NCBI GenBank assembly: GCA_017889545.1 | Contig: JAGFZV010000009.1 | Span: forward strand, 1-64,000 | From: Bacillota bacterium | GTDB taxonomy: Bacteria; Bacillota; Negativicutes; CTSoil-072 | Length of the DNA: 64,000 nucleotides | Direction of reading: 5' to 3' | Part shown: piece by piece, positions 1-64,000 of the stretch | Position numbering within the stretch: the first letter of the stretch is position 1 | How the letters are laid out: every line of letters starts with the position of its first letter | Notes under the pieces: model-generated | Told to the model about the DNA's origin: nothing | Database searches by the model: none | What the model saw: only the letters and a program-made list of their open reading frames with translations | Position numbers and translations under genes: made by a program

Positions 1-49
1 CCGGTTCAGTAAAAAATACAAAGTTAACATATTTTTTACTACCAAAAGA

Positions 50-99
50 AAGGGAGCTGTCCGAAACAGGTTTTAAAACCTATTTTGAGACAGCCCCTT
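50..99. terminator. Inverted repeat, probable terminator
   Basis: Arms AAGGGAGCTGTC (50-61) and GACAGCCCCTT (89-99) pair around an inner perfect palindrome AGGTTTTAAAACCT (68-81). It lies just past the 3' end of the minus-strand gene at 155-562, so it may end that transcript; it could also be a dispersed end-of-gene repeat. Confidence 0.5.
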
Positions 100-154
100 A
101 ATTATTGCTGAAGTCTTCCTGCTTTTGATTGTATGTTATTTCAAAAAAAACGAT

Positions 155-562
155 CTATGCAATACAACTATACTGGCGCACAACTTCTAGTTTCCTAAGT
201 AAATTTGCAGCCAGTTTGTTTAATTCATTCTCAAGCAAATATTTAAGTTTTCCGCGAGCAGCAAACTCATTCACGCCGACTATATAGGCCCGGCATTTTG
301 AAACTGGCTCACCGGTGCTGTTCGTATAAAGAACAATCTTATCCACTTCATTCAGGGCTATATTGTCTAACGGATACTCTTCGTTGTTAAAAACATGATA
401 CATTTTAACAACATTTCCCTCAACGCGATGAAGACCTCCTTGCACAAGAGAGATATCAATATCATGCAGGCCCAAACTAATTTCAAAATGATACATGGCT
501 TGTTTCTCAATGGGATCAGTAGTCGCTGTCAGTTTTTTATTCTCCAGATTTACCACCGCCAT
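155..562 (-). CDS. Hypothetical protein (135 aa)
   Basis: Intact ORF of 135 residues that I do not recognise. The protein is mixed alpha/beta in appearance, soluble, without signal peptide or membrane segment, and has a single run of charged helices near the C-terminus (KLKYLLENELNKLAANLLRKLE). The ATG at 562 has no clear Shine-Dalgarno sequence. It lies 161 bp downstream of another unknown gene on the same strand, and the two may be co-transcribed. No function can be assigned. Confidence 0.5.
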   Translation of the reverse strand: MAVVNLENKKLTATTDPIEKQAMYHFEISLGLHDIDISLVQGGLHRVEGNVVKMYHVFNNEEYPLDNIALNEVDKIVLYTNSTGEPVSKCRAYIVGVNEFAARGKLKYLLENELNKLAANLLRKLEVVRQYSCIA

Positions 563-723
563 TCATTCATTTTCAGATTAATTTTAACACATAATAAATA
601 AGTTTACAACTGTTGACATTTTTTGTACTCAGTATACAGTTTGTTGTAATAATCTTTTTTGGCAAGCCCCTTTCACAAATACATTCTTGCATTATAAAAA
701 CACAGCTATTCGCAAAACAGCAT

Positions 724-1125
724 TCAATGCAAACCGGATAAATTTTCTCCTGTCGAACATATCTCATTGGCCACGTCCCACTCGTCAATAAGTACCTCAA
801 TATCAAAAATTTGCACCTTAAGCGATGAGTCAGGCTGCCATACAGAAATCCGATTCATTACTTCTTCATCGGTCAATTTGACCAAGTTCGCAATGTCAAC
901 AGCTGCATTTCGGACTAAGTGGATCAGTTTAAAAGTATACGCCTCATCATATGGCTGCATAATTGCCGTGATTAAACCATTGAGAAGTACTTCGCTCACT
1001 TTGTTGGACGCGACGTTCTCAGGCTGTTGCATAGCAAATAGAGCGAATCGCGCTGCAGTATTGTAGTCATCCCGAATTCCGTGCAGGTCAATTAGCTCAT
1101 CTCGCATTTCTGCCGTTTTTTTCAT
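724..1125 (-). CDS. Hypothetical protein with a possible non-standard start
   Basis: ORF of 133 residues from the first ATG (1125). The reading frame stays open upstream to an in-frame TGA and codes a convincing amphipathic, charged extension (LSELELQKIAKKQWDFHTIN...). That extension has no ATG, GTG or TTG. The only good ribosome binding site (AAGGGTGG) sits 9 nt before an ATA codon at 1216-1218, so either translation starts at ATA or a former ATG was lost and the gene is now shortened. The protein is mostly helical and acidic, and its family is unknown to me. Confidence 0.45.
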   Translation of the reverse strand: MKKTAEMRDELIDLHGIRDDYNTAARFALFAMQQPENVASNKVSEVLLNGLITAIMQPYDEAYTFKLIHLVRNAAVDIANLVKLTDEEVMNRISVWQPDSSLKVQIFDIEVLIDEWDVANEICSTGENLSGLH

Positions 1126-1218
1126 TTTTTCTTCTATCGTAATCCGTTCATCATCATTGATCGTATGGAAATCCCATTGTTTCTTTGCAATTTTTTGAAG
1201 TTCGAGTTCTGATAATAT

Positions 1219-1555
1219 AGCGGTTCACCACCCTTAGATTTTTAATGGTTTGATCTTGCTCATCAAAAGCACAACTTGAAATATATCGATCAAAAACAAA
1301 ATGCTATCTGCACCACCATGCAAATAGCCGTTTTCTTTTGTATCCGAGCGAAAAAATACACTTCGTCAAAGGCCATATTTATCCGTCAGTCCATTGCCTT
1401 TGATCCGAATGGAATCATCGCAACGATTACATTATACTCCATAACTGTCCGCTGGTCCAATAGCAATGGTCAATAATCAGAACCAAAGGATGACTCCGTA
1501 TAAAATATTCAATGCCTCATTCTCGGAAGTTTGTAAAATAGATAATATTGCCTTC
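1219..1555. other. 337-bp intergenic stretch, no supported gene
   Basis: Both strands were read. The minus strand holds only short frames broken by stops (one has an in-frame TGA with no hairpin behind it). I see no tRNA, terminator or repeat. It probably carries the promoter of the unknown gene downstream and perhaps decayed coding sequence. Confidence 0.4.
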
Positions 1556-2770
1556 TTAAAATGCCACTTTTATTAACCAATAGATGGAAGAACCAAACAC
1601 AACTACCAAAACGGTATCAAGCTTGCTGCAACGCAATAGTAGAAACACGGATGCGGCAAAGCAGATAGAAAACGCATCCGTCAATGAATGGCGGGCAAGG
1701 TTAATGACTACGTTGGCTATCATACCGGTGAAAACAACAACAATTCCTTGTATAGCCGATTTCACCCATTTATTGTTCCGAATTTTTTGATGCAACTCAG
1801 CTGTCAGAATTACCAAAAAAAGAGATGGCAAAAAGACACCAAATGTGGCCGCAATAGCGCCGCTAAGAGCTGCAACTTTATAGCCAATAAATGTTGCTGT
1901 AATCGAAATCGGCCCAGGAGTCACTTGTCCCAACGCAAGTCCGACCATGAATTGATCCTGAGTAAGCCAATGATAATTTTGCACAACCTCTTGCGCTATA
2001 AACGGGATCATGGCAAATCCGCCGCCAAACAGAAAAGCCCCCATACGAAAGAATACCCAGAAAAGTTGCAGCAGGATCGGTTCTAAATGAGTGAACAAAA
2101 AAATGAATACTAATAAAGTAAATAAGCCTAACAATTTGTTCCAAGAGAACGACTTATTGAACCGTTCCTCTGCTCGATCATTATCCCCGATTTCAACGGT
2201 ACGAATGCGTCCACTGTACATTATTATTCCTGCTATAGCGCCTAAGAACAGCAACAAAAAGATGCTGGGATAAAGAAAAAAAAGCCCTGCTGATGCCAGC
2301 GCCAAAAACAACCCTTTACCGTCGGTAATTGTTGCTTTGCCAATTTCAATGACGGCGTGCGCTATCAACGCCGCCACAATGACCGCTAACCCTTCGAAAA
2401 AGATACTGACCTGCAGTAATAAGCCATACGTGAGGTACACATGGGAAAGCATCAACATGATAAGGAACGATGGAATCAATAAAGCCAAAAAGCTTATAAC
2501 CGCTCCTGACGTTCCGCGAATTTTATAGCCAATATAGGCAGTCAGAGAAACATACGTAGCACCCGGTAATATCTGCGCCAGCGCCAGCCCGTTTAGAAAA
2601 TCCTCTTCGCGGATCCATTTATGCCTATGAACAATGCGTTTTTTTGTTTCAGCGGCCAAAGTGGGGCCAAAGCCAGATATCCCTATGAATAAATAAACAA
2701 AAAATAGCCTCCATAATGAAGGCGGATCATCCCGAACTCCCTTATCGGAAGTGCGCGAACGGTTCGACAT
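1556..2770 (-). CDS. chrA: Chromate transporter, CHR family, two-domain form
   Basis: A 404-residue integral membrane protein made of two homologous halves. The first holds GFGPTLAAETKKR and LALAQILPGA; the second holds FLFGGGFAMIPFIAQEVV and GQVTPGPISITATFIGYK. These are the paired CHR-domain motifs. Length matches long-chain ChrA. The family exports chromate, or moves sulfate-like anions, across the cytoplasmic membrane. The ATG at 2770 follows AAAGGAG by 8 nt. A perfect 10-bp inverted repeat sits just before that site (2789-2813). It is monocistronic as far as the neighbours show. Substrate is inferred from family only. Confidence 0.9.
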   Translation of the reverse strand: MSNRSRTSDKGVRDDPPSLWRLFFVYLFIGISGFGPTLAAETKKRIVHRHKWIREEDFLNGLALAQILPGATYVSLTAYIGYKIRGTSGAVISFLALLIPSFLIMLMLSHVYLTYGLLLQVSIFFEGLAVIVAALIAHAVIEIGKATITDGKGLFLALASAGLFFLYPSIFLLLFLGAIAGIIMYSGRIRTVEIGDNDRAEERFNKSFSWNKLLGLFTLLVFIFLFTHLEPILLQLFWVFFRMGAFLFGGGFAMIPFIAQEVVQNYHWLTQDQFMVGLALGQVTPGPISITATFIGYKVAALSGAIAATFGVFLPSLFLVILTAELHQKIRNNKWVKSAIQGIVVVFTGMIANVVINLARHSLTDAFSICFAASVFLLLRCSKLDTVLVVVFGSSIYWLIKVAF

Positions 2771-2788
2771 GTTGATGATCTCCTTTAA

Positions 2789-2813
2789 ATTATCTTATTT
2801 TTCATAAGATAAT
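2789..2813. promoter_or_regulatory. Palindrome directly upstream of chrA RBS
   Basis: ATTATCTTAT, 5-nt loop, ATAAGATAAT: a perfect 10-bp inverted repeat ending a few bases before the chrA Shine-Dalgarno. Its place suggests an operator or a leader hairpin controlling chrA. Confidence 0.4.
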
Positions 2814-2887
2814 CCATATATCTTTCCAAGGTAGTTTATCAGAGTAGACACAGTCTGCAATCCGTAATTTCGGTATCAAACAAGCAT

Positions 2888-3265
2888 TTAATCCGCAAAC
2901 AGAAAAATCTGTTCCGGTGACAAGGATACCCTTAACCTTTGACCAACAGCAGCCTTCGTTTCTTGACCCAACATACCCGTTGTAACGTCTACCTCCAGGA
3001 AATCTGCAGTAGTCCCTCGTAACGGCTTCAGCAGCAAAAGCACACCATTTCTCTTTGGATGAACCTGCTTTACTATACAAATAAGCTGATTAGGCGCAAT
3101 CACATCTCTGTCTGCTGAATCATCTGCTGTTACTGCTATATTTTCTGCCCGTATTCCAATGGTAACGGTCGTTTTTTCTAATAATTGTTCCGTATTTTTA
3201 TTTCCTACCTGCAACGGCAGTCCTAAAGCAGGGCACGCTAGCTCCATCTTCTCGACGGAGACCAT
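2888..3265 (-). pseudogene. C-terminal TOBE fragment of an ABC oxyanion importer ATPase
   Basis: 125 residues that look like only the C-terminal end of a molybdate/tungstate-type ABC ATPase. The segment TVTIGIRAENIAV is the typical entry into the TOBE domain, followed by a beta-rich stretch ending VGQRLRVSLSPEQIFLF. Walker A, signature and Walker B motifs are absent. The frame closes with TGA four codons before the first Met, and that Met has no ribosome binding site. It lies beside a TaoR-type regulator, the expected neighbour of such a transporter. A free-standing oxyanion-binding protein is a less likely reading. Confidence 0.6.
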
Positions 3266-3311
3266 AAAAGATAACTGGCTTCAACAAAGCAAACAGCATG
3301 ACAATCGTTGG

Positions 3312-3510
3312 TTTCGCAATATGCGGAAATTGACCATACCATAGCCTCTTTCACGTGAAAATGTACGAAATAATGCGAAATAGTTTATATACCATAAAAC
3401 AACGACTTTATGAGTCGTTTCGGATAAATTATAGCATATAAATATGCGAAACAAAACGAAACATCTTGAAAAATTAGCCCATCGTTGCAATAAATGTGCG
3501 AAATAATATA
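3312..3510. promoter_or_regulatory. Array of TGCGAAA half-sites before the TaoR-like gene
   Basis: A near-palindrome TTTCGCAATATGCGGAAA (3312-3329) is followed by direct copies of an AATRYGCGAAAY motif at about 3362, 3372, 3442 and 3494, plus a hairpin AACGACT/AGTCGTT (3401-3419). The repeats lie in the intergenic space between the TOBE fragment and the regulator gene and are probable binding sites for that regulator. Binding is inference. Confidence 0.5.
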
Positions 3511-3553
3511 TAATGATATTAAACAACGTATAAAACAGAATGGGTGGTTGACG

Positions 3554-4492
3554 ATGGATCAGAATAAAGCACTGTCGACACAGCAAGTGGCCGATATTTT
3601 GCATGTTAGTAAAAGCACGATCTATGATTTAATTCGTAAAGGTGAAATCACATCGTATAAAGTTGGGCGCAAAGTACGCTTCACGCAGGAAGATGTAGAA
3701 GATTACATTGCAAAATCGAGAAATCTGCAGGCAGCCTCAACAATCAAGGAACCATCTCCGAATGACCTAACGTTCGTAACAAACCAAAACAGTAAAAATT
3801 TCATTATTTGCGGGCAAGATGTCATCTTGGATGTCCTGTCAAACTATCTGCGTCTAAGCGGCATACCGGCACTGCGTGCGTATATTGGCAGCTATGACAG
3901 CCTCATCTCTCTGTATCAGGGCAAAGTCCAGGTTACGGCCGCTCATTTATGGGATGGCGACACGGACCAATACAACATCCCCTACGTGCGAAGGCTGCTT
4001 CCCGGAATTCCCGCAGTCATCATCCATCTGACCTGTAGAATGCAGGGTTTTTATGTAGCAAAAGGAAACCCGAAAAACATTCAGACCTGGAGCGATTTTG
4101 CACGTGATGACATAACGATGATCAACAGGGAAAAAGGCGCAGGCTCCAGAGTGCTGCTGGATGAGAACCTCAGACTTCTTTGTATCAGCGGCGCCCAAGT
4201 CAACGGCTATTCCAATGAAACTTCATCCCATTTGACAGTAGCCAGCGCAGTAAGCAGCGGAGAAGCTGATGTTGCCGTCGGAAACGAAAAAATAGCAAGG
4301 CAGGTGGATAATATAGAATTTATCCCGATCAAAAAAGAGCGTTATCAACTGATTATAAAAAAAGAGGACCTCCATACGCCCGAGGTCCTCTCCATGTTGA
4401 ATATTATTCGGTCCGCTACGTTTAAAAAGGAATTTGGCAACATCGGCGGATACGACACTACCGATATTGGAAAAATCGTAGCTGAAACATAA
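3554..4492 (+). CDS. TaoR-family regulator: excisionase-type HTH plus periplasmic-binding-like domain
   Basis: 312 residues from the ATG at 3554, chosen because GGGTGG lies 7 nt upstream. Residues about 6-55 form an excisionase/MerR-like helix-turn-helix (LSTQQVADILHVSKSTIYDLIRKG). Residues about 85-300 are a PBP-like domain of the type that binds molybdate or tungstate. This architecture is that of TaoR, a published family controlling tungstoenzymes and Mo/W uptake. It is cytoplasmic (no signal peptide). Its target here may have been the transporter of which only a TOBE fragment remains. TGCGAAA repeats upstream suggest autoregulation. Confidence 0.75.
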   Translation: MDQNKALSTQQVADILHVSKSTIYDLIRKGEITSYKVGRKVRFTQEDVEDYIAKSRNLQAASTIKEPSPNDLTFVTNQNSKNFIICGQDVILDVLSNYLRLSGIPALRAYIGSYDSLISLYQGKVQVTAAHLWDGDTDQYNIPYVRRLLPGIPAVIIHLTCRMQGFYVAKGNPKNIQTWSDFARDDITMINREKGAGSRVLLDENLRLLCISGAQVNGYSNETSSHLTVASAVSSGEADVAVGNEKIARQVDNIEFIPIKKERYQLIIKKEDLHTPEVLSMLNIIRSATFKKEFGNIGGYDTTDIGKIVAET

Positions 4493-4529
4493 TTTTTCAG
4501 AGTTCAGATCAGGGGTGCTAATAACAAGA

Positions 4530-4572
4530 AAAAGCAGCTATTTGCCTATTGTATAGACACGTAGCTGCTTTT
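4530..4572. terminator. Bidirectional terminator
   Basis: AAAAGCAGCTA and TAGCTGCTTTT form an 11-bp stem between two convergent genes, giving T-runs on both strands. Confidence 0.7.
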
Positions 4573-4610
4573 GGATCATACGCCTGTACCGCTTTCTCGC
4601 GCTAGAAAAA

Positions 4611-5060
4611 TTATTTCACAATAAAAACCGAACATTTACTGTAAGCGGCTACCTTTTGCGCTACACTGCCGATTAGAAAACCGGACGCCGCTGTTTTGCC
4701 AAGGTGACCCAATACGATGATATCAACACCCTGCTGTTCTGCATATTTTAAAATTTCAACGGCAGGACTTCCGGTCAGCATTTTGTGGTCAAAAGTAATA
4801 CAGCTTTCTTCCGTGCAGCCTCCTTTTTCTTCGAATAGGTTTTTACACTTGTCAAGTACAGTCTGATAAGAAAGAGCCCAATAATCTTTGGTCTCATTTA
4901 CCCATGGTTTGCATTGATCGCATCCTTCGGTGTAAGCATTTTCAATTACGGATACTCCAATGAGCGAAGCTTTGTATGCTTTAGCCAGTTGCACCGCTTC
5001 AAGCATAACCTTATCAGCATAATCCGAATTATCCAGGGCAACCAGTATTTTTTTACCCAT
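4611..5060 (-). CDS. Universal stress protein, UspA family
   Basis: 149 residues, the usual length for a single Usp domain. It opens with KILVALDNSDYADKV (strand 1 and the conserved Asp) and ends with the nucleotide-binding signature GHLGKTAASGFLIGSVAQKV, close to G-2x-G-9x-G(S/T), so it probably binds ATP. The start at 5060 follows AAGGAGG by 8 nt; an upstream in-frame Met has no such site. The insert CDQCKPWVNETKDYW with paired cysteines is less common. It is a single gene, convergent with the TaoR-like gene. Confidence 0.88.
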   Translation of the reverse strand: MGKKILVALDNSDYADKVMLEAVQLAKAYKASLIGVSVIENAYTEGCDQCKPWVNETKDYWALSYQTVLDKCKNLFEEKGGCTEESCITFDHKMLTGSPAVEILKYAEQQGVDIIVLGHLGKTAASGFLIGSVAQKVAAYSKCSVFIVK

Positions 5061-5225
5061 CACTACACCCTCCTTTTCATTTTGGAATGTACGGGAAATC
5101 GCCACCAGTCATCTATGTACTCGAGATAGCCTTGTTAAGTCGTCTCTTAAAAATTTGTTTCGACATAGTTCTTGCAAATCCTTTAGAAATAGCGGAATTT
5201 TCAGTCTACTTAATTGAAATATAAG

Positions 5226-5304
5226 TGAGCCTTAGGTTCGGAGGGGGTTATTGCCCCCGCCGAACCCTTAGAGCGAACTTAGTTCGAGTGTTATAGCCTG
5301 TTGA
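5226..5304 (+). repeat. Structured dispersed repeat, copy A
   Basis: TGAGCCTT, then a long hairpin (GGTTCGG, A, GGGGG; loop; CCCCC, G, CCGAACC), then AGAG and a second hairpin CGAAC-TTA-GTTCG, then AGTGTTATAGCCTGTTGA. A second copy stands at 59406-59482 with different stem bases that still pair. No gene lies here; the element may be a non-coding RNA or a mobile repeat. Confidence 0.6.
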
Positions 5305-5342
5305 TCCCCGACCTACAAGCCGCTGGTTGAAAGGGTGAAAAC

Positions 5343-5383
5343 AAACTGCCTCTCAAAATTTCAAAGCTATTGAGAAGCAGTTT
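5343..5383 (-). terminator. Terminator of the ten-gene redox operon
   Basis: AAACTGCCTCTCAA pairs with TTGAGAAGCAGTTT (one bulge), 17 bp past the last stop codon of the minus-strand operon. Confidence 0.65.
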
Positions 5384-5399
5384 ATTTTCAGCTTTTAAC

Positions 5400-5723
5400 T
5401 TATTTTTTACAGTCACAACTCACATTTCCGGCAACTATTTCCTTCCAGTCTCCAATGGCATCATGGGTCCAGCAATCGTCTGCGCCAGCTGCTTCACGCA
5501 TCGTCAATGCAAAGATATAAGACAACTCCCTGACCGTCGCTCCGGCTTCCAGCGCGCCTTTAAAATGCTTAAGCACACAAGGTTTAGAGCGGCCTTTGAT
5601 CGAAAGAGCAAAACAAATAAATTGATATGTTTTTTCATCAATCATTCTTTTTTCTTGATAAAGCCGATCTATTTCATCCAGCTTTTCAGCAAATTCAGGA
5701 AAAAATTCAGCCAGCATTCTCAT
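5400..5723 (-). CDS. AhpD-like (carboxymuconolactone decarboxylase fold) protein
   Basis: 107 residues, all helical, with the CMD/AhpD core: SKPCVLKHFKGALEAGATVRELSYIFALTMREAAGAD. The usual AhpD CxxC-x2-H is reduced to a single-Cys form, C-V-L-K-H; two more cysteines lie at the C-terminus (CDC). In known AhpD the Cys pair is reduced by a lipoyl domain and dihydrolipoamide dehydrogenase, and both are encoded in the same operon here, which supports a thiol-redox role. It is the last gene, 18 bp after arsR. Exact reaction is unknown. Confidence 0.7.
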   Translation of the reverse strand: MRMLAEFFPEFAEKLDEIDRLYQEKRMIDEKTYQFICFALSIKGRSKPCVLKHFKGALEAGATVRELSYIFALTMREAAGADDCWTHDAIGDWKEIVAGNVSCDCKK

Positions 5724-5741
5724 AGGAATACCCTCCCATTT

Positions 5742-6071
5742 TTATTTATCTTTCAAAAATTTCAATATGCTTTGGCTGCGGCCAATTTGCTCACTTAACG
5801 TTTTTTCCGCAGCGCTGACCACATCAAGAACCGATGGATAAACAATCTGATAGATCACTTTTTGACCATCCTTATGGGAATCGATAATCCCCTGCTTTTT
5901 CAATACGCCCAAATGTTGCGATAAGTTTGATTGCTCAATGTCAACTTCCTCGATGATTTCACACACGCAGCGCTCACCTTTCTCCAACGTATGCAGAATT
6001 TTTATCCGCGCCGGATGAGACAGCGTTTTAAAAAAATCAGCCGTCATTTTTACAACAATGTCTTCCGCCAT
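5742..6071 (-). CDS. ArsR/SmtB-family metal(loid)-responsive repressor
   Basis: 109 residues with the ArsR winged helix (FFKTLSHPARIKILHTL ... EQSNLSQHLGVLKKQGII). GERCVCEIIEEV carries the Cys-x-Cys pair that in ArsR senses As(III)/Sb(III). The start at 6071 follows TTGGGAGG; an upstream frame is not used. It sits as gene nine of a ten-gene unit whose promoter holds the palindrome ATTTGAT-G-ATCAAAT (10568-10582), so it may repress the whole unit from inside. Ligand is inferred from the Cys pair. Confidence 0.88.
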   Translation of the reverse strand: MAEDIVVKMTADFFKTLSHPARIKILHTLEKGERCVCEIIEEVDIEQSNLSQHLGVLKKQGIIDSHKDGQKVIYQIVYPSVLDVVSAAEKTLSEQIGRSQSILKFLKDK

Positions 6072-6099
6072 GATATCCTCCCAACAAAAACGTCTGATA

Positions 6100-6405
6100 T
6101 TATTTTTCTCCTGAAACAACCAACCACTTAAGAAAAAGCAGTTTTTCCATCTTTACTGTAATCCCCTTGAACAGTTCTGACAAACTCGGTAGGTAATAGA
6201 CACTGACGCCATCAATCTCTATGCGTTCGTAATTATCAATAATCGCAGGTTTTCCCAGTCTCACGGACGGGTAGCGAGGCGTTTGCCCGCACTTTCCGCT
6301 ACCTCAAACTCCGCCCGGACGTTCCACCACGCTTAAGGTAATACTGCAATCCAACGATTTCATTTTGATATACTCTTGGGCTGCTAATTCAATATGAAGA
6401 TCCAT
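6100..6405 (-). CDS. HesB-like selenoprotein, UGA read as selenocysteine at residue 34
   Basis: Missed by ordinary ORF finding because of an in-frame TGA (6304-6306). Reading through gives 101 residues: MDLHIELAAQEYIKMK..., then VERPGGV-Sec-GSGKCGQTPR, then YPSVRLGKPAIIDNYERIEIDGV...FLKWLVV. Sec34 and Cys39 occupy the place of the metal or thiol cysteines of HesB/IscA-like proteins. AGGAGG precedes the ATG by 7 nt. Directly after the TGA lies a strong bacterial SECIS hairpin (6270-6303). The downstream half has protein-like composition and ends 28 bp before arsR, as expected for an operon gene. A nonsense-mutated gene is the alternative. Function is probably Fe-S, metal or redox handling. Confidence 0.82.
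6270..6306 (-). promoter_or_regulatory. Bacterial SECIS element with UGA codon
   Basis: Immediately 3' of the UGA the stem GGTAGCG/CGCTACC (7 perfect pairs) encloses a smaller stem GCG/CGC with apical loop GGCAAA. The loop starts 17 nt after the UGA and opens with GG, matching the known bSECIS rule (apical loop about 16-37 nt away, G in the first two loop positions) for SelB recruitment. Confidence 0.8.
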
Positions 6406-6445
6406 GACCGCCCCTCCTAAAAGTATTTCACCTTAACGCCATAAG

Positions 6446-6670
6446 TCAAATTTTCAGTTTTAATGGCCCGTGGAAAAAGTGCAAATCCCGCCTTGACAGC
6501 CCCAAGCACTCATATCTAAGTTTTCTTCCGGCAATCATCATGCCGAAAGCTATGACCAGCGCAATGCTCAGACTTTTTTTCTTGCCTTCGCGCCGCATGC
6601 CATGACTATGTCCATGGCTGTGACTATGATTACAACCTTCATAACCATGAGTGTGAGTATCCATATTCAT
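6446..6670 (-). pseudogene. Truncated CDF (CzcD-type) metal transporter N-terminus
   Basis: 74 residues. The N-terminus is His-rich (THTHGYEGCNHSHSHGHSHG) followed by SLSIALVIAFGMMIAG, the start of the first membrane helix of cation diffusion facilitators. The homology then stops and an unrelated tail (RKLRYECLGLSRRD...) leads to the stop. A full CDF protein has about 300 residues, so this looks like a deletion remnant. It could still be expressed as a small His-rich metal-binding peptide, since it keeps its place (22 bp after a DGC gene) in the operon. Confidence 0.55.
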
Positions 6671-6692
6671 GTCCCTTTAATCCTAGGCGTCT

Positions 6693-7157
6693 CTAACAAT
6701 CGCATCCGCAACTACAGGATGAACTCTTTCGAGCGCCTGAGTCTTTCCCTTTCGCGTTCATAATTTCATCAAACTGCTTCGTTATCTCAGCCGCCACTTT
6801 GTCCACCATGGCCTGATGTTCTGTTGTCAGGTCCCGGGTAGATAATGCCGGGCTTTCTGCGAATTCATCGCCGATAATTTCCGAAACAAAAACCACACTG
6901 TTGACCTTGCCGCTATATTTTTCTGTGGCGCGTTTGGCACAAGCCTGTTTGCAGCCGTCAACAGCAATCGTCGGGTATTCCTTGGCAAACATTCTTTCCT
7001 CTTGTCCACCCGCTATAAAGAGCGGTAAGCAAATAGTTACGGTATTGTCAGGCCGTATCTCGTCTATCATTTTCCGTGTGGCTAACCGGGAGATTGTTCC
7101 GCCGGCACAATCTTCTCCACTGCATGATACAACGCCGATTTTCAATTCTTCCGCCAT
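6693..7157 (-). CDS. DGC-domain putative zinc-binding protein with Cys-rich tail
   Basis: 154 residues. The N-terminal VVSCSGEDCAGG and central VDGCKQACAKRA are the conserved Cys motifs of the DGC family (putative zinc-binding). The C-terminus adds SSSCSCGCDC, a probable extra metal or thiol site. ATG at 7157 follows AAAGGAGGAG. It lies 4 bp after another DGC gene, and three DGC proteins follow each other in this unit. The biochemical role of DGC proteins is not established; the neighbours (lipoyl fusion, Lpd, Fe-S proteins) suggest sulfur, selenium or metal redox chemistry. Confidence 0.75.
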   Translation of the reverse strand: MAEELKIGVVSCSGEDCAGGTISRLATRKMIDEIRPDNTVTICLPLFIAGGQEERMFAKEYPTIAVDGCKQACAKRATEKYSGKVNSVVFVSEIIGDEFAESPALSTRDLTTEHQAMVDKVAAEITKQFDEIMNAKGKDSGARKSSSCSCGCDC

Positions 7158-7161
7158 GTTC

Positions 7162-7572
7162 CTATCTCTCCTCCTTTTGGATTTCCTGTACCCGCTCGGC
7201 GATCTTTGCTGCAATTTCTTCCGTAATGGCCCAGCCTTCCGGTGTCAATTCCGTCGCAGTTCCCGGTTTTGCCCCTTTGTGCAATTTCATGACATCAAGT
7301 ACTTTTAATTCTTCCTTGATATCGCCGCCCATAGCAGCCACGCTTTTTGCCGAACACATAGCCGGACAGCCATCAACTGTAATACAGGGTTGATTATCAA
7401 ATCCAGCCAACGCTTCCTCATCACCGGTAACAATATACGCCAAGCAAAGCGTCTTTGCCTGTTCCGGGCAAAGACGCTGCACTGTATGCAGCACCGCTTC
7501 GCGAGCCATCAGTCCATATACCTTTCCCATGCCGCTGCAAGCGATAACGTTAACCTTTTTGTTTGTTGACAT
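7162..7572 (-). CDS. DGC-domain putative zinc-binding protein
   Basis: 136 residues from the ATG at 7572, preferred over an ATG nine bases upstream that touches the AAAGGTGG site. VIACSGMGKVYGLMAREA at the N-terminus and ITVDGCPAMCSAKS in the middle give the DGC pattern, though the first motif keeps only one Cys. The start lies inside the 3' end of the upstream fusion gene (22-bp overlap), pointing to translational coupling. Role unknown; see the operon finding. Confidence 0.75.
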   Translation of the reverse strand: MSTNKKVNVIACSGMGKVYGLMAREAVLHTVQRLCPEQAKTLCLAYIVTGDEEALAGFDNQPCITVDGCPAMCSAKSVAAMGGDIKEELKVLDVMKLHKGAKPGTATELTPEGWAITEEIAAKIAERVQEIQKEER

Positions 7573-8425
7573 GGAATTCATCCACCTTTTTCTTTAAGAT
7601 TTTCATATAATCTGCCGTGTTCAGCAGAAAATCTTTTTCTTCGTCAAAATTGGTCAATTCCAGTTCAGCAACCCAGCCTTGCTCATACGGATTTTCATTG
7701 ATCCGTTCCGGCGCAGTCAATAGTTCTGTGTTCACTGCCACAACTTTGCCGCTGACCGGGCAAATCAGCTCGAAAACCGCTTTGCCGGATTCGACGTTTC
7801 CGGCTTCGTCGAATTGTTCCAATTCTACCCCGACTGGTGGCGGCGTAAAGAACATAATATCCGACAAACTTTGCTGCATGAAGTCCGTGATCCCGATACG
7901 GGCCCGATTACCGACGACCTGCAGCCAGCAATCGTTCTCCGAAAAATAAAATCCTTCGGTCGGCACACGGAAAATAAACTTATCTTTTTTATGGATGAGG
8001 TACTCTGCAGGAGCAGGAAATTCCACAGCTTGAACCATTTGTTCCGGTACGGCGGTTTCTTCTTTGATGAATTCATCCGCCATCGCAGTACAAAGGGCAA
8101 TTTCTTTTTCGCTGAGTCGAAGCGTATCTGTTGGCAGTGTCACGCCCCGTTTTTGCGCCTCTTCCGTCACCGTCATTTTGCGAAAAATTTTCAAGCCCTT
8201 TTCGCCGGCCAGTTTGCTGGCGCAGCGTGTTCCGCAGCCATCCACAACCAACAGCGGATTTTCTTTTGCGATCTTATCATAGCGGGCATCAGCAACCCGG
8301 TAAAATACCGGACAAATCATTTCATTTTGCGTGCCTTCGCAAAGAAGCATCGCAATTTCTTTGGTCATTTGCCCAGCACATTTGTCCAGGCCATTGCAGG
8401 GTAAAACAGCGTATTTGTCACTCAT
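7550..8425 (-). CDS. Fusion of a DGC domain with a lipoyl-type GcvH-like domain
   Basis: 291 residues. Residues 1-85 are a DGC domain (LPCNGLDKCAG with C10 and C16; VDGCGTRCAS with C64 and C68). Residues about 150-270 are a glycine-cleavage H-protein-like domain: RARIGITDFMQQSLSDI, then VESGKAVFELICPVSGKV, in which K215 fills the lipoyl-lysine place of H proteins, then NPYEQGWVAELEL. No glycine decarboxylase genes are nearby, so a role in glycine cleavage is unlikely. Lpd, encoded three genes upstream, is the natural partner to reoxidise or reduce the lipoyl arm. It overlaps both neighbours by a few bases. Confidence 0.82.
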   Translation of the reverse strand: MSDKYAVLPCNGLDKCAGQMTKEIAMLLCEGTQNEMICPVFYRVADARYDKIAKENPLLVVDGCGTRCASKLAGEKGLKIFRKMTVTEEAQKRGVTLPTDTLRLSEKEIALCTAMADEFIKEETAVPEQMVQAVEFPAPAEYLIHKKDKFIFRVPTEGFYFSENDCWLQVVGNRARIGITDFMQQSLSDIMFFTPPPVGVELEQFDEAGNVESGKAVFELICPVSGKVVAVNTELLTAPERINENPYEQGWVAELELTNFDEEKDFLLNTADYMKILKKKVDEFHVNKQKG

Positions 8426-8717
8426 GACTGCTCATCGCCTCCCGCGTTTCTTTGATTTTCTTCGATACTTCCGCCTTACTGGGGAAGGTTAGCGCATCCG
8501 GACCACACGTTTTGCTGCAGGCCCGGCAAAATACCACACAATTCAAAGGGTTGGCAACGACAAGCTTGATCGGTTCATTTTCCCGTTTTTCAAATACATG
8601 GTGCGGACAAAAGTCAAAACATTCCATGCAGTAGTCGCATTTTTCATAATCAATCGTCGGTTTCCAGTCAATCGTATCTCTGGGCACACCCATAAAGGTA
8701 TCTTTGTCTTCGCTCAT
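8418..8717 (-). CDS. Two-cluster 4Fe-4S ferredoxin-like protein
   Basis: 99 residues. The first cluster motif is CDYCMECFDFCPHHVF (Cx2Cx2Cx3CP-like); the second is less regular, NCVVFCRACSKTCGPDAL. Cytoplasmic, no transmembrane segment. The stop overlaps the start of the DGC/H-like fusion gene and its start abuts the HdrA-like gene, so the three are tightly coupled. It probably passes electrons between the HdrA-like domain and the lipoyl/Lpd couple; direction is unknown. Confidence 0.82.
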   Translation of the reverse strand: MSEDKDTFMGVPRDTIDWKPTIDYEKCDYCMECFDFCPHHVFEKRENEPIKLVVANPLNCVVFCRACSKTCGPDALTFPSKAEVSKKIKETREAMSSHE

Positions 8718-9100
8718 TATTCTTCATCCCCCTCAAAACCCAATTCTTTAAGCGCTTTTTTTACTTTTTCAATCGCCTTTTCATTGGTCATGTCTCGAAT
8801 ATCGAGCATAACAGCATCTTTTTCCACATCAAGCCCCGCATCCTTAAAAGCCTGTTTAAACATTTTTTTCTGCATATTGGGCGCGCAGGCTCCAATGATT
8901 ACCTTCCTGTTTGCTTTCAAAAAGTCCGCTAGAAAACGGTCGCCATCTTCTTCACAGAGCTGCGGATGAATGAATCCGTATTCTACCGGAAGTTCCACCC
9001 GTACCTGGTTGATAAAGTCCCAAATGTCCATTGCCTTAAATCCCGGACACTTTCCTGTGCATACGCACATAATAAAGCCATAACGTTCTTTTTCTTCCAT
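8717..9100 (-). CDS. Stand-alone HdrA N-terminal-like domain
   Basis: 127 residues from ATG 9100 (GGGAGGAA 8 nt before). It resembles only the first 120 or so residues of heterodisulfide reductase subunit A: IMCVCTGKCPGFKAMDIWDF at the N-terminus, QLCEEDGDRFL, VIIGACAPNMQKKMFKQAFKDAGL, then IRDMTNEKAIEKVKKAL. The FAD domain and C-terminal ferredoxin domains of HdrA are missing. Conserved cysteines probably hold an Fe-S cluster or a disulfide. Lies between lpd and the ferredoxin gene. Confidence 0.72.
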   Translation of the reverse strand: MEEKERYGFIMCVCTGKCPGFKAMDIWDFINQVRVELPVEYGFIHPQLCEEDGDRFLADFLKANRKVIIGACAPNMQKKMFKQAFKDAGLDVEKDAVMLDIRDMTNEKAIEKVKKALKELGFEGDEE

Positions 9101-9144
9101 GATAAATTCCTCCCTAACTTTAACTATTCCTCGGTTTTGTTCTT

Positions 9145-10542
9145 CTATGCTTTGTGGATCGAGCGTCCGACTGCATCGGCGCACGCTTCCATAACGGCTT
9201 CGCTCAACGTGGGGTGAGGATGAATAAGATCCGCAACCTCATCGGCGGTATGACGGAAAGCGATCGCCATTGTCATTTCGGAAATCAGTTCCGTCGCGGA
9301 TGATCCAAAAATTTGTGCGCCTAGAATAATGTGGCTCCGGCTATCCGTAACAACCTTCACCAGTCCTTCCCGTTCGCCCATGCACAAAGCTCGTCCGTTG
9401 GTACGGAACATGAAGCGTCCTACCCGCACTTCATAGCCGTTTTCAACGGCTTCTTGCTCCGTCATGCCGACTGCAGCCAATTCCGGCTGAATATACACAC
9501 AAGACGGAAGCGCATGATAGGTCATGACCTTCGACATCCCCAGCGCATTTTCTACCGCGATCCGACCTTCCGCATATGCTTTGTGGGCCAGCATCTTTCC
9601 GCCAATTACATCACCGGCCGCATAAATTCCCGGAAGGCTTGTTTGCAGATGTTCATTAACGATCAAGGCCCCCTTTGCATCCGTTACCGCCCCTAATGCA
9701 AGCAATCCTCTCGGTACTGACGGTTTTCGACCGGCAGCAAGCAGCACGTAGTCGGCTTCCAGCTGTTCTTCTTTTTCTTGGCGTAAAAATTTCACAGTCG
9801 TTCCTGAATCAGCAGCAGTAATTCCCGTGACTGTGCTGGATAATTGGATTGCAATTCTTTGGCGTTTCATACTCTTCAGTACTTCAGCCGCCATTTCACC
9901 GTCTTCGTTGGGCAAAACCTGATCGGCCATTTCGATAATGGTAACCTTGCTTCCTAGTTCATTAAACATCTGGGCAAACTCCAGGCCAATCACTCCGCCG
10001 CCGATGATGGTCAAGCGGTTTGGTACAGCTTCCATCTCTAGGATTTCGTTACTCGTCAGTACAGTCGGTGCGTCTATTCCCGGGATAGGCGGCCGCATCG
10101 GCACAGACCCGGTAGCTACAAGAAATTTCTTGCTCTGTAGTTCCAGCACGCCTTCTTCTGTTTCCACCTTCAACCGGTCAAAATGAGTAAAATCCCCTTT
10201 TCCTTTAACAAGATGGATCCGGTCGTTGCGCAGCAAATATTCCACACCCATGCGTAGGCTCTTAACCACCCTGGCTTTTCGGCTGTGCGCTGCGGACCAA
10301 TCTATTGGCAGCATTGAAGTCGTCACGCCAAATTCTGCTCCTTTGCGGAAAAGAGCATTGAACTCCGCTGTCCGCAACAATGCCTTGGTTGGGATACAGC
10401 CTCGATTTAAGCACACGCCGCCAATTTGATCGTGTTCAACGATGGTAACACGCGACCCAAGCTGCGCAGCCCGAATGGCTGCCAAATATCCGGCTGGCCC
10501 TCCGCCCAAAATAACAAGATCCGCTCGTTCTTTCCAATCCAT
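9145..10542 (-). CDS. lpdA: Dihydrolipoamide dehydrogenase (E3)
   Basis: 465 residues, full length. FAD site GGGPAGYLAAIRAAQLG, redox-active disulfide GGVCLNRGCIPTK, NAD site GGGVIGLEFAQMFNELG, second FAD site GIYAAGDVIGGKMLAHKA, and the C-terminal catalytic HPHPTLSEAV (His-Glu). First gene of the ten-gene unit; GAGGAGATGGAG precedes the ATG. There is no 2-oxoacid dehydrogenase E1/E2 nearby, so its partner is probably the lipoyl H-like domain of the fusion protein three genes downstream. Reaction: NAD(H)-linked oxidation or reduction of dihydrolipoyl/lipoyl. Confidence 0.95.
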   Translation of the reverse strand: MDWKERADLVILGGGPAGYLAAIRAAQLGSRVTIVEHDQIGGVCLNRGCIPTKALLRTAEFNALFRKGAEFGVTTSMLPIDWSAAHSRKARVVKSLRMGVEYLLRNDRIHLVKGKGDFTHFDRLKVETEEGVLELQSKKFLVATGSVPMRPPIPGIDAPTVLTSNEILEMEAVPNRLTIIGGGVIGLEFAQMFNELGSKVTIIEMADQVLPNEDGEMAAEVLKSMKRQRIAIQLSSTVTGITAADSGTTVKFLRQEKEEQLEADYVLLAAGRKPSVPRGLLALGAVTDAKGALIVNEHLQTSLPGIYAAGDVIGGKMLAHKAYAEGRIAVENALGMSKVMTYHALPSCVYIQPELAAVGMTEQEAVENGYEVRVGRFMFRTNGRALCMGEREGLVKVVTDSRSHIILGAQIFGSSATELISEMTMAIAFRHTADEVADLIHPHPTLSEAVMEACADAVGRSIHKA

Positions 10543-10567
10543 TTTGTCTCCATCTCCTCAAAATATG

Positions 10568-10594
10568 ATTTGATGATCAAATGAGTATATTATA
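10568..10594 (-). promoter_or_regulatory. Operator and -10 box of the redox operon
   Basis: On the minus strand a TATAAT (10589-10594) is followed by the perfect palindrome ATTTGAT-G-ATCAAAT (10568-10582), 25 bp before the lpd start codon. Position and form suit an ArsR-family operator that blocks transcription start. Confidence 0.55.
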
Positions 10595-10769
10595 AAATTG
10601 TAATATATATAAACATAGAATACCCCCCCATATGTTAACTGTCAATTGTTTTTCAAAATTATTTCCGTTCCCTAGTTCCTTTCCCTCGTTGTTTCATCGT
10701 ACTTGTGCTTTAAAGGCGGAACCAAATTACCCATTTTTGTCCGAAATGCAAAGTTGGCTTCCATCGCCT

Positions 10770-11642
10770 TTACAGACCTTTCCAATCTGTCGTTTCGCCT
10801 GTCAAACGGCGATAAATACACGCAGACAGTGCAGCAATATAATCGCTGGCGTAATCGGTATCCAACGTTGTTTTTGTAAAAATGCTAATGATGACCGGAC
10901 CGGCTTCCCCCTCTACTACACCAACATCGGCCAATATATCGTCCAACTCACCCACTTTGTGGAGAACACGGCGTCCTTGCATATAACGGGGCAACTCATC
11001 GTTGAAAATTGTATTGGTTAAAGCATCTTTCATGAAATTTGTTTTTTCGTTATTGATCAAATTTCCGAGATAGAATTGTTCAAAAAACAACCCCATATCC
11101 ACGGCGGTAGTGACGTTCGAATAACCGAAATCCTTCCGCGCTTGAGGGTCACGAAGCGTTGTATTTTTCATCCCTAGCTGCACAAAATGCTGTTGGATAA
11201 TTTCAGGCCCAATCGTTTCTTCTATTTCATCCAGAAAATCGGCAAAATAGTCATTATCACTTATGCTCAACATCAGTGAAATACCGTTGTCATATTTACG
11301 ACGAGTTTCTTGGTCGGCTAGGTCATAGAATTGACGATACATGACAACAGAAACGGGAACCTTGATAGTAGAGGCAGAAGCAAAAATTTGATCAGGATTG
11401 AACACCATCACTTGACCGGTTTTGAGATTTTTGGCATAAACACTAACCGAACCATCAAATTTTCCTGCTATTGGACAAATATCAGCTAAAACAACAGGTT
11501 CTGGTGATACAGTCGTTGAAACAACGGATACCAAAATCGGCTTGCCATTAACAGAGGTTTGGCTTTCGGCAAAACCGGTCAATGGAACGCCAACCAATAA
11601 CAATAGGGTCAGTACTCCATAGATCATTCTGTTTCGTGTCAT
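10770..11642 (-). CDS. Class A beta-lactamase-like serine hydrolase, exported
   Basis: 290 residues with an N-terminal signal peptide (hydrophobic run YGVLTLLLLVGVPLTGFA, cleavage near AFAES-type site). Active-site motif SASTIKVPV (Ser-x-x-Lys), SDND in the place of the SDN loop, and HKVGELD in the place of KTG. These three fit the beta-lactamase class A/PBP-like fold. KTG is changed to KVG, so activity on beta-lactams is uncertain; a peptidoglycan or other serine hydrolase is possible. Monocistronic, followed by an empty 227-bp gap. Confidence 0.78.
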   Translation of the reverse strand: MTRNRMIYGVLTLLLLVGVPLTGFAESQTSVNGKPILVSVVSTTVSPEPVVLADICPIAGKFDGSVSVYAKNLKTGQVMVFNPDQIFASASTIKVPVSVVMYRQFYDLADQETRRKYDNGISLMLSISDNDYFADFLDEIEETIGPEIIQQHFVQLGMKNTTLRDPQARKDFGYSNVTTAVDMGLFFEQFYLGNLINNEKTNFMKDALTNTIFNDELPRYMQGRRVLHKVGELDDILADVGVVEGEAGPVIISIFTKTTLDTDYASDYIAALSACIYRRLTGETTDWKGL

Positions 11643-11910
11643 TGTCCTTCTCCTTTTTCAAAGCCACGTGCTCTGCTCAACGGAGTATGTATTCCCGTTG
11701 AAAGCTTTTTCCTTCTTTCTTGATACTATATTCATAAAATACCGGCGGTCTCTCTTGATGTTTCATTTTTTATTCAGGCTGAGCCTGAACTTGTACAGCA
11801 GTGATTGTTACGGCGTTTAGATGTCTTTCACACTGCATCTTTCTCCTCAATACAAGCTTAAAGTATAGATCAGCGCTCGGTCTCTTTTTAAGCTTTTCTT
11901 CCACTTATTG

Positions 11911-12528
11911 TTATTTATCATGCGGCACACAAACATACCATGCCGCCCGCAAATCAACATTGATAACTCGAATATCCTGAAAGTGCTCCTTCATCTCCAT
12001 CTTAGCTTTACCAATAAAATTGAAATAATCTCCTCCCTCGAGCCATTCTACTATATTTGTAAGAACAGATCTATTTTCATTGTAATCGTATATAATGACC
12101 AAATACTTGCTTATCCGACTCATCTCAGCGTACATCGTTTTTCTATCATGTTCATTTAGTCCATGTGCCACATAAGATGCAATGGAAATGTCAAAACTTC
12201 TATCCTCAAATGGCAATCTTTCAAGGACGTTCGCCAGTATAAACTCAATTTCTTTGTTTTTTTGTTTTTTTATAGCAATGTTGAGCATTTTTTGAACTGT
12301 ATCGACTCCAGTTACAACAAACCCTTTTCGATGAAGCACAGAGCATAAAGCACCCGTCCCACAGCCAACATCGATAATATTTTTGTACCCGGATAAATCC
12401 AATTCATTTTTTATCTTATCTAAAACTACATGATAATTTCGTTTTTGATATTCATAAAACAAACCATAGATAGGAGCAATCCAATTAAAAACTTCATTTT
12501 TATTTTTATTTTTATTCTTTTGGTCCAT
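11911..12528 (-). CDS. Class I SAM-dependent methyltransferase
   Basis: 205 residues. Motif I IIDVGCGTGALCSVL, motif II VTGVDTVQKMLNIA, and ERLPFEDRSFDISIASYVAHGL give the SAM-binding Rossmann fold. Substrate unknown. The start at 12528 follows GGAG by 7 nt; a GTG two codons upstream is less well placed. The N-terminus is a short low-complexity (KN)n run encoded by an AAAAAT-type hexamer repeat (about 12497-12520) that could vary in copy number without breaking the frame. Codon use is AT-richer than neighbours. Confidence 0.8.
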   Translation of the reverse strand: MDQKNKNKNKNEVFNWIAPIYGLFYEYQKRNYHVVLDKIKNELDLSGYKNIIDVGCGTGALCSVLHRKGFVVTGVDTVQKMLNIAIKKQKNKEIEFILANVLERLPFEDRSFDISIASYVAHGLNEHDRKTMYAEMSRISKYLVIIYDYNENRSVLTNIVEWLEGGDYFNFIGKAKMEMKEHFQDIRVINVDLRAAWYVCVPHDK

Positions 12529-12595
12529 GAACACACGCTCCGCTTCCTATCCTTTTTGTTTCTATTTTTCATGTCTTTTGCATAAATATCCAGTT

Positions 12596-12778
12596 TCAAA
12601 CGGATGTTGTATGCGTTCTTATTCCATTGATCCATTCACTCTGTACTTCTACCATATGATAAATAGCTTTACCTAAACATAAATTGGTGCAAGTCGTACG
12701 ACCTACGACGCATTCGTACGGGTTTTGAGCTCTAAAGCCGTTTTCTGTCCATTCATAAAAATTTTTCCCGCAATTCAT
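12596..12778 (-). CDS. Possible small Cys-rich protein or remnant
   Basis: 60 residues from ATG 12778 with Cys pattern MNCGKNF...YECVVGRTTCTNLCLG, which could bind zinc. The coding-like sequence continues upstream in frame (DAVELC) to a TAA, without a ribosome binding site, so this may be the 3' part of a damaged gene. No family recognised. Confidence 0.3.
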   Translation of the reverse strand: MNCGKNFYEWTENGFRAQNPYECVVGRTTCTNLCLGKAIYHMVEVQSEWINGIRTHTTSV

Positions 12779-12998
12779 GCACAATTCTACTGCATCTTAC
12801 TCATTTTTTCGGATCGATGGTTGGAAGCCAGTTCGCCTTTTCGCTTGAATAACCTGTTAACCATGCCATAACAATCCTCTCTTTTTTTATATTAATTCTT
12901 TACTCTTATTATAATCCCTTACAAGTGTTATTTACTTTATTTTAAAAAATTCGCAAGAATATTCGCAGCATTTAAATTAAATGCATCGCTGACCAAGA

Positions 12999-13033
12999 CA
13001 ACTATTGACTGTGTCGATAGTTGAAAGTATAGT
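12999..13033 (+). promoter_or_regulatory. Promoter with overlapping palindromic operator
   Basis: TTGACT (13005-13010), 17-bp spacer, TATAGT (13028-13033). The inverted repeat CAACTAT-N11-ATAGTTG (12999-13023) covers the -35 box, so a repressor would block this promoter of the DGC gene at 13087. Confidence 0.6.
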
Positions 13034-13086
13034 AATGTCACATGATAAAATTTTAATATTATCATATTGATAGGGAGGAATTTTGC

Positions 13087-13455
13087 ATGAGTGATATTCA
13101 ATCCAATAGTGAAAAACGAATTGTATACTCCTGCTCCGGATGTGCCGATGTGGGTGAATTGGCGGATCAGGTCTCTCGGAAGCTCCGCAAAGATGGGTAT
13201 GCCAAAGCTAGCGGCAGTTGTCTTGCCGGGATCGGAGCCGGATTCTCTTCTTTCATTGATGCTGCTAAAGAGGTCGAAACTGTCGTTACCGTTGATGGCT
13301 GTCCAGTCGGCTGCGCCAAAAAGATAATTGAAAATATTGGAATTACTCCACAAGCTATATTTTTGACCGAACTGGGCGTTGTAAAGGGACAGACTGCTGT
13401 AACACCCGAATTAATCAACCAAATGACACAATCAGTCGCCAAAAAGTTATCCTAG
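13087..13455 (+). CDS. DGC-domain putative zinc-binding protein, solitary
   Basis: 122 residues. YSCSGCADVGELADQV at the N-terminus and TVDGCPVGCAKKIIENIG in the middle show the DGC pattern; SGSCLAGIGAG adds a further Cys. It is the fourth DGC gene in 7 kb and the only one with its own promoter, lying just before the arsenic genes. AGGGAGG stands 9 nt before the ATG. Function unknown, likely linked to metal(loid) or sulfur stress. Confidence 0.78.
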   Translation: MSDIQSNSEKRIVYSCSGCADVGELADQVSRKLRKDGYAKASGSCLAGIGAGFSSFIDAAKEVETVVTVDGCPVGCAKKIIENIGITPQAIFLTELGVVKGQTAVTPELINQMTQSVAKKLS

Positions 13456-13554
13456 ATAAATTGCATACAAGCCTTGTGTCGATCTTTCTAATCGGCGGCA
13501 GAAGTCGTTGGTTGCACCTATGTCCATAAGATAAAATTTTATGCTTTCTTATGG

Positions 13555-13607
13555 AATAACAAAAGTATCCAGCACGCTTAATCAGCATACTGGATACTTT
13601 TGTTATT
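13555..13607. terminator. Bidirectional terminator
   Basis: AATAACAAAAGTATCCAG pairs perfectly with CTGGATACTTTTGTTATT between the convergent DGC and acr3 genes. Confidence 0.85.
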
Positions 13608-13656
13608 TATGCTTTAAATCAACTTCACCTTTGTATCATAAAAAACAATACTGCCA

Positions 13657-14658
13657 CTAATGAGCTGCAAAATATTTTTTAAAATACAATGCCACATTTA
13701 CCAAGCCAATCATCACCGGCACTTCAATCAGCGGTCCGATCACCGCAGCAAACGCCTCGCCGGAATTGATACCAAAAATAGCTACCGCAACTGCAATGGC
13801 GAGTTCGAAGTTATTGCTGGCAGCCGTGAAGGACAAGGTGGTTGTTTGCTCGTAATTGACTCCCATTCGCCAACTCAGCAAAAACGAAATCAAAAACATG
13901 ACTGCGAAATAAATAATCAACGGAATAGCAATCCGCACCACATCCATCGGTAGTTTCACAATATAGCTGCCTTTAAGTGAAAACATAATTACAATGGTAA
14001 ATAATAGAGAAATCAGCGCCAGAGGACTGATCTTAGGAATAAAGGTATTCTCATACCAGTCGCGACCTTTAGCAGGCAGCAAAAATCGCCGCGTAAGATA
14101 CCCCGCCAGGAAAGGAATACCAAGGTAAATCGCCACACTCATGGCTACATCCTGCATGGAAACCTGAATTTTCATCCCCGTAAACCCAATCCAGCCCGGC
14201 AATACCGTAATGAAGAAATAGGCAAAAATCGAATAAAATATCAGTTGAAAAATGGAATTTAATGCTACCAATGCTGCGGCATATTCCGTATCACCGTCCG
14301 CCAGCGAATTCCAAATAATCACCATCGCTATGCAGCGAGCAAGGCCGATTAGAATCAACCCTACCATGTATTCCGGCTGATCCGCTAAAAAGGTAATCGC
14401 CAAAATAAACATCAGCACCGGGCCGATGATCCAGTTTTGCACCAAAGATAAGACCATGACTTTAACATTGCGAAACACATTGCCCAGTTCCTCGTATTTC
14501 ACCTTGGCCAGCGGCGGATACATCATGACAATCAAACCAACCGCAATCGGTATGGAGGTCGTCCCAATCGTAAACTTGTCCAGCCACGCGGCAATTCCCG
14601 GAAACAAATAACCTCCGCCAACACCAATCGCCATTGCCACAAAAATCCACAATGTCAA
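13657..14658 (-). CDS. acr3: Arsenite efflux permease, ACR3 family
   Basis: About ten membrane segments; [19 protein letters not shown] contains the conserved Cys needed for As(III) transport in Acr3. The protein exports arsenite from the cytoplasm. From the TTG at 14658 it has 333 residues, but the family N-terminus [15 protein letters not shown] is encoded in frame upstream (to 14688), preceded by TTA and a TAA stop, with no ATG, GTG or TTG. Start is therefore unresolved (CTG at 14670 or a lost start codon). It follows the radical SAM gene by about 50 bp and probably shares its transcript with arsR. Confidence 0.92.
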
Positions 14659-14711
14659 AAATCGATCCAGAAATGATAATCTCTTTAATTAATGTCCTAG
14701 CTCATAACCCT

Positions 14712-15911
14712 CTACGGACAAGCAATCATCCTTCTGGCCCACAGACAGTCGGCACAGGATGGACTGTTGCCCCAGCAATCCATTTCGTTGCTTTCGGTAT
14801 AATTGCACCCGTCCAACGATTTGCAGTCCGTGCAGGAAGGAAAATGATAGTCCTTTACGGTTTGCCTGAAACGGACATAACGGGAATCCATCCAAATCTC
14901 ACGCAATGGTTTTTCGTTCACATTTCCCAAATGGTAAGCACTCATTCGCTTTTTCCGTCCATAGACATAACATTGATAGCTATGCATCAACGCATAGCAA
15001 GGACTGATATACCCCATATGATTGATACACAATGATTTATCGGCAATAAATTTACAATATCGCTCGGTTCGCAATTTCATATTTGCCATCTGCGCACGAA
15101 TCGAAGTCAAGAGTGAATCTTGACCAAATAAGTTTCCGGTATCATCCAAATCATAGACAATTTCATCCTTCATGGATTCATGATAAGGCATCAAATTGGT
15201 AACCACCACTTGGCTGGCATGCAAATCCCAGGCTAACCGGATCAGCTTCGGCAGACGGGCAAAATTTTTCTTCATCGCAACGAATTCAATACCAAGCTCC
15301 GGTTTTTTCGTGTTCTTTTCCTGCTTTAACGATTGCAACCGGACAACATTCTGATAAACACTTTGAAAATTGGCGCCTTGCCGAATTGCATTGTATTCCT
15401 CTTCTTCCGGACTATCTAATGAGGTAAACAAGACATCCAATTCAAGATCAATCAAGTTCCGAATCATTTCTTCCCGCAAAAACGATCCGTTAGTAATCAT
15501 TTCTACTCTCAATCCAAGCGACTTTACTGCTTTCAACATGTCAAAAATACGTGGATGCATCATGGGTTCACCAAAACCGCCAAAGTGAACTGACTGCAAG
15601 TCGGGTAACCCTTTGAGGCTTTCCAGTATATTTTCAAACGTTGTCCAATCCATGTGAATTAATTCATCTTCCCATGAACTGCGAATACAGGTTATGCAAT
15701 CAAAATTGCATTTCGTAGTAACTTCAATATAGATCCGTTTGACATCCGGAAGCAACGGCACGATCTGATAACCATCTGCTGTTTTAAAAAATAAAGCATC
15801 CTGTTCTTGTTTTAAAGATATCGGCAGTTTGGTAGAACCATCTTTTTGAATCCTTACTTTCTCTCCGGCTGTTAAACACTGAATTTGCGGTTTTTGCAAT
15901 GACCTTTTCAT
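14712..15911 (-). CDS. Radical SAM/SPASM protein in the ars operon
   Basis: 399 residues from ATG 15911 (GGAGG 6 nt upstream). Radical SAM motif CNFDCITC (CxxxCxxC) after YIEVTT, GGFGEPMMHP as the SAM-binding GGE-like motif, and a Cys-rich C-terminal SPASM-type region (CINHMGYISPCYA ... CTDCKSLDGC ... CWGNSPSCADC) for auxiliary Fe-S clusters. CITCIRSSW resembles radical SAM maturases linked to tungsten oxidoreductases, but no such enzyme is encoded here. Between arsR and acr3 it may modify an arsenic compound or a peptide. Substrate unknown. Confidence 0.8.
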   Translation of the reverse strand: MKRSLQKPQIQCLTAGEKVRIQKDGSTKLPISLKQEQDALFFKTADGYQIVPLLPDVKRIYIEVTTKCNFDCITCIRSSWEDELIHMDWTTFENILESLKGLPDLQSVHFGGFGEPMMHPRIFDMLKAVKSLGLRVEMITNGSFLREEMIRNLIDLELDVLFTSLDSPEEEEYNAIRQGANFQSVYQNVVRLQSLKQEKNTKKPELGIEFVAMKKNFARLPKLIRLAWDLHASQVVVTNLMPYHESMKDEIVYDLDDTGNLFGQDSLLTSIRAQMANMKLRTERYCKFIADKSLCINHMGYISPCYALMHSYQCYVYGRKKRMSAYHLGNVNEKPLREIWMDSRYVRFRQTVKDYHFPSCTDCKSLDGCNYTESNEMDCWGNSPSCADCLWARRMIACP

Positions 15912-15932
15912 ATTCTTCCTCCACACAACCCA

Positions 15933-16301
15933 TCATAATCGCATTGTTTTATTTTCAGTAAGTTCTTCGCACCCTATGCCGCTTTCTTTGTGTTTCTTTA
16001 ACTGCAACAAGTCCGCTTGACATTGTTGCAGCCTTGTCAAGTCTTCATGAAAGAGGGCATTCAAAAACGAAAATTTTTCAAGTATATTTCTATCAAGCCG
16101 GTAATATATCCATTGCGCTTTCTTTTCGCCGATAATCAATTTGGCATTTTTGAGTTTCGTCACATGGCGCGATGCGTTGGACTGGCTTAAATTCAGGATC
16201 ACTTCCAGTTCACATACGCACAAGGCTTCCTGCCTCAACAAGTTGATAATGCGAATTCTATTTTCATCTCCAAGTGCTTTGAGCACGTCCAAAAATTCCA
16301 T
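15933..16301 (-). CDS. arsR: ArsR-family arsenical repressor
   Basis: 122 residues. LKALGDENRIRIINLL and SQSNASRHVTKLKNAKLI form the winged helix; EALCVCELEVIL holds the As(III)-sensing CVC motif. First gene of the arsR-radical SAM-acr3 unit (21 bp to the next gene). Divergent from the marR-arsM unit across a 284-bp intergenic region that probably carries operators for both. Confidence 0.92.
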   Translation of the reverse strand: MEFLDVLKALGDENRIRIINLLRQEALCVCELEVILNLSQSNASRHVTKLKNAKLIIGEKKAQWIYYRLDRNILEKFSFLNALFHEDLTRLQQCQADLLQLKKHKESGIGCEELTENKTMRL

Positions 16302-16585
16302 AGCCTTTCCTCCTGCTTATCATTTTGAGTTTGTGTTTGTGTTTTTGTAAAAATTAAAAATGCTTTCAATATGATTATATGCAATTTTACTCATTTACGT
16401 CAATCGATTTCACGAACGAATATGCTATTGAATTGCATTTCCAAATTAGCATCTTTTTGTCTTTGATGCAGTTTCATGATTTACTATTTTTAACAAAAAA
16501 CAATTGCTTTGTGCAACTATTGTATGTTACATTAATAGTGGTGCACACAATCAAAGGAATATTATTTTACAAAAGGAGACATTGT

Positions 16586-17029
16586 ATGTCCGAATGTAAC
16601 CAAGCCAAAATGTTAAGAGAAAATTTGCGAGTATTAGTCCGTCAGCTGGGAGTTCTGGAACGCGAGGAAGCATCCTGCTGCGACATCACACTGAGTCAAT
16701 GCCATACGATTGTTGAAATTGGCAGAGCAGGAAGCATTTCCATCAACGCTCTTGCAGAAATTTTGAGACTTGATAAGAGCACAGTCAGCCGTTCCGTCGA
16801 CAAATTGGTAAATGACGAACTCATTGTGCGCGATACTAACCCGGATGATAGGCGCTACCTCACGCTGCATCTCAGTGAAAAAGGACAATCTCTGTTTGCA
16901 GAAGTGGAAGCCAGAATGGCTGTTTATTTTGAAAATGTGATTGACACGCTTCCCGCCGATAAACGCGAACAAGTTATTGAAAGCTTGCAATATCTGACAC
17001 AAGCACTGCCAGGATTCCGATGTTGCTGA
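16586..17029 (+). CDS. MarR-family regulator, Cys-rich, of the arsM unit
   Basis: 147 residues from ATG 16586 (AAAGGAG 8 nt before). Winged helix SINALAEILRLDKSTVSRSVDKLVNDELIVRD plus wing DPDDRRYLTLHLSEKG-type sequence. Three cysteine sites, ASCCDITLSQC near the N-terminus and FRCC at the end, are unusual for MarR and may bind As(III) or sense oxidation. The gene ends 26 bp before arsM, so it probably controls it. An imperfect inverted repeat around 16508-16552 is a candidate operator. Confidence 0.85.
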   Translation: MSECNQAKMLRENLRVLVRQLGVLEREEASCCDITLSQCHTIVEIGRAGSISINALAEILRLDKSTVSRSVDKLVNDELIVRDTNPDDRRYLTLHLSEKGQSLFAEVEARMAVYFENVIDTLPADKREQVIESLQYLTQALPGFRCC

Positions 17030-17055
17030 TAAACCAAAACGAAAGGAGAGTATTT

Positions 17056-17871
17056 ATGGATAAAGATCTTCGTGAACAGGTAATGAAAAAATATGCCATG
17101 GCCATCAAAACAAAATCAAGCTGCTGTGGCTCTTCCGTCTGTTGCGGTGAAAATCAGGAGGCGACGAAAGCAATCACCGGAAATTTGTATGAAGCAGCGG
17201 AAATAGAAGGTTTGCCAAAAGATCTTTTGGCTACCTCATTGGGCTGCGGCAACCCAACGGCGCTGGAAACTCTCCACGCCGGAGAAATTGTGCTGGATCT
17301 AGGCAGCGGAGCCGGTTTGGATGTCTTGCTTTCCGCCAAAAGAGTTGCCCCATCCGGAAAAGCATATGGGCTGGACATGACGGACGAAATGTTGGCGGAA
17401 GCGAATTCCAATAAAGAAAAATCCGGACTTGCTAACGTAGAATTTCTAAAAGGCCATATTGAAGATATTCCATTGCCTGAGTCTTCTGTTGATGTCGTGA
17501 TCTCTAATTGCGTGATTAATCTGTCGGCAGACAAAGATCAGGTTTTTCGTGAAATCTTTCGGGTTCTAAAACCCGGCGGAAGGCTTGCAGTATCCGATAT
17601 TGTAACAACCAAGCCGTTACCCGCCAAAATTCAAAATGATCTGTTAGCGTGGTCCGGCTGCATTGCCGGGGCATTAACCGAACAAGAATATCAGAATAAA
17701 CTGTCTAAAACCGGCTTTACGGATATCGAAATCATCTTCACCAGAGTGTATGACTTGACCAGTTCAACAGCACAAAAAATTGTCGCTGCGATGACGGAGA
17801 ACGAGCTGAAGGAATTTAACGGCTCATTGGTCAGCGCATTCGTACGGGCAAAAAAACCGACTTCCACCTAA
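17056..17871 (+). CDS. arsM: Arsenite methyltransferase
   Basis: 271 residues. SAM motif VLDLGSGAGLDVLL; the conserved As(III)-binding cysteines appear in SLGCGNP, ISNCVINL and WSGCIAGAL, and an N-terminal SSCCGSSVCCG tract is typical of the family. It methylates arsenite stepwise with SAM to mono-, di- and trimethyl species in the cytoplasm. AAAGGAG precedes ATG 17056. Co-transcribed with marR. Confidence 0.95.
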   Translation: MDKDLREQVMKKYAMAIKTKSSCCGSSVCCGENQEATKAITGNLYEAAEIEGLPKDLLATSLGCGNPTALETLHAGEIVLDLGSGAGLDVLLSAKRVAPSGKAYGLDMTDEMLAEANSNKEKSGLANVEFLKGHIEDIPLPESSVDVVISNCVINLSADKDQVFREIFRVLKPGGRLAVSDIVTTKPLPAKIQNDLLAWSGCIAGALTEQEYQNKLSKTGFTDIEIIFTRVYDLTSSTAQKIVAAMTENELKEFNGSLVSAFVRAKKPTST

Positions 17872-17890
17872 CAAACTGTGTGGAAGTCGT
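17858..17890 (+). terminator. Hairpin over the arsM stop codon
   Basis: CGACTTCCAC pairs with GTGGAAGTCG; the 10-bp stem includes the arsM stop. There is no good T-run, so termination is only probable. Confidence 0.45.
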
Positions 17891-17982
17891 AAAAGTTATC
17901 TTATATTTTTTCTTGCAATCGTATAATATGGATTGGGTATTTTCAGGTAAAAAACAGAAATATTTTGCAGGAGTGATAAAGC

Positions 17983-18645
17983 GTGTACTTTGAAGGCAAA
18001 GATGAGTTTCTTGAAGAACGAATGGCGAAATATGATCAATGGATCGAAGAGGGAAAAGTCCCGACTTCCTCAAAAGTAGTTCCTGTAGTGGAAGCGCTGT
18101 CAGGGCTTCAATGGATATTGCCAACCCAGCAAGCTGTAGAGGTTATCCGCAATATGCGGTCTTTTGCTTTGGCAAATTGTGGATGCCGGGAGCGTTACCA
18201 ACGCTGTGACAATCCTCTGGAAGTGTGTATTTTTACCAATGACATTGCGGATCAATATGTAAAAGATGGAAAGGGACGCTATATCACTCTCGAAGAAGCC
18301 AAGGATGTACTGAAAAAAGCGCACGAACACGGTTTGGTGCATCTGACTTTTTATAATCCCGACCAATTTGTTTATGCACTTTGCAGTTGCTGCGAGTGTT
18401 GTTGTCACGATTTGCAATTCATGAAGAAATATCAGCGACCTGATCTCATTGCTCATGCAGATTACGTTGCAGAGGTCGATGCGGATGCCTGTGTACAATG
18501 TGGTGCTTGTATTGACCGCTGTGTTTTCGATGCGCAGAAAAAAGAAGACGAAAAGGTCGTATTCTACCAAAATAAATGCTATGGCTGCGGCTTATGCGTG
18601 ACTACCTGTCCAACAAACGCCATAAAAATGATACTTCGTAAATAA
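17983..18645 (+). CDS. Polycysteine 4Fe-4S ferredoxin-type protein
   Basis: 220 residues from GTG 17983 (CAGGAGTG upstream). The N-terminal half has NCGCRERYQRCDNPLEVC and LCSCCECCCHDLQF, a dense Cys array likely binding an additional metal centre. The C-terminal half is a standard 2[4Fe-4S] ferredoxin domain: CVQCGACIDRCVF and CYGCGLCVTTCPTNAI. Lies about 110 bp after arsM on the same strand. Reductive role in arsenic or other redox metabolism is only suggested by place. Confidence 0.8.
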   Translation: MYFEGKDEFLEERMAKYDQWIEEGKVPTSSKVVPVVEALSGLQWILPTQQAVEVIRNMRSFALANCGCRERYQRCDNPLEVCIFTNDIADQYVKDGKGRYITLEEAKDVLKKAHEHGLVHLTFYNPDQFVYALCSCCECCCHDLQFMKKYQRPDLIAHADYVAEVDADACVQCGACIDRCVFDAQKKEDEKVVFYQNKCYGCGLCVTTCPTNAIKMILRK

Positions 18646-18652
18646 TGCTGAA

Positions 18653-18800
18653 ATGGGGACGTTCCTTACGACCCCACTTCAGCATGCAATAGCGAATTGT
18701 AAACAGGGACAAAGAGGGACGCAGGGACAAAAGGGGACAAATAGGGACGAGGGGACAAATAGGGACGTGGGGACAAATAGGGACGTTCCTTTTTCGTCAA
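18653..18800. repeat. REP-type repeat cluster next to the RAYT gene
   Basis: Begins and ends with GGGACGTTCCTT elements; between them GGGGACAAATAGGGACG occurs three times in tandem (about 18735-18790) after looser copies. Such GGGAC repeats beside a Y1 transposase are typical of REP elements mobilised by RAYTs. Not a CRISPR: units have no unique spacers. Confidence 0.75.
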
Positions 18801-19537
18801 CTTTTCCCTATAACACCTCGAGAAATACCGGTCACTCTTTCAATTTGCCGAATGGATAAGCCTGCTTCTTTTAACTTTCTCAGCATAGAATCTCTCTCAG
18901 CTTTTCCCCATTTGCCAATCTCGTGCGGTTCGCTCCCATTAGTATGAAACATTATCCTGCGCCGTATTTCCTCATCGTTCACGCTGAGTTTTCCTGAAAC
19001 CTCAAAAACGTCATTTTCCTGTACTTGATGTAAACGTATCCATTCTTCACGATCAATCAATCCTAGCGTAAACGCAGTATCCACCAAACCTCCACCGAAG
19101 AGATATTCTCGATAACTACTAAAAAAGTACTCGTCTAGATTATTCACTAGCCCAGCTTTTAGTGGATTTTGATGAATATAGCGCTGCAAGGGGATAAAGT
19201 ATTCATCCGCTTCGACTGGTACACTCTTATACCGACTCGCAATCAATGCGCCACTACGTTGATATTTTCGATTAAAATACATTGCATATTTAGTCAATAA
19301 CCGTTTCATAATCAACGATATATCTCCCAAACATTTTTCTCTGAGTAAAAGATGAACATGATTGCTCATTAAACAATAGGCATGCACTTCAAAAACAAGG
19401 CTGCCTTTCAAGTACTGCAAATCCTTTAAAAAGTAGGTATAATCACTTTCATTCTCAAAAATGTGTTGATGATTAATCCCTCTAAAGACCACATGATAAA
19501 AGCCACTGCTGCTTAATTGCCTTGCTTGCCTTCCCAT
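18797..19537 (-). mobile_element. REP-associated tyrosine transposase (RAYT)
   Basis: 246 residues of the Y1/HUH transposase family. SNHVHLLL holds the HUH metal-binding pair; YIHQNPLKAGLV follows with the usual catalytic-Tyr region. The C-terminus, SIRQIERVTGISRGVIGK, is a helix-turn-helix. Flanked on both sides by GGGACGTTCC/GGAACGTCCC repeats (18780-18795 and 19575-19600), which are its likely substrates. AGGTGATT lies before the ATG. The gene is intact, in contrast to the deleted copy near 24.4 kb. Confidence 0.92.
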
Positions 19538-19574
19538 TCACAATCACCTCTATTTAAGTATAACAAATTAGTGC

Positions 19575-19600
19575 CAAAAAAGGAACGTCCCCTATCGTCC
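19575..19600. repeat. REP element flanking the RAYT
   Basis: AAAAAAGGAACGTCCCCTATCG: inverse of the repeat at 18780, marking the other end of the RAYT unit. Confidence 0.65.
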
Positions 19601-19724
19601 ACGCTGTTCAATCGTTTCTATTATGCCATTTAGTTATAGGCTGCATTCGAAGCGTATATTGGACGAACAATCAGGAAATGGTTAATATGAAGACAAAGAG
19701 TTAGAAAAGGTGGCGATAGAATAA

Positions 19725-19871
19725 ATGGAAGCTGGATTTATCTGGACTGCATTCAGGCAGAATGCAAACGAAACAAATCTTTTTATGGCAAGCGACAAAA
19801 TCGCTTACGGCGCGAGCACCCTTAGTATTGTTCTGGGCATCGCTTTATTATCACAGCTATTCACCGCGTAA
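19725..19871 (+). CDS. Possible small single-pass membrane protein (48 aa)
   Basis: ATG to TAA, 48 residues, MEAGFIWTAFRQNANE... followed by a hydrophobic helix STLSIVLGIALLSQLF. A purine-rich AAAAGGTGG stands 11 nt upstream, slightly far, and a strong terminator follows 34 bp downstream. I know no family for it. The terminator and the membrane helix support it being a real transcript. Confidence 0.4.
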   Translation: MEAGFIWTAFRQNANETNLFMASDKIAYGASTLSIVLGIALLSQLFTA

Positions 19872-19904
19872 AACCAGTGCAATGTGCCAGAATACTGGCT
19901 GATA

Positions 19905-19960
19905 AGCACACAAAAATGCAGATCACCTTAACTAACAGGTGATCTGCATTTTTGTGTGCT
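19905..19960. terminator. Bidirectional terminator, 24-bp perfect stem
   Basis: AGCACACAAAAATGCAGATC... and its exact complement enclose the loop TAACTAAC. It serves the small plus-strand ORF and the convergent LysR gene. Confidence 0.85.
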
Positions 19961-19964
19961 CTTT

Positions 19965-20873
19965 TTATTCGTTTATTTGAAGTGAAGAATCAACTAAATT
20001 CTTTTTTAAATACGCCAATAATTCCTGGGCTGCATGCGATAAGTACCGCCCCTTCTTCCATGCAATCGCTAATTGCAAATACAAATCCTGATCGGTTACT
20101 GGAAGAGAAATAACCATACTTTTCTCAAGCCCGCTACAAATAGTACTTGGCAAGAAAGCCACACCCAAGCCAGCTGCAACAGTCTGAATCATAAGCTCGC
20201 GCTGAGAAGTTTTAAAAATAACGTGAGGATTAAATCCTGCATGTTGAAATCTTTCCGTGATTGTATCATGTAAAACAAAATCGTTGCTGTATAATACAAG
20301 ACGTTCGTCCTTTAGATCGTCATAATTGATTTTCGTTTGCTTGGCCAGCCTATGCGCCGGATGCATAACGATTCTTAATGGTTCTTGTGCGAATGTAATC
20401 ATTTCATAAGTTTCGGCATTTTCAACCGGCACACGTATTACGCCCACATCCAACAGGCCATCGCGAATAGCAACTTCAATCTTTTTCGAACCAAACTCGT
20501 ATAAATTAATCTCAATATTCGGGTATTCTTTTTTAAAAGCTCCAATCAAATGAGTCAAAACCGTTATGCCGGTTATCGGGGGAAACCCGACATGGACTTT
20601 TCCAGTACGCAGCTTTGAAACACTCTCTACTTGGGCGGTTATATTTTGAAACGATGAAACGATTTGTTGAGCTTGCTCAAGGATTGCTTCGCCATGATCG
20701 GTCAACTCAACCGATTTTGTGTTGCGATAAAGCAGCACAACGCCTAGCTCATTCTCTAATTCCTTGATGGCTTTGCTGATTGAAGGCTGGGAAACATAGA
20801 GCATTTCGGCAGCCTTGCTAAAACTTTTTTGTCTTGCAACTTCAATAAAATATTCTAAGTGCCTTACATCCAT
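19965..20873 (-). CDS. LysR-family transcriptional regulator
   Basis: 302 residues from ATG 20873. N-terminal helix-turn-helix SFSKAAEMLYVSQPSISKAIKELENELGVVLLYR; residues about 90-300 form the substrate-binding domain (KVHVGFPPITGITVLTHLIGAFKKEYP). An upstream in-frame GTG lies too close to AAGGAAC to be the start. Probably regulates the neighbouring metallo-hydrolase gene on the same strand or a distant target. Ligand unknown. Confidence 0.9.
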   Translation of the reverse strand: MDVRHLEYFIEVARQKSFSKAAEMLYVSQPSISKAIKELENELGVVLLYRNTKSVELTDHGEAILEQAQQIVSSFQNITAQVESVSKLRTGKVHVGFPPITGITVLTHLIGAFKKEYPNIEINLYEFGSKKIEVAIRDGLLDVGVIRVPVENAETYEMITFAQEPLRIVMHPAHRLAKQTKINYDDLKDERLVLYSNDFVLHDTITERFQHAGFNPHVIFKTSQRELMIQTVAAGLGVAFLPSTICSGLEKSMVISLPVTDQDLYLQLAIAWKKGRYLSHAAQELLAYLKKNLVDSSLQINE

Positions 20874-20980
20874 ATGTCGCACGTTCCTTTCGCAATTGGT
20901 TCGGAAATTTAACGGACTTCAAATCGTCCATCGTAACACAAACTCGCTTCCAATTAAATCAACTGTTCTCCACCCGACCC

Positions 20981-21967
20981 CTATTCCGATGTCGGGAAAT
21001 CCAGCGGCAAGAAAATATATCCGTCGTCGTCATTAGTCTGCACATGTCCGAGACCAGGAAATGCGAGATGGGCTCCGCCAATAAGCCAATTATTTTCCGC
21101 CGCTTCGGCCAAAAATTGTTGACGTGTTTTCGCGGCTTCGGCTTTATCGCTGTCGTAAGAAATTGTCACGGTAGGATCTTCGAACTGCACTGCTGCAACG
21201 TGAATGATGTCCCCACATAGAACGACTATACTTCCTTTGCTCTCAATAAAATACGCTGTATGCCCGGGGGTATGTCCGAATAATTCTTTGGCTCTAAGAC
21301 CTGGAGCCAAAGAGACATTTTCGTCAAATGTCTTAAACTTGCCTGCAATCATATATGGGGTAACCGCTGTTTTTACCGCTTGAAAAGTTCGCCTTACATC
21401 AACTGGAGCTTCATTACGGTTACTGTCGCTCAACCAATATTCGGCTTCGCGCTTATTGGCGTATACTGTTGCATTCGGGAACACTGGCTGCGCGCCTGAT
21501 ACCAGTCCTCCGACATGATCTCCATGCATGTGCGTGAGGTAAACTTCATCAATTTGCTCAGGTTTGTAGCCAGCGGCACGCAAATGATGAATCACATTTC
21601 CCATGGTCGGACTGCCCATTGTTCCGTTGCCGGTATCAATCAGCACCAATTTGGCTCCCATGTTAATAAGATACGCATTAACCGTAGTTTCGATTTGCTC
21701 CTCGGGATAAGCGCGCATTAATATGTCTTTGATTCTTTCCTTGTCACCTTGCAACAATTGCAATTGCTGATCGAGCAGTCGCTTATTGGCGCCGTCAGAC
21801 AATACGGTGACTTCAAAATCTCCCACCATCATTCGATACCCCTCCTTTAACTCCGCTGGGGCCTCTGCGCAAAAGGCATTATTAAGCATTACAGTGCAAA
21901 TCAGGAAAGTTAGGCCAAAAAAGATCGTGGAAAATTTTGAAGACATGCGGCCGTATAAAATTTTCAC
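20981..21967 (-). CDS. Exported metallo-beta-lactamase-fold hydrolase
   Basis: 328 residues from GTG 21967 (AAGGAGTGG upstream). N-terminal signal peptide (FSTIFFGLTFLICTVMLNNAFCA; a lipobox-like C near cleavage is not convincing). Zinc ligands THMHGDHVGG, GHTPGHTAYFI and GDIIHV. Closest in form to periplasmic MBL-fold lactonase/hydrolases. Gram-negative-type envelope of Negativicutes would place it in the periplasm. Substrate unknown. About 110 bp before the LysR gene. Confidence 0.85.
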   Translation of the reverse strand: MKILYGRMSSKFSTIFFGLTFLICTVMLNNAFCAEAPAELKEGYRMMVGDFEVTVLSDGANKRLLDQQLQLLQGDKERIKDILMRAYPEEQIETTVNAYLINMGAKLVLIDTGNGTMGSPTMGNVIHHLRAAGYKPEQIDEVYLTHMHGDHVGGLVSGAQPVFPNATVYANKREAEYWLSDSNRNEAPVDVRRTFQAVKTAVTPYMIAGKFKTFDENVSLAPGLRAKELFGHTPGHTAYFIESKGSIVVLCGDIIHVAAVQFEDPTVTISYDSDKAEAAKTRQQFLAEAAENNWLIGGAHLAFPGLGHVQTNDDDGYIFLPLDFPTSE

Positions 21968-22224
21968 GCAAACACCACTCCTTTTTGTGTTTTTTCGTTG
22001 CTTCCTTTAATATACCAACACGTCTTTTAACTATTTTGTATCATCTTTATTGTTTCTCTTTCAAATATTTTTTTCCTACCAGTCAAGCTTGGCATGCACT
22101 TCATTTATCGGGAAAAACTCACTTGTAACTCACTAACGGCTGGTGTTGCTTTAATAAATTCTATCTGCTATCATACAATCTGTAACGAAAACACAAAACT
22201 ATATGATGAAATCGGAGGAAGACA

Positions 22225-23289
22225 ATGGGCCAAAATCACACATTGGATGAAAAAGAGCCCAAACATCAGCGGCGTATCCGCTATAAAGGCACTCACCCTA
22301 AGAATTTTAAAGAAAAATACAAGGAACTGCAGCCAGAGCAATACGCTGATGCCGTGGCAAAGATTATTCAGAAGGGCAGTACACCTGCCGGTATGCATCT
22401 TCCCATTTGCGTGAAAGAAATATTAGAATTGCTCCAAATCGCACCAGGACAAACCGGATTAGATGCCACACTGGGTTATGGCGGCCATACTTTAGAGATG
22501 CTGAAATGTTTAAATTCAAAGGGGCGCTTGTATGCAATTGATGTAGATCCTCTTGAACTACCGCGCACCAAAGATCGTTTAGAGCGTTTAGGTTATGGTT
22601 CCGACATTTTAGAGATCAAACAAATGAACTTTTCCCAAATAGATCAAATCGCTGCCGAAGCAGGGTCATTCGATTTTGTATTGGCAGATTTAGGTGTTTC
22701 TTCCATGCAAATAGACAATCCGGAAAGAGGGTTTTCATTTAAATTTGAAGGTCCGTTGGACTTACGGCTTAATCCGCATATAGGTTATTCTGCAGCAAGC
22801 CTTTTAAAAAAAATAAAATTAGATGAATTACAGGATATCTTGATAGAAAATGCTGACGAGCCGCATTCCGGACCAATCGCCCGCGCCATTATTTCCAACA
22901 TAAAAAAAGGAATTGCACTATCGACAACAACTGAGCTTCAAAACATCATCAAAGATGCGCTAAAATTTGTTCCAAAAATCAGTAAAGATGAGATTAAAAA
23001 ATCTTGTCAACGCACCTTTCAAGCATTGCGAATTGAGGTCAATAAGGAGTTCAAAGTGTTAGATGAATTTTTAGAAAAACTTCCTAATGTCATGGCTTCG
23101 GGTGGACGCATTGCCATAATTTCATTTCATTCAGGCGAAGATCGTCGCGTTAAAAAGTCGTTTAAACACTTTTTGCGTGCAGGCGTTTATCGTGAAATAG
23201 CACCCGATCCCATTCGACCATCAGCGGAAGAATGTCATGTCAATAGTCGTGCGCGTTCTGCCAAATTGCGTTGGGCAATCAAATCATAA
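22225..23289 (+). CDS. RsmH-like 16S rRNA m4C1402 methyltransferase paralogue
   Basis: 354 residues, about 40 longer than usual RsmH because of a charged N-terminal extension (EPKHQRRIRYKGTHPKNFKEKYK). Core motifs: GLDATLGYGGHTLEML, ADLGVSSMQIDNPERGFSF, CQRTFQALRIEVN, IISFHSGEDRRVKK, SRARSAKLRW. The gene stands alone with its own terminator instead of in a cell-division (dcw) cluster with ftsL and pbp, suggesting a second copy with another target. CGGAGGAAG precedes the ATG. Confidence 0.85.
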   Translation: MGQNHTLDEKEPKHQRRIRYKGTHPKNFKEKYKELQPEQYADAVAKIIQKGSTPAGMHLPICVKEILELLQIAPGQTGLDATLGYGGHTLEMLKCLNSKGRLYAIDVDPLELPRTKDRLERLGYGSDILEIKQMNFSQIDQIAAEAGSFDFVLADLGVSSMQIDNPERGFSFKFEGPLDLRLNPHIGYSAASLLKKIKLDELQDILIENADEPHSGPIARAIISNIKKGIALSTTTELQNIIKDALKFVPKISKDEIKKSCQRTFQALRIEVNKEFKVLDEFLEKLPNVMASGGRIAIISFHSGEDRRVKKSFKHFLRAGVYREIAPDPIRPSAEECHVNSRARSAKLRWAIKS

Positions 23290-23334
23290 AGTGTAAAATC
23301 CAACACTTCGCTGCGGTTCTGCCAAATAACCTAC

Positions 23335-23382
23335 GATAAAAACAGCTATTTGTCCATCAATAGACAAATAGCTGTTTTTATC
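23335..23382 (+). terminator. Terminator of the RsmH-like gene
   Basis: GATAAAAACAGCTATTTGTC and its complement form a 20-bp stem ending in a T-run. Confidence 0.85.
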
Positions 23383-23477
23383 GGCCACCGAGTGCAAAGG
23401 ATAAAATGATCGTGTTGTCACGATATGCGCTGGCTATTCTTTCTGTTTCAATTTTGTTCAGATGTATTTCATTCATT

Positions 23478-24317
23478 TTACAATGAATGAAATACATCTG
23501 CCGCAATAATTTTAAAAACTTTTTCGTCTTCATTCGGGTTTAGTATTCTAACAGAAACTTCCGGTGAACCTTCCTGCGGAATTTTCACCGCCCATACTGC
23601 CATTGTCCTGGTTTTTGCCGGTTCACTCCCGGTTCTGAAGATACTGTTATCCGGACCATCATTCCGATCATTGCTATAGGAAATAAAATTGTCAAAATCA
23701 TAAGGCGTTGTTGCCGTGCTTACCAGTTGACCGATACGGTCATATCGTTTTTGACTGCTTTCACCTATTACACGGTTTAAATCCAGCATTTCATCATAAA
23801 CATAATGATTAGTGTGGTAGATAACAGCATTTTCTTTTTCTTCAACAAAAAATTTGCCTTCCGGTCCAATTTCTATTGCCGCCACTTTGTTTTTGTCGGC
23901 CAGCATCAAAATTTCCGGACCAATAAACAAGTCCGTTCTAGCGATCGCCTCATCTACACTACCGCATTCTTTCAGTAACTTCACCAACAAACCACCCGTA
24001 TGCGGCATTGCTTCTCTTTCTTTCGAAGGAATACTTCCCGCCGATGCACTTACCACCACCAAGCCGTTTTCATTGATTCCGGCCTTCATCCCTGCGTGTT
24101 TTCCCTCCGCGTAAAGTCCAAAATAACGATAACCTATTTTAGGTGACACCAATTTGATAAACTGATATTGATTGGGCGCCCAATCGCGATTTTTCACTAT
24201 CAGACTGCCACCGCCATTCACCACCGATCCATTTGAGGCCCATAATGTACAAGCCTGAACCGGTATTGAAACAAACAGTACCATCATTAGAGATAACCAT
24301 GCCAATAATCGTTTCAT
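23478..24317 (-). CDS. Exported Ntn hydrolase, C45/penicillin-V-acylase-like
   Basis: 279 residues from ATG 24317. Signal peptide LLAWLSLMMVLFVSIPVQA is followed directly by CTLWASN; this Cys would become the N-terminal nucleophile after cleavage, as in C45/linear amide hydrolases. Further family signs: SLIVKNRDWAPNQ, KAGINENGLVVVSAS, YHTNHYV. It would cleave a small amide outside the cytoplasm. Its upstream region runs into a REP/RAYT remnant, so its promoter may be supplied or altered by that element. Confidence 0.82.
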   Translation of the reverse strand: MKRLLAWLSLMMVLFVSIPVQACTLWASNGSVVNGGGSLIVKNRDWAPNQYQFIKLVSPKIGYRYFGLYAEGKHAGMKAGINENGLVVVSASAGSIPSKEREAMPHTGGLLVKLLKECGSVDEAIARTDLFIGPEILMLADKNKVAAIEIGPEGKFFVEEKENAVIYHTNHYVYDEMLDLNRVIGESSQKRYDRIGQLVSTATTPYDFDNFISYSNDRNDGPDNSIFRTGSEPAKTRTMAVWAVKIPQEGSPEVSVRILNPNEDEKVFKIIAADVFHSL

Positions 24318-24371
24318 CAAGATCAGCCCCCATAACACATTATAGCCAGCGTTCATGACAAACAGCATGAC

Positions 24372-24750
24372 AAACAGGGACGTTCCTTTTTCGTCAACCT
24401 TTCCCTTCAACGTCTCGAGAAATACCAATCACTCTTTCAATTTGCCGAAGGGATAATCCTGCTTCTTTTAACTTTCTCAACATAGAATATCTCTCAATTT
24501 TTCCCCATTTACCAATCTCGTGCGGTTCGCTCCCATTAGTATGAAACATAACCCAAAGTACTGCAAAGTCTTCAAAAAATAGGTATAATCACTTTCATTC
24601 TCAAAAATGTGTTGATGATTAATCCCTCTAAAGACCACATGATAAAATCCACTGCTGCTTAATTGCCTTGCTTGCCTTCCCATTCATCGTCACTTCTAAA
24701 TTCGTGTATATCAAATAGGTGTCAAAAAAGGAACGTCCCTTTTGTCCATT
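24372..24750 (-). mobile_element. Internally deleted RAYT element (non-autonomous)
   Basis: Nearly identical to both ends of the RAYT at 18.8-19.5 kb, but the middle is gone. The outer 5' part codes MGRQARQLSSSGFYHVVFRG..., then the sequence jumps at AAGTACTGCAAA to the 3' part with SLRQIERVIGISRD. About 500 bp, including the HUH motif, is missing. Flanking REP repeats (24372-24396, 24722-24747) are kept. It would need the intact RAYT to move. Confidence 0.82.
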
Positions 24751-24768
24751 TGGTATATAGTAAAATTT

Positions 24769-25209
24769 TTATCTCTCAATGTCTGTTGTAATTTTTCTTA
24801 AAATCTCCGTGAACTGTTTCTTTTGGCCTTCATCGAGACATTTTACCATTTTGCGGGCAAAATGATTGTACCCTATGTTCTCAACCTCTAAAAGCTCCTG
24901 CCCTTTTTCTGTTATGTATATGTGAAATACGCGCAGATCTTCTTCTGATTGTTTTTTGAAAACCAAATCACGCTTAATTAATCGGTTGACGATGTCCGTG
25001 ACTGTCGCTTTTTGAACATTAAACTTTTCCACCAATTGTCTAAATGTTGGGCCTCCCAACTCCCTAATCGCGTGGAGATAGTGCAATTGCGTAATCGTTA
25101 AATTAAATAACTCCCTGCTGTTCGCTTCCTCCTTATACTTTTGCATAGACTGGCGCATAGTCTCTGATAATATATTGATATATTTTACAATAAGCGCTTC
25201 TGTTTCCAT
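24769..25209 (-). CDS. MarR-family regulator
   Basis: 146 residues from ATG 25209 (AAGGAAGGTGG before it). Winged helix GPTFRQLVEKFNVQKATVTDIVNRLIKRDLVFKK and wing SEEDLRVFHIYITEKGQELL. It follows the Acg-like nitroreductase gene by 15 bp, so it is second in that operon; the strong palindrome before the operon (26392-26437) is the likely site it binds. Confidence 0.9.
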   Translation of the reverse strand: METEALIVKYINILSETMRQSMQKYKEEANSRELFNLTITQLHYLHAIRELGGPTFRQLVEKFNVQKATVTDIVNRLIKRDLVFKKQSEEDLRVFHIYITEKGQELLEVENIGYNHFARKMVKCLDEGQKKQFTEILRKITTDIER

Positions 25210-25224
25210 CTTAACCACCTTCCT

Positions 25225-26376
25225 TTAGATATGATTTCCATGGGGAGCATTAACAAGAATTTTCGAAATGGGCATTCGTAGACTGACCGGTTTCAAATGC
25301 TCTTTTATATATCCAATCCGTACTACAAACTGGATATGTCCCGCAAGGCCAATTTCCTGAGCCAGTTCTGTTTGCCAGGGGCTTTCTTCCAGCACCTGGG
25401 TCATTGGATGAAAAGCAATCCGTTTCTCATGAGCACGAAACCAAATAGACTCAAGCAATCTTCCCGCGTTGATTAATTCTTCTACAGTGGAACCATCGCT
25501 TTTGACAATCAGCCAACCGGCACCGTTATGCACTTGCTCCTCAACCAATTTTATTGTTTCCTCTCTAAAGCTCTTGCTTAGAACATCCGCTTTACTTAGA
25601 AAGTGTTTGGCATACCAGCGAACCAGTCCTTTCATTTCCATGCTTTCCGGAGTAAGACCATTCTGATGCTGGCTTGCCTCCCGATCACTCCAACGGATCC
25701 AATCGGCCAGCTCCATCTGAGCGTCTACCCGATTAGCTTGCTTTTTATTGGCCAGTAAATTCGCTTGACTGATATAGGAACCCTCTTGGGAGTTTAGCGG
25801 ATAATAAAACACTGCCTGTTTATTGTTTCCAATCAACATTCGACGATCTTCGCCGCTAATCTCACTGTTAAGAAACCCTTTTCTTACGGTCCTGCGCTCC
25901 TGTATCACTTTGTCAGAGACGGTTACTGCCATTTGCTTTTTGATGAATCGAACCTCTGCAATCTCGCTGCTAAAGTTATTTTCCCCTATGACATCGATTA
26001 CTGCTTCATATCCTTGTATTCGTGCCGCTAACGACAGATGTTCCAGAAAAGTCCCTATAGACAATATCATTTCCCGATTATCGGGATCAACAGCTGGCAG
26101 CCATCGCGTCCTATCCGAACCGATCCGCCATTGTTTCGGTTCTATGATCGTTATCACCCACGGCTGCGTGTTGTGTCCACTGGGAGCAAGCGATGCCAGG
26201 TATAATATGTTGGCTTCGTCTTCGCTTAAACCGTCTATATTCGTACTATTTGCAAAAGAATGGACGGATCTCATCGCACCCTCCTCCTTCATATTCAGCC
26301 AGGAATAGGAAAAAAGTCCTGTTCCCGCTGCAACTCCTCCGGCTAAACAATATTTGATAAATTCTCGCCTCTTCAC
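25225..26376 (-). CDS. Acg-family nitroreductase-fold protein with twin-Arg leader
   Basis: 383 residues. The N-terminus MKRREFIKYCLAGGVAAGTGLFSYSW has the RR motif and hydrophobic core of a Tat signal. The mature part is a nitroreductase-like flavoprotein of the Acg type: LASLAPSGHNTQPWVITII near the N-terminus, RRTVRKGFLN and AGWLIVKSDG later. Likely FMN-binding and exported folded. Physiological substrate unknown. First gene of a nitroreductase-marR operon behind a 46-bp perfect palindrome. Confidence 0.82.
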   Translation of the reverse strand: MKRREFIKYCLAGGVAAGTGLFSYSWLNMKEEGAMRSVHSFANSTNIDGLSEDEANILYLASLAPSGHNTQPWVITIIEPKQWRIGSDRTRWLPAVDPDNREMILSIGTFLEHLSLAARIQGYEAVIDVIGENNFSSEIAEVRFIKKQMAVTVSDKVIQERRTVRKGFLNSEISGEDRRMLIGNNKQAVFYYPLNSQEGSYISQANLLANKKQANRVDAQMELADWIRWSDREASQHQNGLTPESMEMKGLVRWYAKHFLSKADVLSKSFREETIKLVEEQVHNGAGWLIVKSDGSTVEELINAGRLLESIWFRAHEKRIAFHPMTQVLEESPWQTELAQEIGLAGHIQFVVRIGYIKEHLKPVSLRMPISKILVNAPHGNHI

Positions 26377-26391
26377 ATTGCATCCCTCATT

Positions 26392-26437
26392 TGTGGCATT
26401 ATATTAGTTAGTTAGCGCTAACTAATATAATGCCACA
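26392..26437. promoter_or_regulatory. 46-bp palindromic operator of the nitroreductase-marR unit
   Basis: TGTGGCATTATATTAGTTAG and its exact complement flank TTAGCG; the core TTAGTTAGC/GCTAACTAA is a 9+9 perfect palindrome of MarR-operator type. It ends 16 bp before the start codon at 26376. Confidence 0.7.
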
Positions 26438-26582
26438 AATGCTTCTACTTGTAAATGCTCTTACACATTGATTTGATAATTTTCTTTTTTCAGTTTGAAA
26501 AAGGATCATCACGAGAACCTTCCAGGATTCAAGTGCTGAAATAAATCTGTATATCTTCATTTCAACGAATGTCATAGATGAA

Positions 26583-26617
26583 AAACTGCCTTGAGGGATA
26601 TATCCTCAAGACAGTTT
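26583..26617. terminator. Orphan terminator-like hairpin
   Basis: AAACTGCCTTGAGG and CCTCAAGACAGTTT pair with one mismatch between two divergent genes, where no transcript is expected to end. It may be left from a lost gene. Confidence 0.5.
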
Positions 26618-26742
26618 GAGATGTACAGGTATTCAATTTTTTGCCAGGTTTTTTTCGCATAAATGTCGTTTTCGCACATATCGGGATAATCCTTTTACTT
26701 TTTGCATATAATACGACATTTTCTGTTGATAAAAGAAGTGGG

Positions 26743-26771
26743 TTGACAATGGTTTTATATAAAACTATAAT
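26743..26771 (+). promoter_or_regulatory. Consensus promoter with operator inside the spacer
   Basis: TTGACA (26743-26748), 17 bp, TATAAT (26766-26771). The spacer holds the perfect palindrome GTTTTATATAAAAC (26752-26765). The expected transcription start coincides with the ATG at 26778, so the mRNA should be leaderless. Confidence 0.75.
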
Positions 26772-26777
26772 AAGAAC

Positions 26778-27194
26778 ATGGATGAAAGATACATTATCAC
26801 TTCAATCGGCCATGTCCATCGGCAAGCGAATAAATTTATCGAAAGTGAGCTAAGGAAAAACGAGATTGGAGGAATCGCACCTTCACACGGTGACATTTTA
26901 TTTCAGCTTTACAAAAATGAATCCCTTACGATGCAACAGTTAGCCAAGTTGATAGACAGAGACAAGTCAACCGTCACGGTGCTCGTCAATAAATTGGTGG
27001 ATTTGGGATATATCAGTAAAACGCTGGATGTCCATGATGCTAGAGTTTCTAATCTTTCGGTAACACAGAAAGGCAAAGAACTGCGTCCTTTGTTTGAAGA
27101 AATTTCAAACCGGTTATTAGCCAAAGTTTACAGCGAGTTTACTCATGAAGAAAAAACAATACTGTTACAATTACTTCAAAAAATAAAACTTTAA
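26778..27194 (+). CDS. MarR-family regulator, probably leaderless mRNA
   Basis: 138 residues. Winged helix SLTMQQLAKLIDRDKSTVTVLVNKLVDLGYISKT and wing DVHDARVSNLSVTQKGKEL. There is no Shine-Dalgarno; the ATG lies 6 nt after a perfect TATAAT. Palindromes GTTTTATATAAAAC before it and AGTTTTATATAAAACT before the next gene indicate that it represses itself and the nitroreductase/VOC pair. Confidence 0.9.
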   Translation: MDERYIITSIGHVHRQANKFIESELRKNEIGGIAPSHGDILFQLYKNESLTMQQLAKLIDRDKSTVTVLVNKLVDLGYISKTLDVHDARVSNLSVTQKGKELRPLFEEISNRLLAKVYSEFTHEEKTILLQLLQKIKL

Positions 27195-27210
27195 TATTTT
27201 TTACACTAAA

Positions 27211-27226
27211 AGTTTTATATAAAACT
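27211..27226 (+). promoter_or_regulatory. Second copy of the MarR operator
   Basis: AGTTTTATATAAAACT, a perfect 16-bp palindrome with the same core as 26752-26765, 38 bp before the nitroreductase ATG and overlapping a weak promoter. Confidence 0.65.
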
Positions 27227-27263
27227 AAATAATGGTTGCATTTAAAATTTAGGGAGGACTATT

Positions 27264-27851
27264 ATGAACGAAACAATTAAATCTATTATTGAAAGGCGAT
27301 CCTTTCGCAAGTTTAAACAGGAACAAATAGCTGATGATGAACTGAATCTAATTCTACTGGCTGGTTCCTATGCCCCTTGCGCGGGAGGACGACAATCCCC
27401 TGTAATGGTAGTATTACAGGACAAGAACATGATCGCGAAATTAGGAAAGATGAACAAGCAACTCTTTTATCAAAACCTACCTCCTGCATTTAAAATGAAA
27501 GTATCAAGTGAGCAGCCGAGCATAGCGGATGATGAGAGAATTATAAGTGCTTTCTATAATGCACCCACAGTGATAACGGTGTTTGCACCTAAAACATATC
27601 ACTATCCAATTGAAGATTGTAGTGTAATGATTGAAAATATGATGATTGCAGCACATTCACTGGGAATTGGCTCATGCTTTATTGGCCGCGCAGCCGAAAC
27701 GTTTGAAACAGAAGACGGAAAAGAAATTATTAAAGATTGGAATATAGGAGAAGATTACACGGCAGTAGCACATTGCATTTTAGGATATCCTGAAGGAAAT
27801 TCACCTAAGGCTAAACCAAGAAAAGAATTTGTTGTAAAACGAATAAGTTAA
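27264..27851 (+). CDS. Nitroreductase-family flavoprotein
   Basis: 195 residues. IIERRSFRKFKQEQIADDELNLIL is the FMN phosphate-binding start of the fold; LGIGSCFIGRA and ILGYPEGN complete the pattern. Cytoplasmic, probably dimeric, reducing nitro or quinone compounds with NAD(P)H. AGGGAGG precedes the ATG. In an operon with a VOC protein under the adjacent MarR regulator, suggesting inducible detoxification. Confidence 0.9.
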   Translation: MNETIKSIIERRSFRKFKQEQIADDELNLILLAGSYAPCAGGRQSPVMVVLQDKNMIAKLGKMNKQLFYQNLPPAFKMKVSSEQPSIADDERIISAFYNAPTVITVFAPKTYHYPIEDCSVMIENMMIAAHSLGIGSCFIGRAAETFETEDGKEIIKDWNIGEDYTAVAHCILGYPEGNSPKAKPRKEFVVKRIS

Positions 27852-27939
27852 CTAAACCAAAGTGAACTTTCGTCTAGAAAAAGTACACTTTGATAAAAGC
27901 TCGAATAACAAAGAAGCACATCATTGGAGGATAAATTGG

Positions 27940-28317
27940 ATGAGTAAGTTGGCGCATATCGGGGTTGTAGTTACAGATGTTGAGCGATCCAAAAAATTTT
28001 ACACGGATTTTTGCGGCTGTGAGCCAGGAAAACGAATACAGGACGATAGGTATATTTTGCAGTATCTTGACGCTGGCGGGCAGACGATTATATTATTACA
28101 GCTCCTTACAGGTGACCCGGAAGCCCCTCGTCGATGCGGTGTTCATGATCACATTGCATTTCAAGTGCAGGATATTGATTCTGCTGTTGACAAATTACGT
28201 TCTGCCGCTGTAAAACTTCAGATGGAAAATCCTAAAGTGGAAATAATCGGCGCAAAGATATTCTATTTTTTCGGTCCAGATGGAGAACGTCTGGAATATG
28301 TCCAAGATATTGTATGA
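27940..28317 (+). CDS. VOC-family (glyoxalase-like) protein
   Basis: 125 residues from ATG 27940 (TTGGAGG upstream). Paired beta-alpha-beta3 modules: LAHIGVVVTDVERSKKFYTDFCGCE and HDHIAFQVQDIDSAVDKL, ending FFGPDGERLEYVQD. His and Glu residues at the usual metal positions are kept. Second gene of the MarR-controlled pair. May be a lyase, isomerase or binding protein; substrate unknown. Confidence 0.85.
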   Translation: MSKLAHIGVVVTDVERSKKFYTDFCGCEPGKRIQDDRYILQYLDAGGQTIILLQLLTGDPEAPRRCGVHDHIAFQVQDIDSAVDKLRSAAVKLQMENPKVEIIGAKIFYFFGPDGERLEYVQDIV

Positions 28318-28350
28318 AAGTGTGTTCAATTACTTTTTGTATCCTATACA

Positions 28351-28388
28351 AATAGAAAGTTCTGCCAGCACGGCAGAACTTTCTATTT
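28351..28388. terminator. Bidirectional terminator
   Basis: AATAGAAAGTTCTGCC and GGCAGAACTTTCTATT between convergent VOC and helicase genes. Confidence 0.85.
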
Positions 28389-28411
28389 TAGCCATAAACA
28401 TATTAAATTTT

Positions 28412-30562
28412 TTATGCTGGTTCAAGAAATCCTTTCGTTAGGCATACTTCTATCGATAGCTTCCTAATAGTTCCATGAAACTGAATATCCATATCCGAGG
28501 AAGTCATCGCAACAATTTTGCCCCGGCCAAATGCCTGGTGGCTTATTAAACTGCCTACTTTTAATTGATCCATATGTCTGATGGCATTTACATTATAGGA
28601 TCCCGGACTCACTTTTTTCATTGGCTTTACATTCGATTTAGAACTGATTATGGATGGACTAATTATATTTCTTACAGCAGCTACAAATTGGGACTCCGAT
28701 ACTTTTTCATGATCCCGTTTCTCATACGTTATTAGCTCAAGATGAGTTTTAGCCCTTGTCATCCCAACATAAAATAAGCGGGCAGCTTCCTCCATGACCT
28801 CAAGCCTTCCCTCTTGTTGCTGCTTTATATCATTAGACGAAGGAATAATCCCTTCCAGCAAATCAATCATATACACTCGATCAAACTCCAACCCTTTGGC
28901 ACTATGGAAAGTGGATAGAGTGACCCAGCTGTCTTTGTTACTCTTAGAAGCCTTCATCACCGTTTCCAGATATTTCAGCCGACTAGCGAACTCCTCCATA
29001 CTTTTGAGGCCAGCCGCAATTTCTTCCAGTGTATTGAGTATGCCAATCAAGTACTCCTTACGAAAGCCAAGCCGCTCACACATTCTGTCAAGCGCTTTTT
29101 CGTATCCTAACCTATGACGAACCGTATATATGGCCGCAAGCGGAGCCATACCTTGCATATGGCGCAGCGTTTCTTTGCCTTCTTCCAACGGTTTAACTTG
29201 GTAATCTTGCAGCGGAACAGATTGCAGCAACGTGTCAAAAACGGACTCATTATTGTTCATTTGCTTGGCCGTTTCCATTTGCTGCTTGGTAATATAGCCA
29301 TTCAGTTTGGTAAATATCTTTTCAAAAATATCTACCCTTTTATCCGTATACGTCAACCGCATGAAATTCAATATATCCTCAACTACCCAATGGGAAAAGA
29401 AGCGTTTATCTTCATCCTTGATATAAAAAGAAATTCTCGCACGGTCTAATTCGTTGATCAGGATAATGGATGACAAATTATTTCTATAGAGCACCGCAGT
29501 TGTGCCAGAATGGTTAGACTTCTTTAATTCTTCGATCAAATATTTCGCCTGTTGTTTATAGTCGGCAAGGCCACGGATGATGATTGGCCTCTGTGATGGA
29601 TTACAAGTAAACATGTTTTTATTGTAGCGGTTTTCGTTACGTTTTATGAAAGCGTTGGCGGTATCAACAATATTTCTGGAGGAACGATAGTTTTGTACCA
29701 TGTACAAGATAGAAGCCTCTGGATATATCTTTTTAAAATTCAGTAAATAAGCTGGTTCAGCGCCACGCCAACTATAGATAGACTGATCATCGTCGGCAAC
29801 AACACATAGGTTGCCATGGTTACGAACCAATTTTTCAATGATGCAGTGCTGAACAAGTGAAGTATCCTGACTTTCATCTGTCAGGAAATAATTATACATC
29901 TGTTGATATCGGCCAAGAAGTTCCCTATCCTGCTCGAAAGCCTTGTTCGCATAAATCAGCATATCATCGTAATCGAGCAGCAACGGATCAGAGGCTGACT
30001 TAAACTCTTCGTACTGTTGCAGAATTTGTGCGGCTTCCGGGATGGTACATTCCGTTTCCGACCATTTATCTCGTGGAATTAGCTTGTTTTTAATAAAACT
30101 AATGTAGGTTGTGATCTCTTCCATTTGATCTTCTGTAATGTTTTCCTGCACAACATTTTTAAATATTTCCCGCAAAATATGTCTTTTATCTTGGTTTCGG
30201 TTCCCTTCAATCAGTTGGTAGCCAAGCTTATTTTTTCGAAAGTATTCTCGTGCAACTTCAAATGCCAGACTATGTATCGTGGAAAAATCAACTGGAGCAA
30301 GATCCGGAAAAAAGCGTTTAAACCGCGCTTTCATCTCAGATGCCGCGGCCCTGCTGAAGGTTACCGCTTTAATTCGGGCCGGGTGAATACCTTTCACCGC
30401 TATAAGATAACCAATTTTCATGATCATCGTGGTTGTTTTCCCCGACCCTGGCGACGCCAGCAGCAACATTGTTCCATCAGTGTTCAATACGGCTTGCCGC
30501 TGAGTTTCATTCAGTTCAACGTCTTTTTGCTTACCCCAAAAGATATCTTCTTTTGTATTCAT
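28412..30562 (-). CDS. UvrD/PcrA-like superfamily 1 DNA helicase
   Basis: 716 residues from ATG 30562 (AAAGGA about 9 nt before). N-terminal ELNETQRQAVLNTDGTMLLLASPGSGKTTTM (Q motif and Walker A), motif II/III DDDQSIYSWRGA, motif IV QNYRSSRNIV, motif V TFHSAKGLEFDRVYM and motif VI LFYVGMTRAKTHLEL. The C-terminus SLISHQAFGRGKIVAM resembles the PcrA tail that contacts RNA polymerase. Slightly divergent from the main PcrA, so probably an accessory 3'-5' helicase. Upstream lies a REP element. Confidence 0.92.
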   Translation of the reverse strand: MNTKEDIFWGKQKDVELNETQRQAVLNTDGTMLLLASPGSGKTTTMIMKIGYLIAVKGIHPARIKAVTFSRAAASEMKARFKRFFPDLAPVDFSTIHSLAFEVAREYFRKNKLGYQLIEGNRNQDKRHILREIFKNVVQENITEDQMEEITTYISFIKNKLIPRDKWSETECTIPEAAQILQQYEEFKSASDPLLLDYDDMLIYANKAFEQDRELLGRYQQMYNYFLTDESQDTSLVQHCIIEKLVRNHGNLCVVADDDQSIYSWRGAEPAYLLNFKKIYPEASILYMVQNYRSSRNIVDTANAFIKRNENRYNKNMFTCNPSQRPIIIRGLADYKQQAKYLIEELKKSNHSGTTAVLYRNNLSSIILINELDRARISFYIKDEDKRFFSHWVVEDILNFMRLTYTDKRVDIFEKIFTKLNGYITKQQMETAKQMNNNESVFDTLLQSVPLQDYQVKPLEEGKETLRHMQGMAPLAAIYTVRHRLGYEKALDRMCERLGFRKEYLIGILNTLEEIAAGLKSMEEFASRLKYLETVMKASKSNKDSWVTLSTFHSAKGLEFDRVYMIDLLEGIIPSSNDIKQQQEGRLEVMEEAARLFYVGMTRAKTHLELITYEKRDHEKVSESQFVAAVRNIISPSIISSKSNVKPMKKVSPGSYNVNAIRHMDQLKVGSLISHQAFGRGKIVAMTSSDMDIQFHGTIRKLSIEVCLTKGFLEPA

Positions 30563-30590
30563 GTGAAAATATCCTTTCATTCTATTTAAA

Positions 30591-30630
30591 GGGACGAATG
30601 GACGAATAGGGACGTTCCTTTTTCGTCAAC
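30591..30630. repeat. REP element
   Basis: GGGACGAATGGACGAATAGG then GACGTTCCTTTTTCGTCAAC, matching the repeats beside both RAYT copies. Confidence 0.65.
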
Positions 30631-30816
30631 TTTAAAAATAAGATTATTCGTGGCTGCACTTCTGCTGTTTTTTACGCTTTTAGGAGTATGCGCTTTAATC
30701 TTAAACTGGCAATAATACGAAACGCCAGCAAAATAATGCGAAAAATTAGAACTGGTAAAAATGCCATTAACCTTGTAAAATATAACTGTATCGCATATTG
30801 ATAGGAGGAATTTTAG

Positions 30817-30951
30817 ATGGATTTACTCGCACTGCTGCAAGAAAAGAAGAAAAAAGCTACTGAAAACAATAAATCATTCCAAAAAGCAACGAAAACTAAG
30901 CCTGCTGCAAATAATAAGATGCCTATGAGAAAATCTGGTAGGGGCAAATAG
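30817..30951 (+). CDS. Small basic protein (44 aa)
   Basis: MDLLALLQEKKKKATENNKS... to SGRGK, strongly basic and Lys/Asn-rich, no hydrophobic segment. TAGGAGGAA lies 6 nt before the ATG, an excellent site. Upstream stands AATAATGCGAAAAATTAG, like the TGCGAAA sites of the TaoR-like gene. Possibly nucleic-acid binding; family unknown. Confidence 0.5.
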   Translation: MDLLALLQEKKKKATENNKSFQKATKTKPAANNKMPMRKSGRGK

Positions 30952-31011
30952 CTCTAATCTAATACAGGAACCTGCAATGTCTTCAAATTCGTTCATGTGT
31001 CCTTTAATGCA

Positions 31012-31128
31012 TCAAAGGCACTCGACATTCACAAACGCTTTAACGATCAAGTAAGCTCCCAAAGTTACCACAATAAACCCTTTTTCTCTATTGTTCTGTT
31101 CTCCGTCGCATATATGAGAATCATCCAT
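31012..31128 (-). CDS. Possible small membrane protein (38 aa)
   Basis: MDDSHICDGEQNNREKG followed by a hydrophobic stretch FIVVTLGAYLIVKAFVNV. There is no ribosome binding site, so this rests on composition only. The rest of 30952-31338 holds an imperfect hairpin (31161-31197) and the ssrA terminator. Confidence 0.2.
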   Translation of the reverse strand: MDDSHICDGEQNNREKGFIVVTLGAYLIVKAFVNVECL

Positions 31129-31273
31129 CTGGGAAGTAATCTTATAGTAGTCATGACATAAAGGGCCATAATTCTCTATCATAAGAGGATTATGGCTCTA
31201 ACTTCTTGTTTGTCTCTGTTGCCCCGCAAGGCAGTCAGCGATGCCCTGTGGTTTTCTGCTTACGCATCAAAAT

Positions 31274-31309
31274 AAAGCATAAAGTGTCGTAAACAACATT
31301 TTATGCTTT
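31274..31309 (-). terminator. Terminator of ssrA
   Basis: AAAGCATAAA and TTTATGCTTT, 30 bp past the tmRNA 3' end. Confidence 0.65.
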
Positions 31310-31338
31310 AAGTCACACTTTGTGTAATTTCCAATTTT

Positions 31339-31689
31339 TGGTGGAGGCGAGGGGAATCGAACCCCTGTCCAAAGGCCTTGCTGCATAAGTTTCTCCGAGC
31401 GCAGTCTGAAATTTGTATTTCGCCCCTTTGACGCTTCCAGACAAGCTTCGCCGGCGCTATCCCGAAAAAGTTTCCCAGTCAGTCTCTCAGGAGGAAGACC
31501 TCAGGTAGCCTACTAAAGTGACGCCCTATCCCGCTCCATAGGCGAAAGTAGGTAGGACGTAAAGCAGCTTACGCTGCTAAAGCGTATTCGTTGTTTGCGT
31601 TTATATGTTTTCCACCGTGTTGACGGGCTGATGGAACCCCGGCTCGCTTCCTATACCACAAATACCCCTGTCGAAACCAGTACGCCCCC
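31339..31689 (-). ncRNA. ssrA: tmRNA
   Basis: 351 nt. The 5' end GGGGGCGTACTGGTTTCGAC pairs with the 3' end CGCCTCCACCA to make the Ala-tRNA-like acceptor, with GGGGTTCGATTCCCC as T arm. The resume ORF (31569-31598) reads GCA AAC AAC GAA TAC GCT TTA GCA GCG TAA, tag peptide ANNEYALAA. It works with SmpB, encoded 2.3 kb away, to free stalled ribosomes and tag the product for proteolysis. Confidence 0.97.
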
Positions 31690-31757
31690 ATGTTGCGGGG
31701 ATGCGCTCCCTGGGTGCAATATACTAGGCAAACCTAGAAAATATCTGCACTGAACAT

Positions 31758-31786
31758 AGTATAGCATACTTCGCATCAATCGACAA
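31758..31786 (-). promoter_or_regulatory. ssrA promoter
   Basis: TTGTCG (31781-31786), 17-bp spacer, TATACT (31758-31763) on the minus strand, about 65 nt before the mature 5' end, so a precursor leader is expected. Confidence 0.65.
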
Positions 31787-31803
31787 TAGGTTCGATCAGA
31801 AAA

Positions 31804-31830
31804 GTTGACAAAAAAGGACCGTCCCCATTG
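31804..31830. repeat. REP-like element
   Basis: TTGACAAAAAAGGACCGTCCCCATTG resembles the REP repeats, with GGACCGTCCCC in place of GGAACGTCCC. Confidence 0.5.
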
Positions 31831-31833
31831 TCA

Positions 31834-32625
31834 CTATCCCTGTGCGCTAAAAGAAATTGTCACTTCTCCCAGACGGTCAAATTGTACGCGAAAGTAGTCA
31901 CCGGGCTTTGCCTCTGCAGCTGCCGTAACTGCCCCGGACAAAATCACATCCCCTTTTTTGAGCGGGGTGTTAAATTCATTCATTTTGTTAGCCAACCAAG
32001 CCACGCAGTTAGCCGGATGTCCCATGGCAGCCGCTCCTGCTCCGGTGTTAATCACTGTGCCATTGCGTTCCAATACCATGCCCACCAATCGCAAATCAAT
32101 ATCCTTCACGGATACTGTTGTATTGGCAAGAACATACGCCCCGAAAGATGCATTGTCAGCAATCGTATCCGGCAATCGAATCTGCCAATTGCGAAACCGG
32201 CTATCCACCACTTCAATGGCAGCAGTAACGTAAGCCGTCGCATCCAACACATCCCTGGCAGTAATCTTTGGTCCTATAAGGTCATTTTGCAAAACAAAGG
32301 CGATTTCCGCCTCTACTTTTGGTTGAATAAGCAATGCTGCGGGAATTTCATCTCCGGAGTTGAACGCCATATGACTCAGCAAACTGCCAAAATCCGGTTC
32401 ATAGACACCGAATAGGTTCTGCATGGCTTTACTGGTTAAACCAATTTTTTTACCTGTCACTTTTATTCCATTGGCGATATATTGCTCAATGGTGCTCATT
32501 TGGATATAGTAGGCGTCCTCCAAGGTAATTCCCGGGAACCGCTCGGTAAACGGCGCTCCCACCTCACGAGTTCTGCTGGCTCGAAATAGTTCAGCTCCTA
32601 ATACCTGTCTTGCTTTCTGGTTCAT
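31834..32625 (-). CDS. 2-keto-4-pentenoate hydratase family protein
   Basis: 263 residues from ATG 32625 (GGAGG upstream). TGKKIGLTSKAMQNLFGVYEPDFG, PKVEAEIAFVLQNDL (acidic metal ligands) and LRLVGMVLERNG are typical of the MhpD/HpaH branch of the FAH superfamily: Mg-dependent hydratase or oxaloacetate/4-oxalocrotonate decarboxylase. No other aromatic meta-cleavage gene is present, so the pathway is unclear. Monocistronic, divergent from the DMT transporter. Confidence 0.85.
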   Translation of the reverse strand: MNQKARQVLGAELFRASRTREVGAPFTERFPGITLEDAYYIQMSTIEQYIANGIKVTGKKIGLTSKAMQNLFGVYEPDFGSLLSHMAFNSGDEIPAALLIQPKVEAEIAFVLQNDLIGPKITARDVLDATAYVTAAIEVVDSRFRNWQIRLPDTIADNASFGAYVLANTTVSVKDIDLRLVGMVLERNGTVINTGAGAAAMGHPANCVAWLANKMNEFNTPLKKGDVILSGAVTAAAEAKPGDYFRVQFDRLGEVTISFSAQG

Positions 32626-32872
32626 GTTTTTACTTCCTCCCTGGATTCGCAACTCTTGTTTTCTCTTTTCCGCAAAGCGAAATTAAACCGAACCTTTAAT
32701 TTCTACATCCGAGTTCGTAATGCCTCCTGCGCAACGAAATTTTCCCTCTTGATTTCTGATGTTTCACCTTCTTATTGCAATAAAGCTGTTTCAACAGAAG
32801 CATAGCCAAGCGAAGCCGCATGCGATATAATGAAAACATTGTCGACTATCTTAAACCAGGAGAGAAAAACAC

Positions 32873-33757
32873 ATGCACTTAGCACCAAACTTGCTCGGTA
32901 CCCTGCAGATCGTTTTATCGGCCGCCGGTTTTGCAACCATGGCTATTTTTATAAAATTCGCCTACGCTGCAGGCGCGAATCTCGTCACGATTCTGTCGTT
33001 CCGGTTTTCCCTCGCAGCGTTATTTTTTATACTGGTTCTTTACCGCCGCGGTGTTTCGTTTCGTCTCAACCGAAAAATGACCCTGAGCCTTCTGGCGATG
33101 GGCGGACTCGGCTACGGAAGCACATCCGCCTTTTTTGCCGGCTCCCTTCATTACCTGCCTGCCTCTCTGAGCGCGATGCTGCTCTATACGTTTCCTGCCA
33201 TCGTCAGCCTCCTCTCCTTTCTTACCGGAGAAGAACGGTTTACACGCGTCAAAGGAACTGCCTTGGCAGTTTGTCTTGTCGGGCTGATCCTTACTCTGGG
33301 AGTTTCTTTTGCAAATATCTCATTGATTGGTATTCTGTTCGGCCTTGCGGCTGCAGTGACTTATTCCGTGTATATCGTGCTCGGCAATCGCCTGTTGAAG
33401 AATACGGATACCTTGCTTGCTACCGGTTACATCTGTTCCTCGGCGGCAATCGTATATACCGTGACCGGCCTTGCAACCGGTTCCCTGCAATTTTCCCTCC
33501 CGCCTGCGGCTTGGTTTTCCATTATGGCCACTGCCATCTTCCCAACAATCGTTGGTATTTTGTTTTTTTTCGCCGGTCTGAAAAAAATCGGCCCAACCAG
33601 TGCTTCCATTATCAGTACGCTGGAGCCGGCAATCACGGTTTTATTGTCGATCCTGCTGCTGGGTGAAAACATCACGCTGCTCCAATTGGGCGGCGGGCTC
33701 CTGATCCTTTGCGGAGTGCTTCTTCTGCAATGTTACCCGGATGGAAAACGCAACTGA
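32873..33757 (+). CDS. EamA/DMT-superfamily transporter
   Basis: 294 residues, ten predicted membrane helices in two EamA repeats (first from SAAGFATMAIFIKFAYAAGAN, second from GILFGLAAAVTYSVYIVLGNRLL, closing ISTLEPAITVLLSILLLGENITLLQLGGGLLI). Probably exports small metabolites such as amino acids. AGGAGAG stands before the ATG. Substrate not predictable. Confidence 0.9.
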   Translation: MHLAPNLLGTLQIVLSAAGFATMAIFIKFAYAAGANLVTILSFRFSLAALFFILVLYRRGVSFRLNRKMTLSLLAMGGLGYGSTSAFFAGSLHYLPASLSAMLLYTFPAIVSLLSFLTGEERFTRVKGTALAVCLVGLILTLGVSFANISLIGILFGLAAAVTYSVYIVLGNRLLKNTDTLLATGYICSSAAIVYTVTGLATGSLQFSLPPAAWFSIMATAIFPTIVGILFFFAGLKKIGPTSASIISTLEPAITVLLSILLLGENITLLQLGGGLLILCGVLLLQCYPDGKRN

Positions 33758-33819
33758 CGCCAAGAAAATTTCAAATATAGTTCAAAGAACAGCAAGGAAT
33801 ATTTTTCAGGAGCGAAAAT

Positions 33820-33882
33820 ATGTTTGATTTGCCAGACCCTTCTTTCGGCACGACGTTCACCGTGCAGTTGCCTGGTCAGTGA
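33820..33882 (+). CDS. Possible 20-aa peptide
   Basis: MFDLPDPSFGTTFTVQLPGQ with CAGGAGC 7 nt before the ATG and a terminator 15 bp after the stop. Only the ribosome site and terminator support it. Confidence 0.2.
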   Translation: MFDLPDPSFGTTFTVQLPGQ

Positions 33883-33897
33883 TCTGTTTATATGCAA

Positions 33898-33932
33898 AAG
33901 GACGATCCAACGTGCCTGATTGGATCGTCCTT
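33898..33932. terminator. Bidirectional terminator
   Basis: AAGGACGATCCAA and TTGGATCGTCCTT, between the transporter and smpB. Confidence 0.8.
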
Positions 33933-33963
33933 GAATATTTGAGCCTTTTAAACATTTTGTTCG

Positions 33964-34431
33964 CTATTCTTTTTGCCTGTCGCGAACAGCGCGGTCAATA
34001 TCCCGTTTGGCATCCCGTTCAGCAATATCCTGCCGCTTGTCATACGTTTTCTTGCCGGTCGCCAGGCCAATTTCCACCTTCACGCGGCCGCGAGAAAAAT
34101 AAAATTTCAGCGGCACCAGCGTAAAGCCTTTTTCTTTGATCTTACCAATCAGTTTGTCTATTTCATAACGGTGCATCAACAGTTTGCGAGGCCGAAGCGG
34201 GTCCGGGTTAAAGCGGTTGCCTTGTTCATATGGGCTAATATGCACATTGCGCAGGATCAGTTCCGCGTTTTCCACCGCCGCATAACCATCTTTTAAATTC
34301 GCTCTGCCGGCCCGCAGCGACTTCACTTCTGTTCCGGTTAACGCGATCCCGGCTTCGTATGTTTCATGAATAAAATAATCATGCCGCGCTTTGCGGTTCT
34401 CCGCTATGATTTTATTCGTTTTTTTCTCCAT
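33964..34431 (-). CDS. smpB: SsrA-binding protein
   Basis: 155 residues from ATG 34431. [40 protein letters not shown] is the OB-fold core that binds the tRNA-like part of tmRNA; the C-terminal tail [23 protein letters not shown] enters the ribosome. Length is standard. Needed for trans-translation; its RNA partner lies nearby. Confidence 0.97.
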
Positions 34432-34575
34432 TGTCTGCACCTCGCCGATATCGAATGTCTGTATCATTATACCACAAAATCGCTGTTGATTCAGACCAGG
34501 TTCGTTGAATTGACATCACTTCCTGTATGTCATACAATGGAAGTTAAGATGATACTTGCAAATCAAGGAGATGGT

Positions 34576-34959
34576 ATGATGACAACCGTGGTAAATACCT
34601 CCAAAGCGCCTGCCGCTATCGGTCCCTATTCGCAAGCAATAAAGCAAGGCGACCTTGTTTTCACCTCCGGTCAAATCCCGTTTAATCCGGCAACCGGAGC
34701 TTTGGTCACGAGCTCCATTGAAGATCAAACCCACCAAGCTCTGCAAAATGTGAAGGCCGTTCTCGAAGCGGGCGGGGCGAGCCTGGAGACGGTAATCAAA
34801 ACGACCGTTTTTATTAAAAACATGGATGACTTCGCCAGGATTAATGCCGTATACGCCACCTATTTCCCGGGAAATCCTCCGGCCCGGTCGTGCGTGGAAG
34901 TAGCCAGACTGCCACGCGATGTAAGTATTGAAATCGAAGCGATCGCCTACGCAAAATAA
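34576..34959 (+). CDS. ridA: RidA-family enamine/imine deaminase
   Basis: 127 residues from ATG 34576 (AAGGAG 5 nt before; a second ATG follows directly). KAPAAIGPYSQAIKQGDLVFTSGQIP and PPARSCVEVARLPRDVSIEIEAIAYAK include the conserved Arg and Glu of the active site. Hydrolyses reactive 2-aminoacrylate-type intermediates. Trimeric cytoplasmic protein. Confidence 0.95.
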   Translation: MMTTVVNTSKAPAAIGPYSQAIKQGDLVFTSGQIPFNPATGALVTSSIEDQTHQALQNVKAVLEAGGASLETVIKTTVFIKNMDDFARINAVYATYFPGNPPARSCVEVARLPRDVSIEIEAIAYAK

Positions 34960-34967
34960 GCGAATTA

Positions 34968-35007
34968 CGGTCAGGGGGACGGTTCTGTTGAACCGTCCCC
35001 CTGACCG
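34968..35007. terminator. Perfect 18-bp hairpin between ridA and rnr
   Basis: CGGTCAGGGGGACGGTTC and complement around TGTT. It ends both convergent genes; its GGGGACGGTTC sequence is also of REP type. Confidence 0.75.
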
Positions 35008-35012
35008 CTTTA

Positions 35013-37352
35013 TCACTTCTTTTTCGGTCTGGAAGTCTTCTTCGCACCAACAGAAGACTTCTTTTTTTCATCCTTTTTCCTTTTTGCAGGCCGGGCAGTT
35101 GCTGCCTTCGCGCCGGTGCTGCGCGGCTTTGCTTTCGCCTCCGCTGTCTTTTTGCCAACGGATTTTCTCTCGGTTTTTTTAGCGCCGGCTGTAAATCCGC
35201 GGGTATTTCTTGCGCCATCGCGCCGCAGCGAAAGCGTCTGCGGATGTAATGCAAAATCGATGGTTCGTTCTTCTGTATTCACTTTCATTAATATAACCTT
35301 GATTTCATCACCCAACCGGTATGTTTTTCTGGTCCGTTCGCCAACCAGCGCATACTGATCTTCGAGATAGTGATAATAGTCATCGTCCATGCAGGATACA
35401 TGAACCAACCCTTCCACGCCGTTTTCCAATTCGACAAAAATACCGAACGCTGTAACGCCGCTGATCACACCTTCAAATTCATCATTAATAAACTGCGCCA
35501 TATATTCGACCAGTTTTAACGCGACCGTATCGCGTTCCGCTTCAGCCGCCGCCCGTTCCTGCCGCGAAGAATGCAGCGTGATTTCCGGCAGTATGGCAGT
35601 CAGTTTTTCACGCCGTTTCGGAGAAATTCCCCCTTTTTGCAACGTTTCGCGGATCAGACGATGCACGATGAGATCCGGGTACCGCCGGATCGGCGAGGTG
35701 AAATGAGTATAGTACGTGGCGGCCAAGCCAAAATGGCCCACATTTTCCGGTTGATATTTCGCCTGTTTCAACGACCGCAGCATCACCGTGCTGATAATCC
35801 GTTCCTCCGGACGTCCGGCAATCTGCGTAAGAATTTTTTGCAGCGCCATAGGCTGGACATCATCCGTGCCGCTGATTCTCTGCCCGAACGTATGCAGCAG
35901 ATTATTCAGTTTCACCATTTTTTCTTGTGCCGGTTCTTCGTGAACCCGGAATACGAAGGGGACTCCCAAGTCATGCATATGTTCAGCGACCGTTTCGTTG
36001 GCCACCAGCATGAACTCCTCGATAATGGATTCGGAGATCGTCCGGACGCGTTTCAAAATGGCCAACGGCCGGCCTTGCGCATCCAGTTTGACTTTCAACT
36101 CGGGAAAATCAAAATCAATCGCGCCCCGGCTCATCCGCCGTTGGCGTAAAACGTGGCACAATCCCTCCATTTCTTCAATCTGCTGAACCAGATCCCGGTA
36201 TTCCTCCCGCAGAGTTTCGTTGCGGTCGACCAAGATTTGGCGAACAACGTTGTAAGACAATCGAGTCGCAACCCGGATCACACTGGGAAAAATTTCGTAA
36301 TGCAGTACCCGGCCCCGCGGGTCAATTTCCATCTGTATGGACATCGCTAACCGGTCTTCCCCGGCGTTCAAGCTGCAAATCCCATTCGACAGACGCGGCG
36401 GCAGCATGGGCAAAACCCGGTCCACCAGATAGACACTTGTCCCGCGTTGACGGGCTTCCTGGTCAAGCAGCGAATTTTCCTGCACATAATGACTGACATC
36501 GGCAATATGCACTCCCAGAGAATAACGGCCATTTGGCAGCCGCTGCACATCAACAGCATCATCCAAATCACGGGCGTCTTCCGAATCGATCGTTACCATC
36601 CGGACAGCACGCAAATCACGTCGGCCGGCAATTTCATGTTCTTGTATGGTCTGCTCAACGCCGGCAGCCGCCTGTTCGACTTCCGGCGGAAACCGGAGCG
36701 GCAATTGATGGTTTTTTATAATCGCTACGATTTCCAGCCCCGGATCGCCTTGATAGCCAAGAATTTCAACAATTCTGCCCTCCGCACTGCGTTTCTTTTC
36801 CGGCCACTTGGTAATCTCCACCGTAACTCGCGCCCCGCTCTTCGCCCCATTCCAGTCTTCTTTCGGAATAAAAATATCTTGGTTAATGCGGGCATCATCC
36901 GGAACGACAAACCCAAAATGCTTGCTGGTTTCAAACGTACCGACCAATTGCAAATTCGCCCGCCGGACAATACGGATAATTTCACCCTCCCGGCGTAAAC
37001 CGGCTGTCTGGCTATGAACGCGCGCTACCACACGGTCCTTGTTCATCGCATTGAATAAAGAATCGGACGGAATGTAAATATCTGTTTCAGCTGGATGATC
37101 GGGAACAACAAAACCAAACCCTTTGGCGTGCGCAGCCAACGTGCCCACAACCAAGTTCATCCGTTCCGGCAGTCCATATTTACCAAAGCGGGTCTTGATA
37201 ATTGCCGCTTCTTCTTCCAGTTTGTCCAGTGTACTCCAAAAATCCGCCAACTCTTTGGCCTTTAACCCCATCTCCTCGGCCAAATCTTCGGCGCTCAGCG
37301 GTTTATAGGCGTCTTCGCGCATGAAAGTCAGAATTTTTTCCTTCAACGGCAT
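35013..37352 (-). CDS. rnr: Ribonuclease R
   Basis: 779 residues from ATG 37352 (AGAGGGGG before it). Order: N-terminal helix-turn-helix (PLSAEDLAEEMGLKAKELADF), cold-shock domains, RNB catalytic domain with TIDSEDARDLDDAVDV (Asp cluster) and HFGLAATYYTHFTSPIRRYPDLIVHR, S1 domain (GVISGVTAFGIFVELENGVEGLVHVS), and a very basic Lys/Ala-rich tail. 3'-5' exoribonuclease that degrades structured RNA; in other bacteria it works with tmRNA-SmpB, encoded nearby. Confidence 0.96.
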   Translation of the reverse strand: MPLKEKILTFMREDAYKPLSAEDLAEEMGLKAKELADFWSTLDKLEEEAAIIKTRFGKYGLPERMNLVVGTLAAHAKGFGFVVPDHPAETDIYIPSDSLFNAMNKDRVVARVHSQTAGLRREGEIIRIVRRANLQLVGTFETSKHFGFVVPDDARINQDIFIPKEDWNGAKSGARVTVEITKWPEKKRSAEGRIVEILGYQGDPGLEIVAIIKNHQLPLRFPPEVEQAAAGVEQTIQEHEIAGRRDLRAVRMVTIDSEDARDLDDAVDVQRLPNGRYSLGVHIADVSHYVQENSLLDQEARQRGTSVYLVDRVLPMLPPRLSNGICSLNAGEDRLAMSIQMEIDPRGRVLHYEIFPSVIRVATRLSYNVVRQILVDRNETLREEYRDLVQQIEEMEGLCHVLRQRRMSRGAIDFDFPELKVKLDAQGRPLAILKRVRTISESIIEEFMLVANETVAEHMHDLGVPFVFRVHEEPAQEKMVKLNNLLHTFGQRISGTDDVQPMALQKILTQIAGRPEERIISTVMLRSLKQAKYQPENVGHFGLAATYYTHFTSPIRRYPDLIVHRLIRETLQKGGISPKRREKLTAILPEITLHSSRQERAAAEAERDTVALKLVEYMAQFINDEFEGVISGVTAFGIFVELENGVEGLVHVSCMDDDYYHYLEDQYALVGERTRKTYRLGDEIKVILMKVNTEERTIDFALHPQTLSLRRDGARNTRGFTAGAKKTERKSVGKKTAEAKAKPRSTGAKAATARPAKRKKDEKKKSSVGAKKTSRPKKK

Positions 37353-37392
37353 GCCCATACCCCCTCTTCCTTCCACTTTCGACAAGTTTCTG

Positions 37393-37785
37393 TCATACCG
37401 CCATCACAATGGCTTTTCCCTCCGCCGTCACCGTTCCGTCCGCTAAACGGATCGCTCCGTTCAACTCATACATTTTTCCGCGCTGACTGACAATTTTCCC
37501 GCTGATCAGCAATTTTTCCCCGATCGGAGTCGGATTCCGGTAACGGATCTCCAGACGGGCGGTTACAGCCTGGATCCCCTTGCTGTAAATATAACGGGCC
37601 ATTACCTCATCGAGTAAAGTACTGACAATCCCGCCATGAACAATTCCGTTATAGCCCTGATGCCGCTTTTCGGCAACAAACGTTGTATTGTATGTATCAT
37701 TTTCCTCATGAAAGGTCAGCTTCAACCCCATCGGATTATCAGGGCCGCAAGCAAAACACCAACTATTTTCATCTGCCATCGCCAT
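37393..37785 (-). CDS. PaaI-type hotdog thioesterase
   Basis: 130 residues. CFACGPDNPMGLKL at the start and HQGYNGIVHGGIVSTLLDEVMARYIY contain the HGG motif and acidic residue of the hotdog thioesterase active site. Acyl-CoA substrate unknown. TAAGGAGG precedes the ATG; 40 bp upstream of rnr on the same strand, probably co-transcribed. Confidence 0.9.
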   Translation of the reverse strand: MAMADENSWCFACGPDNPMGLKLTFHEENDTYNTTFVAEKRHQGYNGIVHGGIVSTLLDEVMARYIYSKGIQAVTARLEIRYRNPTPIGEKLLISGKIVSQRGKMYELNGAIRLADGTVTAEGKAIVMAV

Positions 37786-37822
37786 GTTTCGTTCCTCCTT
37801 ATTATCATCTCAATACTGTTGT

Positions 37823-38572
37823 TTATTCCTTTTCTCCGGCCTGTAAAAACTCATGAATACCGGCAAAAACAAGCTCTCTCTCACTGTCCAAAGTCACAAT
37901 ATGACCGGAATTCTGCAGCCAAATCAACTGTTTTTGGCTGCTGCCGGCATAGTCGTAAAGATACTGCGCGCCTTCCGGGCGAACGGTGTGTTCGCTGCGT
38001 GACTGAATAATTAAGAGCGGTCGGCTGACAGCCGGCAAACACGTTTTGACCTGCTCAATCAGTTCCAGCAAACTCTCCAGACTGCGAAGCGGCGTACGAT
38101 TATAAGCTACCGAATATTTGCCTTCAACAGGATACAACTTGCGCCGACGTTTCGGTGCAAAGCGCCGAAACAAACGATAGACGCGCAAGAAAGGCAGACG
38201 CCGATCGGCAAGAAAGAACGGCGTGCTCATGGTAACAATCTTTTTTACCGGATATTCCACGGCCAATTTCAATGCCAGCAGTGCTCCCATCGATAGGCCG
38301 ATCACACTGACCTCCCGACAAAGTCCTTGCAAATAATGATACCCGTTTTCAACCTCCGTATACCAGTGCTGCCAGGCAGTTTTTGCCATTTCTTCCGGGC
38401 TGGTCCCATGCCCGCAGAGCCGCGGCGCCAATACCGTATACCCCTGCTCCTGAAGATATTCACCCAATAGGCGCATTTCGGCCGGCGACCCGGTAAACCC
38501 ATGGATCAAAAGCACGCCTTGATCGCCGCCAGGCAGCAGAAAGGGTTCAGCCCCCTTCATTATTGCCATCAT
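37823..38572 (-). CDS. Carboxylesterase/lipase, alpha/beta hydrolase (Est30-like)
   Basis: 249 residues. LLIHGFTGSPAEM (oxyanion loop), GLSMGALLAL (Ser nucleophile) and NSGHIVTLD (His) are clear. The acid position, usually RHDE in Est30, reads RSEH here, so the catalytic Asp seems to be Glu. Two ATGs stand at the start; the second (38569) is better spaced from GAGGAGG. Precedes the thioesterase and rnr on the same strand. Confidence 0.88.
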   Translation of the reverse strand: MMAIMKGAEPFLLPGGDQGVLLIHGFTGSPAEMRLLGEYLQEQGYTVLAPRLCGHGTSPEEMAKTAWQHWYTEVENGYHYLQGLCREVSVIGLSMGALLALKLAVEYPVKKIVTMSTPFFLADRRLPFLRVYRLFRRFAPKRRRKLYPVEGKYSVAYNRTPLRSLESLLELIEQVKTCLPAVSRPLLIIQSRSEHTVRPEGAQYLYDYAGSSQKQLIWLQNSGHIVTLDSERELVFAGIHEFLQAGEKE

Positions 38573-38646
38573 ATCCCTCCTCGGCCGAATATCTGAACAA
38601 ACGGACTAACTTGACACGACCACTGTACCTATTATATTTTCTCTAA

Positions 38647-38835
38647 CTAAGAGTAATTTCCTGCCATTTCACACCCTCCAACCAACGTAAAAGCACGGAC
38701 AGTTACTCGACTGCCCGTGCCTTCAGGGAAAAAATCCGAAGGTTTCAATTGTGTAATAAGATAAGCGGCGACTCCTAACACAGCGATATTCTTTATAATA
38801 TTACCTAATAATGCTATATCCATAAACAGCTCCAT
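38647..38835 (-). pseudogene. LytS-like N-terminal fragment
   Basis: 62 residues; DIALLGNIIKNIAVLGVAAYLITQLKPSDFF resembles the first membrane helix of the LytS sensor upstream. The rest is unrelated, and a terminator-like hairpin (GCACGGACAGT/ACTGCCCGTGC, 38691-38719) lies inside the frame. No good ribosome site. A remnant or a tiny membrane protein. Confidence 0.35.
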
Positions 38836-38878
38836 ACAATTCTATCTCAACGCAAAATCAAGCTTGGAAAAGATCGTG

Positions 38879-39646
38879 CTAAAAGTGAATATACTCCTTC
38901 AGTTTCTTGGCATACGCCCGGCTGACCGGGATCTCTACTTTTTCCTGCCCTTTAAGAACAAGCAGATAGCCTCGGTTAAACCAATGGGAAAGCTGCTGTA
39001 TCTGGTTCACATTGACAATATAGTTCCGGTGGCAGCGGAAAAAAGAGTTAGGATCAAGCCGGCTTTCAAACTGCTGTAACGACAAGTGAGTACTACAGGT
39101 TTTCCCGTCAACTGTACGCACAAAAACCAGCCTATCTTTGGCAAAGACCATTTGAATGGAACTGCTATCGACAATTTCCAGCTTGCCGTCCCGTTCCAAT
39201 AAAAATTTGTTGGGTAAGGTCTCCTCTTTTCTTGCAGCTGGGGACATTTTTTCGTGCGTCCCTTGCCGTTCCGCCAACAAATTTTTTACTTTTTGCATAA
39301 CGCGCGCAATATCCTGCTCGTCGAACGGCTTTAACAAATAGTCTGCTGCGTCCACCTTAAAAGCGTCCAATGCGAATTGATCGAACGCAGTGGCAAAAAC
39401 AATCAAGGGGTGAGGTTTCCAACTGATTAACTGGTCGGCAACTTGCAGTCCTGTCAGTCCCGGCATTTCAATGTCAAGAAAAATGACATCCGGCTTTTGC
39501 TTCTTGGCCGCAGCTAAGGCATCATTTCCATTATAACAGATACCCACGAGTTCTACTTCGTCCATCGGTTCCAACAAAGAACGTAATTCTTCACAAATCA
39601 ACTTCTCGTCATCAACAATTAACACACGAATATTCCTTACTTTCAC
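38879..39646 (-). CDS. lytR: LytTR-family response regulator
   Basis: 255 residues. Receiver domain: DDE acidic pocket (VLIVDDEKLI), phospho-acceptor in DVIFLDIEMPG, and YLLKPF Lys. Residues about 150-255 are a LytTR DNA-binding domain (FFRCHRNYIVNVNQI, GQEKVEIPVSRAYAKKLKEYI). GTG at 39646 overlaps the lytS stop, with GGGAGGG upstream. Partner of the sensor encoded directly before it. Target genes are not evident; no lrgAB is present. Confidence 0.93.
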   Translation of the reverse strand: MKVRNIRVLIVDDEKLICEELRSLLEPMDEVELVGICYNGNDALAAAKKQKPDVIFLDIEMPGLTGLQVADQLISWKPHPLIVFATAFDQFALDAFKVDAADYLLKPFDEQDIARVMQKVKNLLAERQGTHEKMSPAARKEETLPNKFLLERDGKLEIVDSSSIQMVFAKDRLVFVRTVDGKTCSTHLSLQQFESRLDPNSFFRCHRNYIVNVNQIQQLSHWFNRGYLLVLKGQEKVEIPVSRAYAKKLKEYIHF

Positions 39647-41376
39647 ACACTTCCCTCCCCGCAAGGAGGATAGATCCGTACCATAGTCCCTTTATTTTCC
39701 TGACTCTCAATCTGCAAGCTGGCACCATTCCCATAGATTTTCTGCAACCGTCCCTTAATGTTTCGCAGGCCAATCCCGCTCCCTTGCTCAGATTCGATGG
39801 ATATATGTTCATCCAACAGATTGGATAATCTCTCTGCCGCAATACCAATACCGTTATCTTCAACGGTAACAACAAGCATTTGCTTCTCTGAACGGACCGT
39901 AATTTTTACCTTTCCGCCGTCAGTTTTATGGGACAGGCCGTGTTTTAATGCGTTTTCTACAAGCGGTTGAATCGTGAAAACAGGGATGAAGAACTTGCCG
40001 CATTGCATTTCAATCTCTTCTTCTATCTGAATGCGATCACCAAAACGGGCCTTCTCCAAATGAACATAATGTCGTACTGTTTCCATCTCCTCTGCCAAGC
40101 TCACCATTTCCCGCTGCCGCCGTAAGGTTTTGCGTAGAAAATCTGCTAAATCTTTGATAAGGGAACGGGCTATTTCAGGGTCAGTGCGCGTCAATATCCG
40201 TATTGTGCTCAAGCTGTTAAACAAAAAATGTGGATTAACCTGCGCCTTCAAGGCGGCAAATTCTGCCTGTGACAACAGTCTTTGCTGTTCATCCATCTTG
40301 AATTGCGCCAGCTGCATGGTCAGGAAATCTGCAACACCGCAAATAAGCTCCACCTCATAGGGAGAAATAATTTCATTGTTCATCTTGTACAGTTTAAAAC
40401 TACCTAACAATTCGCCATTCAAAATTAAAGGGGCTTCAATGACTGCGGTTAATGGACAGTTAGGATTGGGGCAGCCAATTCCGTCCCGGCCATTGACGAT
40501 CACCGGCTCCCCTTTTTGCATCATTTGTTTTGTTGCCAAAGTGACGATCGGCGCATCAACGATATGATGATCACAACCGTTTCCGACAAAGGCCAGCACT
40601 CTCTTTGCATCCGTAATCGCAATCGCGGCCGCATGGATTTCCTGATAAATGATTTCTGCAACCGTCTGAGCCGTCTTCTTATTTAAACCGGTTCGCAGCA
40701 AACCGCTGGTTTTGTGGATAACCTTCATGGCATACTGCGCCGATTGCGCCTGTATTTTTTCCTGTTCTTTAAGTACATCCCGGATGATATAAATAAACAA
40801 TCCTGAAGCCAAGCAGTTAGCTACAATTGTGGGAATTGCAATTGTTTTTTCCAATTCCCAAGCAGCTTCGAACGGCTTCGCCATCGTTAAAATGAATAAT
40901 TTTAAAATGATTTCACAGACAAAAGCAACAAGAATTGTCAGCTTGAAATTCATCCGGCGAATATCATAGCGTTTGCCCACCAAACCACTGACATAGCCAA
41001 TAAAAATATTGGACAGGACAGCAGGCCACATCGTAAACCCGCCCATAAAATAGCGTGGAATGGCGCCGATAATCCCGACACCAACACCAACAAACGGCCC
41101 GCCGAGCAATCCGCCGACAATCGGCCCAACAATGCGTGTATTGGCTATCGCCCCTTCCACAGGGATCCCAATAAGATTACCAAAAACAGAAAAAGCTCCC
41201 AATACAAAAACCAAGAAAACTTTATCCCGGCTCCGGTTAGGAAAGTTATGCAGGGCACGGCGAAACGCCGGCAACTGCACTGTGATGTAAGCCGCCAGAA
41301 TGATCAGCCCAATATTCCGTAATATGGCGATCAAAAAAATGTTTTCCGTATCAAAAAAAATATTAATGCGTTCCAC
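39643..41376 (-). CDS. lytS: LytS-family sensor histidine kinase
   Basis: 577 residues. N-terminal 5TMR-LYT membrane domain (RNIGLIILAAYITVQL ... GGLLGGPFVGVGVGIIGAIPRYFMGG), then a GAF-like domain (about 220-350), then a His kinase: VNPHFLFNSLSTIRIL (phospho-His), QPLVENALKHGLSH (N box), VEDNGIGI and GSGIGLRNIKGRL. The GTG at 41376 touches the AGGGGG site; the next codons GAACGC lead to ATT, which is better spaced, so the start is uncertain. Family members sense pyruvate or cell-wall state. Confidence 0.92.
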   Translation of the reverse strand: MERINIFFDTENIFLIAILRNIGLIILAAYITVQLPAFRRALHNFPNRSRDKVFLVFVLGAFSVFGNLIGIPVEGAIANTRIVGPIVGGLLGGPFVGVGVGIIGAIPRYFMGGFTMWPAVLSNIFIGYVSGLVGKRYDIRRMNFKLTILVAFVCEIILKLFILTMAKPFEAAWELEKTIAIPTIVANCLASGLFIYIIRDVLKEQEKIQAQSAQYAMKVIHKTSGLLRTGLNKKTAQTVAEIIYQEIHAAAIAITDAKRVLAFVGNGCDHHIVDAPIVTLATKQMMQKGEPVIVNGRDGIGCPNPNCPLTAVIEAPLILNGELLGSFKLYKMNNEIISPYEVELICGVADFLTMQLAQFKMDEQQRLLSQAEFAALKAQVNPHFLFNSLSTIRILTRTDPEIARSLIKDLADFLRKTLRRQREMVSLAEEMETVRHYVHLEKARFGDRIQIEEEIEMQCGKFFIPVFTIQPLVENALKHGLSHKTDGGKVKITVRSEKQMLVVTVEDNGIGIAAERLSNLLDEHISIESEQGSGIGLRNIKGRLQKIYGNGASLQIESQENKGTMVRIYPPCGEGSV

Positions 41377-41470
41377 CCCCTAACAATCGACAACTGTGCC
41401 TTTACTCTGGCATTACATTAACGGATACTGAATATATCCGTTAGACAATCGCAGCTATTTCCCTCCGCCA

Positions 41471-41525
41471 AAGCGAGTGGACAATCCGAGTATATACTAT
41501 ATCATCTCGGATTGTCCACTCGCTT
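41471..41525 (-). terminator. Terminator of the carboxylate operon
   Basis: AAGCGAGTGGACAATCCGAG and its exact complement, 13 bp after the CoA-transferase stop. Confidence 0.82.
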
Positions 41526-41538
41526 TTCCCTCATGCAA

Positions 41539-43047
41539 TTATTTGAATCTCATAGTACCCTTTTCCTGAAAATTTACATGCCACGAAAGTGCTTCGTTTA
41601 AAATATGCGGAGTTTGTGCATAGCCGCACTTATTTTCCGCTCTCTCAAGATAATCCAGCAATTGCGGCCGATAATCCGGATGAGCGCAATTTTCGATCAT
41701 CACTCTCGCCCGCTCTTTTGGCGATAACCCGCGCAAATCGGCAACACCCTGTTCTGTAATAAATATGTCAATGTCATGCTCAGTGTGGTCAACATGGGAG
41801 CACATCGGTACCACCGAAGAGATTTCGCCTTCCTTTGCCGTAGATGCGGAAAAGAAAATGGTCAGGTAAGCATTGCGGGCAAAATCACCCGATCCGCCAA
41901 TTCCGTTCATCATCTTGCTTCCCATAATATGGGTGGAATTTACATTGCCATAAATATCCGCTTCAATGGCGGTATTCATCGCAATCAAGCCCAGACGGCG
42001 GACCACTTCCGGATTATTCGCAATCTCCTGTGGCCGAAGCACAATATACTTGCGGTAACGCTCAATATCAGACTTCAATCGATTAAGCCCCTCCGGCGAT
42101 GGCGTCAGTGCAGTTCCCGATGCAAACAATAATTTCCCGCAATCGATCAGATCCAGCATCCCATCCTGGATGACTTCCGTATACACCATTAAATCCTGAA
42201 AATCCGAACTGACAAGACCCGAAATCACCGCGTTCGCCACAGATCCTACACCGGATTGGAGCGGCAGCAAATTTTCCGGAAGACGTCCTGCCTGGACTTC
42301 TTGACGAAAAAAGCGTATCAGGTGTTCCGTCATTGCCCGGGAATTGTCATCAACCGTACTGAACGGCCTTACTCCGTCAGGAATATCGCAGGGAACAATG
42401 GCGCATATTTTATCCGGACCGCAAGGAATAAAAGCCGTCCCGATGCGGTCACGCACGCCGGTAATTGGAATTATGCCCCGGCGCGGCGGATCCAGCGGCG
42501 TATAAACATCATGCATTCCTTCCAGTTCAACCGGCTGTGAAGTGTTAATTTCAACAATCACTTTTTTTGCACTTTGAACAAACGAAGCAGAATTGCCCAT
42601 GGACGTCGTGGCGATCATATGACCCTCTTCGGTAATCGCGCAGGCTTCGATCACTGCTATATCGACCTTGCCGCCCAAAAATCCGTTGCGGGCCATTTGC
42701 GCCACATGACTGAGGTGCAGATCGCTGTAATGAATACTGCCGTTATTAATCGCTTTACGGATCAAATCATTTGTCTGATAAGGAATACGACGCGCAAGCC
42801 CATTGACCTTGGCCAATTCTCCGTCCAATTCGGCGCCAACTGAAGCTCCGGTCCAAAGGTTGATCTGAAAATGTTCTTTCTTCATCCTTTCAGCTAACGC
42901 AAGCGGTACCGCTTTAGGATATCCCGCAGGCGTAAATCCACTGGCAGCGACATTCATGCCTGGCTGTATGAAGGATGCAGCTTCTTCGGGACTGGTAACC
43001 TTCGCAAAGAGCTCTTTACAGCGAATGCGATCAGAAATATCAATCAT
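41539..43047 (-). CDS. Succinyl-CoA:acetate CoA-transferase (acetyl-CoA hydrolase family)
   Basis: 502 residues. MNVAASGFTPAGYPKAVPLALAERM at the N-terminus, EVIQDGMLDLID containing the catalytic Glu, EADIYGNVNSTHIMGSKMMNGIGGSGDFARNAYLTIF. Length and motifs match the Cat1/AarC/ScpC group. It would convert succinyl-CoA plus acetate to succinate plus acetyl-CoA. It lies 62 bp behind korC, whose complex makes succinyl-CoA, which supports this specificity. Last gene of the carboxylate operon. Confidence 0.9.
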   Translation of the reverse strand: MIDISDRIRCKELFAKVTSPEEAASFIQPGMNVAASGFTPAGYPKAVPLALAERMKKEHFQINLWTGASVGAELDGELAKVNGLARRIPYQTNDLIRKAINNGSIHYSDLHLSHVAQMARNGFLGGKVDIAVIEACAITEEGHMIATTSMGNSASFVQSAKKVIVEINTSQPVELEGMHDVYTPLDPPRRGIIPITGVRDRIGTAFIPCGPDKICAIVPCDIPDGVRPFSTVDDNSRAMTEHLIRFFRQEVQAGRLPENLLPLQSGVGSVANAVISGLVSSDFQDLMVYTEVIQDGMLDLIDCGKLLFASGTALTPSPEGLNRLKSDIERYRKYIVLRPQEIANNPEVVRRLGLIAMNTAIEADIYGNVNSTHIMGSKMMNGIGGSGDFARNAYLTIFFSASTAKEGEISSVVPMCSHVDHTEHDIDIFITEQGVADLRGLSPKERARVMIENCAHPDYRPQLLDYLERAENKCGYAQTPHILNEALSWHVNFQEKGTMRFK

Positions 43048-43109
43048 ACTATCAATACCCCTTTTGTAATGCTTGATTATTCAATTTTTCCAGCCGGTCA
43101 CGCAAACCC

Positions 43110-43631
43110 TTATTGAATACTTTCGTAGCCAATGCGCAAAGCTTCCATATTCTTTGGTACGGTTGCAGGCGGAACGCGTTTGGCAACTGCTTTCTGGATC
43201 GTTTCGAAGGACACCGCGCCGGTTACTTTCACCAACAACCCCAACGCGATAATATTGGCAAACAGGTCGCGGCCTAAATGCTCCACCGACAGGTTGGTAA
43301 TCGGCACCTTGACAATATGCTCGGAGCCATGCGGGTTCTGGACCAGATCTTCATCAACAATGACGATGCTGTCCGGCGTGAGATCATGAGAGTATTTATC
43401 CATGGCCTGTTGGGTCATGGCCAGAAAAATTTGCGGGTTCACAACTTTCGGATGATAAATAAAATGGTCGTCGATCAGGACTTCCGCTTTCGAGGAACCG
43501 CCGCGCGCTTCCGGTCCGTAAGATTGGGACTGGACAGCCTGTTTGCCTTCCATGATGGCCGCTTCCGCCAGAATAATCCCGGCGGTAATCAGCCCTTGTC
43601 CGCCGGATCCGGATAATCGAATTTCTTTCAT
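43110..43631 (-). CDS. korC: 2-oxoacid:ferredoxin oxidoreductase gamma subunit
   Basis: 173 residues. IRLSGSGGQGLITAGIILAEAA and QSYGPEARGGSSKAEVLI are the POR gamma signatures. Follows korB with a few bases of overlap. Part of the KorDABC complex; 2-oxoglutarate as substrate is suggested by subunit layout and the CoA-transferase neighbour, though a branched-chain 2-oxoacid is possible. Confidence 0.92.
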   Translation of the reverse strand: MKEIRLSGSGGQGLITAGIILAEAAIMEGKQAVQSQSYGPEARGGSSKAEVLIDDHFIYHPKVVNPQIFLAMTQQAMDKYSHDLTPDSIVIVDEDLVQNPHGSEHIVKVPITNLSVEHLGRDLFANIIALGLLVKVTGAVSFETIQKAVAKRVPPATVPKNMEALRIGYESIQ

Positions 43632-44446
43632 GCTTTGTCTCCTCCTGCCTGTTTAATGATTTTCGCATATTCAGCGGCATATTCAGGGAAAACATCCGTA
43701 TGAAGTACACCGCTCGGCAGCTTTTCGTTTCGCTCTTCCGTCGACAGTCTGTTATAAGCTGCCAGCGGAATGACCGTTTCACTCATGTCTTTCAGCATGG
43801 CGGCCGCACTCCCCATTTTATTGCGTCTGCCGTAGGAAGTCGGACATTGCACCAAGGTTTCGATGAAGGAGAACCCTTTATTTTGGATTCCTTGGGCAAT
43901 GAGGTCTACGAGCGGAGCGGCATGGAAAGCCGTCCCTCGGGCAATATAAGTGGCGCCGGCGGTTTTAGCAACCTCGCAGGGGTTGAACGGACGGTCAAAG
44001 GTGCCGTACGGAGCCGTGGTTGCTTTTTTCTCCACAGGTGTGAGCGGCGATGCTTGTCCGCCGGTCATGCCGTAAATGTTGTTATTGAACAGAATGACGG
44101 TCAGGTCGATATTCCGTCGGGCAGCATGGATGAAATGGTTCCCGCCGATGGCCATGCAGTCGCCGTCCCCAGTGATGACAATGACATTGAGTTCCGGGTT
44201 GGCCAGCTTGATCCCGGTAGCAAACGGCAGCGCCCGCCCATGCGCAGTATGCAATGTATCAAAGTCCATGTAGCCGGATGCCCGCGAAGAACAGCCAATG
44301 CCGGAGACGATGACGGTTTTGTCTTGATCCAGATCCAGTTTGGCAATCGCCTTGGCGATTGCTTTCATGGCAATGCCATGGCCGCAGCCGGGGCACCAGA
44401 TGTGCGGCAGCCGGTTGGTTCGGAAGAATGTTTCGTAATCTCTCAT
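43628..44446 (-). CDS. korB: 2-oxoacid:ferredoxin oxidoreductase beta subunit (TPP)
   Basis: 272 residues. PHIWCPGCGHGIAMKAIAKAI, VSGIGCSS, HGRALPFATGIKLANPEL, and the TPP motif VITGDGDCMAIGGNH ... NNNIYGMTGGQ. Binds thiamine diphosphate and catalyses decarboxylation of the 2-oxoacid with reduction of ferredoxin. Overlaps korA and korC by 4 bp. Confidence 0.95.
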   Translation of the reverse strand: MRDYETFFRTNRLPHIWCPGCGHGIAMKAIAKAIAKLDLDQDKTVIVSGIGCSSRASGYMDFDTLHTAHGRALPFATGIKLANPELNVIVITGDGDCMAIGGNHFIHAARRNIDLTVILFNNNIYGMTGGQASPLTPVEKKATTAPYGTFDRPFNPCEVAKTAGATYIARGTAFHAAPLVDLIAQGIQNKGFSFIETLVQCPTSYGRRNKMGSAAAMLKDMSETVIPLAAYNRLSTEERNEKLPSGVLHTDVFPEYAAEYAKIIKQAGGDKA

Positions 44447-45591
44447 TTCGCCACCTCCGCAGCCAGTTTTTCAATGGCCTGTTTGATTTCGTCCGGCGTG
44501 AATACTTCGGCATCGTATTTTGGCAGGGAAACAACGCGCGCCTGTGCGGCAGCAGCTCGTTCCACTTCGTAAACGTATTGGCCGTAGTTCATTTCCGGCA
44601 CCAGAATGCCTTTCACCCGTTTGGCAAGATTGCGCATCACGTTTTCGGCGAACGGCCAGATGGTCATCATCCGAACCATGCCGACTTTTTGGCCGGCATG
44701 GCGGGCCGCTTCGACGGCGGCATAAGCGGTGCGGGCCGTTCCGCCGAAGGCAACGACAGCTATCTCGGCATCATCCATAAAAAATTCATCGTAATGGGTG
44801 ATCTCATCTTGTACCCGCATGATTTTTTCGTGCAGACGGTGGATGGTCTGCTCGGTCACTTTCGGGCTGCCGCTGGGGAAGCCGGTTTCATCGTGCACCA
44901 GTCCGGTGCAATGGATCCGGTAACCAGTGCCGAAATTGGCCGGGTTCGGTACGAGATCCTCCATGGGAGTATAGGCCTTGTAGCCTTGCGCTTTGGTTGT
45001 GTTTGGCATCCGGCGCGGGTAGATTTCGATTTCATGGGCTGACGGCAGTTCCACTCTTTCCCGCAGATGACCGACAACTTCGTCGAGCAGGATGATGACG
45101 GGCGTACGGAAACGTTCGGAATAGTTGACCGCTTTAACGGCCACATCAAACGATTCACGAACAGTCCAGGGCGATAGGGCGATCATGGGATGGTCGCCGT
45201 GCGTTCCCCAACGGGCCTGCATGATGTCCGCCTGTGCCGGCGAGGTCGGCTGTCCCGTAGACGGACCCATTCTTTGAACATTGACTATGACAGCCGGAAT
45301 TTCTGCAATGGCAGCATAGCCAATGAGCTCCTGCTTCAGGGAAAATCCGGGGCCGGACGTTGCGGTCAGCGCTTTTTTTCCGGCCAGAGATGCGCCCAAA
45401 ATAACGCCGATGCCGGCAATTTCATCTTCCATCTGGATGAAATTGCCACCGACTTTCGGCAAATTGACGGCCATGTATTCGGCGATCTCGGTTGACGGGG
45501 TAATCGGATAGCCGCCGAAAAATCGTACGCCGGCAGCGACGGCGCCTTCTGCGCAGGCTTCATTTCCCTGCATTAATCTTGCCTCACTCAT
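44443..45591 (-). CDS. korA: 2-oxoacid:ferredoxin oxidoreductase alpha subunit
   Basis: 382 residues from ATG 45591 (GGAGGAGAAGG before). GNEACAEGAVAAGVRFFGGYPITPSTEIAEYMA is the canonical alpha start; ATSGPGFSLKQELIGYA follows, with the C-terminal transketolase-C-like domain. Start overlaps the korD stop (ATGA). Confidence 0.95.
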   Translation of the reverse strand: MSEARLMQGNEACAEGAVAAGVRFFGGYPITPSTEIAEYMAVNLPKVGGNFIQMEDEIAGIGVILGASLAGKKALTATSGPGFSLKQELIGYAAIAEIPAVIVNVQRMGPSTGQPTSPAQADIMQARWGTHGDHPMIALSPWTVRESFDVAVKAVNYSERFRTPVIILLDEVVGHLRERVELPSAHEIEIYPRRMPNTTKAQGYKAYTPMEDLVPNPANFGTGYRIHCTGLVHDETGFPSGSPKVTEQTIHRLHEKIMRVQDEITHYDEFFMDDAEIAVVAFGGTARTAYAAVEAARHAGQKVGMVRMMTIWPFAENVMRNLAKRVKGILVPEMNYGQYVYEVERAAAAQARVVSLPKYDAEVFTPDEIKQAIEKLAAEVAK

Positions 45592-45782
45592 GCCTTCTCC
45601 TCCTTGTTGATGCGGATTGCAAAATCCGGGCACCGCAGTTCACATTGTCCGCAGCCGATGCAGGCGCTTTCATCCACGACGCAGACTTTACCCATACTGT
45701 CCAAAGCCAGTACTTGCTTCGGGCAGAAAGCTACGCAAATGTTGCACCCTTTGCAAAATCGGGCATTTACTTTAATGATCAT
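45588..45782 (-). CDS. korD: 2-oxoacid:ferredoxin oxidoreductase delta (ferredoxin) subunit
   Basis: 64 residues from ATG 45782 (TAGGAGG before). Two 4Fe-4S motifs: CKGCNICVAFCPKQVL and CIGCGQCELRCPDFAI. Carries electrons from the TPP centre to free ferredoxin. First of the kor genes, 34 bp after glcD. Confidence 0.94.
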   Translation of the reverse strand: MIIKVNARFCKGCNICVAFCPKQVLALDSMGKVCVVDESACIGCGQCELRCPDFAIRINKEEKA

Positions 45783-45816
45783 GATTAACCTCCTATTATC
45801 ATTGAAAAAATTCAGC

Positions 45817-47211
45817 TTACTCTTCCTGATAAAATTTACTATCAAATAATTTTCCCGGATTTAATATTCCGTTTGGGTCGACCGCTGCTTTAATATTTCG
45901 ACCTGCAACAAAACCGGTTTTCCCAAATTCCCACTGCAAAAACGGCGCTTTCATATATCCTATGCCATGCTCTCCGGAAAGCGTTCCGCCCAATTTGAGT
46001 GCAATCTGAAATAGTTCACAGATGGCTTCTTCCACCCGCTCCATTTCTTCATGGTCCCTTTTATTGCTTAAAATATTGGGATGAAGATTTCCATCCCCTG
46101 CATGGCCAAAAATGACCATTTTCAATTTATATTTGGCGGCAAGCTCTCTAACCGCCCTTACCATAGCTGGTATTTGACTGCGGGGAACCGTTGCATCTTC
46201 TGATATCTTGGTAGGATTAATTTTGCCACAGGCCGGAGAGATTGAGCGCCGCGCCAGTCCAAATGAATCGGCTTCCTTTTGATCTTTTGCGATCTTTACT
46301 TCCCGCGCGCCGCAATCGCTGCATACCTTGATAACGCTCTCTGCCTGTTTGGCCACAGCCGTCGGCTCTCCATCCACTTCAATCAGCAGCAGTGCATCCG
46401 CATCTACCGGCAATCCAATATGTAAATAATTTTCCACGGCACAAATGGTCAGATTATCCATGATTTCCAGAGTAGTTGGTATCGTCCCGGAAGCCATCAT
46501 CGTACTGACAGTGACCGCTGCTTCATCTATGGCATCAAATATAGCCAGCATGGTTTGCTTTGCCGGTGGCTTGTCAATCAACCGCAGAGTCATCTTCGTC
46601 ACAATCCCCAGCGTTCCTTCCGATCCGCAAAGCAGCATCGGCCAATCAGGGCCGGACATTTCTCCGTCAATCGAATTTCCTACTTGAACCAAACTGCCGT
46701 CCGGCATAACAACTTCCATCCCCAAAATATAATCCCGTGTTACGCCATATTTAATACAATGCGGCCCTCCGGCGCATTCGGCAATATTTCCGCCAAGTGT
46801 TGACGTTTTTATGCTTCCTGGATCAGGAGGGTAATAAAGGCCGGCAGCATCAACCGCATTGCAAAAATCTTGCGTAATCACACCGCTTTCCACTGCAGCC
46901 GTATAATTCACTGTATCAATCGCAAGTATTTTGTTCAGCCGCGTTGTAACAAGAACGATTCCCCCGTTTACCGGCACTGAACCGCCGGACAGACCGGTGC
47001 CGGCCCCACGGGTATAGACCGGAACGCCTTTTTCTGCTGCCAGCCTGACAACTGCTTGAATTTCTTCTGCAGTGCCTGGTTTCACGATGACATCGGGAAG
47101 ATAGTCCCGGAAAGTAGCGTCAAAAGAATAACAAATTCGATCTTCTTGCGCATCCATTACATATTTGGGGCCAACAATATTTTTTAGTTCTGCCAAAAAG
47201 TTCAGATCCAT
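45817..47211 (-). CDS. glcD: FAD-linked 2-hydroxyacid dehydrogenase, GlcD family
   Basis: 464 residues from ATG 47211. FAD-binding VYTRGAGTGLSGGSVPVNGGIVLVTTRLNKI, PDPGSIKTSTLGGNIAECAGG, and C-terminal GHAGDGNLHPN with GGTLSGEHGIGYMK. Oxidises glycolate, D-lactate or D-2-hydroxyglutarate. Encoded directly after the Fe-S subunit and before korDABC, which favours a substrate whose product is 2-oxoglutarate. Specificity is inference. Confidence 0.92.
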   Translation of the reverse strand: MDLNFLAELKNIVGPKYVMDAQEDRICYSFDATFRDYLPDVIVKPGTAEEIQAVVRLAAEKGVPVYTRGAGTGLSGGSVPVNGGIVLVTTRLNKILAIDTVNYTAAVESGVITQDFCNAVDAAGLYYPPDPGSIKTSTLGGNIAECAGGPHCIKYGVTRDYILGMEVVMPDGSLVQVGNSIDGEMSGPDWPMLLCGSEGTLGIVTKMTLRLIDKPPAKQTMLAIFDAIDEAAVTVSTMMASGTIPTTLEIMDNLTICAVENYLHIGLPVDADALLLIEVDGEPTAVAKQAESVIKVCSDCGAREVKIAKDQKEADSFGLARRSISPACGKINPTKISEDATVPRSQIPAMVRAVRELAAKYKLKMVIFGHAGDGNLHPNILSNKRDHEEMERVEEAICELFQIALKLGGTLSGEHGIGYMKAPFLQWEFGKTGFVAGRNIKAAVDPNGILNPGKLFDSKFYQEE

Positions 47212-47212
47212 G

Positions 47213-48496
47213 CTATTTTCCCCCTTTCTTGGCAGATTGATACGCCCGATCAATGATCTCTGCGGTATGCACTACTTTCATGTTACTGTCCCGTTGGTTT
47301 AACCCATCCGCAATGTGCATCCGGCAAGCCGAACAACCGGTCACCAAAATTTCTGCCCCTGTCGCTTCGGCATTGTTCAGCTTAAGGTCATTAATCTTGC
47401 GCGAAAGCTCGTAGTGTGCCAAATTGAAGGTTCCGCCAGAACCGCAGCATTTGTCGGCTTCCTTCATTTCTTGGAAAATCAGTCCGGGGATATTTTTCAT
47501 AATTTGCCGCGGTTCTTTTGAAACCCCCATGCTGCGCACCAAGTGGCAGGGATCATGATAAGTAACGGTTGCCTTTACCGGTCCGAAATCAGTATCATAA
47601 CCAATTTTCAGCAAATACGTCGTAATATCATATACCTTTTCCGACAATGCTTCCCATTTCTTTTGCAATGTTGCATCGCTAATAATTTCGCCATATTCCA
47701 ATTTCAAGGCCGAACCGCAAGTAGCACAGCCGGTAATGATCGCATCATAATTGCCCGCTGCTAAAACATTGATATTATGTTCTGCCAGAAATTGACCTGT
47801 TTCCTGATCGCCGGAAGTAAACGCAGGAGTGCCGCAGCAGCATTGTTCCTCCGGAATAACAACCTCGATTCCGTTATGGTTCAAGACACGAACAAGCGCC
47901 TTGCCGGCTTCCGGGTACATGTAATTCAACATGCAGCCGGTAAAAAAAGCCACCCTGGCTTTTGGCGCAGCAACCGAATTAACCGACGGCAGTTGTCGCC
48001 GCAAGGGCTTGTCCGCCATGGTAGGAATAATTCGCCGGGTATCAAATCCGGCAGCAGGGATAGGAATACGGGGTTGTTTGCCGCGCCCGCCGGGAGCATC
48101 TTTCAAAACAAGGTTTTGAAATGTTGCGCCCATTCTTAATCCAAGGTCAAAGAAGCGGCGAAACCTGAGCCCGGTAAAGGCGATCTTTTTTAATAATGGC
48201 AATCCGTTCTTCTTCACAAGGGTTTTACGCGCATTGAGGAACAATTCGTCCGTCTTAACTCCGGAAGGACAGCCGGCGGCACAAGCCTTGCACATCAAGC
48301 ATTTGAAAAGCCGCTCTTGAAGAGCAGGTGTCAAATCCAATTTTCCGTCCGAAACCGACTCCAATAATTTTACTTTCCCCCGGGCAGTGGTATTTTCGTT
48401 ATCTTCAAACTGAAATATGGGACATACAGAACGGCAAGTGCCGCAGCGAATACATTTCACCAGTTGTTTCTGCCATTTCGCTATATCTGGGTTCAT
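47213..48496 (-). CDS. Fe-S subunit of 2-hydroxyacid dehydrogenase, GlcF-like
   Basis: 427 residues from ATG 48496 (AAAGGGTG upstream). Two 4Fe-4S motifs, CIRCGTCRSVCPIF and CLMCKACAAGCPSG, then two CCG domains (FFTGCMLNYMYPEAG ... EEQCCCGTPA; TYHDPCHLVRSMGV ... DKCCGSGGTF). Passes electrons from the FAD subunits to a quinone or electron-transfer protein. Stop abuts the glcD start. Confidence 0.92.
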   Translation of the reverse strand: MNPDIAKWQKQLVKCIRCGTCRSVCPIFQFEDNENTTARGKVKLLESVSDGKLDLTPALQERLFKCLMCKACAAGCPSGVKTDELFLNARKTLVKKNGLPLLKKIAFTGLRFRRFFDLGLRMGATFQNLVLKDAPGGRGKQPRIPIPAAGFDTRRIIPTMADKPLRRQLPSVNSVAAPKARVAFFTGCMLNYMYPEAGKALVRVLNHNGIEVVIPEEQCCCGTPAFTSGDQETGQFLAEHNINVLAAGNYDAIITGCATCGSALKLEYGEIISDATLQKKWEALSEKVYDITTYLLKIGYDTDFGPVKATVTYHDPCHLVRSMGVSKEPRQIMKNIPGLIFQEMKEADKCCGSGGTFNLAHYELSRKINDLKLNNAEATGAEILVTGCSACRMHIADGLNQRDSNMKVVHTAEIIDRAYQSAKKGGK

Positions 48497-48510
48497 GATA
48501 TCACCCTTTT

Positions 48511-49731
48511 TCATCGATTTAATATCTGCTGAGAATCAAACAATCGCCGCATACGGGTTTCGATCTGCCCAAAAATACCTTTATCATTCAATCCGCAGGA
48601 CCGCTTATACCGTCCAGTACTGACCCCTCCGGCTTGAACCGCCATCTCAATGCAGTCCTTTACAATGCTCTCTGTTTTACCTCCGGCTGCACAAACATGG
48701 ATACGGCCTTCCCGTAATTGACCGAACAAAGCTGCCTCACAGCCTTTTTCCCTTTTCCAGACATGAAATTTCTTTACGAACGTGTCGATACTACCGTAGG
48801 GAACACGTATTTCCTCCAGTAAAAGACTTGGTTGTTCTTCGTCAAACAAACAAGCAAAAGAAGCCGTTCGTTCACCGACTCCTTCCATATCTTCATGAAT
48901 AACAGCAGAAAGTTCATGCACAATTTTCAGTATTTTTGCCTTCTGTTCTGCAACTTCACTCTCTACGCCATCCAGTTCCAAAATAACAAGGTCATTGCCG
49001 GCAAGTTTATCAGAATTTACTAAAGAACAAACACGCAGTTCAACCCATAGCAAGTATGCCGGCAAAATGCTCCGCTGTTTTAAAGTTTCCACAAAATGAT
49101 GAACAGCAGCAAAATCAACGAATTCCAAAATCAAAGTGTGTCGTTTGTCGGGCACAGGCAACAATTTTAACAAATAGGAAGCCGTTATGCCAAAACTGGT
49201 TTGCGGCCCATTCAAAAAGCGTGTATTATCATACCCGGTTACATTCTTTACAGTTTTTCCACCCGTTTTCAACACTTCGCCCGTAGGTAAAACCAAGTTT
49301 GTTCCCATCAAAAAATGTTTTGCCGGTCCATATTTTAAACTCATCAGGTTGGAATACCCCTGCTGAAAAAGCTGACCAATCGTCAGATTACGATAATACA
49401 GCGGGACTGCCGGAACAAAACGCAGCCCCTGCTCCGCCAAACGATCCGTTAATTCCCCCAATTTTACGCCTGCCTGCACCGTCGCCACTAAATTGGCAGA
49501 ATCGATTTCTTCAATTTGATTCAATTGATCAAACTGCAATTGAATGCCGCCCGGTTTTGCCTGCTGATAGGCATACAAAGAACGATCCCGGGCAGCCGCC
49601 CATGTAAACAAGCGGCTAATTTCCTCTACCGACGATACGGAAACCGCAGGAATACCGCCCTGAACATGGTGCTGACCGTTCTTAAGAGAAGCTTCCAGTT
49701 TTTCCAATAAATCCTGTGACAACACTTTCAA
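48511..49731 (-). CDS. FAD-binding subunit, GlcE-like
   Basis: 406 residues. FAD_binding_4 domain: SVEEISRLFTWAAARDRSLYAYQQAKPGGIQL, VATVQAGVKLGELTDRLAEQGL, GTNLVLPTGEVLKTGGKTVKNVTGYD. The C-terminal part ends CAAGGKTESIVKDCIEMAVQAGGVSTGRY. More distant from GlcE than usual, possibly a separate electron-transfer FAD subunit. Sits between the DASS transporter (6 bp) and the Fe-S gene. Confidence 0.87.
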   Translation of the reverse strand: MKVLSQDLLEKLEASLKNGQHHVQGGIPAVSVSSVEEISRLFTWAAARDRSLYAYQQAKPGGIQLQFDQLNQIEEIDSANLVATVQAGVKLGELTDRLAEQGLRFVPAVPLYYRNLTIGQLFQQGYSNLMSLKYGPAKHFLMGTNLVLPTGEVLKTGGKTVKNVTGYDNTRFLNGPQTSFGITASYLLKLLPVPDKRHTLILEFVDFAAVHHFVETLKQRSILPAYLLWVELRVCSLVNSDKLAGNDLVILELDGVESEVAEQKAKILKIVHELSAVIHEDMEGVGERTASFACLFDEEQPSLLLEEIRVPYGSIDTFVKKFHVWKREKGCEAALFGQLREGRIHVCAAGGKTESIVKDCIEMAVQAGGVSTGRYKRSCGLNDKGIFGQIETRMRRLFDSQQILNR

Positions 49732-49737
49732 CTCCTT

Positions 49738-51141
49738 TTATTGGAATATACCAATCCATTTCCAATAAGTAAATACCATCACACACATGAATCCAGCTGC
49801 CAAAACACTCATCACGGCACCTGTTTTGATCAGCTCTCCAGTCGAAATGTGCCCGCTCCCCATCGCTACAGCGTTAGGCATATTGCTAACCGGCAATAAA
49901 TATTGGTGCTGCATATTCATCCCTAAGATCAGGGCGAAAACCATCGGATCGGCGCCGATTGCCACCGCATGGGCAATAATGATCGGTGTCAGTGCAGTAG
50001 TTTTCGGACCGCCGCCGGTAAAAAAGATCTGTAAAACAGTAACAGACCATATCAAAATTACAATTTGCATCATCATAGACATCCCGGCAATAGGGGCAAA
50101 TACGGTACTGGCCATCCATTTGGCAGCACCTGAACTAACCAAAGCGGCTCCCATTGATAAACCGGCGCCATACAAAATAAATATGTTCCAGGGAACTTTG
50201 GATTGCGCTTCTTTCCACGGCATAATGCCAAATTTAGGCCATAACATTAAGATTACCGAAAACATACCAACCAGAACCACATTGACTTTATGCAGCGAAT
50301 CCGTAGCCCACAAAACCAAAGTAATCAAAAAAATCAATAATGTATATTTTTCTTTGCTGCTAATAGAGCCGAGAGCAGCTAGTTCTTTACGAACATAATC
50401 ATGGCCCTGGCCTAACCCTTTCATTTCCGGCGGCCACATCAACTGCAATACATATACCGAAATAAATGCCAGGATAAAGGCAGGCGGTCCGCCAACCTTG
50501 AACCAGTATGACCAGGAAATGGTTTTATGCGTGGTGTTTTCTATCAAACCGACGGTAATCGGATTTCCGACATGCGCCGTCAAAACGCCAATACTCATCA
50601 TCGTCCCGCTCATTACAACAACAAACAGCAGTGCTTTCATGATATTGCTTTGACCCATTTTCGCATTGAAAGCCTGCCCTATCCCTAGAATGATCGGCAG
50701 CATCAACAACGTCCGCGCCGTAATAGAAGGAACAAGGAACGTCATAACCAGCATGACCAATGCCACAGCCCAATAAATTTTAATCGCTCCTCCTCCGGCC
50801 GCGTTGACCATCAGCAAAGCAATCCGTTTGGAAAGACCCGATTTTTCCATACAAGCAGCCATAATAAAACCAATGACGATCAACCAAAGCGACGTATTGG
50901 AATAACCACTGAACGCTCCGCCCAAGCTTGCTGCCTTAAGACCCGCCAGCAGAAATACGATGATCAGTCCGCTCAAAGCATCATCGACAGCTTGTGTAAC
51001 CCAGATAATGATAGCAAAAACTGCCACTGCCAGTGCTTTTTTGCCGGCTGCCGGTAAGCCAGGCACATCCGGCGTTAACCAAATAATACCCGCCAGCACC
51101 AAAAATGCGGCAACGAGATAAGGATACTTGTTTTTTCCCAC
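49738..51141 (-). CDS. DASS/SLC13-family anion:Na+ symporter
   Basis: 467 residues, about 12 membrane helices. SLWLIVIGFIMAACMEKSGLSKRIA, SITARTLLMLPI, HVGNPITVGLI and MQHQYLLPVSNMPNAVAMGSGHIS are typical of divalent-anion transporters for dicarboxylates. First gene of the carboxylate operon, so it probably brings in the compound that the following dehydrogenase and kor complex degrade. A short rearranged remnant of this gene lies upstream (51440-51600). Confidence 0.9.
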   Translation of the reverse strand: MGKNKYPYLVAAFLVLAGIIWLTPDVPGLPAAGKKALAVAVFAIIIWVTQAVDDALSGLIIVFLLAGLKAASLGGAFSGYSNTSLWLIVIGFIMAACMEKSGLSKRIALLMVNAAGGGAIKIYWAVALVMLVMTFLVPSITARTLLMLPIILGIGQAFNAKMGQSNIMKALLFVVVMSGTMMSIGVLTAHVGNPITVGLIENTTHKTISWSYWFKVGGPPAFILAFISVYVLQLMWPPEMKGLGQGHDYVRKELAALGSISSKEKYTLLIFLITLVLWATDSLHKVNVVLVGMFSVILMLWPKFGIMPWKEAQSKVPWNIFILYGAGLSMGAALVSSGAAKWMASTVFAPIAGMSMMMQIVILIWSVTVLQIFFTGGGPKTTALTPIIIAHAVAIGADPMVFALILGMNMQHQYLLPVSNMPNAVAMGSGHISTGELIKTGAVMSVLAAGFMCVMVFTYWKWIGIFQ

Positions 51142-51366
51142 AGGTACACCACTCCTTATTGCTTAATTCTATTAACAGATTAATTCAAAAAATCAATATT
51201 TCCTATCAAATAACGACGAAGAGTCCGAATCTGCCATTGAAAAGCCATATCCGCAAATAAACGGACATCATCACAAAAACACTTGTGTATAACAGAAGGC
51301 AACAGCACGTAAATTTACTTTCATTAATGACTAATGAGAGCAAAACAACAGTTAAAAGCATTGAAA

Positions 51367-51423
51367 AATAAGGAAGGCTTGAGTCAGGTAAATCTTAATC
51401 ATCTGACTCAAGCCTTCCTTATT
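51367..51423. terminator. Perfect 21-bp hairpin
   Basis: AATAAGGAAGGCTTGAGTCAG and complement around a 15-nt loop, inside the rearranged transporter remnant. Confidence 0.7.
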
Positions 51424-51439
51424 CATACGGTGCTTGTCG

Positions 51440-51600
51440 ATTTTATTGGAATATGCCAATCCATTTCCAGTATGAAAATGAATACGTTCCAGGAAACCTT
51501 GGTTTGCGCTTCCTTCCACGGCATAATGCCAATTTTCAGCCATAACATCAAAATAATCGACAGCCTGCGTAACCCAAATAATGATTGCAAAAACAGCAAA
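51440..51600 (-). pseudogene. Rearranged remnant of the DASS transporter gene
   Basis: Three short pieces of the neighbouring transporter in the same order and strand, with frameshifts and large deletions between them: AVFAIIIWVTQAVD (from near the N-terminus), IILMLWLKIGIMPWKEAQTK (central), and WKWIGIFQ plus stop (C-terminus). It is a degenerate duplicate, not a gene. Confidence 0.75.
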
Positions 51601-51603
51601 CGA

Positions 51604-51635
51604 ACGGCCTCCGGAAATGATGTTCCGGAGGCCGT
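51604..51635 (-). terminator. Terminator of hppA
   Basis: ACGGCCTCCGGAA and TTCCGGAGGCCGT, 15 bp past the hppA stop. Confidence 0.82.
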
Positions 51636-51649
51636 ATACAACTTCAATT

Positions 51650-53659
51650 CTAGAAGAACAGCAAAGGGGCAATAATCAAGGAGATCGTTCCTGCCACTTT
51701 AATTAACGGGTTCATGGCCGGTCCGGAAGTATCCTTAAACGGATCGCCGACGGTATCGCCGATAACCGCTGCAGCATGAGTCGGTGTTCCCTTGCCGCCA
51801 TATTTGCCTGACTCAATATATTTTTTCGCATTATCCCATGCGCCGCCGGCATTGGCCATGAAAATAGCCATCAACACACCGGCTGCCGTAGCGCCGGCCA
51901 GGAAGCCAGCCAGAGCTTTTGCGCCGAGAACGAAACCAACCAGAAGCGGCGTGCCTACTGCAAATATACCGGGAAGAACCATTTCACGAATGGCCGCTTT
52001 GGTGCTGATATCCACGCACCGTGCATAATCAGGACGACCAGTGCCTTCCATAATTCCAGGAATTTCCCGGAACTGGCGGCGAACTTCGGCAATCATTTCG
52101 AAAGCAGCCTTGCCAACAGCGTCCATTGTAAAGGCGCAAACCAAAAACGGCAACGTAGCTCCCAAGAAAATCCCAATAATAACAACCGGCTCCGTCAAGT
52201 TAATGACGAGATGGCCATTCGCTAATAAGCCTGCCAATTTCGGATTTTTGGCAATTTCTTCACCAAAAGCAGTGAACAACGCCAATGCAGTCAAAGCTGC
52301 CGATCCAATAGCAAAACCTTTTGCAATTGCTGCTGTCGTATTACCGACAGAATCCAGCTTATCGGTAGTTTTGCGGACTTCAGGTCCAAGTTCAGCCATT
52401 TCAGCAATCCCGCCGGCATTATCCGCAACAGGACCAAAAGAGTCAACAGCAACTACCATACCGGCAGTACACAGCATCCCCATTGCCGCCATAGCAATCC
52501 CATAAATACCAGCTTGACCGTACGCTACCCAGATCGCAACACAGAAAACAATCATCGGCAAAGCCGTACTGCGCAAACCGGTAGCAATTCCGGCAATAAT
52601 ATTCGTTGCAGCACCGGTTTGCGACGCGTCGGCAATCATCTGCGTCGGCTTATGTGCGCTGGAGGTATAGTACTCGGTAATCATACCAACCAAAACGTTG
52701 ACCACCAAACCGGAAACGATGGCAATGAAAATACCAAACCCGTCTTTCGGGAATATGTAAGTAGCCAAACCATAGGCTAAAACTGCCGTAATCAGGTTCG
52801 TGCCCCACAAACCGCGGTTCAAAGCAGCTTGCGGATCGCCGTCTTCGCCGGTCCGAACCAAAAAGATGCTGACAATGGAAGCAAAGATGCCTGCTGCGCC
52901 AAGCAGCAGCGGGAACAGTGCACCGTAGCCGTTTTCCGGATACAGGGCATTACCAATCAACATCGCTGCGATAGCGGTAGCGCCATAGGACTCGAACAAG
53001 TCCGCGCCCATTCCTGCAGTATCACCGACATTGTCGCCTACGTTATCTGCGATAACCGCCGGGTTACGGGGATCATCCTCTGGGATGCCGGCTTCAACCT
53101 TACCTACCAGGTCCGCGCCTACGTCCGCTGCTTTTGTAAAGATACCGCCGCCGATACGGGCGAAGAATGCAATCGCACTCGCGCCAAACGCAAAGCTGTT
53201 GATCACAACCGGATCTCTATCAAAGATGATGTACAACAAGGAAACACCAAGAAGACCAAGTCCTGCTACCGACAAACCCATGACGGCGCCGGCCCGGAAA
53301 GAAACGCTGAGAGCCTTGTTCAGACTTGTGCGGGCCGCCTCGGTAGTCCGGGCATTCGCCTTCGTCGTTGAAGTCATACCGATATAACCGGCAATCCCGG
53401 AGCAAATTGCCCCCACCAGGAAAGAAATAGCCATTTTATAACCGGTAGCAACAAACAAGATAACAAAAATAATAGCAGTAAACGGAATTAAGGTTTTATA
53501 CTGACGATTTAAAAAGGCCATGGCCCCTTCAAAGATCGCCTGTGAAATTTCCCTCATTCTGGCATTGCCGGGGCTTTCGCTGAGCACACTGCTCATAAAA
53601 TACGCAGCAAAAGCAAGCGCCACAAGACCGGCTATCGGCGCAACGTAAAGCAAATTCAT
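51650..53659 (-). CDS. hppA: Membrane-bound pyrophosphatase, K+-dependent type
   Basis: 669 residues, about 16 membrane helices. DVGADLVGKVEAGIPEDDPRNPAVIADNVGDNVGDTAGMGADLFESY is the catalytic core; SVGNTTAAIAKGFAIGSAAL has Ala where K+-independent enzymes have Lys, so it should need K+. It couples PPi hydrolysis to Na+ or H+ export. GGAGGAG precedes the ATG. Monocistronic between terminators. Confidence 0.96.
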   Translation of the reverse strand: MNLLYVAPIAGLVALAFAAYFMSSVLSESPGNARMREISQAIFEGAMAFLNRQYKTLIPFTAIIFVILFVATGYKMAISFLVGAICSGIAGYIGMTSTTKANARTTEAARTSLNKALSVSFRAGAVMGLSVAGLGLLGVSLLYIIFDRDPVVINSFAFGASAIAFFARIGGGIFTKAADVGADLVGKVEAGIPEDDPRNPAVIADNVGDNVGDTAGMGADLFESYGATAIAAMLIGNALYPENGYGALFPLLLGAAGIFASIVSIFLVRTGEDGDPQAALNRGLWGTNLITAVLAYGLATYIFPKDGFGIFIAIVSGLVVNVLVGMITEYYTSSAHKPTQMIADASQTGAATNIIAGIATGLRSTALPMIVFCVAIWVAYGQAGIYGIAMAAMGMLCTAGMVVAVDSFGPVADNAGGIAEMAELGPEVRKTTDKLDSVGNTTAAIAKGFAIGSAALTALALFTAFGEEIAKNPKLAGLLANGHLVINLTEPVVIIGIFLGATLPFLVCAFTMDAVGKAAFEMIAEVRRQFREIPGIMEGTGRPDYARCVDISTKAAIREMVLPGIFAVGTPLLVGFVLGAKALAGFLAGATAAGVLMAIFMANAGGAWDNAKKYIESGKYGGKGTPTHAAAVIGDTVGDPFKDTSGPAMNPLIKVAGTISLIIAPLLFF

Positions 53660-53705
53660 TTGATCGCTCCTCCTTAAAAAAACAATAAAATATTGGTACT
53701 AAAAA

Positions 53706-53733
53706 AACCCTCAATGGATCACATTGAGGTTTG
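53706..53733 (-). terminator. Terminator of secG
   Basis: CCTCAATG-GATCA-CATTGAGG with T-run on the minus strand, 5 bp past the secG stop. Confidence 0.72.
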
Positions 53734-53737
53734 AACC

Positions 53738-53968
53738 CTATTGCATCATCTTCGCTAAAGTCATTGTAACGACCGCGAATAATAACCCAAGAATAATGGT
53801 CGCTTTTGCCAGGGTTTCATCGAGACCTTTTTTCTTACCGCCAAAAAGCGTCTCGGCGCCACCCGCTATGGAACCGGACAGCCCTGCACCTTTTCCAGAC
53901 TGCAGAACAACCACGGCGATGATAGCAATGGAAAGAACCGCTTCAAGTATCATAAATCCTGTAAGCAC
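53738..53968 (-). CDS. secG: Preprotein translocase subunit SecG
   Basis: 76 residues, two membrane helices (GFMILEAVLSIAIIAVVVLQ and ATIILGLLFAVVTMTLA) joined by the conserved QSGKGAGLSGSIAGGAETLFGGKKKGLDE. Part of SecYEG. In many Firmicutes secG lies next to rnr-smpB; here it is 16 kb away. Confidence 0.95.
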   Translation of the reverse strand: MLTGFMILEAVLSIAIIAVVVLQSGKGAGLSGSIAGGAETLFGGKKKGLDETLAKATIILGLLFAVVTMTLAKMMQ

Positions 53969-54049
53969 TTGTCAAACACCTCCCACCGGCTAATACCTAA
54001 TTCTTGTACCTAACTATTTTATCATAACTCGAATTGAAAAGACAATTGA

Positions 54050-54089
54050 TTTTAAAAAAAAATGCCAAACAGTCGGAGCGCAACTGTTT
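54050..54089 (-). terminator. Terminator of the solitary gap gene
   Basis: AAACAGT/ACTGTTT hairpin (54067-54089) followed on the minus strand by nine T. Confidence 0.8.
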
Positions 54090-54143
54090 AGCGAGAGGGT
54101 GTAACACAATCGTTTCATTTATTTTCAAGTGATCGAAAACGCA

Positions 54144-55283
<1,140 letters not shown>

Positions 55284-55392
55284 TCAGACCGAAATAGTTA
55301 CAATATTTTAACGGAGCATACGCAATTCAATCATTTTCGTTATGGTTACTATTTTTCATCACGGATTACATCTGATATTTTTGTTAACCGCA

Positions 55393-55410
55393 TGGACGTT
55401 TTGTGTCCCA
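55393..55410. promoter_or_regulatory. CggR-type operator 2 before gap
   Basis: TGGAC-GTTTTGT-GTCCC, 171 bp upstream of operator 1; placement allows looping. Confidence 0.6.
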
Positions 55411-55492
55411 ATTACTTAATATAAATTAATGTGGTTGTTTTTAATTACATTATACACCCATTTCAGCAAAAGTAAATAGCTATTTTGCAAAA

Positions 55493-55522
55493 AACGTTCC
55501 GCTCTCGAAAGAGCGGAACGTT
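55493..55522 (-). terminator. Terminator of the glycolytic operon
   Basis: AACGTTCCGCTCT-CGAA-AGAGCGGAACGTT with a T-run on the minus strand, 18 bp past the eno stop. Confidence 0.9.
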
Positions 55523-55539
55523 CCAGTCCAGCCGAATGT

Positions 55540-58400
<2,861 letters not shown>

Positions 58401-58426
58401 AATAGTTCCTCCTGCCGCGCAAAATT

Positions 58427-59176
58427 TCATTGATAACAAATAATTTTACTGAAAGATCCGGCCTCTAAGCTTGCCCCGCCGACCAACGCACCGTCAATGT
58501 CCGCTTCGGCCATCAATTCGGCAATATTTTCCGGCTTGACGCTGCCGCCATACTGGATTCGCAGTTGGCTGGCCGCCTCGCTGCCAAACAATTCGGCGAC
58601 GGTCCTCCGGATCAATGAACAACCTTGTGCCGCATCGGCGGCAGAAGCTGTTTTTCCGGTACCGATTGCCCAAACCGGTTCATAAGCGATCACCAGACCG
58701 GCTGCCTGCTGCGGAGTAAGCCCGGTCAAACCGTCTTTTACTTGGCGGACAATGACCTTTTCCGTATCGCCGGTTTCCCTTTGCGCCAGAGTTTCGCCCA
58801 CGCATACAATCGGCTTCAATCCAGCCGCTAGCGCTGCTTTTGTTTTTTTATTGACGCTTTCATCCGTTTCCGCAAAATACTGGCGCCGTTCCGAATGGCC
58901 GACGATCACGTATTCGCAGCCCGCATCACGAAGCATGACTGCCGAAATCTCGCCGGTAAAAGCTCCTTTTTCCTCCCAATGGACATTCTGGGCGCCAAGC
59001 TTGATCTTCGACCCGGCAAGCGCCGCCTGTGCCGGATATAAAGCCGTAAAAACCGGACAAACCACAACTTCGACGGTTTCCGGCAACGGCATCCGGCACA
59101 ACTCCTTCAACATAGCCGTCGCTTCGCCGACCGTTTTATACATCTTCCAGTTGCCCGCAATAATCGGTTTACGCAT
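58427..59176 (-). CDS. tpiA: Triosephosphate isomerase
   Basis: 249 residues from ATG 59176 (AAGGATGG upstream; an ATG one codon earlier is equally possible). IIAGNWKMYKT (Lys), VIVGHSERRQYF (His), AYEPVWAIGTGKTAS (Glu) and YGGSVKPEN (phosphate loop). A mobile-looking element separates it from pgk. Confidence 0.97.
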   Translation of the reverse strand: MRKPIIAGNWKMYKTVGEATAMLKELCRMPLPETVEVVVCPVFTALYPAQAALAGSKIKLGAQNVHWEEKGAFTGEISAVMLRDAGCEYVIVGHSERRQYFAETDESVNKKTKAALAAGLKPIVCVGETLAQRETGDTEKVIVRQVKDGLTGLTPQQAAGLVIAYEPVWAIGTGKTASAADAAQGCSLIRRTVAELFGSEAASQLRIQYGGSVKPENIAELMAEADIDGALVGGASLEAGSFSKIICYQ

Positions 59177-59291
59177 CATTGTCCATCCTTCTTTCCTAAG
59201 GCTCAAACTTACAGATCTCAGCCGCGATTGCGCCACTTTTGGCGCTTCAGCACCGCAGATTGACCTTTTTCAACAACATTACAATCCCTGG

Positions 59292-59566
59292 CAGACTGTT
59301 CAAAAAGGTTGAGATGCCAGGAACAGCGTGACTTTTGATACAACAAAAACTTGTAGGTGACTGCAAACGGATAATTATCCAAAAGCGGAGGTCAAGCGAT
59401 ATGAATGAGCCTTGGATTTGGGGTGGTTTATAGCCGCCCCAATCCGTAGAGCGAATTTACTTCGAGTTCTACAGACTGTTGACAAAGTCTTACAGGCTGT
59501 TAACGAGATGAGTCGAAGCGTTGGATATTATCCGTTTGTTGCAGATTAGCCTTTTTCAACAGTCTG
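59292..59566. mobile_element. MITE-like element inserted between tpiA and pgk
   Basis: 275 bp flanked by 17-bp inverted repeats, CAGACTGTTCAAAAAGG (59292-59308) and CCTTTTTCAACAGTCTG (59550-59566), one mismatch. A second inverted pair lies inside: GCAAACGGATAATTATCC (59363-59380) and GGATATTATCCGTTTGTTGC (59523-59542). The right repeat supplies the last codons and the stop of pgk. It carries no ORF but contains structured repeat copy B. Confidence 0.6.
59406..59482 (+). repeat. Structured dispersed repeat, copy B
   Basis: TGAGCCTT, hairpin GGATT-T-GGGGTGG / CCGCCCC-AATCC, then AGAG, hairpin CGAA-TTTAC-TTCG, then AGTTCTACAGACTGTTGA. Same layout as 5226-5304, with most stem pairs changed on both sides. 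Confidence 0.6.
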
Positions 59567-60740
59567 TAATAGCTGCAATTCCAGGTAATACCTTACCTTC
59601 AAGATATTCCAGCGAAGCGCCGCCGCCGGTAGAAATATGACTAATTTTCGAAGCCAGGCCCGTTTTTTCTAAAGCGGCAACAGAATCCCCGCCGCCGACA
59701 ATACTGATCGCACCCGTTTCGGCAACTGCTTGTGCAATGGCCGTTGTTCCTTGGGCAAATGCATCCATTTCAAAAACGCCCATCGGGCCGTTCCAAATAA
59801 TCATTTTCGCGTCTTTTAACGCAGCAGCAAACGCCGCACTCGTCGCCGGACCAATATCCAGAGCCATCCAACCGGCTGCAATATCGCTGACGGACACCGT
59901 CTGGCAGGCTGCATCCGCTGCAAAACGGTCCGCGATGATGACATCAACCGGCAGCATCAGCTTCACTCCCAATTCCTTCGCCCGGTCGAGCAGAGTCTTC
60001 GCCAATTCGACTTTATCGGTCTCAACCAGAGAAGCGCCCGTGGCATAACCTTGCGCGGCCAGGAATGTATTGGCCATCCCGCCTCCGATGATCAGAACAT
60101 CCACTTTGTTCAGCAAATTTTCAATTACGCCAATCTTGTCAGAAACCTTTGCTCCGCCAATAATCGCCGCAAATGGATGCAGCGGATCCGCAAGCGCCCG
60201 GCCAAGAAAAGCAATTTCCTTTTCCATCAGCAGTCCGGCAACCATCGGAATACTGCGTGTAATCCCTTCCACAGAAGCATGCGCGCGGTGTGAAACGCCG
60301 AAGGCGTCATTCACTGCAACGTCCGCCAAACCAGCCAATTTCATTGCGAATTCGGGATCATTTTTTTCTTCTTCTTTATGAAACCGTAAATTTTCCAGCA
60401 TCAGTATCTGCCCCGGCTGAAGATCGGCCGCCATTTTTTCAGTTTCGGGACCAATACAGTCCGCAGCGAATAAAACTTCCCGTCCCAGCAAGGAGGATAA
60501 TTGTGCGGCAACCGGCCGCAGCGAAAATTCCGGAACCGGCGTCCCCTTCGGGCGCCCCAAGTGACTGGCGATAATCAGCGCAGCTTTGCTGTCCAAAAGC
60601 AAATTCAGAGTCGGCAAGGTTGCGCGGATGCGGGTATCGTCGGTAATATTTCCCGCTTTGTCCATTGGAACATTGTAATCGACACGGACCAATACTTTTT
60701 TTCCAGTTAATGGAATGTTGCGAATACTTTGTTTGACCAA
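59556..60740 (-). CDS. pgk: Phosphoglycerate kinase
   Basis: 394 residues from TTG 60740 (GAGGGTGAG 6 nt before; the nearby ATG is out of frame). [60 protein letters not shown]. The last codons ITDC and the TGA lie in the terminal repeat of an inserted element, so the original C-terminus may have been replaced. Confidence 0.97.
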
Positions 60741-60774
60741 GTCATCTCACCCTCTCTTCCCTCACTTCTTCGTT

Positions 60775-61782
60775 TTACCAACCTTTTTTGGCTGCATACG
60801 CCGCCAGATCAATAACCCGCATTGCATAACCCCACTCGTTATCATACCAGGAAATGACCTTGACCAACCCGCTATCCAATACCATGGTCAGCAATGAATC
60901 GACGATCGACGAATTGCTATTATTATTAAAGTCGCAGGAAACCAGCGGTTCGCTGCAATAGCCGAGTATCCCCTTCAGCGGTCCTTCGGCCGCCGCTTTG
61001 AACGCCGCATTGATTTCTGCGGCCGTAGCTTTTTTCTCCAGGTCAACCACCAAATCGACAAGCGATACGTTCGGGGTAGGCACCCGCAACGCAAGACCGT
61101 TAAATTTGCCTGCCAGTTCAGGAATAACCAATGCGACCGCACTGGCTGCGCCGGTTGTTGTCGGAATGATGGATACCGCCGCCGCCCGGGCGCGCCGTAA
61201 ATCCTTATGCGATTTATCCAGGATCCGCTGGTCATTGGTGTACGAATGAACCGTCGTCATCAACCCGCTGCGAATGCCGAAGCTATCCTGCAGAACCTTG
61301 GCAACCGGGGCCAGGCAGTTGGTGGTGCAGGAGGCATTGGAAATGACATGGTGCTTCGCCGGATCATACTGGCTTTCGTTAACGCCCATGACAATCGTGA
61401 TATCCTCATTTTTGGCCGGTGCACTGATGATAATTTTCTTCACGCCGGGTTTAAAGTGAGCGGAAGCTTTTTTTGCATCATTGAATTTGCCGGTGCTTTC
61501 AATAATGATTTCAGCGCCCAGTTGATCCCACGGAAGATTAGCCGGTTCACGTTCCGCCAGCACCTTGATCACTTTACCGTTGATCACCAATGCCCCTTCT
61601 TGCGTCGATACTTCTTCTTGCAAAGTTCCGTGCGTCGAATCATATTTGAGCAGATGGGCCAGAGTGTCCACATTCGCCGAGCTGTTGATCGCAACGACCT
61701 CTATATCCGGATTATGGATCGCCCCCCTCAAAGCCAGCCGGCCGATGCGTCCAAAACCATTGATTCCTACTTTCGTTTTCAT
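60775..61782 (-). CDS. gap: Glyceraldehyde-3-phosphate dehydrogenase with NADP-type residues, in the glycolytic operon
   Basis: 335 residues from ATG 61782. [25 protein letters not shown] (catalytic Cys), [23 protein letters not shown]. Unlike the solitary copy, the cofactor loop reads AINSSAN, with Ser for Asp32, and the 187-188 pair is Lys-Ser instead of Leu-Pro. These changes are those known to admit NADP (chloroplast-type and engineered enzymes). It follows cggR by 16 bp. Confidence 0.95.
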
Positions 61783-61798
61783 GTAATAATCCTCCCTG

Positions 61799-62830
61799 TT
61801 AATGATTAATAATCGATTGAATTGCTTTCGCAGCGCCTTCATCGGTAACCAAAATACTTTCGCCGCCATGACCGGCTCCGGATACGGCCACAATTGCTTC
61901 CGCCTTCTTTCGTCCGCCGGCAACAGCGATCGCTACGCGAATGCCTGCCAAATCATTCAAATGCAGCCCCAGGCTGCTGGTCGCATAAACAATTTTTCCT
62001 TCCATGGTACAATACTGACCCAGCGATTCACCGACAGCGCCGCTGCGGATCATTTTAGTGATGATCGAATTGTCAACGCCGCGGCGAATTGCCATTTCGG
62101 CGGCCTGGCCAATGCCATACATCAGAATATCCGGGCGCCGGATAATCTGCGCCAATTCACGAATATTGGCGTCGCTGGCAGTGATCACCTCCAGGGCTTC
62201 TTCGCTGACCCCGTCGGGAATATGCAGCAGCCGGTACCGTCCGCCCAGCTTGGCCGCCATGACAGCGGCAATCGTGTTTGCCTGATGTTCCACCTGCTCG
62301 CCCAATCCGCCCCGCGCCGGAACCACCAGCGTTCCGGGAGCATGCATGGTTACTGCTTCAGCCACTCTTGCCATCGTCGAACCGCCGCTTACGGCAACAA
62401 TCATGTTATTGCCCAGAAACTGCCGCAGCAAGGAAGCCGCCGCCCGGCCCAATTCCCGCTGGACCGCACCGTCAGCATCACTGTCGCCGGGAATGATGAT
62501 CACTCGCTTTAACCGCAGCTTTGCCGCCAGTTCTTCCTCCAGCGACGTAACATCGTGCAATAAGCGAATATACTCTGACATTTCCAGCAAAAGCTCCTGT
62601 CCTTCCTTCGTCACCGTCATTCCTAGTGCCGAAAAAGCAACCAAGCCGCTGTTTTTGAGAAAGTCAACCTGAGCCCGCACGATGCGTTCCCCCATGTTCA
62701 GCACCGTCGCCAGCGCCCGTCGGCCCACCGGTTGAGCATATTGAATGTGCCGAAGAATGTTGTACCGCTCTTCCAGCAGTTCGATCAGCTCCGGGGCCAA
62801 TTTACGATGTAATTGAACAATTTTTTTCAT
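61799..62830 (-). CDS. cggR: Central glycolytic genes regulator, SorC/CggR family
   Basis: 343 residues from ATG 62830. N-terminal winged helix ([40 protein letters not shown]), then the SorC sugar-phosphate domain ([52 protein letters not shown]). In Bacillus CggR is released from DNA by fructose-1,6-bisphosphate. First gene of the glycolytic operon. Operator-like sites before itself and before the solitary gap suggest both are its targets. Confidence 0.93.
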
Positions 62831-62864
62831 AGCGGTCTCCTCTGGGCAGATTATTGTCCATGGC

Positions 62865-62881
62865 GGAACAAATTTTGTCCC
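62865..62881. promoter_or_regulatory. CggR-type operator before cggR
   Basis: GGAAC-AAATTTT-GTCCC, 34 bp before the start codon of cggR; near-perfect palindrome with the spacing of the two gap sites. Confidence 0.65.
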
Positions 62882-63000
62882 GTAAAAAGTAGATAGATAT
62901 CCCTTTATATTTAGCCTTTCGCTGCTACTGGACGAAATCCTGCCGCGAACGATGAATTTTTTAGCATTTTTATTGTTGCAATGAATTAAAAACCGAAAAA

Positions 63001-63142
63001 TCAAGGAATGCGCATCAACCCGATATGGGGAAAGTGCTGCATCCCTTGATTTTTTTCGTCTTATAGAAAGTATAAATACTTTCTATGACATAAGTGCACC
63101 CAGCGGCTTACGCCGTCGCTAAAAAGCTCGGCGCAAGCCGGG
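63001..63142. terminator. Cluster of three hairpins between cggR and the nrfD-like gene
   Basis: AATCAAGG(N)...CCTTGATT with T-run (about 63000-63054), ATAGAAAGTAT/ATACTTTCTAT (63063-63086) and GGCTTACGCC/GGCGCAAGCC (63104-63139). The last would end the minus-strand nrfD-like transcript. The 63143-63157 rest is empty. Confidence 0.6.
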
Positions 63143-63157
63143 TTTTCTAATTTATTT

Positions 63158-64000
63158 TCAGCCGAAGATTTGACCAGCATATAAAATATAGAGGCGAAGC
63201 AATAAAACACCGGCCAGCGCCAAAGCGGAATTCAGCAGCACGGTTTGCAATTTGTATACATGTCCATGAAGTGAAGTCACTGCAATCGCCACCGGCAGCA
63301 GCAGGCCCATTCCGACAACGCCGATCCAAAACACTTTGGCCCAGATGCCTGCTGTCAAGGCTGCATCGGCAACCGCCACATAGGAACCTCCGTGAAAATA
63401 CAACCCGGCAAAAAGCAAAAATAAAATGAACATTTCAAACGGGATCACCCGTAAATCAAGGGCCAGCAAAAATTTGAGATTATCCTTGGCTACTGTACTG
63501 CGAAAAACAGTCAAGCCAAGTAAAATATTTGCCGCTATACCGGCTGAGAGGCTGGACACGAGGAACAGCAAAGGCAAGACTGCGACATTCAACAATGGTT
63601 TCGCCACCAGGGCCGATAACAGAAAGCCAGTATATATGGCAATTCCAATTGCAAACGCGAACATAATGCCTTCAATAGACCGTATCTTTTCGAAGCGATT
63701 CAAAAACGGCACCAAGGGCTTAAACCACGCAGCGGAAAAATCATGGCTGCTAAGGATTTTTTTGAAAATACCTGCCGAAAAAAGCAATGACAGCGGCGTG
63801 TAAACGATTAGCAGAACAACACCAATAGACATAACAGAAGTCAGTTGATAGTGGATCATGAGTTGATAAAATGCAGTTGGACGGCTTAAGTCAACAATCA
63901 ACAAAGCCAGACCGAGCATAATCGTTGGCGGCGACAGTAAAGCTCCTGCTTTAATCAAACCATCCCAAGGCTGAGTTTCGTTCCCTTCAATCCATTTTAC
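63158..64000 (-). CDS. NrfD/PsrC-family membrane subunit, cut by window edge
   Basis: The frame is open to the window end (VKWIEGNETQPWDG before LIKAGALLSPPT), so only the C-terminal 280 residues are seen. At least seven membrane helices; PTIMLGLALLIVDLSRP, and KDNLKFLLALDLRVIPFEMF between helices, are of the NrfD/polysulfide reductase C type. Such subunits link the quinone pool to a molybdo- or Fe-S enzyme; partners would lie upstream, outside the window. Confidence 0.82.
   Translation of the reverse strand, partial: VKWIEGNETQPWDGLIKAGALLSPPTIMLGLALLIVDLSRPTAFYQLMIHYQLTSVMSIGVVLLIVYTPLSLLFSAGIFKKILSSHDFSAAWFKPLVPFLNRFEKIRSIEGIMFAFAIGIAIYTGFLLSALVAKPLLNVAVLPLLFLVSSLSAGIAANILLGLTVFRSTVAKDNLKFLLALDLRVIPFEMFILFLLFAGLYFHGGSYVAVADAALTAGIWAKVFWIGVVGMGLLLPVAIAVTSLHGHVYKLQTVLLNSALALAGVLLLRLYILYAGQIFG

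Follow-up and report, generated by a model that had tools for sequence, protein, structure and literature searches.

What brings a dihydrolipoyl dehydrogenase (Lpd), a lipoyl H domain fused to a DGC domain, an HdrA-like protein and a ferredoxin together in one operon? The question was raised by a 64,000-nucleotide stretch of a Negativicutes contig (JAGFZV010000009.1), hereafter called the window, in which a preliminary description had seen ten co-directional genes with gaps of 44 bp or less or overlaps. The coordinates of the reading frames confirmed this layout: ten frames run on the minus strand, from lpd first to ahpD last (Table 1). The gap between lpd and the hdrA-like gene is 44 bp; overlaps of 1, 8 and 32 bp join hdrA-like/fdx, fdx/dgcH and dgcH/dgc2, and gaps of 4, 22, 40, 28 and 18 bp separate dgc2/dgc3, dgc3/His-rich ORF, His-rich ORF/sel, sel/arsR and arsR/ahpD. 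The further claim of one promoter and one terminator held in part. The promoter and the AT-rich block downstream of it were kept in five related Negativicutes loci when upstream regions were aligned, and a hairpin (z = -6.3) follows the last gene; 18 promoter-like sites were counted in the region versus 12 expected, and internal promoters are possible. The AT-rich block of the candidate operator was conserved in related loci, and its palindrome TTTGATGATCAAA was found in the window alone, where it occurs once versus 0.01 expected. The palindrome was rejected as an ArsR site common to the loci, being absent from the 49 loci searched.

Table 1 Positions of the operon, its signals and the nearby DGC and arsenic genes in the window.
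Feature	Position	Strand	Basis or remark
Operon promoter, TTGACA-17-TATTCT	10617..10645	-	Consensus scan; conservation of -35, -10 and flanking block
Candidate operator, AT-rich block and palindrome (10569-10581)	10569..10607	-	Upstream alignment
lpd, dihydrolipoyl dehydrogenase, 465 aa	9145..10542	-	TIGR01350, 523 bits (cut-off 409); redox Cys44/Cys49
HdrA-like small protein, 127 aa	8717..9100	-	PDB 7bkb_A match, E = 4e-4
fdx, 2[4Fe-4S] ferredoxin, 99 aa	8418..8717	-	Pfam Fer4
dgcH, DGC-GcvH fusion, 291 aa	7550..8425	-	PF08859 and PF01597
DGC2, 139 aa	7162..7581	-	PF08859; five invariant Cys
DGC3, 154 aa, Cys-rich tail	6693..7157	-	PF08859; AlphaFold2 mean pLDDT 84
CDF cation-efflux pseudogene	6460..6670	-	N-terminal piece 6529-6670 out of frame with C-terminal piece 6460-6528
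sel, CC/Se-motif selenoprotein, 101 aa	6100..6405	-	NF041239; Sec at UGA 6304-6306
ArsR/SmtB regulator, CVCE motif	5742..6071	-	NF033788; motif survey
AhpD/CMD-like protein, without first Cys of CxxC	5400..5723	-	Weak TIGR00778, PF02627
Terminator hairpin after last gene	5330..5396	-	27-nt arms, 85% complementary; -31 kcal/mol
Fourth DGC protein, adjoining acr3, outside operon	13087..13455	+	Aligns with DGC2/DGC3, DGC motif kept
acr3, arsenite efflux, outside operon	13657..14658	-	TIGR00832, 446 bits (cut-off 283)
arsM, arsenite methyltransferase, outside operon	17020..17871	+	NF008823, 344 bits (cut-off 263)

Subsequently, the encoded proteins were compared with known families. The lipoyl/DGC fusion that had been read from the sequence was confirmed by matches to both the DGC and the GCV_H profiles. 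Its lipoyl acceptor, Lys215 within ESGKAVFE, was invariant in 14 aligned fusions, and the H domain is predicted to be lipoylation-competent. Lpd exceeded the family cut-off, as expected from its earlier identification, and retains the redox cysteines; 17 of 27 loci had lpd no farther than 12 kb from dgcH, and in genus g115 the two were not adjacent. Of the electron path proposed earlier, an H domain fit for lipoylation together with an Lpd of its own is supported. The predicted structure of the fusion had a mean pLDDT of 51, with the GcvH part too poor to use, and Foldseek was uninformative. The HdrA-like assignment stood for the N-terminal domain of HdrA, but the protein consists of that domain only and has neither FAD nor NAD domains. 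Five of its cysteines were invariant in 16/16 sequences, and four of these align with the CxC...C...C of the HdrA N-terminal domain; a plasmid search with this protein as the query gave no match. All eight cluster cysteines of the ferredoxin are conserved. For the DGC proteins, no relative of DGC3 was found in the PDB by sequence, and a literature search found no paper citing PF08859. DGC3 carries CSGEDCAG, with no Arg where the CX5R phosphate-binding loop requires one, and the match of DGC to the ArsC/LMW-PTP fold was weak (Foldseek, 3rof, E = 0.011, TM 0.43). Homology of DGC to ArsC/LMW-PTP was rejected on these grounds and by a profile comparison (0.5% probability).

The preliminary description had been left to stand or fall with the recurrence of the gene set elsewhere, and the set does recur. 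A neighbourhood search gave 27 loci from 15 genera (17 found first and 10 new; contig ends truncate L023 and L024). The order of a five-gene core, hdrA-like, ferredoxin, DGC-GcvH fusion, DGC2 and DGC3, was kept in 27/27, that is, in the 17 and then in 10/10 of the new loci. Among 399 genomes, the nine with a close full-length HdrA-like gene were the nine with the fusion (9/9). Lipoate-ligase or lipoyl-synthase genes (lplA/lipA) were present within 20 kb in 12 of the 27 loci, none of them adjoining the window operon, and an ArsR gene was near 26. Among families outside the core, unsupervised clustering of the neighbourhoods placed ArsR first (13 genera), followed by Lpd (10) and by LplA, Acr3 and TauE (7 each). 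Furthermore, a second HdrA-like clade (40-44% identity), also paired with a ferredoxin, was observed beside Acr3/ArsA/ArsP genes in other families. The cultured Lucifera butyrica has two copies; in a Chloroflexota-type sample around L023 the count was 1 of 201 genomes. The earlier statement that no described system has this set agreed with the papers searched, in which no description or counterpart was found; most subscription papers and preprints lay outside that search. The operon holds a redox gene set that is conserved across unrelated anaerobes, usually beside arsenic-resistance genes.

The selenoprotein, ArsR and the AhpD-like protein are variable accessories outside this core. The selenoprotein call was upheld: the match to NF041239 was 52 bits (curated cut-off 40), the homologue in L012 has the same in-frame UGA, and the genome itself has a tRNA-Sec match above the cut-off. 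We read the UGA as Sec for these reasons; the stem 3' of it, neat by eye as a SECIS element, was not significant on folding (z = -1.1). ArsR matched its family, in line with the earlier call, and most of the neighbouring ArsR proteins have the CxC motif of metal(loid) sensors. Two other claims did not survive. The supposed His-rich gene (ORF 6446-6670) is what remains of a CDF transporter gene that has lost its central part, as indicated by comparison with the intact copies of 313-324 aa in L011, L012 and L013; the DNA match ends at 6529, and the frame-shifted C-terminus reads EENLDMSAWGCQGGICTFSTGH and then a stop. Nor was an electron path ending in the AhpD-like protein supported, since, among intact operons, only that of the window includes this gene, whose product has SKPC in place of CxxC. 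SKPC is likewise present in the L062 and L070 relatives, including those of 86% and 60% identity; the close relatives lie in a degenerate operon of L062 (86%), near G1020 (82%) and in the ars island of G581 (60%).

The suggested link to a metalloid was strengthened by the neighbours, which include Acr3, ArsA/D, ArsM, ArsP-type and ArsR proteins. In the window, genes for both efflux (acr3) and transformation (arsM) of arsenic lie near the operon; the radical SAM gene at 14712 was rejected as an arsenosugar gene and is a TIGR04317 tungsten-cofactor maturase. Because Acr3 is nearly universal in the class of G634, where its presence or absence is uninformative, we used its position instead. Of 9 testable genera, 7 had Acr3 at a distance of 21 kb or less, versus 0.18 expected (P ~3e-11, uncorrected for shared ancestry). 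Any ars marker was within 20 kb in 19/27 loci and 12/15 genera, the background rate having been measured for Acr3 only. In the replication set, an ars marker was found in 5/10 loci and 5/8 genomes, below the threshold of at least 60% of new loci set beforehand, and three genomes (G422, G487 and G767) had no Acr3 anywhere. A 4Fe-4S ferredoxin has been described as part of an ars operon in a Firmicute (PMC9751042). Arsenic is the best functional clue to the gene set.

Our preferred reading, for which we claim slightly less than an even chance, is that the conserved redox set, usually with ArsR, sits mostly in arsenic-detoxification islands of anaerobes and may form a thiol and Fe-S relay under ArsR control; in it, a lipoyl arm recharged by Lpd would reduce or carry putative arsenic species together with the DGC proteins. 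The H domain would be lipoylated on Lys215, and NADH would, via Lpd, recharge the arm to the dihydrolipoyl dithiol. The swinging arm would then bring the dithiol to the Cys-rich DGC domains, both that of the fusion and those of DGC2 and DGC3. There the arsenic species might be reduced (pentavalent or methylated arsenic yielding As(III)) or held (as an As(III)-dithiolate), and the product passed to Acr3/ArsP export or ArsM methylation. This step, in its substrate, is the least certain. Finally, the HdrA-like protein and ferredoxin could exchange low-potential electrons with the same site. Counting against this reading are the missed replication threshold, the three genomes lacking Acr3, genus g115 with its non-adjacent lpd, the sulfur-type neighbours TauE/SafE and cysteine desulfurase, and the lack of profile similarity between the DGC proteins and ArsC. 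The dihydrolipoyl arm is the classical target of As(III) poisoning, and the location of the set near ars genes suggests an undescribed handling of arsenic via the cofactor that arsenic poisons. More doubtful is a lipoate-dependent arsenic pathway proper, in which the arm would purposely bind and reduce (thio- or methyl-)arsenic, DGC would be a new arsenic-handling class and HdrA-N/ferredoxin would supply low-potential electrons.

Several known systems resemble parts of the operon. The ars operons (ArsC/thioredoxin, Acr3, ArsA/ArsD, ArsM, ArsP) share its neighbourhood and regulator family, but in the ars systems read neither a lipoyl nor a DGC or HdrA-like component occurs; in an ars survey (PMC4435449), the terms lipo, heterodisulfide and ferredoxin are all absent. 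The glycine cleavage H protein shares the H-domain family and the lipoyl Lys, whereas the motif is ESGKA here and ESVKA there, and only here is it fused to DGC; the genome has a separate, normal gcvT-H-P operon (L016), and gcvP and gcvT are absent from the window operon. The GcvH-L/LplA2/SirTM-macrodomain operons (PMC4518038) also combine an operon-borne GcvH-like protein, its own lipoate ligase and a link to stress, but DGC, HdrA-like and ferredoxin genes stand here instead, and no SirTM sirtuin or macrodomain gene is among the ten.

The LbpA/sHdr system (PMC6067878) has in common a GcvH-like lipoyl protein outside glycine cleavage, a dedicated lipoate ligase, an HdrA-type sequence and an ArsR-type regulator; the operon differs in carrying its lipoyl protein as a DGC fusion, in including Lpd and in having arsenic resistance, not sulfur oxidation, as its setting. 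Of the sHdr hallmarks, a lipoate-binding GcvH-like protein with a lipoate ligase nearby was found, but full-length HdrA with HdrB and HdrC was not, the ten genes including only the 127-aa HdrA-N homologue. Transfer of sulfane sulfur or selenium, in which a cysteine desulfurase would load the arm with persulfide or selenide, DGC and the HdrA-like protein would process it and TauE would export sulfite, seems unlikely, even though sHdr likewise has an HdrA-type domain, an LplA of its own and a regulator of the ArsR type (PMC6067878, PMC12423496). A TIGR01977 cysteine desulfurase occurs near dgcH in 12-13 of the 27 loci, TauE/SafE in 7 genera and a rhodanese-like protein in L034; because the desulfurase and TauE/SafE recur, a sulfur role is also possible, and the ars genes would then reflect thio-arsenic or sulfide-arsenic chemistry or islands that collect resistance genes. 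Yet sulfur alone does not predict the Acr3 enrichment, the desulfurase is confined to 4 genera, the ArsR of the window is not BigR (60 bits, cut-off 155), and HdrB/HdrC, TusA and DsrE were not recognised among the neighbours read (by reading, without a profile search).

Export of soft metals (Zn, Cu, Cd) is improbable. DGC proteins would bind the metal as chaperones, CDF and ArsP-type permeases would export it and the redox proteins would keep thiols reduced, which would suit the occurrence of CDF genes close to dgcH in 5 genera, the ArsP_1-type and half-size permeases nearby and the CVCE-type ArsR, a type that fits Cd/Pb sensors too; however, the CDF gene of the window is a pseudogene, and more genera had recognisable arsenic-specific families (Acr3, ArsA, ArsD, ArsM) than had CDF genes. 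In mycobacteria, a peroxidase chain runs AhpC-AhpD-lipoyl protein (SucB/DlaT)-Lpd. It shares with the operon Lpd and a lipoyl protein as thiol reductant and an AhpD-fold gene, all together in the window, and AhpD-like genes also lie near L013 and L024 (CxxC kept) and near G1020. We consider thiol/peroxide defence against metal-caused oxidative damage, with Lpd and the lipoyl protein reducing an AhpD-like partner, more improbable still, as the operon has no AhpC, AhpD is non-core and in the window lacks the first Cys of CxxC, and its two Fe-S proteins would be sensitive to oxygen.

The known roles of lipoic acid lie in 2-oxoacid dehydrogenases and glycine cleavage, to which sulfur oxidation was added more recently. 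If the arsenic relay is real, arsenic islands with a lipoyl protein of their own would extend the uses of lipoic acid further, DGC-domain proteins would gain their first function, and part of the arsenic tolerance of anaerobes would be explained.

The preliminary description had read the genes around the DGC-GcvH fusion (dgcH) as a ten-gene unit on one strand. This layout was confirmed, neighbouring ORFs either overlapping or lying at most 44 bp apart. The promoter and the terminator that it had claimed were also located, as TTGACA-17-TATTCT upstream of lpd and as a strong hairpin 3' of the last gene; the promoter elements and the AT-rich block directly downstream were kept in the five other Negativicutes loci.

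Features of the window and of two further loci in the same genome
Feature	Location	Coordinates	Strand	Basis
Operon of ten ORFs	window	10542 to 5400	minus	
Lpd	window operon		minus	TIGR01350, above cut-off
HdrA N-terminal-like protein, ferredoxin, DGC-GcvH fusion, two DGC proteins	window operon		minus	family searches
HdrA-like gene	window operon	8709-9113 (405-bp DNA match to G581)	minus	
CC/Se selenoprotein	window operon		minus	NF041239, above cut-off
ArsR	window operon		minus	NF033788
AhpD/CMD-like protein	window operon		minus	weak family match
Fourth DGC protein	window	13087-13455	plus	
Tungsten-cofactor oxidoreductase radical SAM maturase	window	14712-15926		TIGR04317
lpd	L017	6343-7725		
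H protein	L017	7789-8193		
lpd	L018	6461-7855		
H protein	L018	7859-8245		

Two genes had to be reinterpreted. The AhpD-like assignment stood as to family, but SKPC replaces CxxC, as it also does in the 86% and 60% relatives. The His-rich gene is a pseudogene: its intact relatives are CDF transporters of 313-324 aa, of which the window ORF retains about 47 N-terminal residues and the C-terminus in a frame shifted by one.

The full fusion was detected at five further loci in four genomes (fusion search of 381 genomes of the same class) and in eight more genomes from a phylum sample (n = 399). Three contigs, L022, L023 and L024, came from a contig search; when the class was searched again later, eight genomes contributed another ten loci. 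L022 and L023 are metagenome-bin contigs labelled Bacteroidales and Dehalococcoidales, a phylum placement that may be a binning error. The order hdrA-like, fdx (ferredoxin), dgcH, dgc2, dgc3 was common to the first 17 loci, apart from contig-end cuts in L023 (HdrA-like gene missing, fdx partial) and L024 (dgcH partial, no sequence beyond), and was kept in all ten new loci; one locus, L035, has a second dgc2-dgc3 pair a few kb further on. When the same phylum sample was searched independently, full-length HdrA-like matches of at least 70% identity were found in nine genomes, and these coincided exactly with the nine that carry the full fusion. One more genome, G745, holds a truncated HdrA-like gene in a degenerate lpd-hdrA'-ahpD-arsR cluster. 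Lack of conservation elsewhere had been named as one point that would count against the proposal; given the kept core order and this co-occurrence, it does not apply, the core being found across 15 genera (three genomes of genus not given, G765, G766 and G767, counted one each).

The HdrA-like gene of the window and its counterpart in G581, which belongs to a different class, share 93% identity (DNA, 83% over 405 bp), and the remaining core genes show about 51-61% identity to G581 and are nearer to Negativicutes. The gene is likely a replacement patch. In the same phylum sample, a second HdrA-like clade at 40-44% identity occurs in 14 genomes. It pairs with a ferredoxin at L063, L064, L066, L067 and L068; a CxxC AhpD-like protein accompanies two of these five pairs, and acr3 or other ars genes lie near four, L064 having solely ArsR, an ArsP-like permease and an ArsE-type thioredoxin.

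By its positions in 16 genomes, Acr3 was encoded within 21 kb of dgcH in seven of the nine genera having an above-cut-off Acr3, against 0.18 expected (P = 3e-11, with no correction for common descent or for the lateral spread of entire islands); this limit was picked once the distances were known and is descriptive. Wider ars markers (acr3, arsA, arsD, arsM, ArsP-type permease and arsC, by tblastn score) lay within 20 kb at 14 of the first 17 loci, the background rate being computed for Acr3 alone. The prediction fixed before the next set, at least 60%, was missed at the locus level (5/10 loci, some near contig ends; 5/8 genomes), the value being above the refutation limit of 30%. Because ArsP_1 is a broad family in which Cu/Zn exporters also score, the ArsP-type marker is weaker evidence than Acr3, ArsA, ArsD or ArsM. 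The fourth DGC gene of the window is convergent with acr3, and the maturase gene lies between acr3 and an arsR; relatives of this maturase occur near dgcH in three further genera.

Unsupervised neighbourhood clustering placed TauE/SafE near dgcH in seven genera and the cysteine desulfurase TIGR01977 in four genera (12 loci). Mainly because of these neighbours, arsenic is not confidently assigned as the substrate. At L075/L076, L089 and L073 (genera g105 and g365) a small protein, which we take to resemble DUF3343, is encoded ahead of the desulfurase, at roughly 2-4 kb upstream of dgcH.

By the defining features tested, the operon belongs to none of four known systems (sHdr, SirTM, glycine cleavage and AhpD), and full-text literature searches, with most subscription papers outside their coverage, returned no description of it. 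The window genome has two additional lpd-GcvH pairs outside glycine cleavage, adjoined by a gene labelled by eye as glutaredoxin-like (L017) or OsmC-like (L018).

Lys215 of the fusion (the predicted lipoyl acceptor), CxC, C and C of the HdrA-like protein and the ferredoxin Cys are conserved; Lpd lies within 12 kb of dgcH at 17/27 loci, and at 12/27 a gene for LplA or LipA occurs no further than 20 kb away. DGC3 gave a confident alpha/beta model with weak, generic fold matches, and profile comparison found no similarity to ArsC. A lipoyl arm can be recharged from NADH, as is known for Lpd and H protein. We propose that NADH would recharge the arm of the fusion via Lpd, with a DGC protein as its possible partner and arsenic as the possible substrate; in this mode of working the operon would resemble other dedicated lipoyl redox systems.

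Follow-up and report, generated by a model that had tools for sequence, protein, structure and literature searches.

What might a lipoyl-bearing H-protein domain do when it is joined in a single chain to a DGC domain, a family recorded as zinc-binding, and when glycine-cleavage genes are missing from its surroundings? This question is raised by an open reading frame in the window, i.e. the whole stretch of 64,000 nucleotides that was analysed, with the following features:

7550..8425, minus strand: DGC–GcvH fusion protein, 291 aa, an architecture shared by 17 loci
8135..8410, minus strand: DGC domain, residues 6–97, with invariant C10, C38, C64 and C68 (Pfam)
7589..7948, minus strand: GcvH-type lipoyl domain, residues 160–279 (Pfam GCV_H)
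7781..7783, minus strand: K215, predicted lipoyl-lysine in ESGK (alignment to solved H proteins), invariant in fused H domains
7928..7930, minus strand: C166, in the column of pea H Glu14 (alignment)

Both Pfam assignments exceed the curated cut-offs (DGC 6–97, E 1.6e-17; GCV_H 160–279, E 2.5e-31), and the score against the DGC family PF08859 is 63.9 bits for a gathering cut-off of 27, with the DGC motif and the conserved cysteines present. The fusion seen in the preliminary description is thus confirmed, and an assembly artefact is ruled out by the identical junction in 17 loci. The H part retains E212-S-G-K215, and phmmer alignments place K215 in the lipoyl-lysine column of the pea (1dxm), Thermus (1onl) and mycobacterial (3ift) H proteins, which bears out its initial designation as the lipoyl position; among solved structures, the closest relatives of this second domain are without exception H proteins of glycine cleavage. 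All 16 fusions that cover the position have K215, and all 17 loci retain C10, C38, C64 and C68; C16 and C29 are variable among DGCs. The predicted structure of the fusion has an overall pLDDT of 72.7, and residues 206–218, the stretch of K215 and the presumed lipoyl hairpin, fall below 50; the model was set aside for the placing of K215.

Not counting the host, 4 of 300 genomes from the class and 8 of 398 from the phylum carry the fusion. A genome contig collection adds Lucifera butyrica (Negativicutes) and metagenome-assembled genomes named Bacteroidales, Dehalococcoidales and Bacillota; the Dehalococcoidales match may reflect transfer or mis-binning, because only 1 of the 245 genomes of that class carries the fusion. 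Viral contigs contained no relative of the fusion, and plasmids neither the fusion nor a relative of the third DGC protein listed below.

The GCV_H match and the intact ESxK site would be expected of an ordinary glycine-cleavage H protein, or of a lipoate relay donor, to which the DGC domain had been joined by accident. Indeed, the fusion has in common with GcvH (PF01597, TIGR00527) the fold family and many core residues, but it scores below the gcvH equivalog cut-off (TIGR00527, 96.9 vs. 115.85 bits; PRK01202, 113 vs. 117), it carries a DGC domain, and it has no P or T partner: as first noticed, neither gene is near, and the single GcvT of the host lies on another contig, beside a gcvH and a gene pair interpreted as gcvPA/gcvPB. 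GcvT is absent from one fusion genome (G500) and from the three genomes with an unfused form of the cassette (G397, G443, G469), four assemblies with a completeness of 99% or more. The sequence of the H domain has diverged as well, the HEW that is invariant in glycine cleavage system (GCS)-linked proteins being mostly D-C-W in fused H domains, and ESVKAxSD having become ES(G/A/S)K(A/S)VxE. The column of pea H Glu14 holds Cys in 12 of 15 fused and in 3 of 3 unfused cassette H domains and Glu in all 30 GCS-linked GcvHs, that of Asp67 corresponds to E219 of the fusion and is Asp in 30/30; in pea H these two residues hold aminomethyl-lipoate. At the position of C166, several fused proteins have Val. 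In a tree of H domains, for which the program warned of long branches, the 15 fused H domains group together at 97/95, and fused and unfused cassette H domains separate from the 30 GCS-linked GcvHs at 95/94. Since the host has separate gcvT and gcvH genes, a 99%-complete fusion genome lacks GcvT, the H domains form a distinct branch, and Glu14 and Asp67 are replaced, the fusion is not a component of glycine cleavage, and the probability that we leave to the accidental fusion is negligible. Two further GcvH–DLDH pairs without GcvT are found in the host, an OsmC–GcvH–DLDH set (L045:6461-8721, contig C18) and a GcvH–DLDH pair with a glutaredoxin-like protein (L044:5470-8193, contig C5).

The genes around the fusion bear on its role. 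It lies in a minus-strand cassette in which successive genes overlap or are separated by short gaps, in the order DLDH, HdrA-N, ferredoxin, fusion, DGC, DGC:

9145..10542, minus strand: dihydrolipoyl dehydrogenase (DLDH), cassette gene 1 (TIGR01350, 523 bits vs. cut-off 408.8)
8717..9100, minus strand: stand-alone protein like the HdrA N-terminal domain (HdrA-N), ~127 aa (NCBIfam HdrA, E 2.6e-5; PDB 7bkb_A, E 4e-4)
8418..8717, minus strand: 2[4Fe-4S] ferredoxin-like protein (Fer4)
7162..7572, minus strand: second DGC protein (DGC2), overlapping the end of the fusion gene (Pfam)
6693..7157, minus strand: third DGC protein, with a Cys-rich tail CSCGCDC (Pfam; sequence)
5742..6071, minus strand: ArsR/SmtB regulator with the CVCE motif of As(III)-type ArsR (NF033788)
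5400..5723, minus strand: CMD/AhpD-like protein (PF02627, E 4e-4, slightly under cut-off)
13087..13455, plus strand: fourth DGC protein of the window, adjoining ACR3 (PF08859)
13657..14658, minus strand: ACR3 arsenite efflux transporter (TIGR00832, 446 bits vs. cut-off 282.8)
15933..16301, minus strand: second ArsR, with an LCVCEL motif (motif; profile)

Downstream, the cassette is followed by a shortened CDF-like reading frame, the ArsR with CVCE and the CMD/AhpD-like protein; upstream of DLDH, at 13.1–16.3 kb, are found the DGC gene, ACR3 and the second ArsR. The CDF-like frame (6446-6670) resembles CDF cation-efflux proteins in its His-rich start and is apparently truncated by a deletion or frameshift; full-length homologues (313–324 aa) occur in L038–L040. 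Between the second ArsR and ACR3, at 14712-15926, is encoded a radical SAM maturase of a tungsten-cofactor oxidoreductase (TIGR04317, 429 bits vs. cut-off 380), relatives of which are present in two further fusion loci.

Over the 17 fusion loci, HdrA-N is a neighbour in 16, a further DGC in 16, DLDH in 10 and ferredoxin in 12 by annotation or 16 by profile, counts that, like those for the arsenic and lipoylation genes given below, are not independent: a single genus contributes four of the loci, a single genome two, and contig ends cut several short. Five cysteines are invariant in 16/16 HdrA-N sequences and eight in 12/12 ferredoxins. ArsR is found near 14 of the 17 fusion genes, ArsC near 3 and ACR3 near 7; in the other 10 loci ACR3 is absent within the stretch read. 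The CxC motif is present in 18 of 19 ArsRs. One locus (L042) encodes both ArsA and ArsD above cut-offs, and in L. butyrica (L040) the order is ACR3, ArsC, LipA, cassette, ArsC, ArsR, ACR3. This organism comes from acid rock drainage and has ArsA, ArsD, ACR3 and ArsC genes, including two runs at locus numbers 1661–1669 and 1685–1687 (PMC6315149); from the gene order we infer that the cassette sits between these two runs. For comparison, 20 non-fusion DGC loci were picked by DGC score from other genomes and read with flanks of about 6 kb, as far as the contig extended; ACR3 was found near 14 and ArsR near 12 of them, and neither in 20 control regions (20 kb) taken from largely the same genomes. 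By one-sided Fisher test, 14/20 vs. 0/20 gives about 2e-6 and 7/17 fusion loci vs. 0/20 gives 0.002. The ACR3 assignment was checked with TIGR00832 in the window and two other loci. The linkage of fusion and DGC loci to ars systems (ACR3/ArsR/ArsA) is thus above background.

These observations suggest that the fusion provides the lipoyl carrier for a thiol-redox module of lipoyl and DGC proteins dedicated to arsenic detoxification in anaerobes, a reading to which, judging from sequence and genomic context, we assign a probability of about 0.58. That a lipoyl arm might serve a cysteine partner within the same chain had been proposed from the sequence, and this part finds support in the invariant K215 and DGC cysteines, the replaced GCS residues, the GcvT-less fusion genome, the adjoining lipoylation genes and the unfused GcvH–DGC–DGC operons; for the nature of the cargo, thought at the time to be a metal or sulfur, gene context points to arsenic instead of sulfur or zinc.

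In the DGC domain, for which four candidate ligand cysteines had first been noted, four cysteines (C10, C38, C64, C68) are invariant, in fused and stand-alone DGCs alike, and zinc is a family label: nothing supports it as the DGC function beyond the family name. In the literature we found experimental work on a single DGC protein, AnvM of P. aeruginosa, whose Cys44 is reported to be the most oxidation-sensitive cysteine found in a survey of the proteome; in the solubilised protein, which came from inclusion bodies, metals including Zn were undetected (PMC6650552). Cys44 aligns with C38 of the fusion. Because of this sensitivity and the undetected metals, a reactive thiol fits better than a structural zinc site, with the origin from inclusion bodies as a caveat. 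AnvM resembles the fusion in its four invariant cysteines, but it is a single-domain protein, encoded in a nar region and described as an anaerobic and virulence modulator (PMC6650552). DGC proteins thus also occur outside arsenic gene neighbourhoods, another example being found near nos in Cupriavidus. The AlphaFold model of DGC2 has a pLDDT of 91.8; no PDB relative was recovered by profile and no Foldseek match at E <= 0.001, and the best VIA-align Z, 7.9, is at background level. Prediction of function from the fold was rejected, a Rossmann-like alpha/beta fold being uninformative in this respect.

How such an arsenic module could operate may be outlined as follows. K215 would be lipoylated by a neighbouring or host LplA, and its dithiol would be kept reduced by DLDH with NADH, the HdrA-N/ferredoxin pair being a likely second entry of electrons. 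For thiol exchange, the lipoyl arm would swing to reactive DGC cysteines, both those in its own chain and those of the stand-alone proteins, a pentavalent or thiolated arsenical would be reduced at the DGC cysteines, and the resulting As(III), held as a thiolate either by these cysteines or by dihydrolipoyl and Cys166, would be handed to ACR3 (or ArsA) for export. With respect to the first step, LplA is found near the fusion in 5 of 17 loci and LipA in one other (L040), together 6/17. The host has two LplA-type proteins and no LipA detectable by TIGR00510; LipA is missing from several other fusion genomes too and present in several more. Because LipA is missing, lipoylation in such carriers would need scavenged lipoate or LipS1/LipS2, which have been reported in Sporomusa (PMC10332631).

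Not all parts of this scheme are equally firm. The general proposal of an arsenic-dedicated lipoyl/DGC module is much firmer than its reductase step, which we hold to be tentative and somewhat on the doubtful side. A fully specified version, a lipoamide-dependent arsenical reductase and carrier in which NADH (DLDH) or ferredoxin (HdrA-N) would supply the electrons for the reduction of arsenate or thioarsenate by DGC cysteines, and As(III) would pass from dihydrolipoyl and Cys166 to ACR3, appears unlikely in this exact form. The same arsenic neighbourhood, with ArsA and ArsD in one locus, would also suit a pure As(III) chaperone, in which the dihydrolipoyl dithiol together with DGC cysteines or Cys166 would bind As(III) as a thiolate of three sulfurs and, in the manner of ArsD, deliver it to ACR3 or ArsA; DLDH would do no more than keep the dithiol reduced, and no arsenical would be reduced. 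The Cys in the Glu14 column is in line with such a site, and most loci are without ArsC, so that As(III) may be the form encountered. However, the conservation of Cys166 is not strict, and the low-potential HdrA-N and ferredoxin are hard to account for if the dithiol is reduced only occasionally; a pure chaperone is in our estimation rather improbable.

A lipoyl carrier outside glycine cleavage, also GcvH-like and accompanied by dedicated ligase genes and an Hdr-related protein, is already known in LbpA of the sHdr sulfur oxidation system (PMC6067878). In grouping DLDH, LplA, part of HdrA and an ArsR regulator with a GcvH-like carrier, the fusion loci parallel the sHdr–LbpA clusters (PMC6067878), and some loci contain cysteine desulfurase-like, TauE and CcdA genes, so that the lipoyl arm of the fusion might be thought to move sulfane sulfur between thiol enzymes, DGC taking the place of TusA or DsrE. 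On the other hand, both conserved cysteines of LbpA, located near its N- and C-termini (PMC6067878), are missing: C166 is not universal, and the fusion alignment shows no conserved C-terminal Cys in the H part. Moreover, of the Hdr complex the HdrA N-domain alone was found, neither HdrB nor HdrC being noticed on reading the loci, the ArsRs carry the CxC motif, and ACR3 is the most telling neighbour. A sulfur carrier is therefore decidedly improbable.

The distribution of HdrA-N also speaks for the arsenic reading. Of 398 genomes, the nine that bear the fusion, and no others, have a close HdrA-N (> 200 bits), and a second group (104–130 bits) is found in 15 other genomes. As ArsR is present in all 7 contexts read from this second group, in genomes without the fusion (L157–L163), with ACR3 and ArsC as well in L158, L161 and L162, HdrA-N is linked to arsenic in its own right.

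The unfused form mentioned above was found in three genomes (L123, L126, L131), where separate GcvH, DGC, DGC, OsmC and DLDH genes lie beside ACR3, LipA following directly in two of them. From these GcvH–DGC–DGC operons and the grouping in the tree, the fusion appears to have brought into one chain two partners that had been acting together before. The OsmC genes of these operons, and the AhpD-like CMD genes near several loci, could be understood as part of a general thiol or peroxide defence relay of DLDH, lipoyl arm and AhpD/OsmC-like proteins, placed near ars genes since arsenic causes thiol stress. Relays in which NADH, DLDH, a lipoyl arm and a cysteine protein act outside carbon metabolism are represented by the mycobacterial Lpd–DlaT–AhpD–AhpC system and the lipoyl-dependent Ohr/OsmC peroxidases; from these the fusion cassette differs in substrate, carrier and cysteine partner. 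The hyper-reactive DGC cysteine of AnvM (PMC6650552) would not be out of place in such a defence, but no OsmC was noticed in the fused cassettes, and the strong enrichment concerns ACR3, an arsenite-specific pump; we consider a general defence role highly improbable.

The arsenic-dedicated module has partial counterparts among known systems. GcvH-L of the SirTM–macrodomain operons is another GcvH-like protein outside glycine cleavage that has an LplA and redox partners of its own, but no sirtuin or macrodomain gene was noticed in the fusion loci and the other neighbours differ. With ars operons (ACR3, ArsR, ArsA/ArsD, ArsC) the cassette has the neighbourhood and the CxC-type ArsR in common; nevertheless, we know of no described ars operon with a lipoyl carrier, and to our knowledge no core protein of the cassette is an established Ars protein. 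A literature search, with most subscription journals outside its reach, found no DGC–lipoyl or lipoyl–arsenic system. Lipoate is among the best-known targets of arsenite and a classic victim of arsenite poisoning. If the proposed module exists, this relation would be reversed, the victim becoming the cofactor that handles arsenic, and lipoate would gain a role beside carbon metabolism and sulfur oxidation. A testable function would also follow for DGC proteins, entered in records as 'putative zinc-binding protein', and for stand-alone HdrA N-domains, both of which lie beside arsenic genes.

Some further observations were made on reading the loci. The window encodes a chromate transporter family protein (PF02417) at 1556-2770. 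In L051:1425-2162 the third DGC protein has a C-terminal extension of about 90 aa that contains GGGGCPCQNWML. Finally, one combination recurs in L113, L115, L118, L127 and L129: ArsR, DGC, an ArsE-family thioredoxin and a permease of 390 aa with a distant resemblance to SaoE, joined in some cases by a cysteine-desulfurase-like protein; the small thioredoxin being named ArsE-family, ArsEFG was considered, and the set is possibly a second type of DGC-based arsenic operon.
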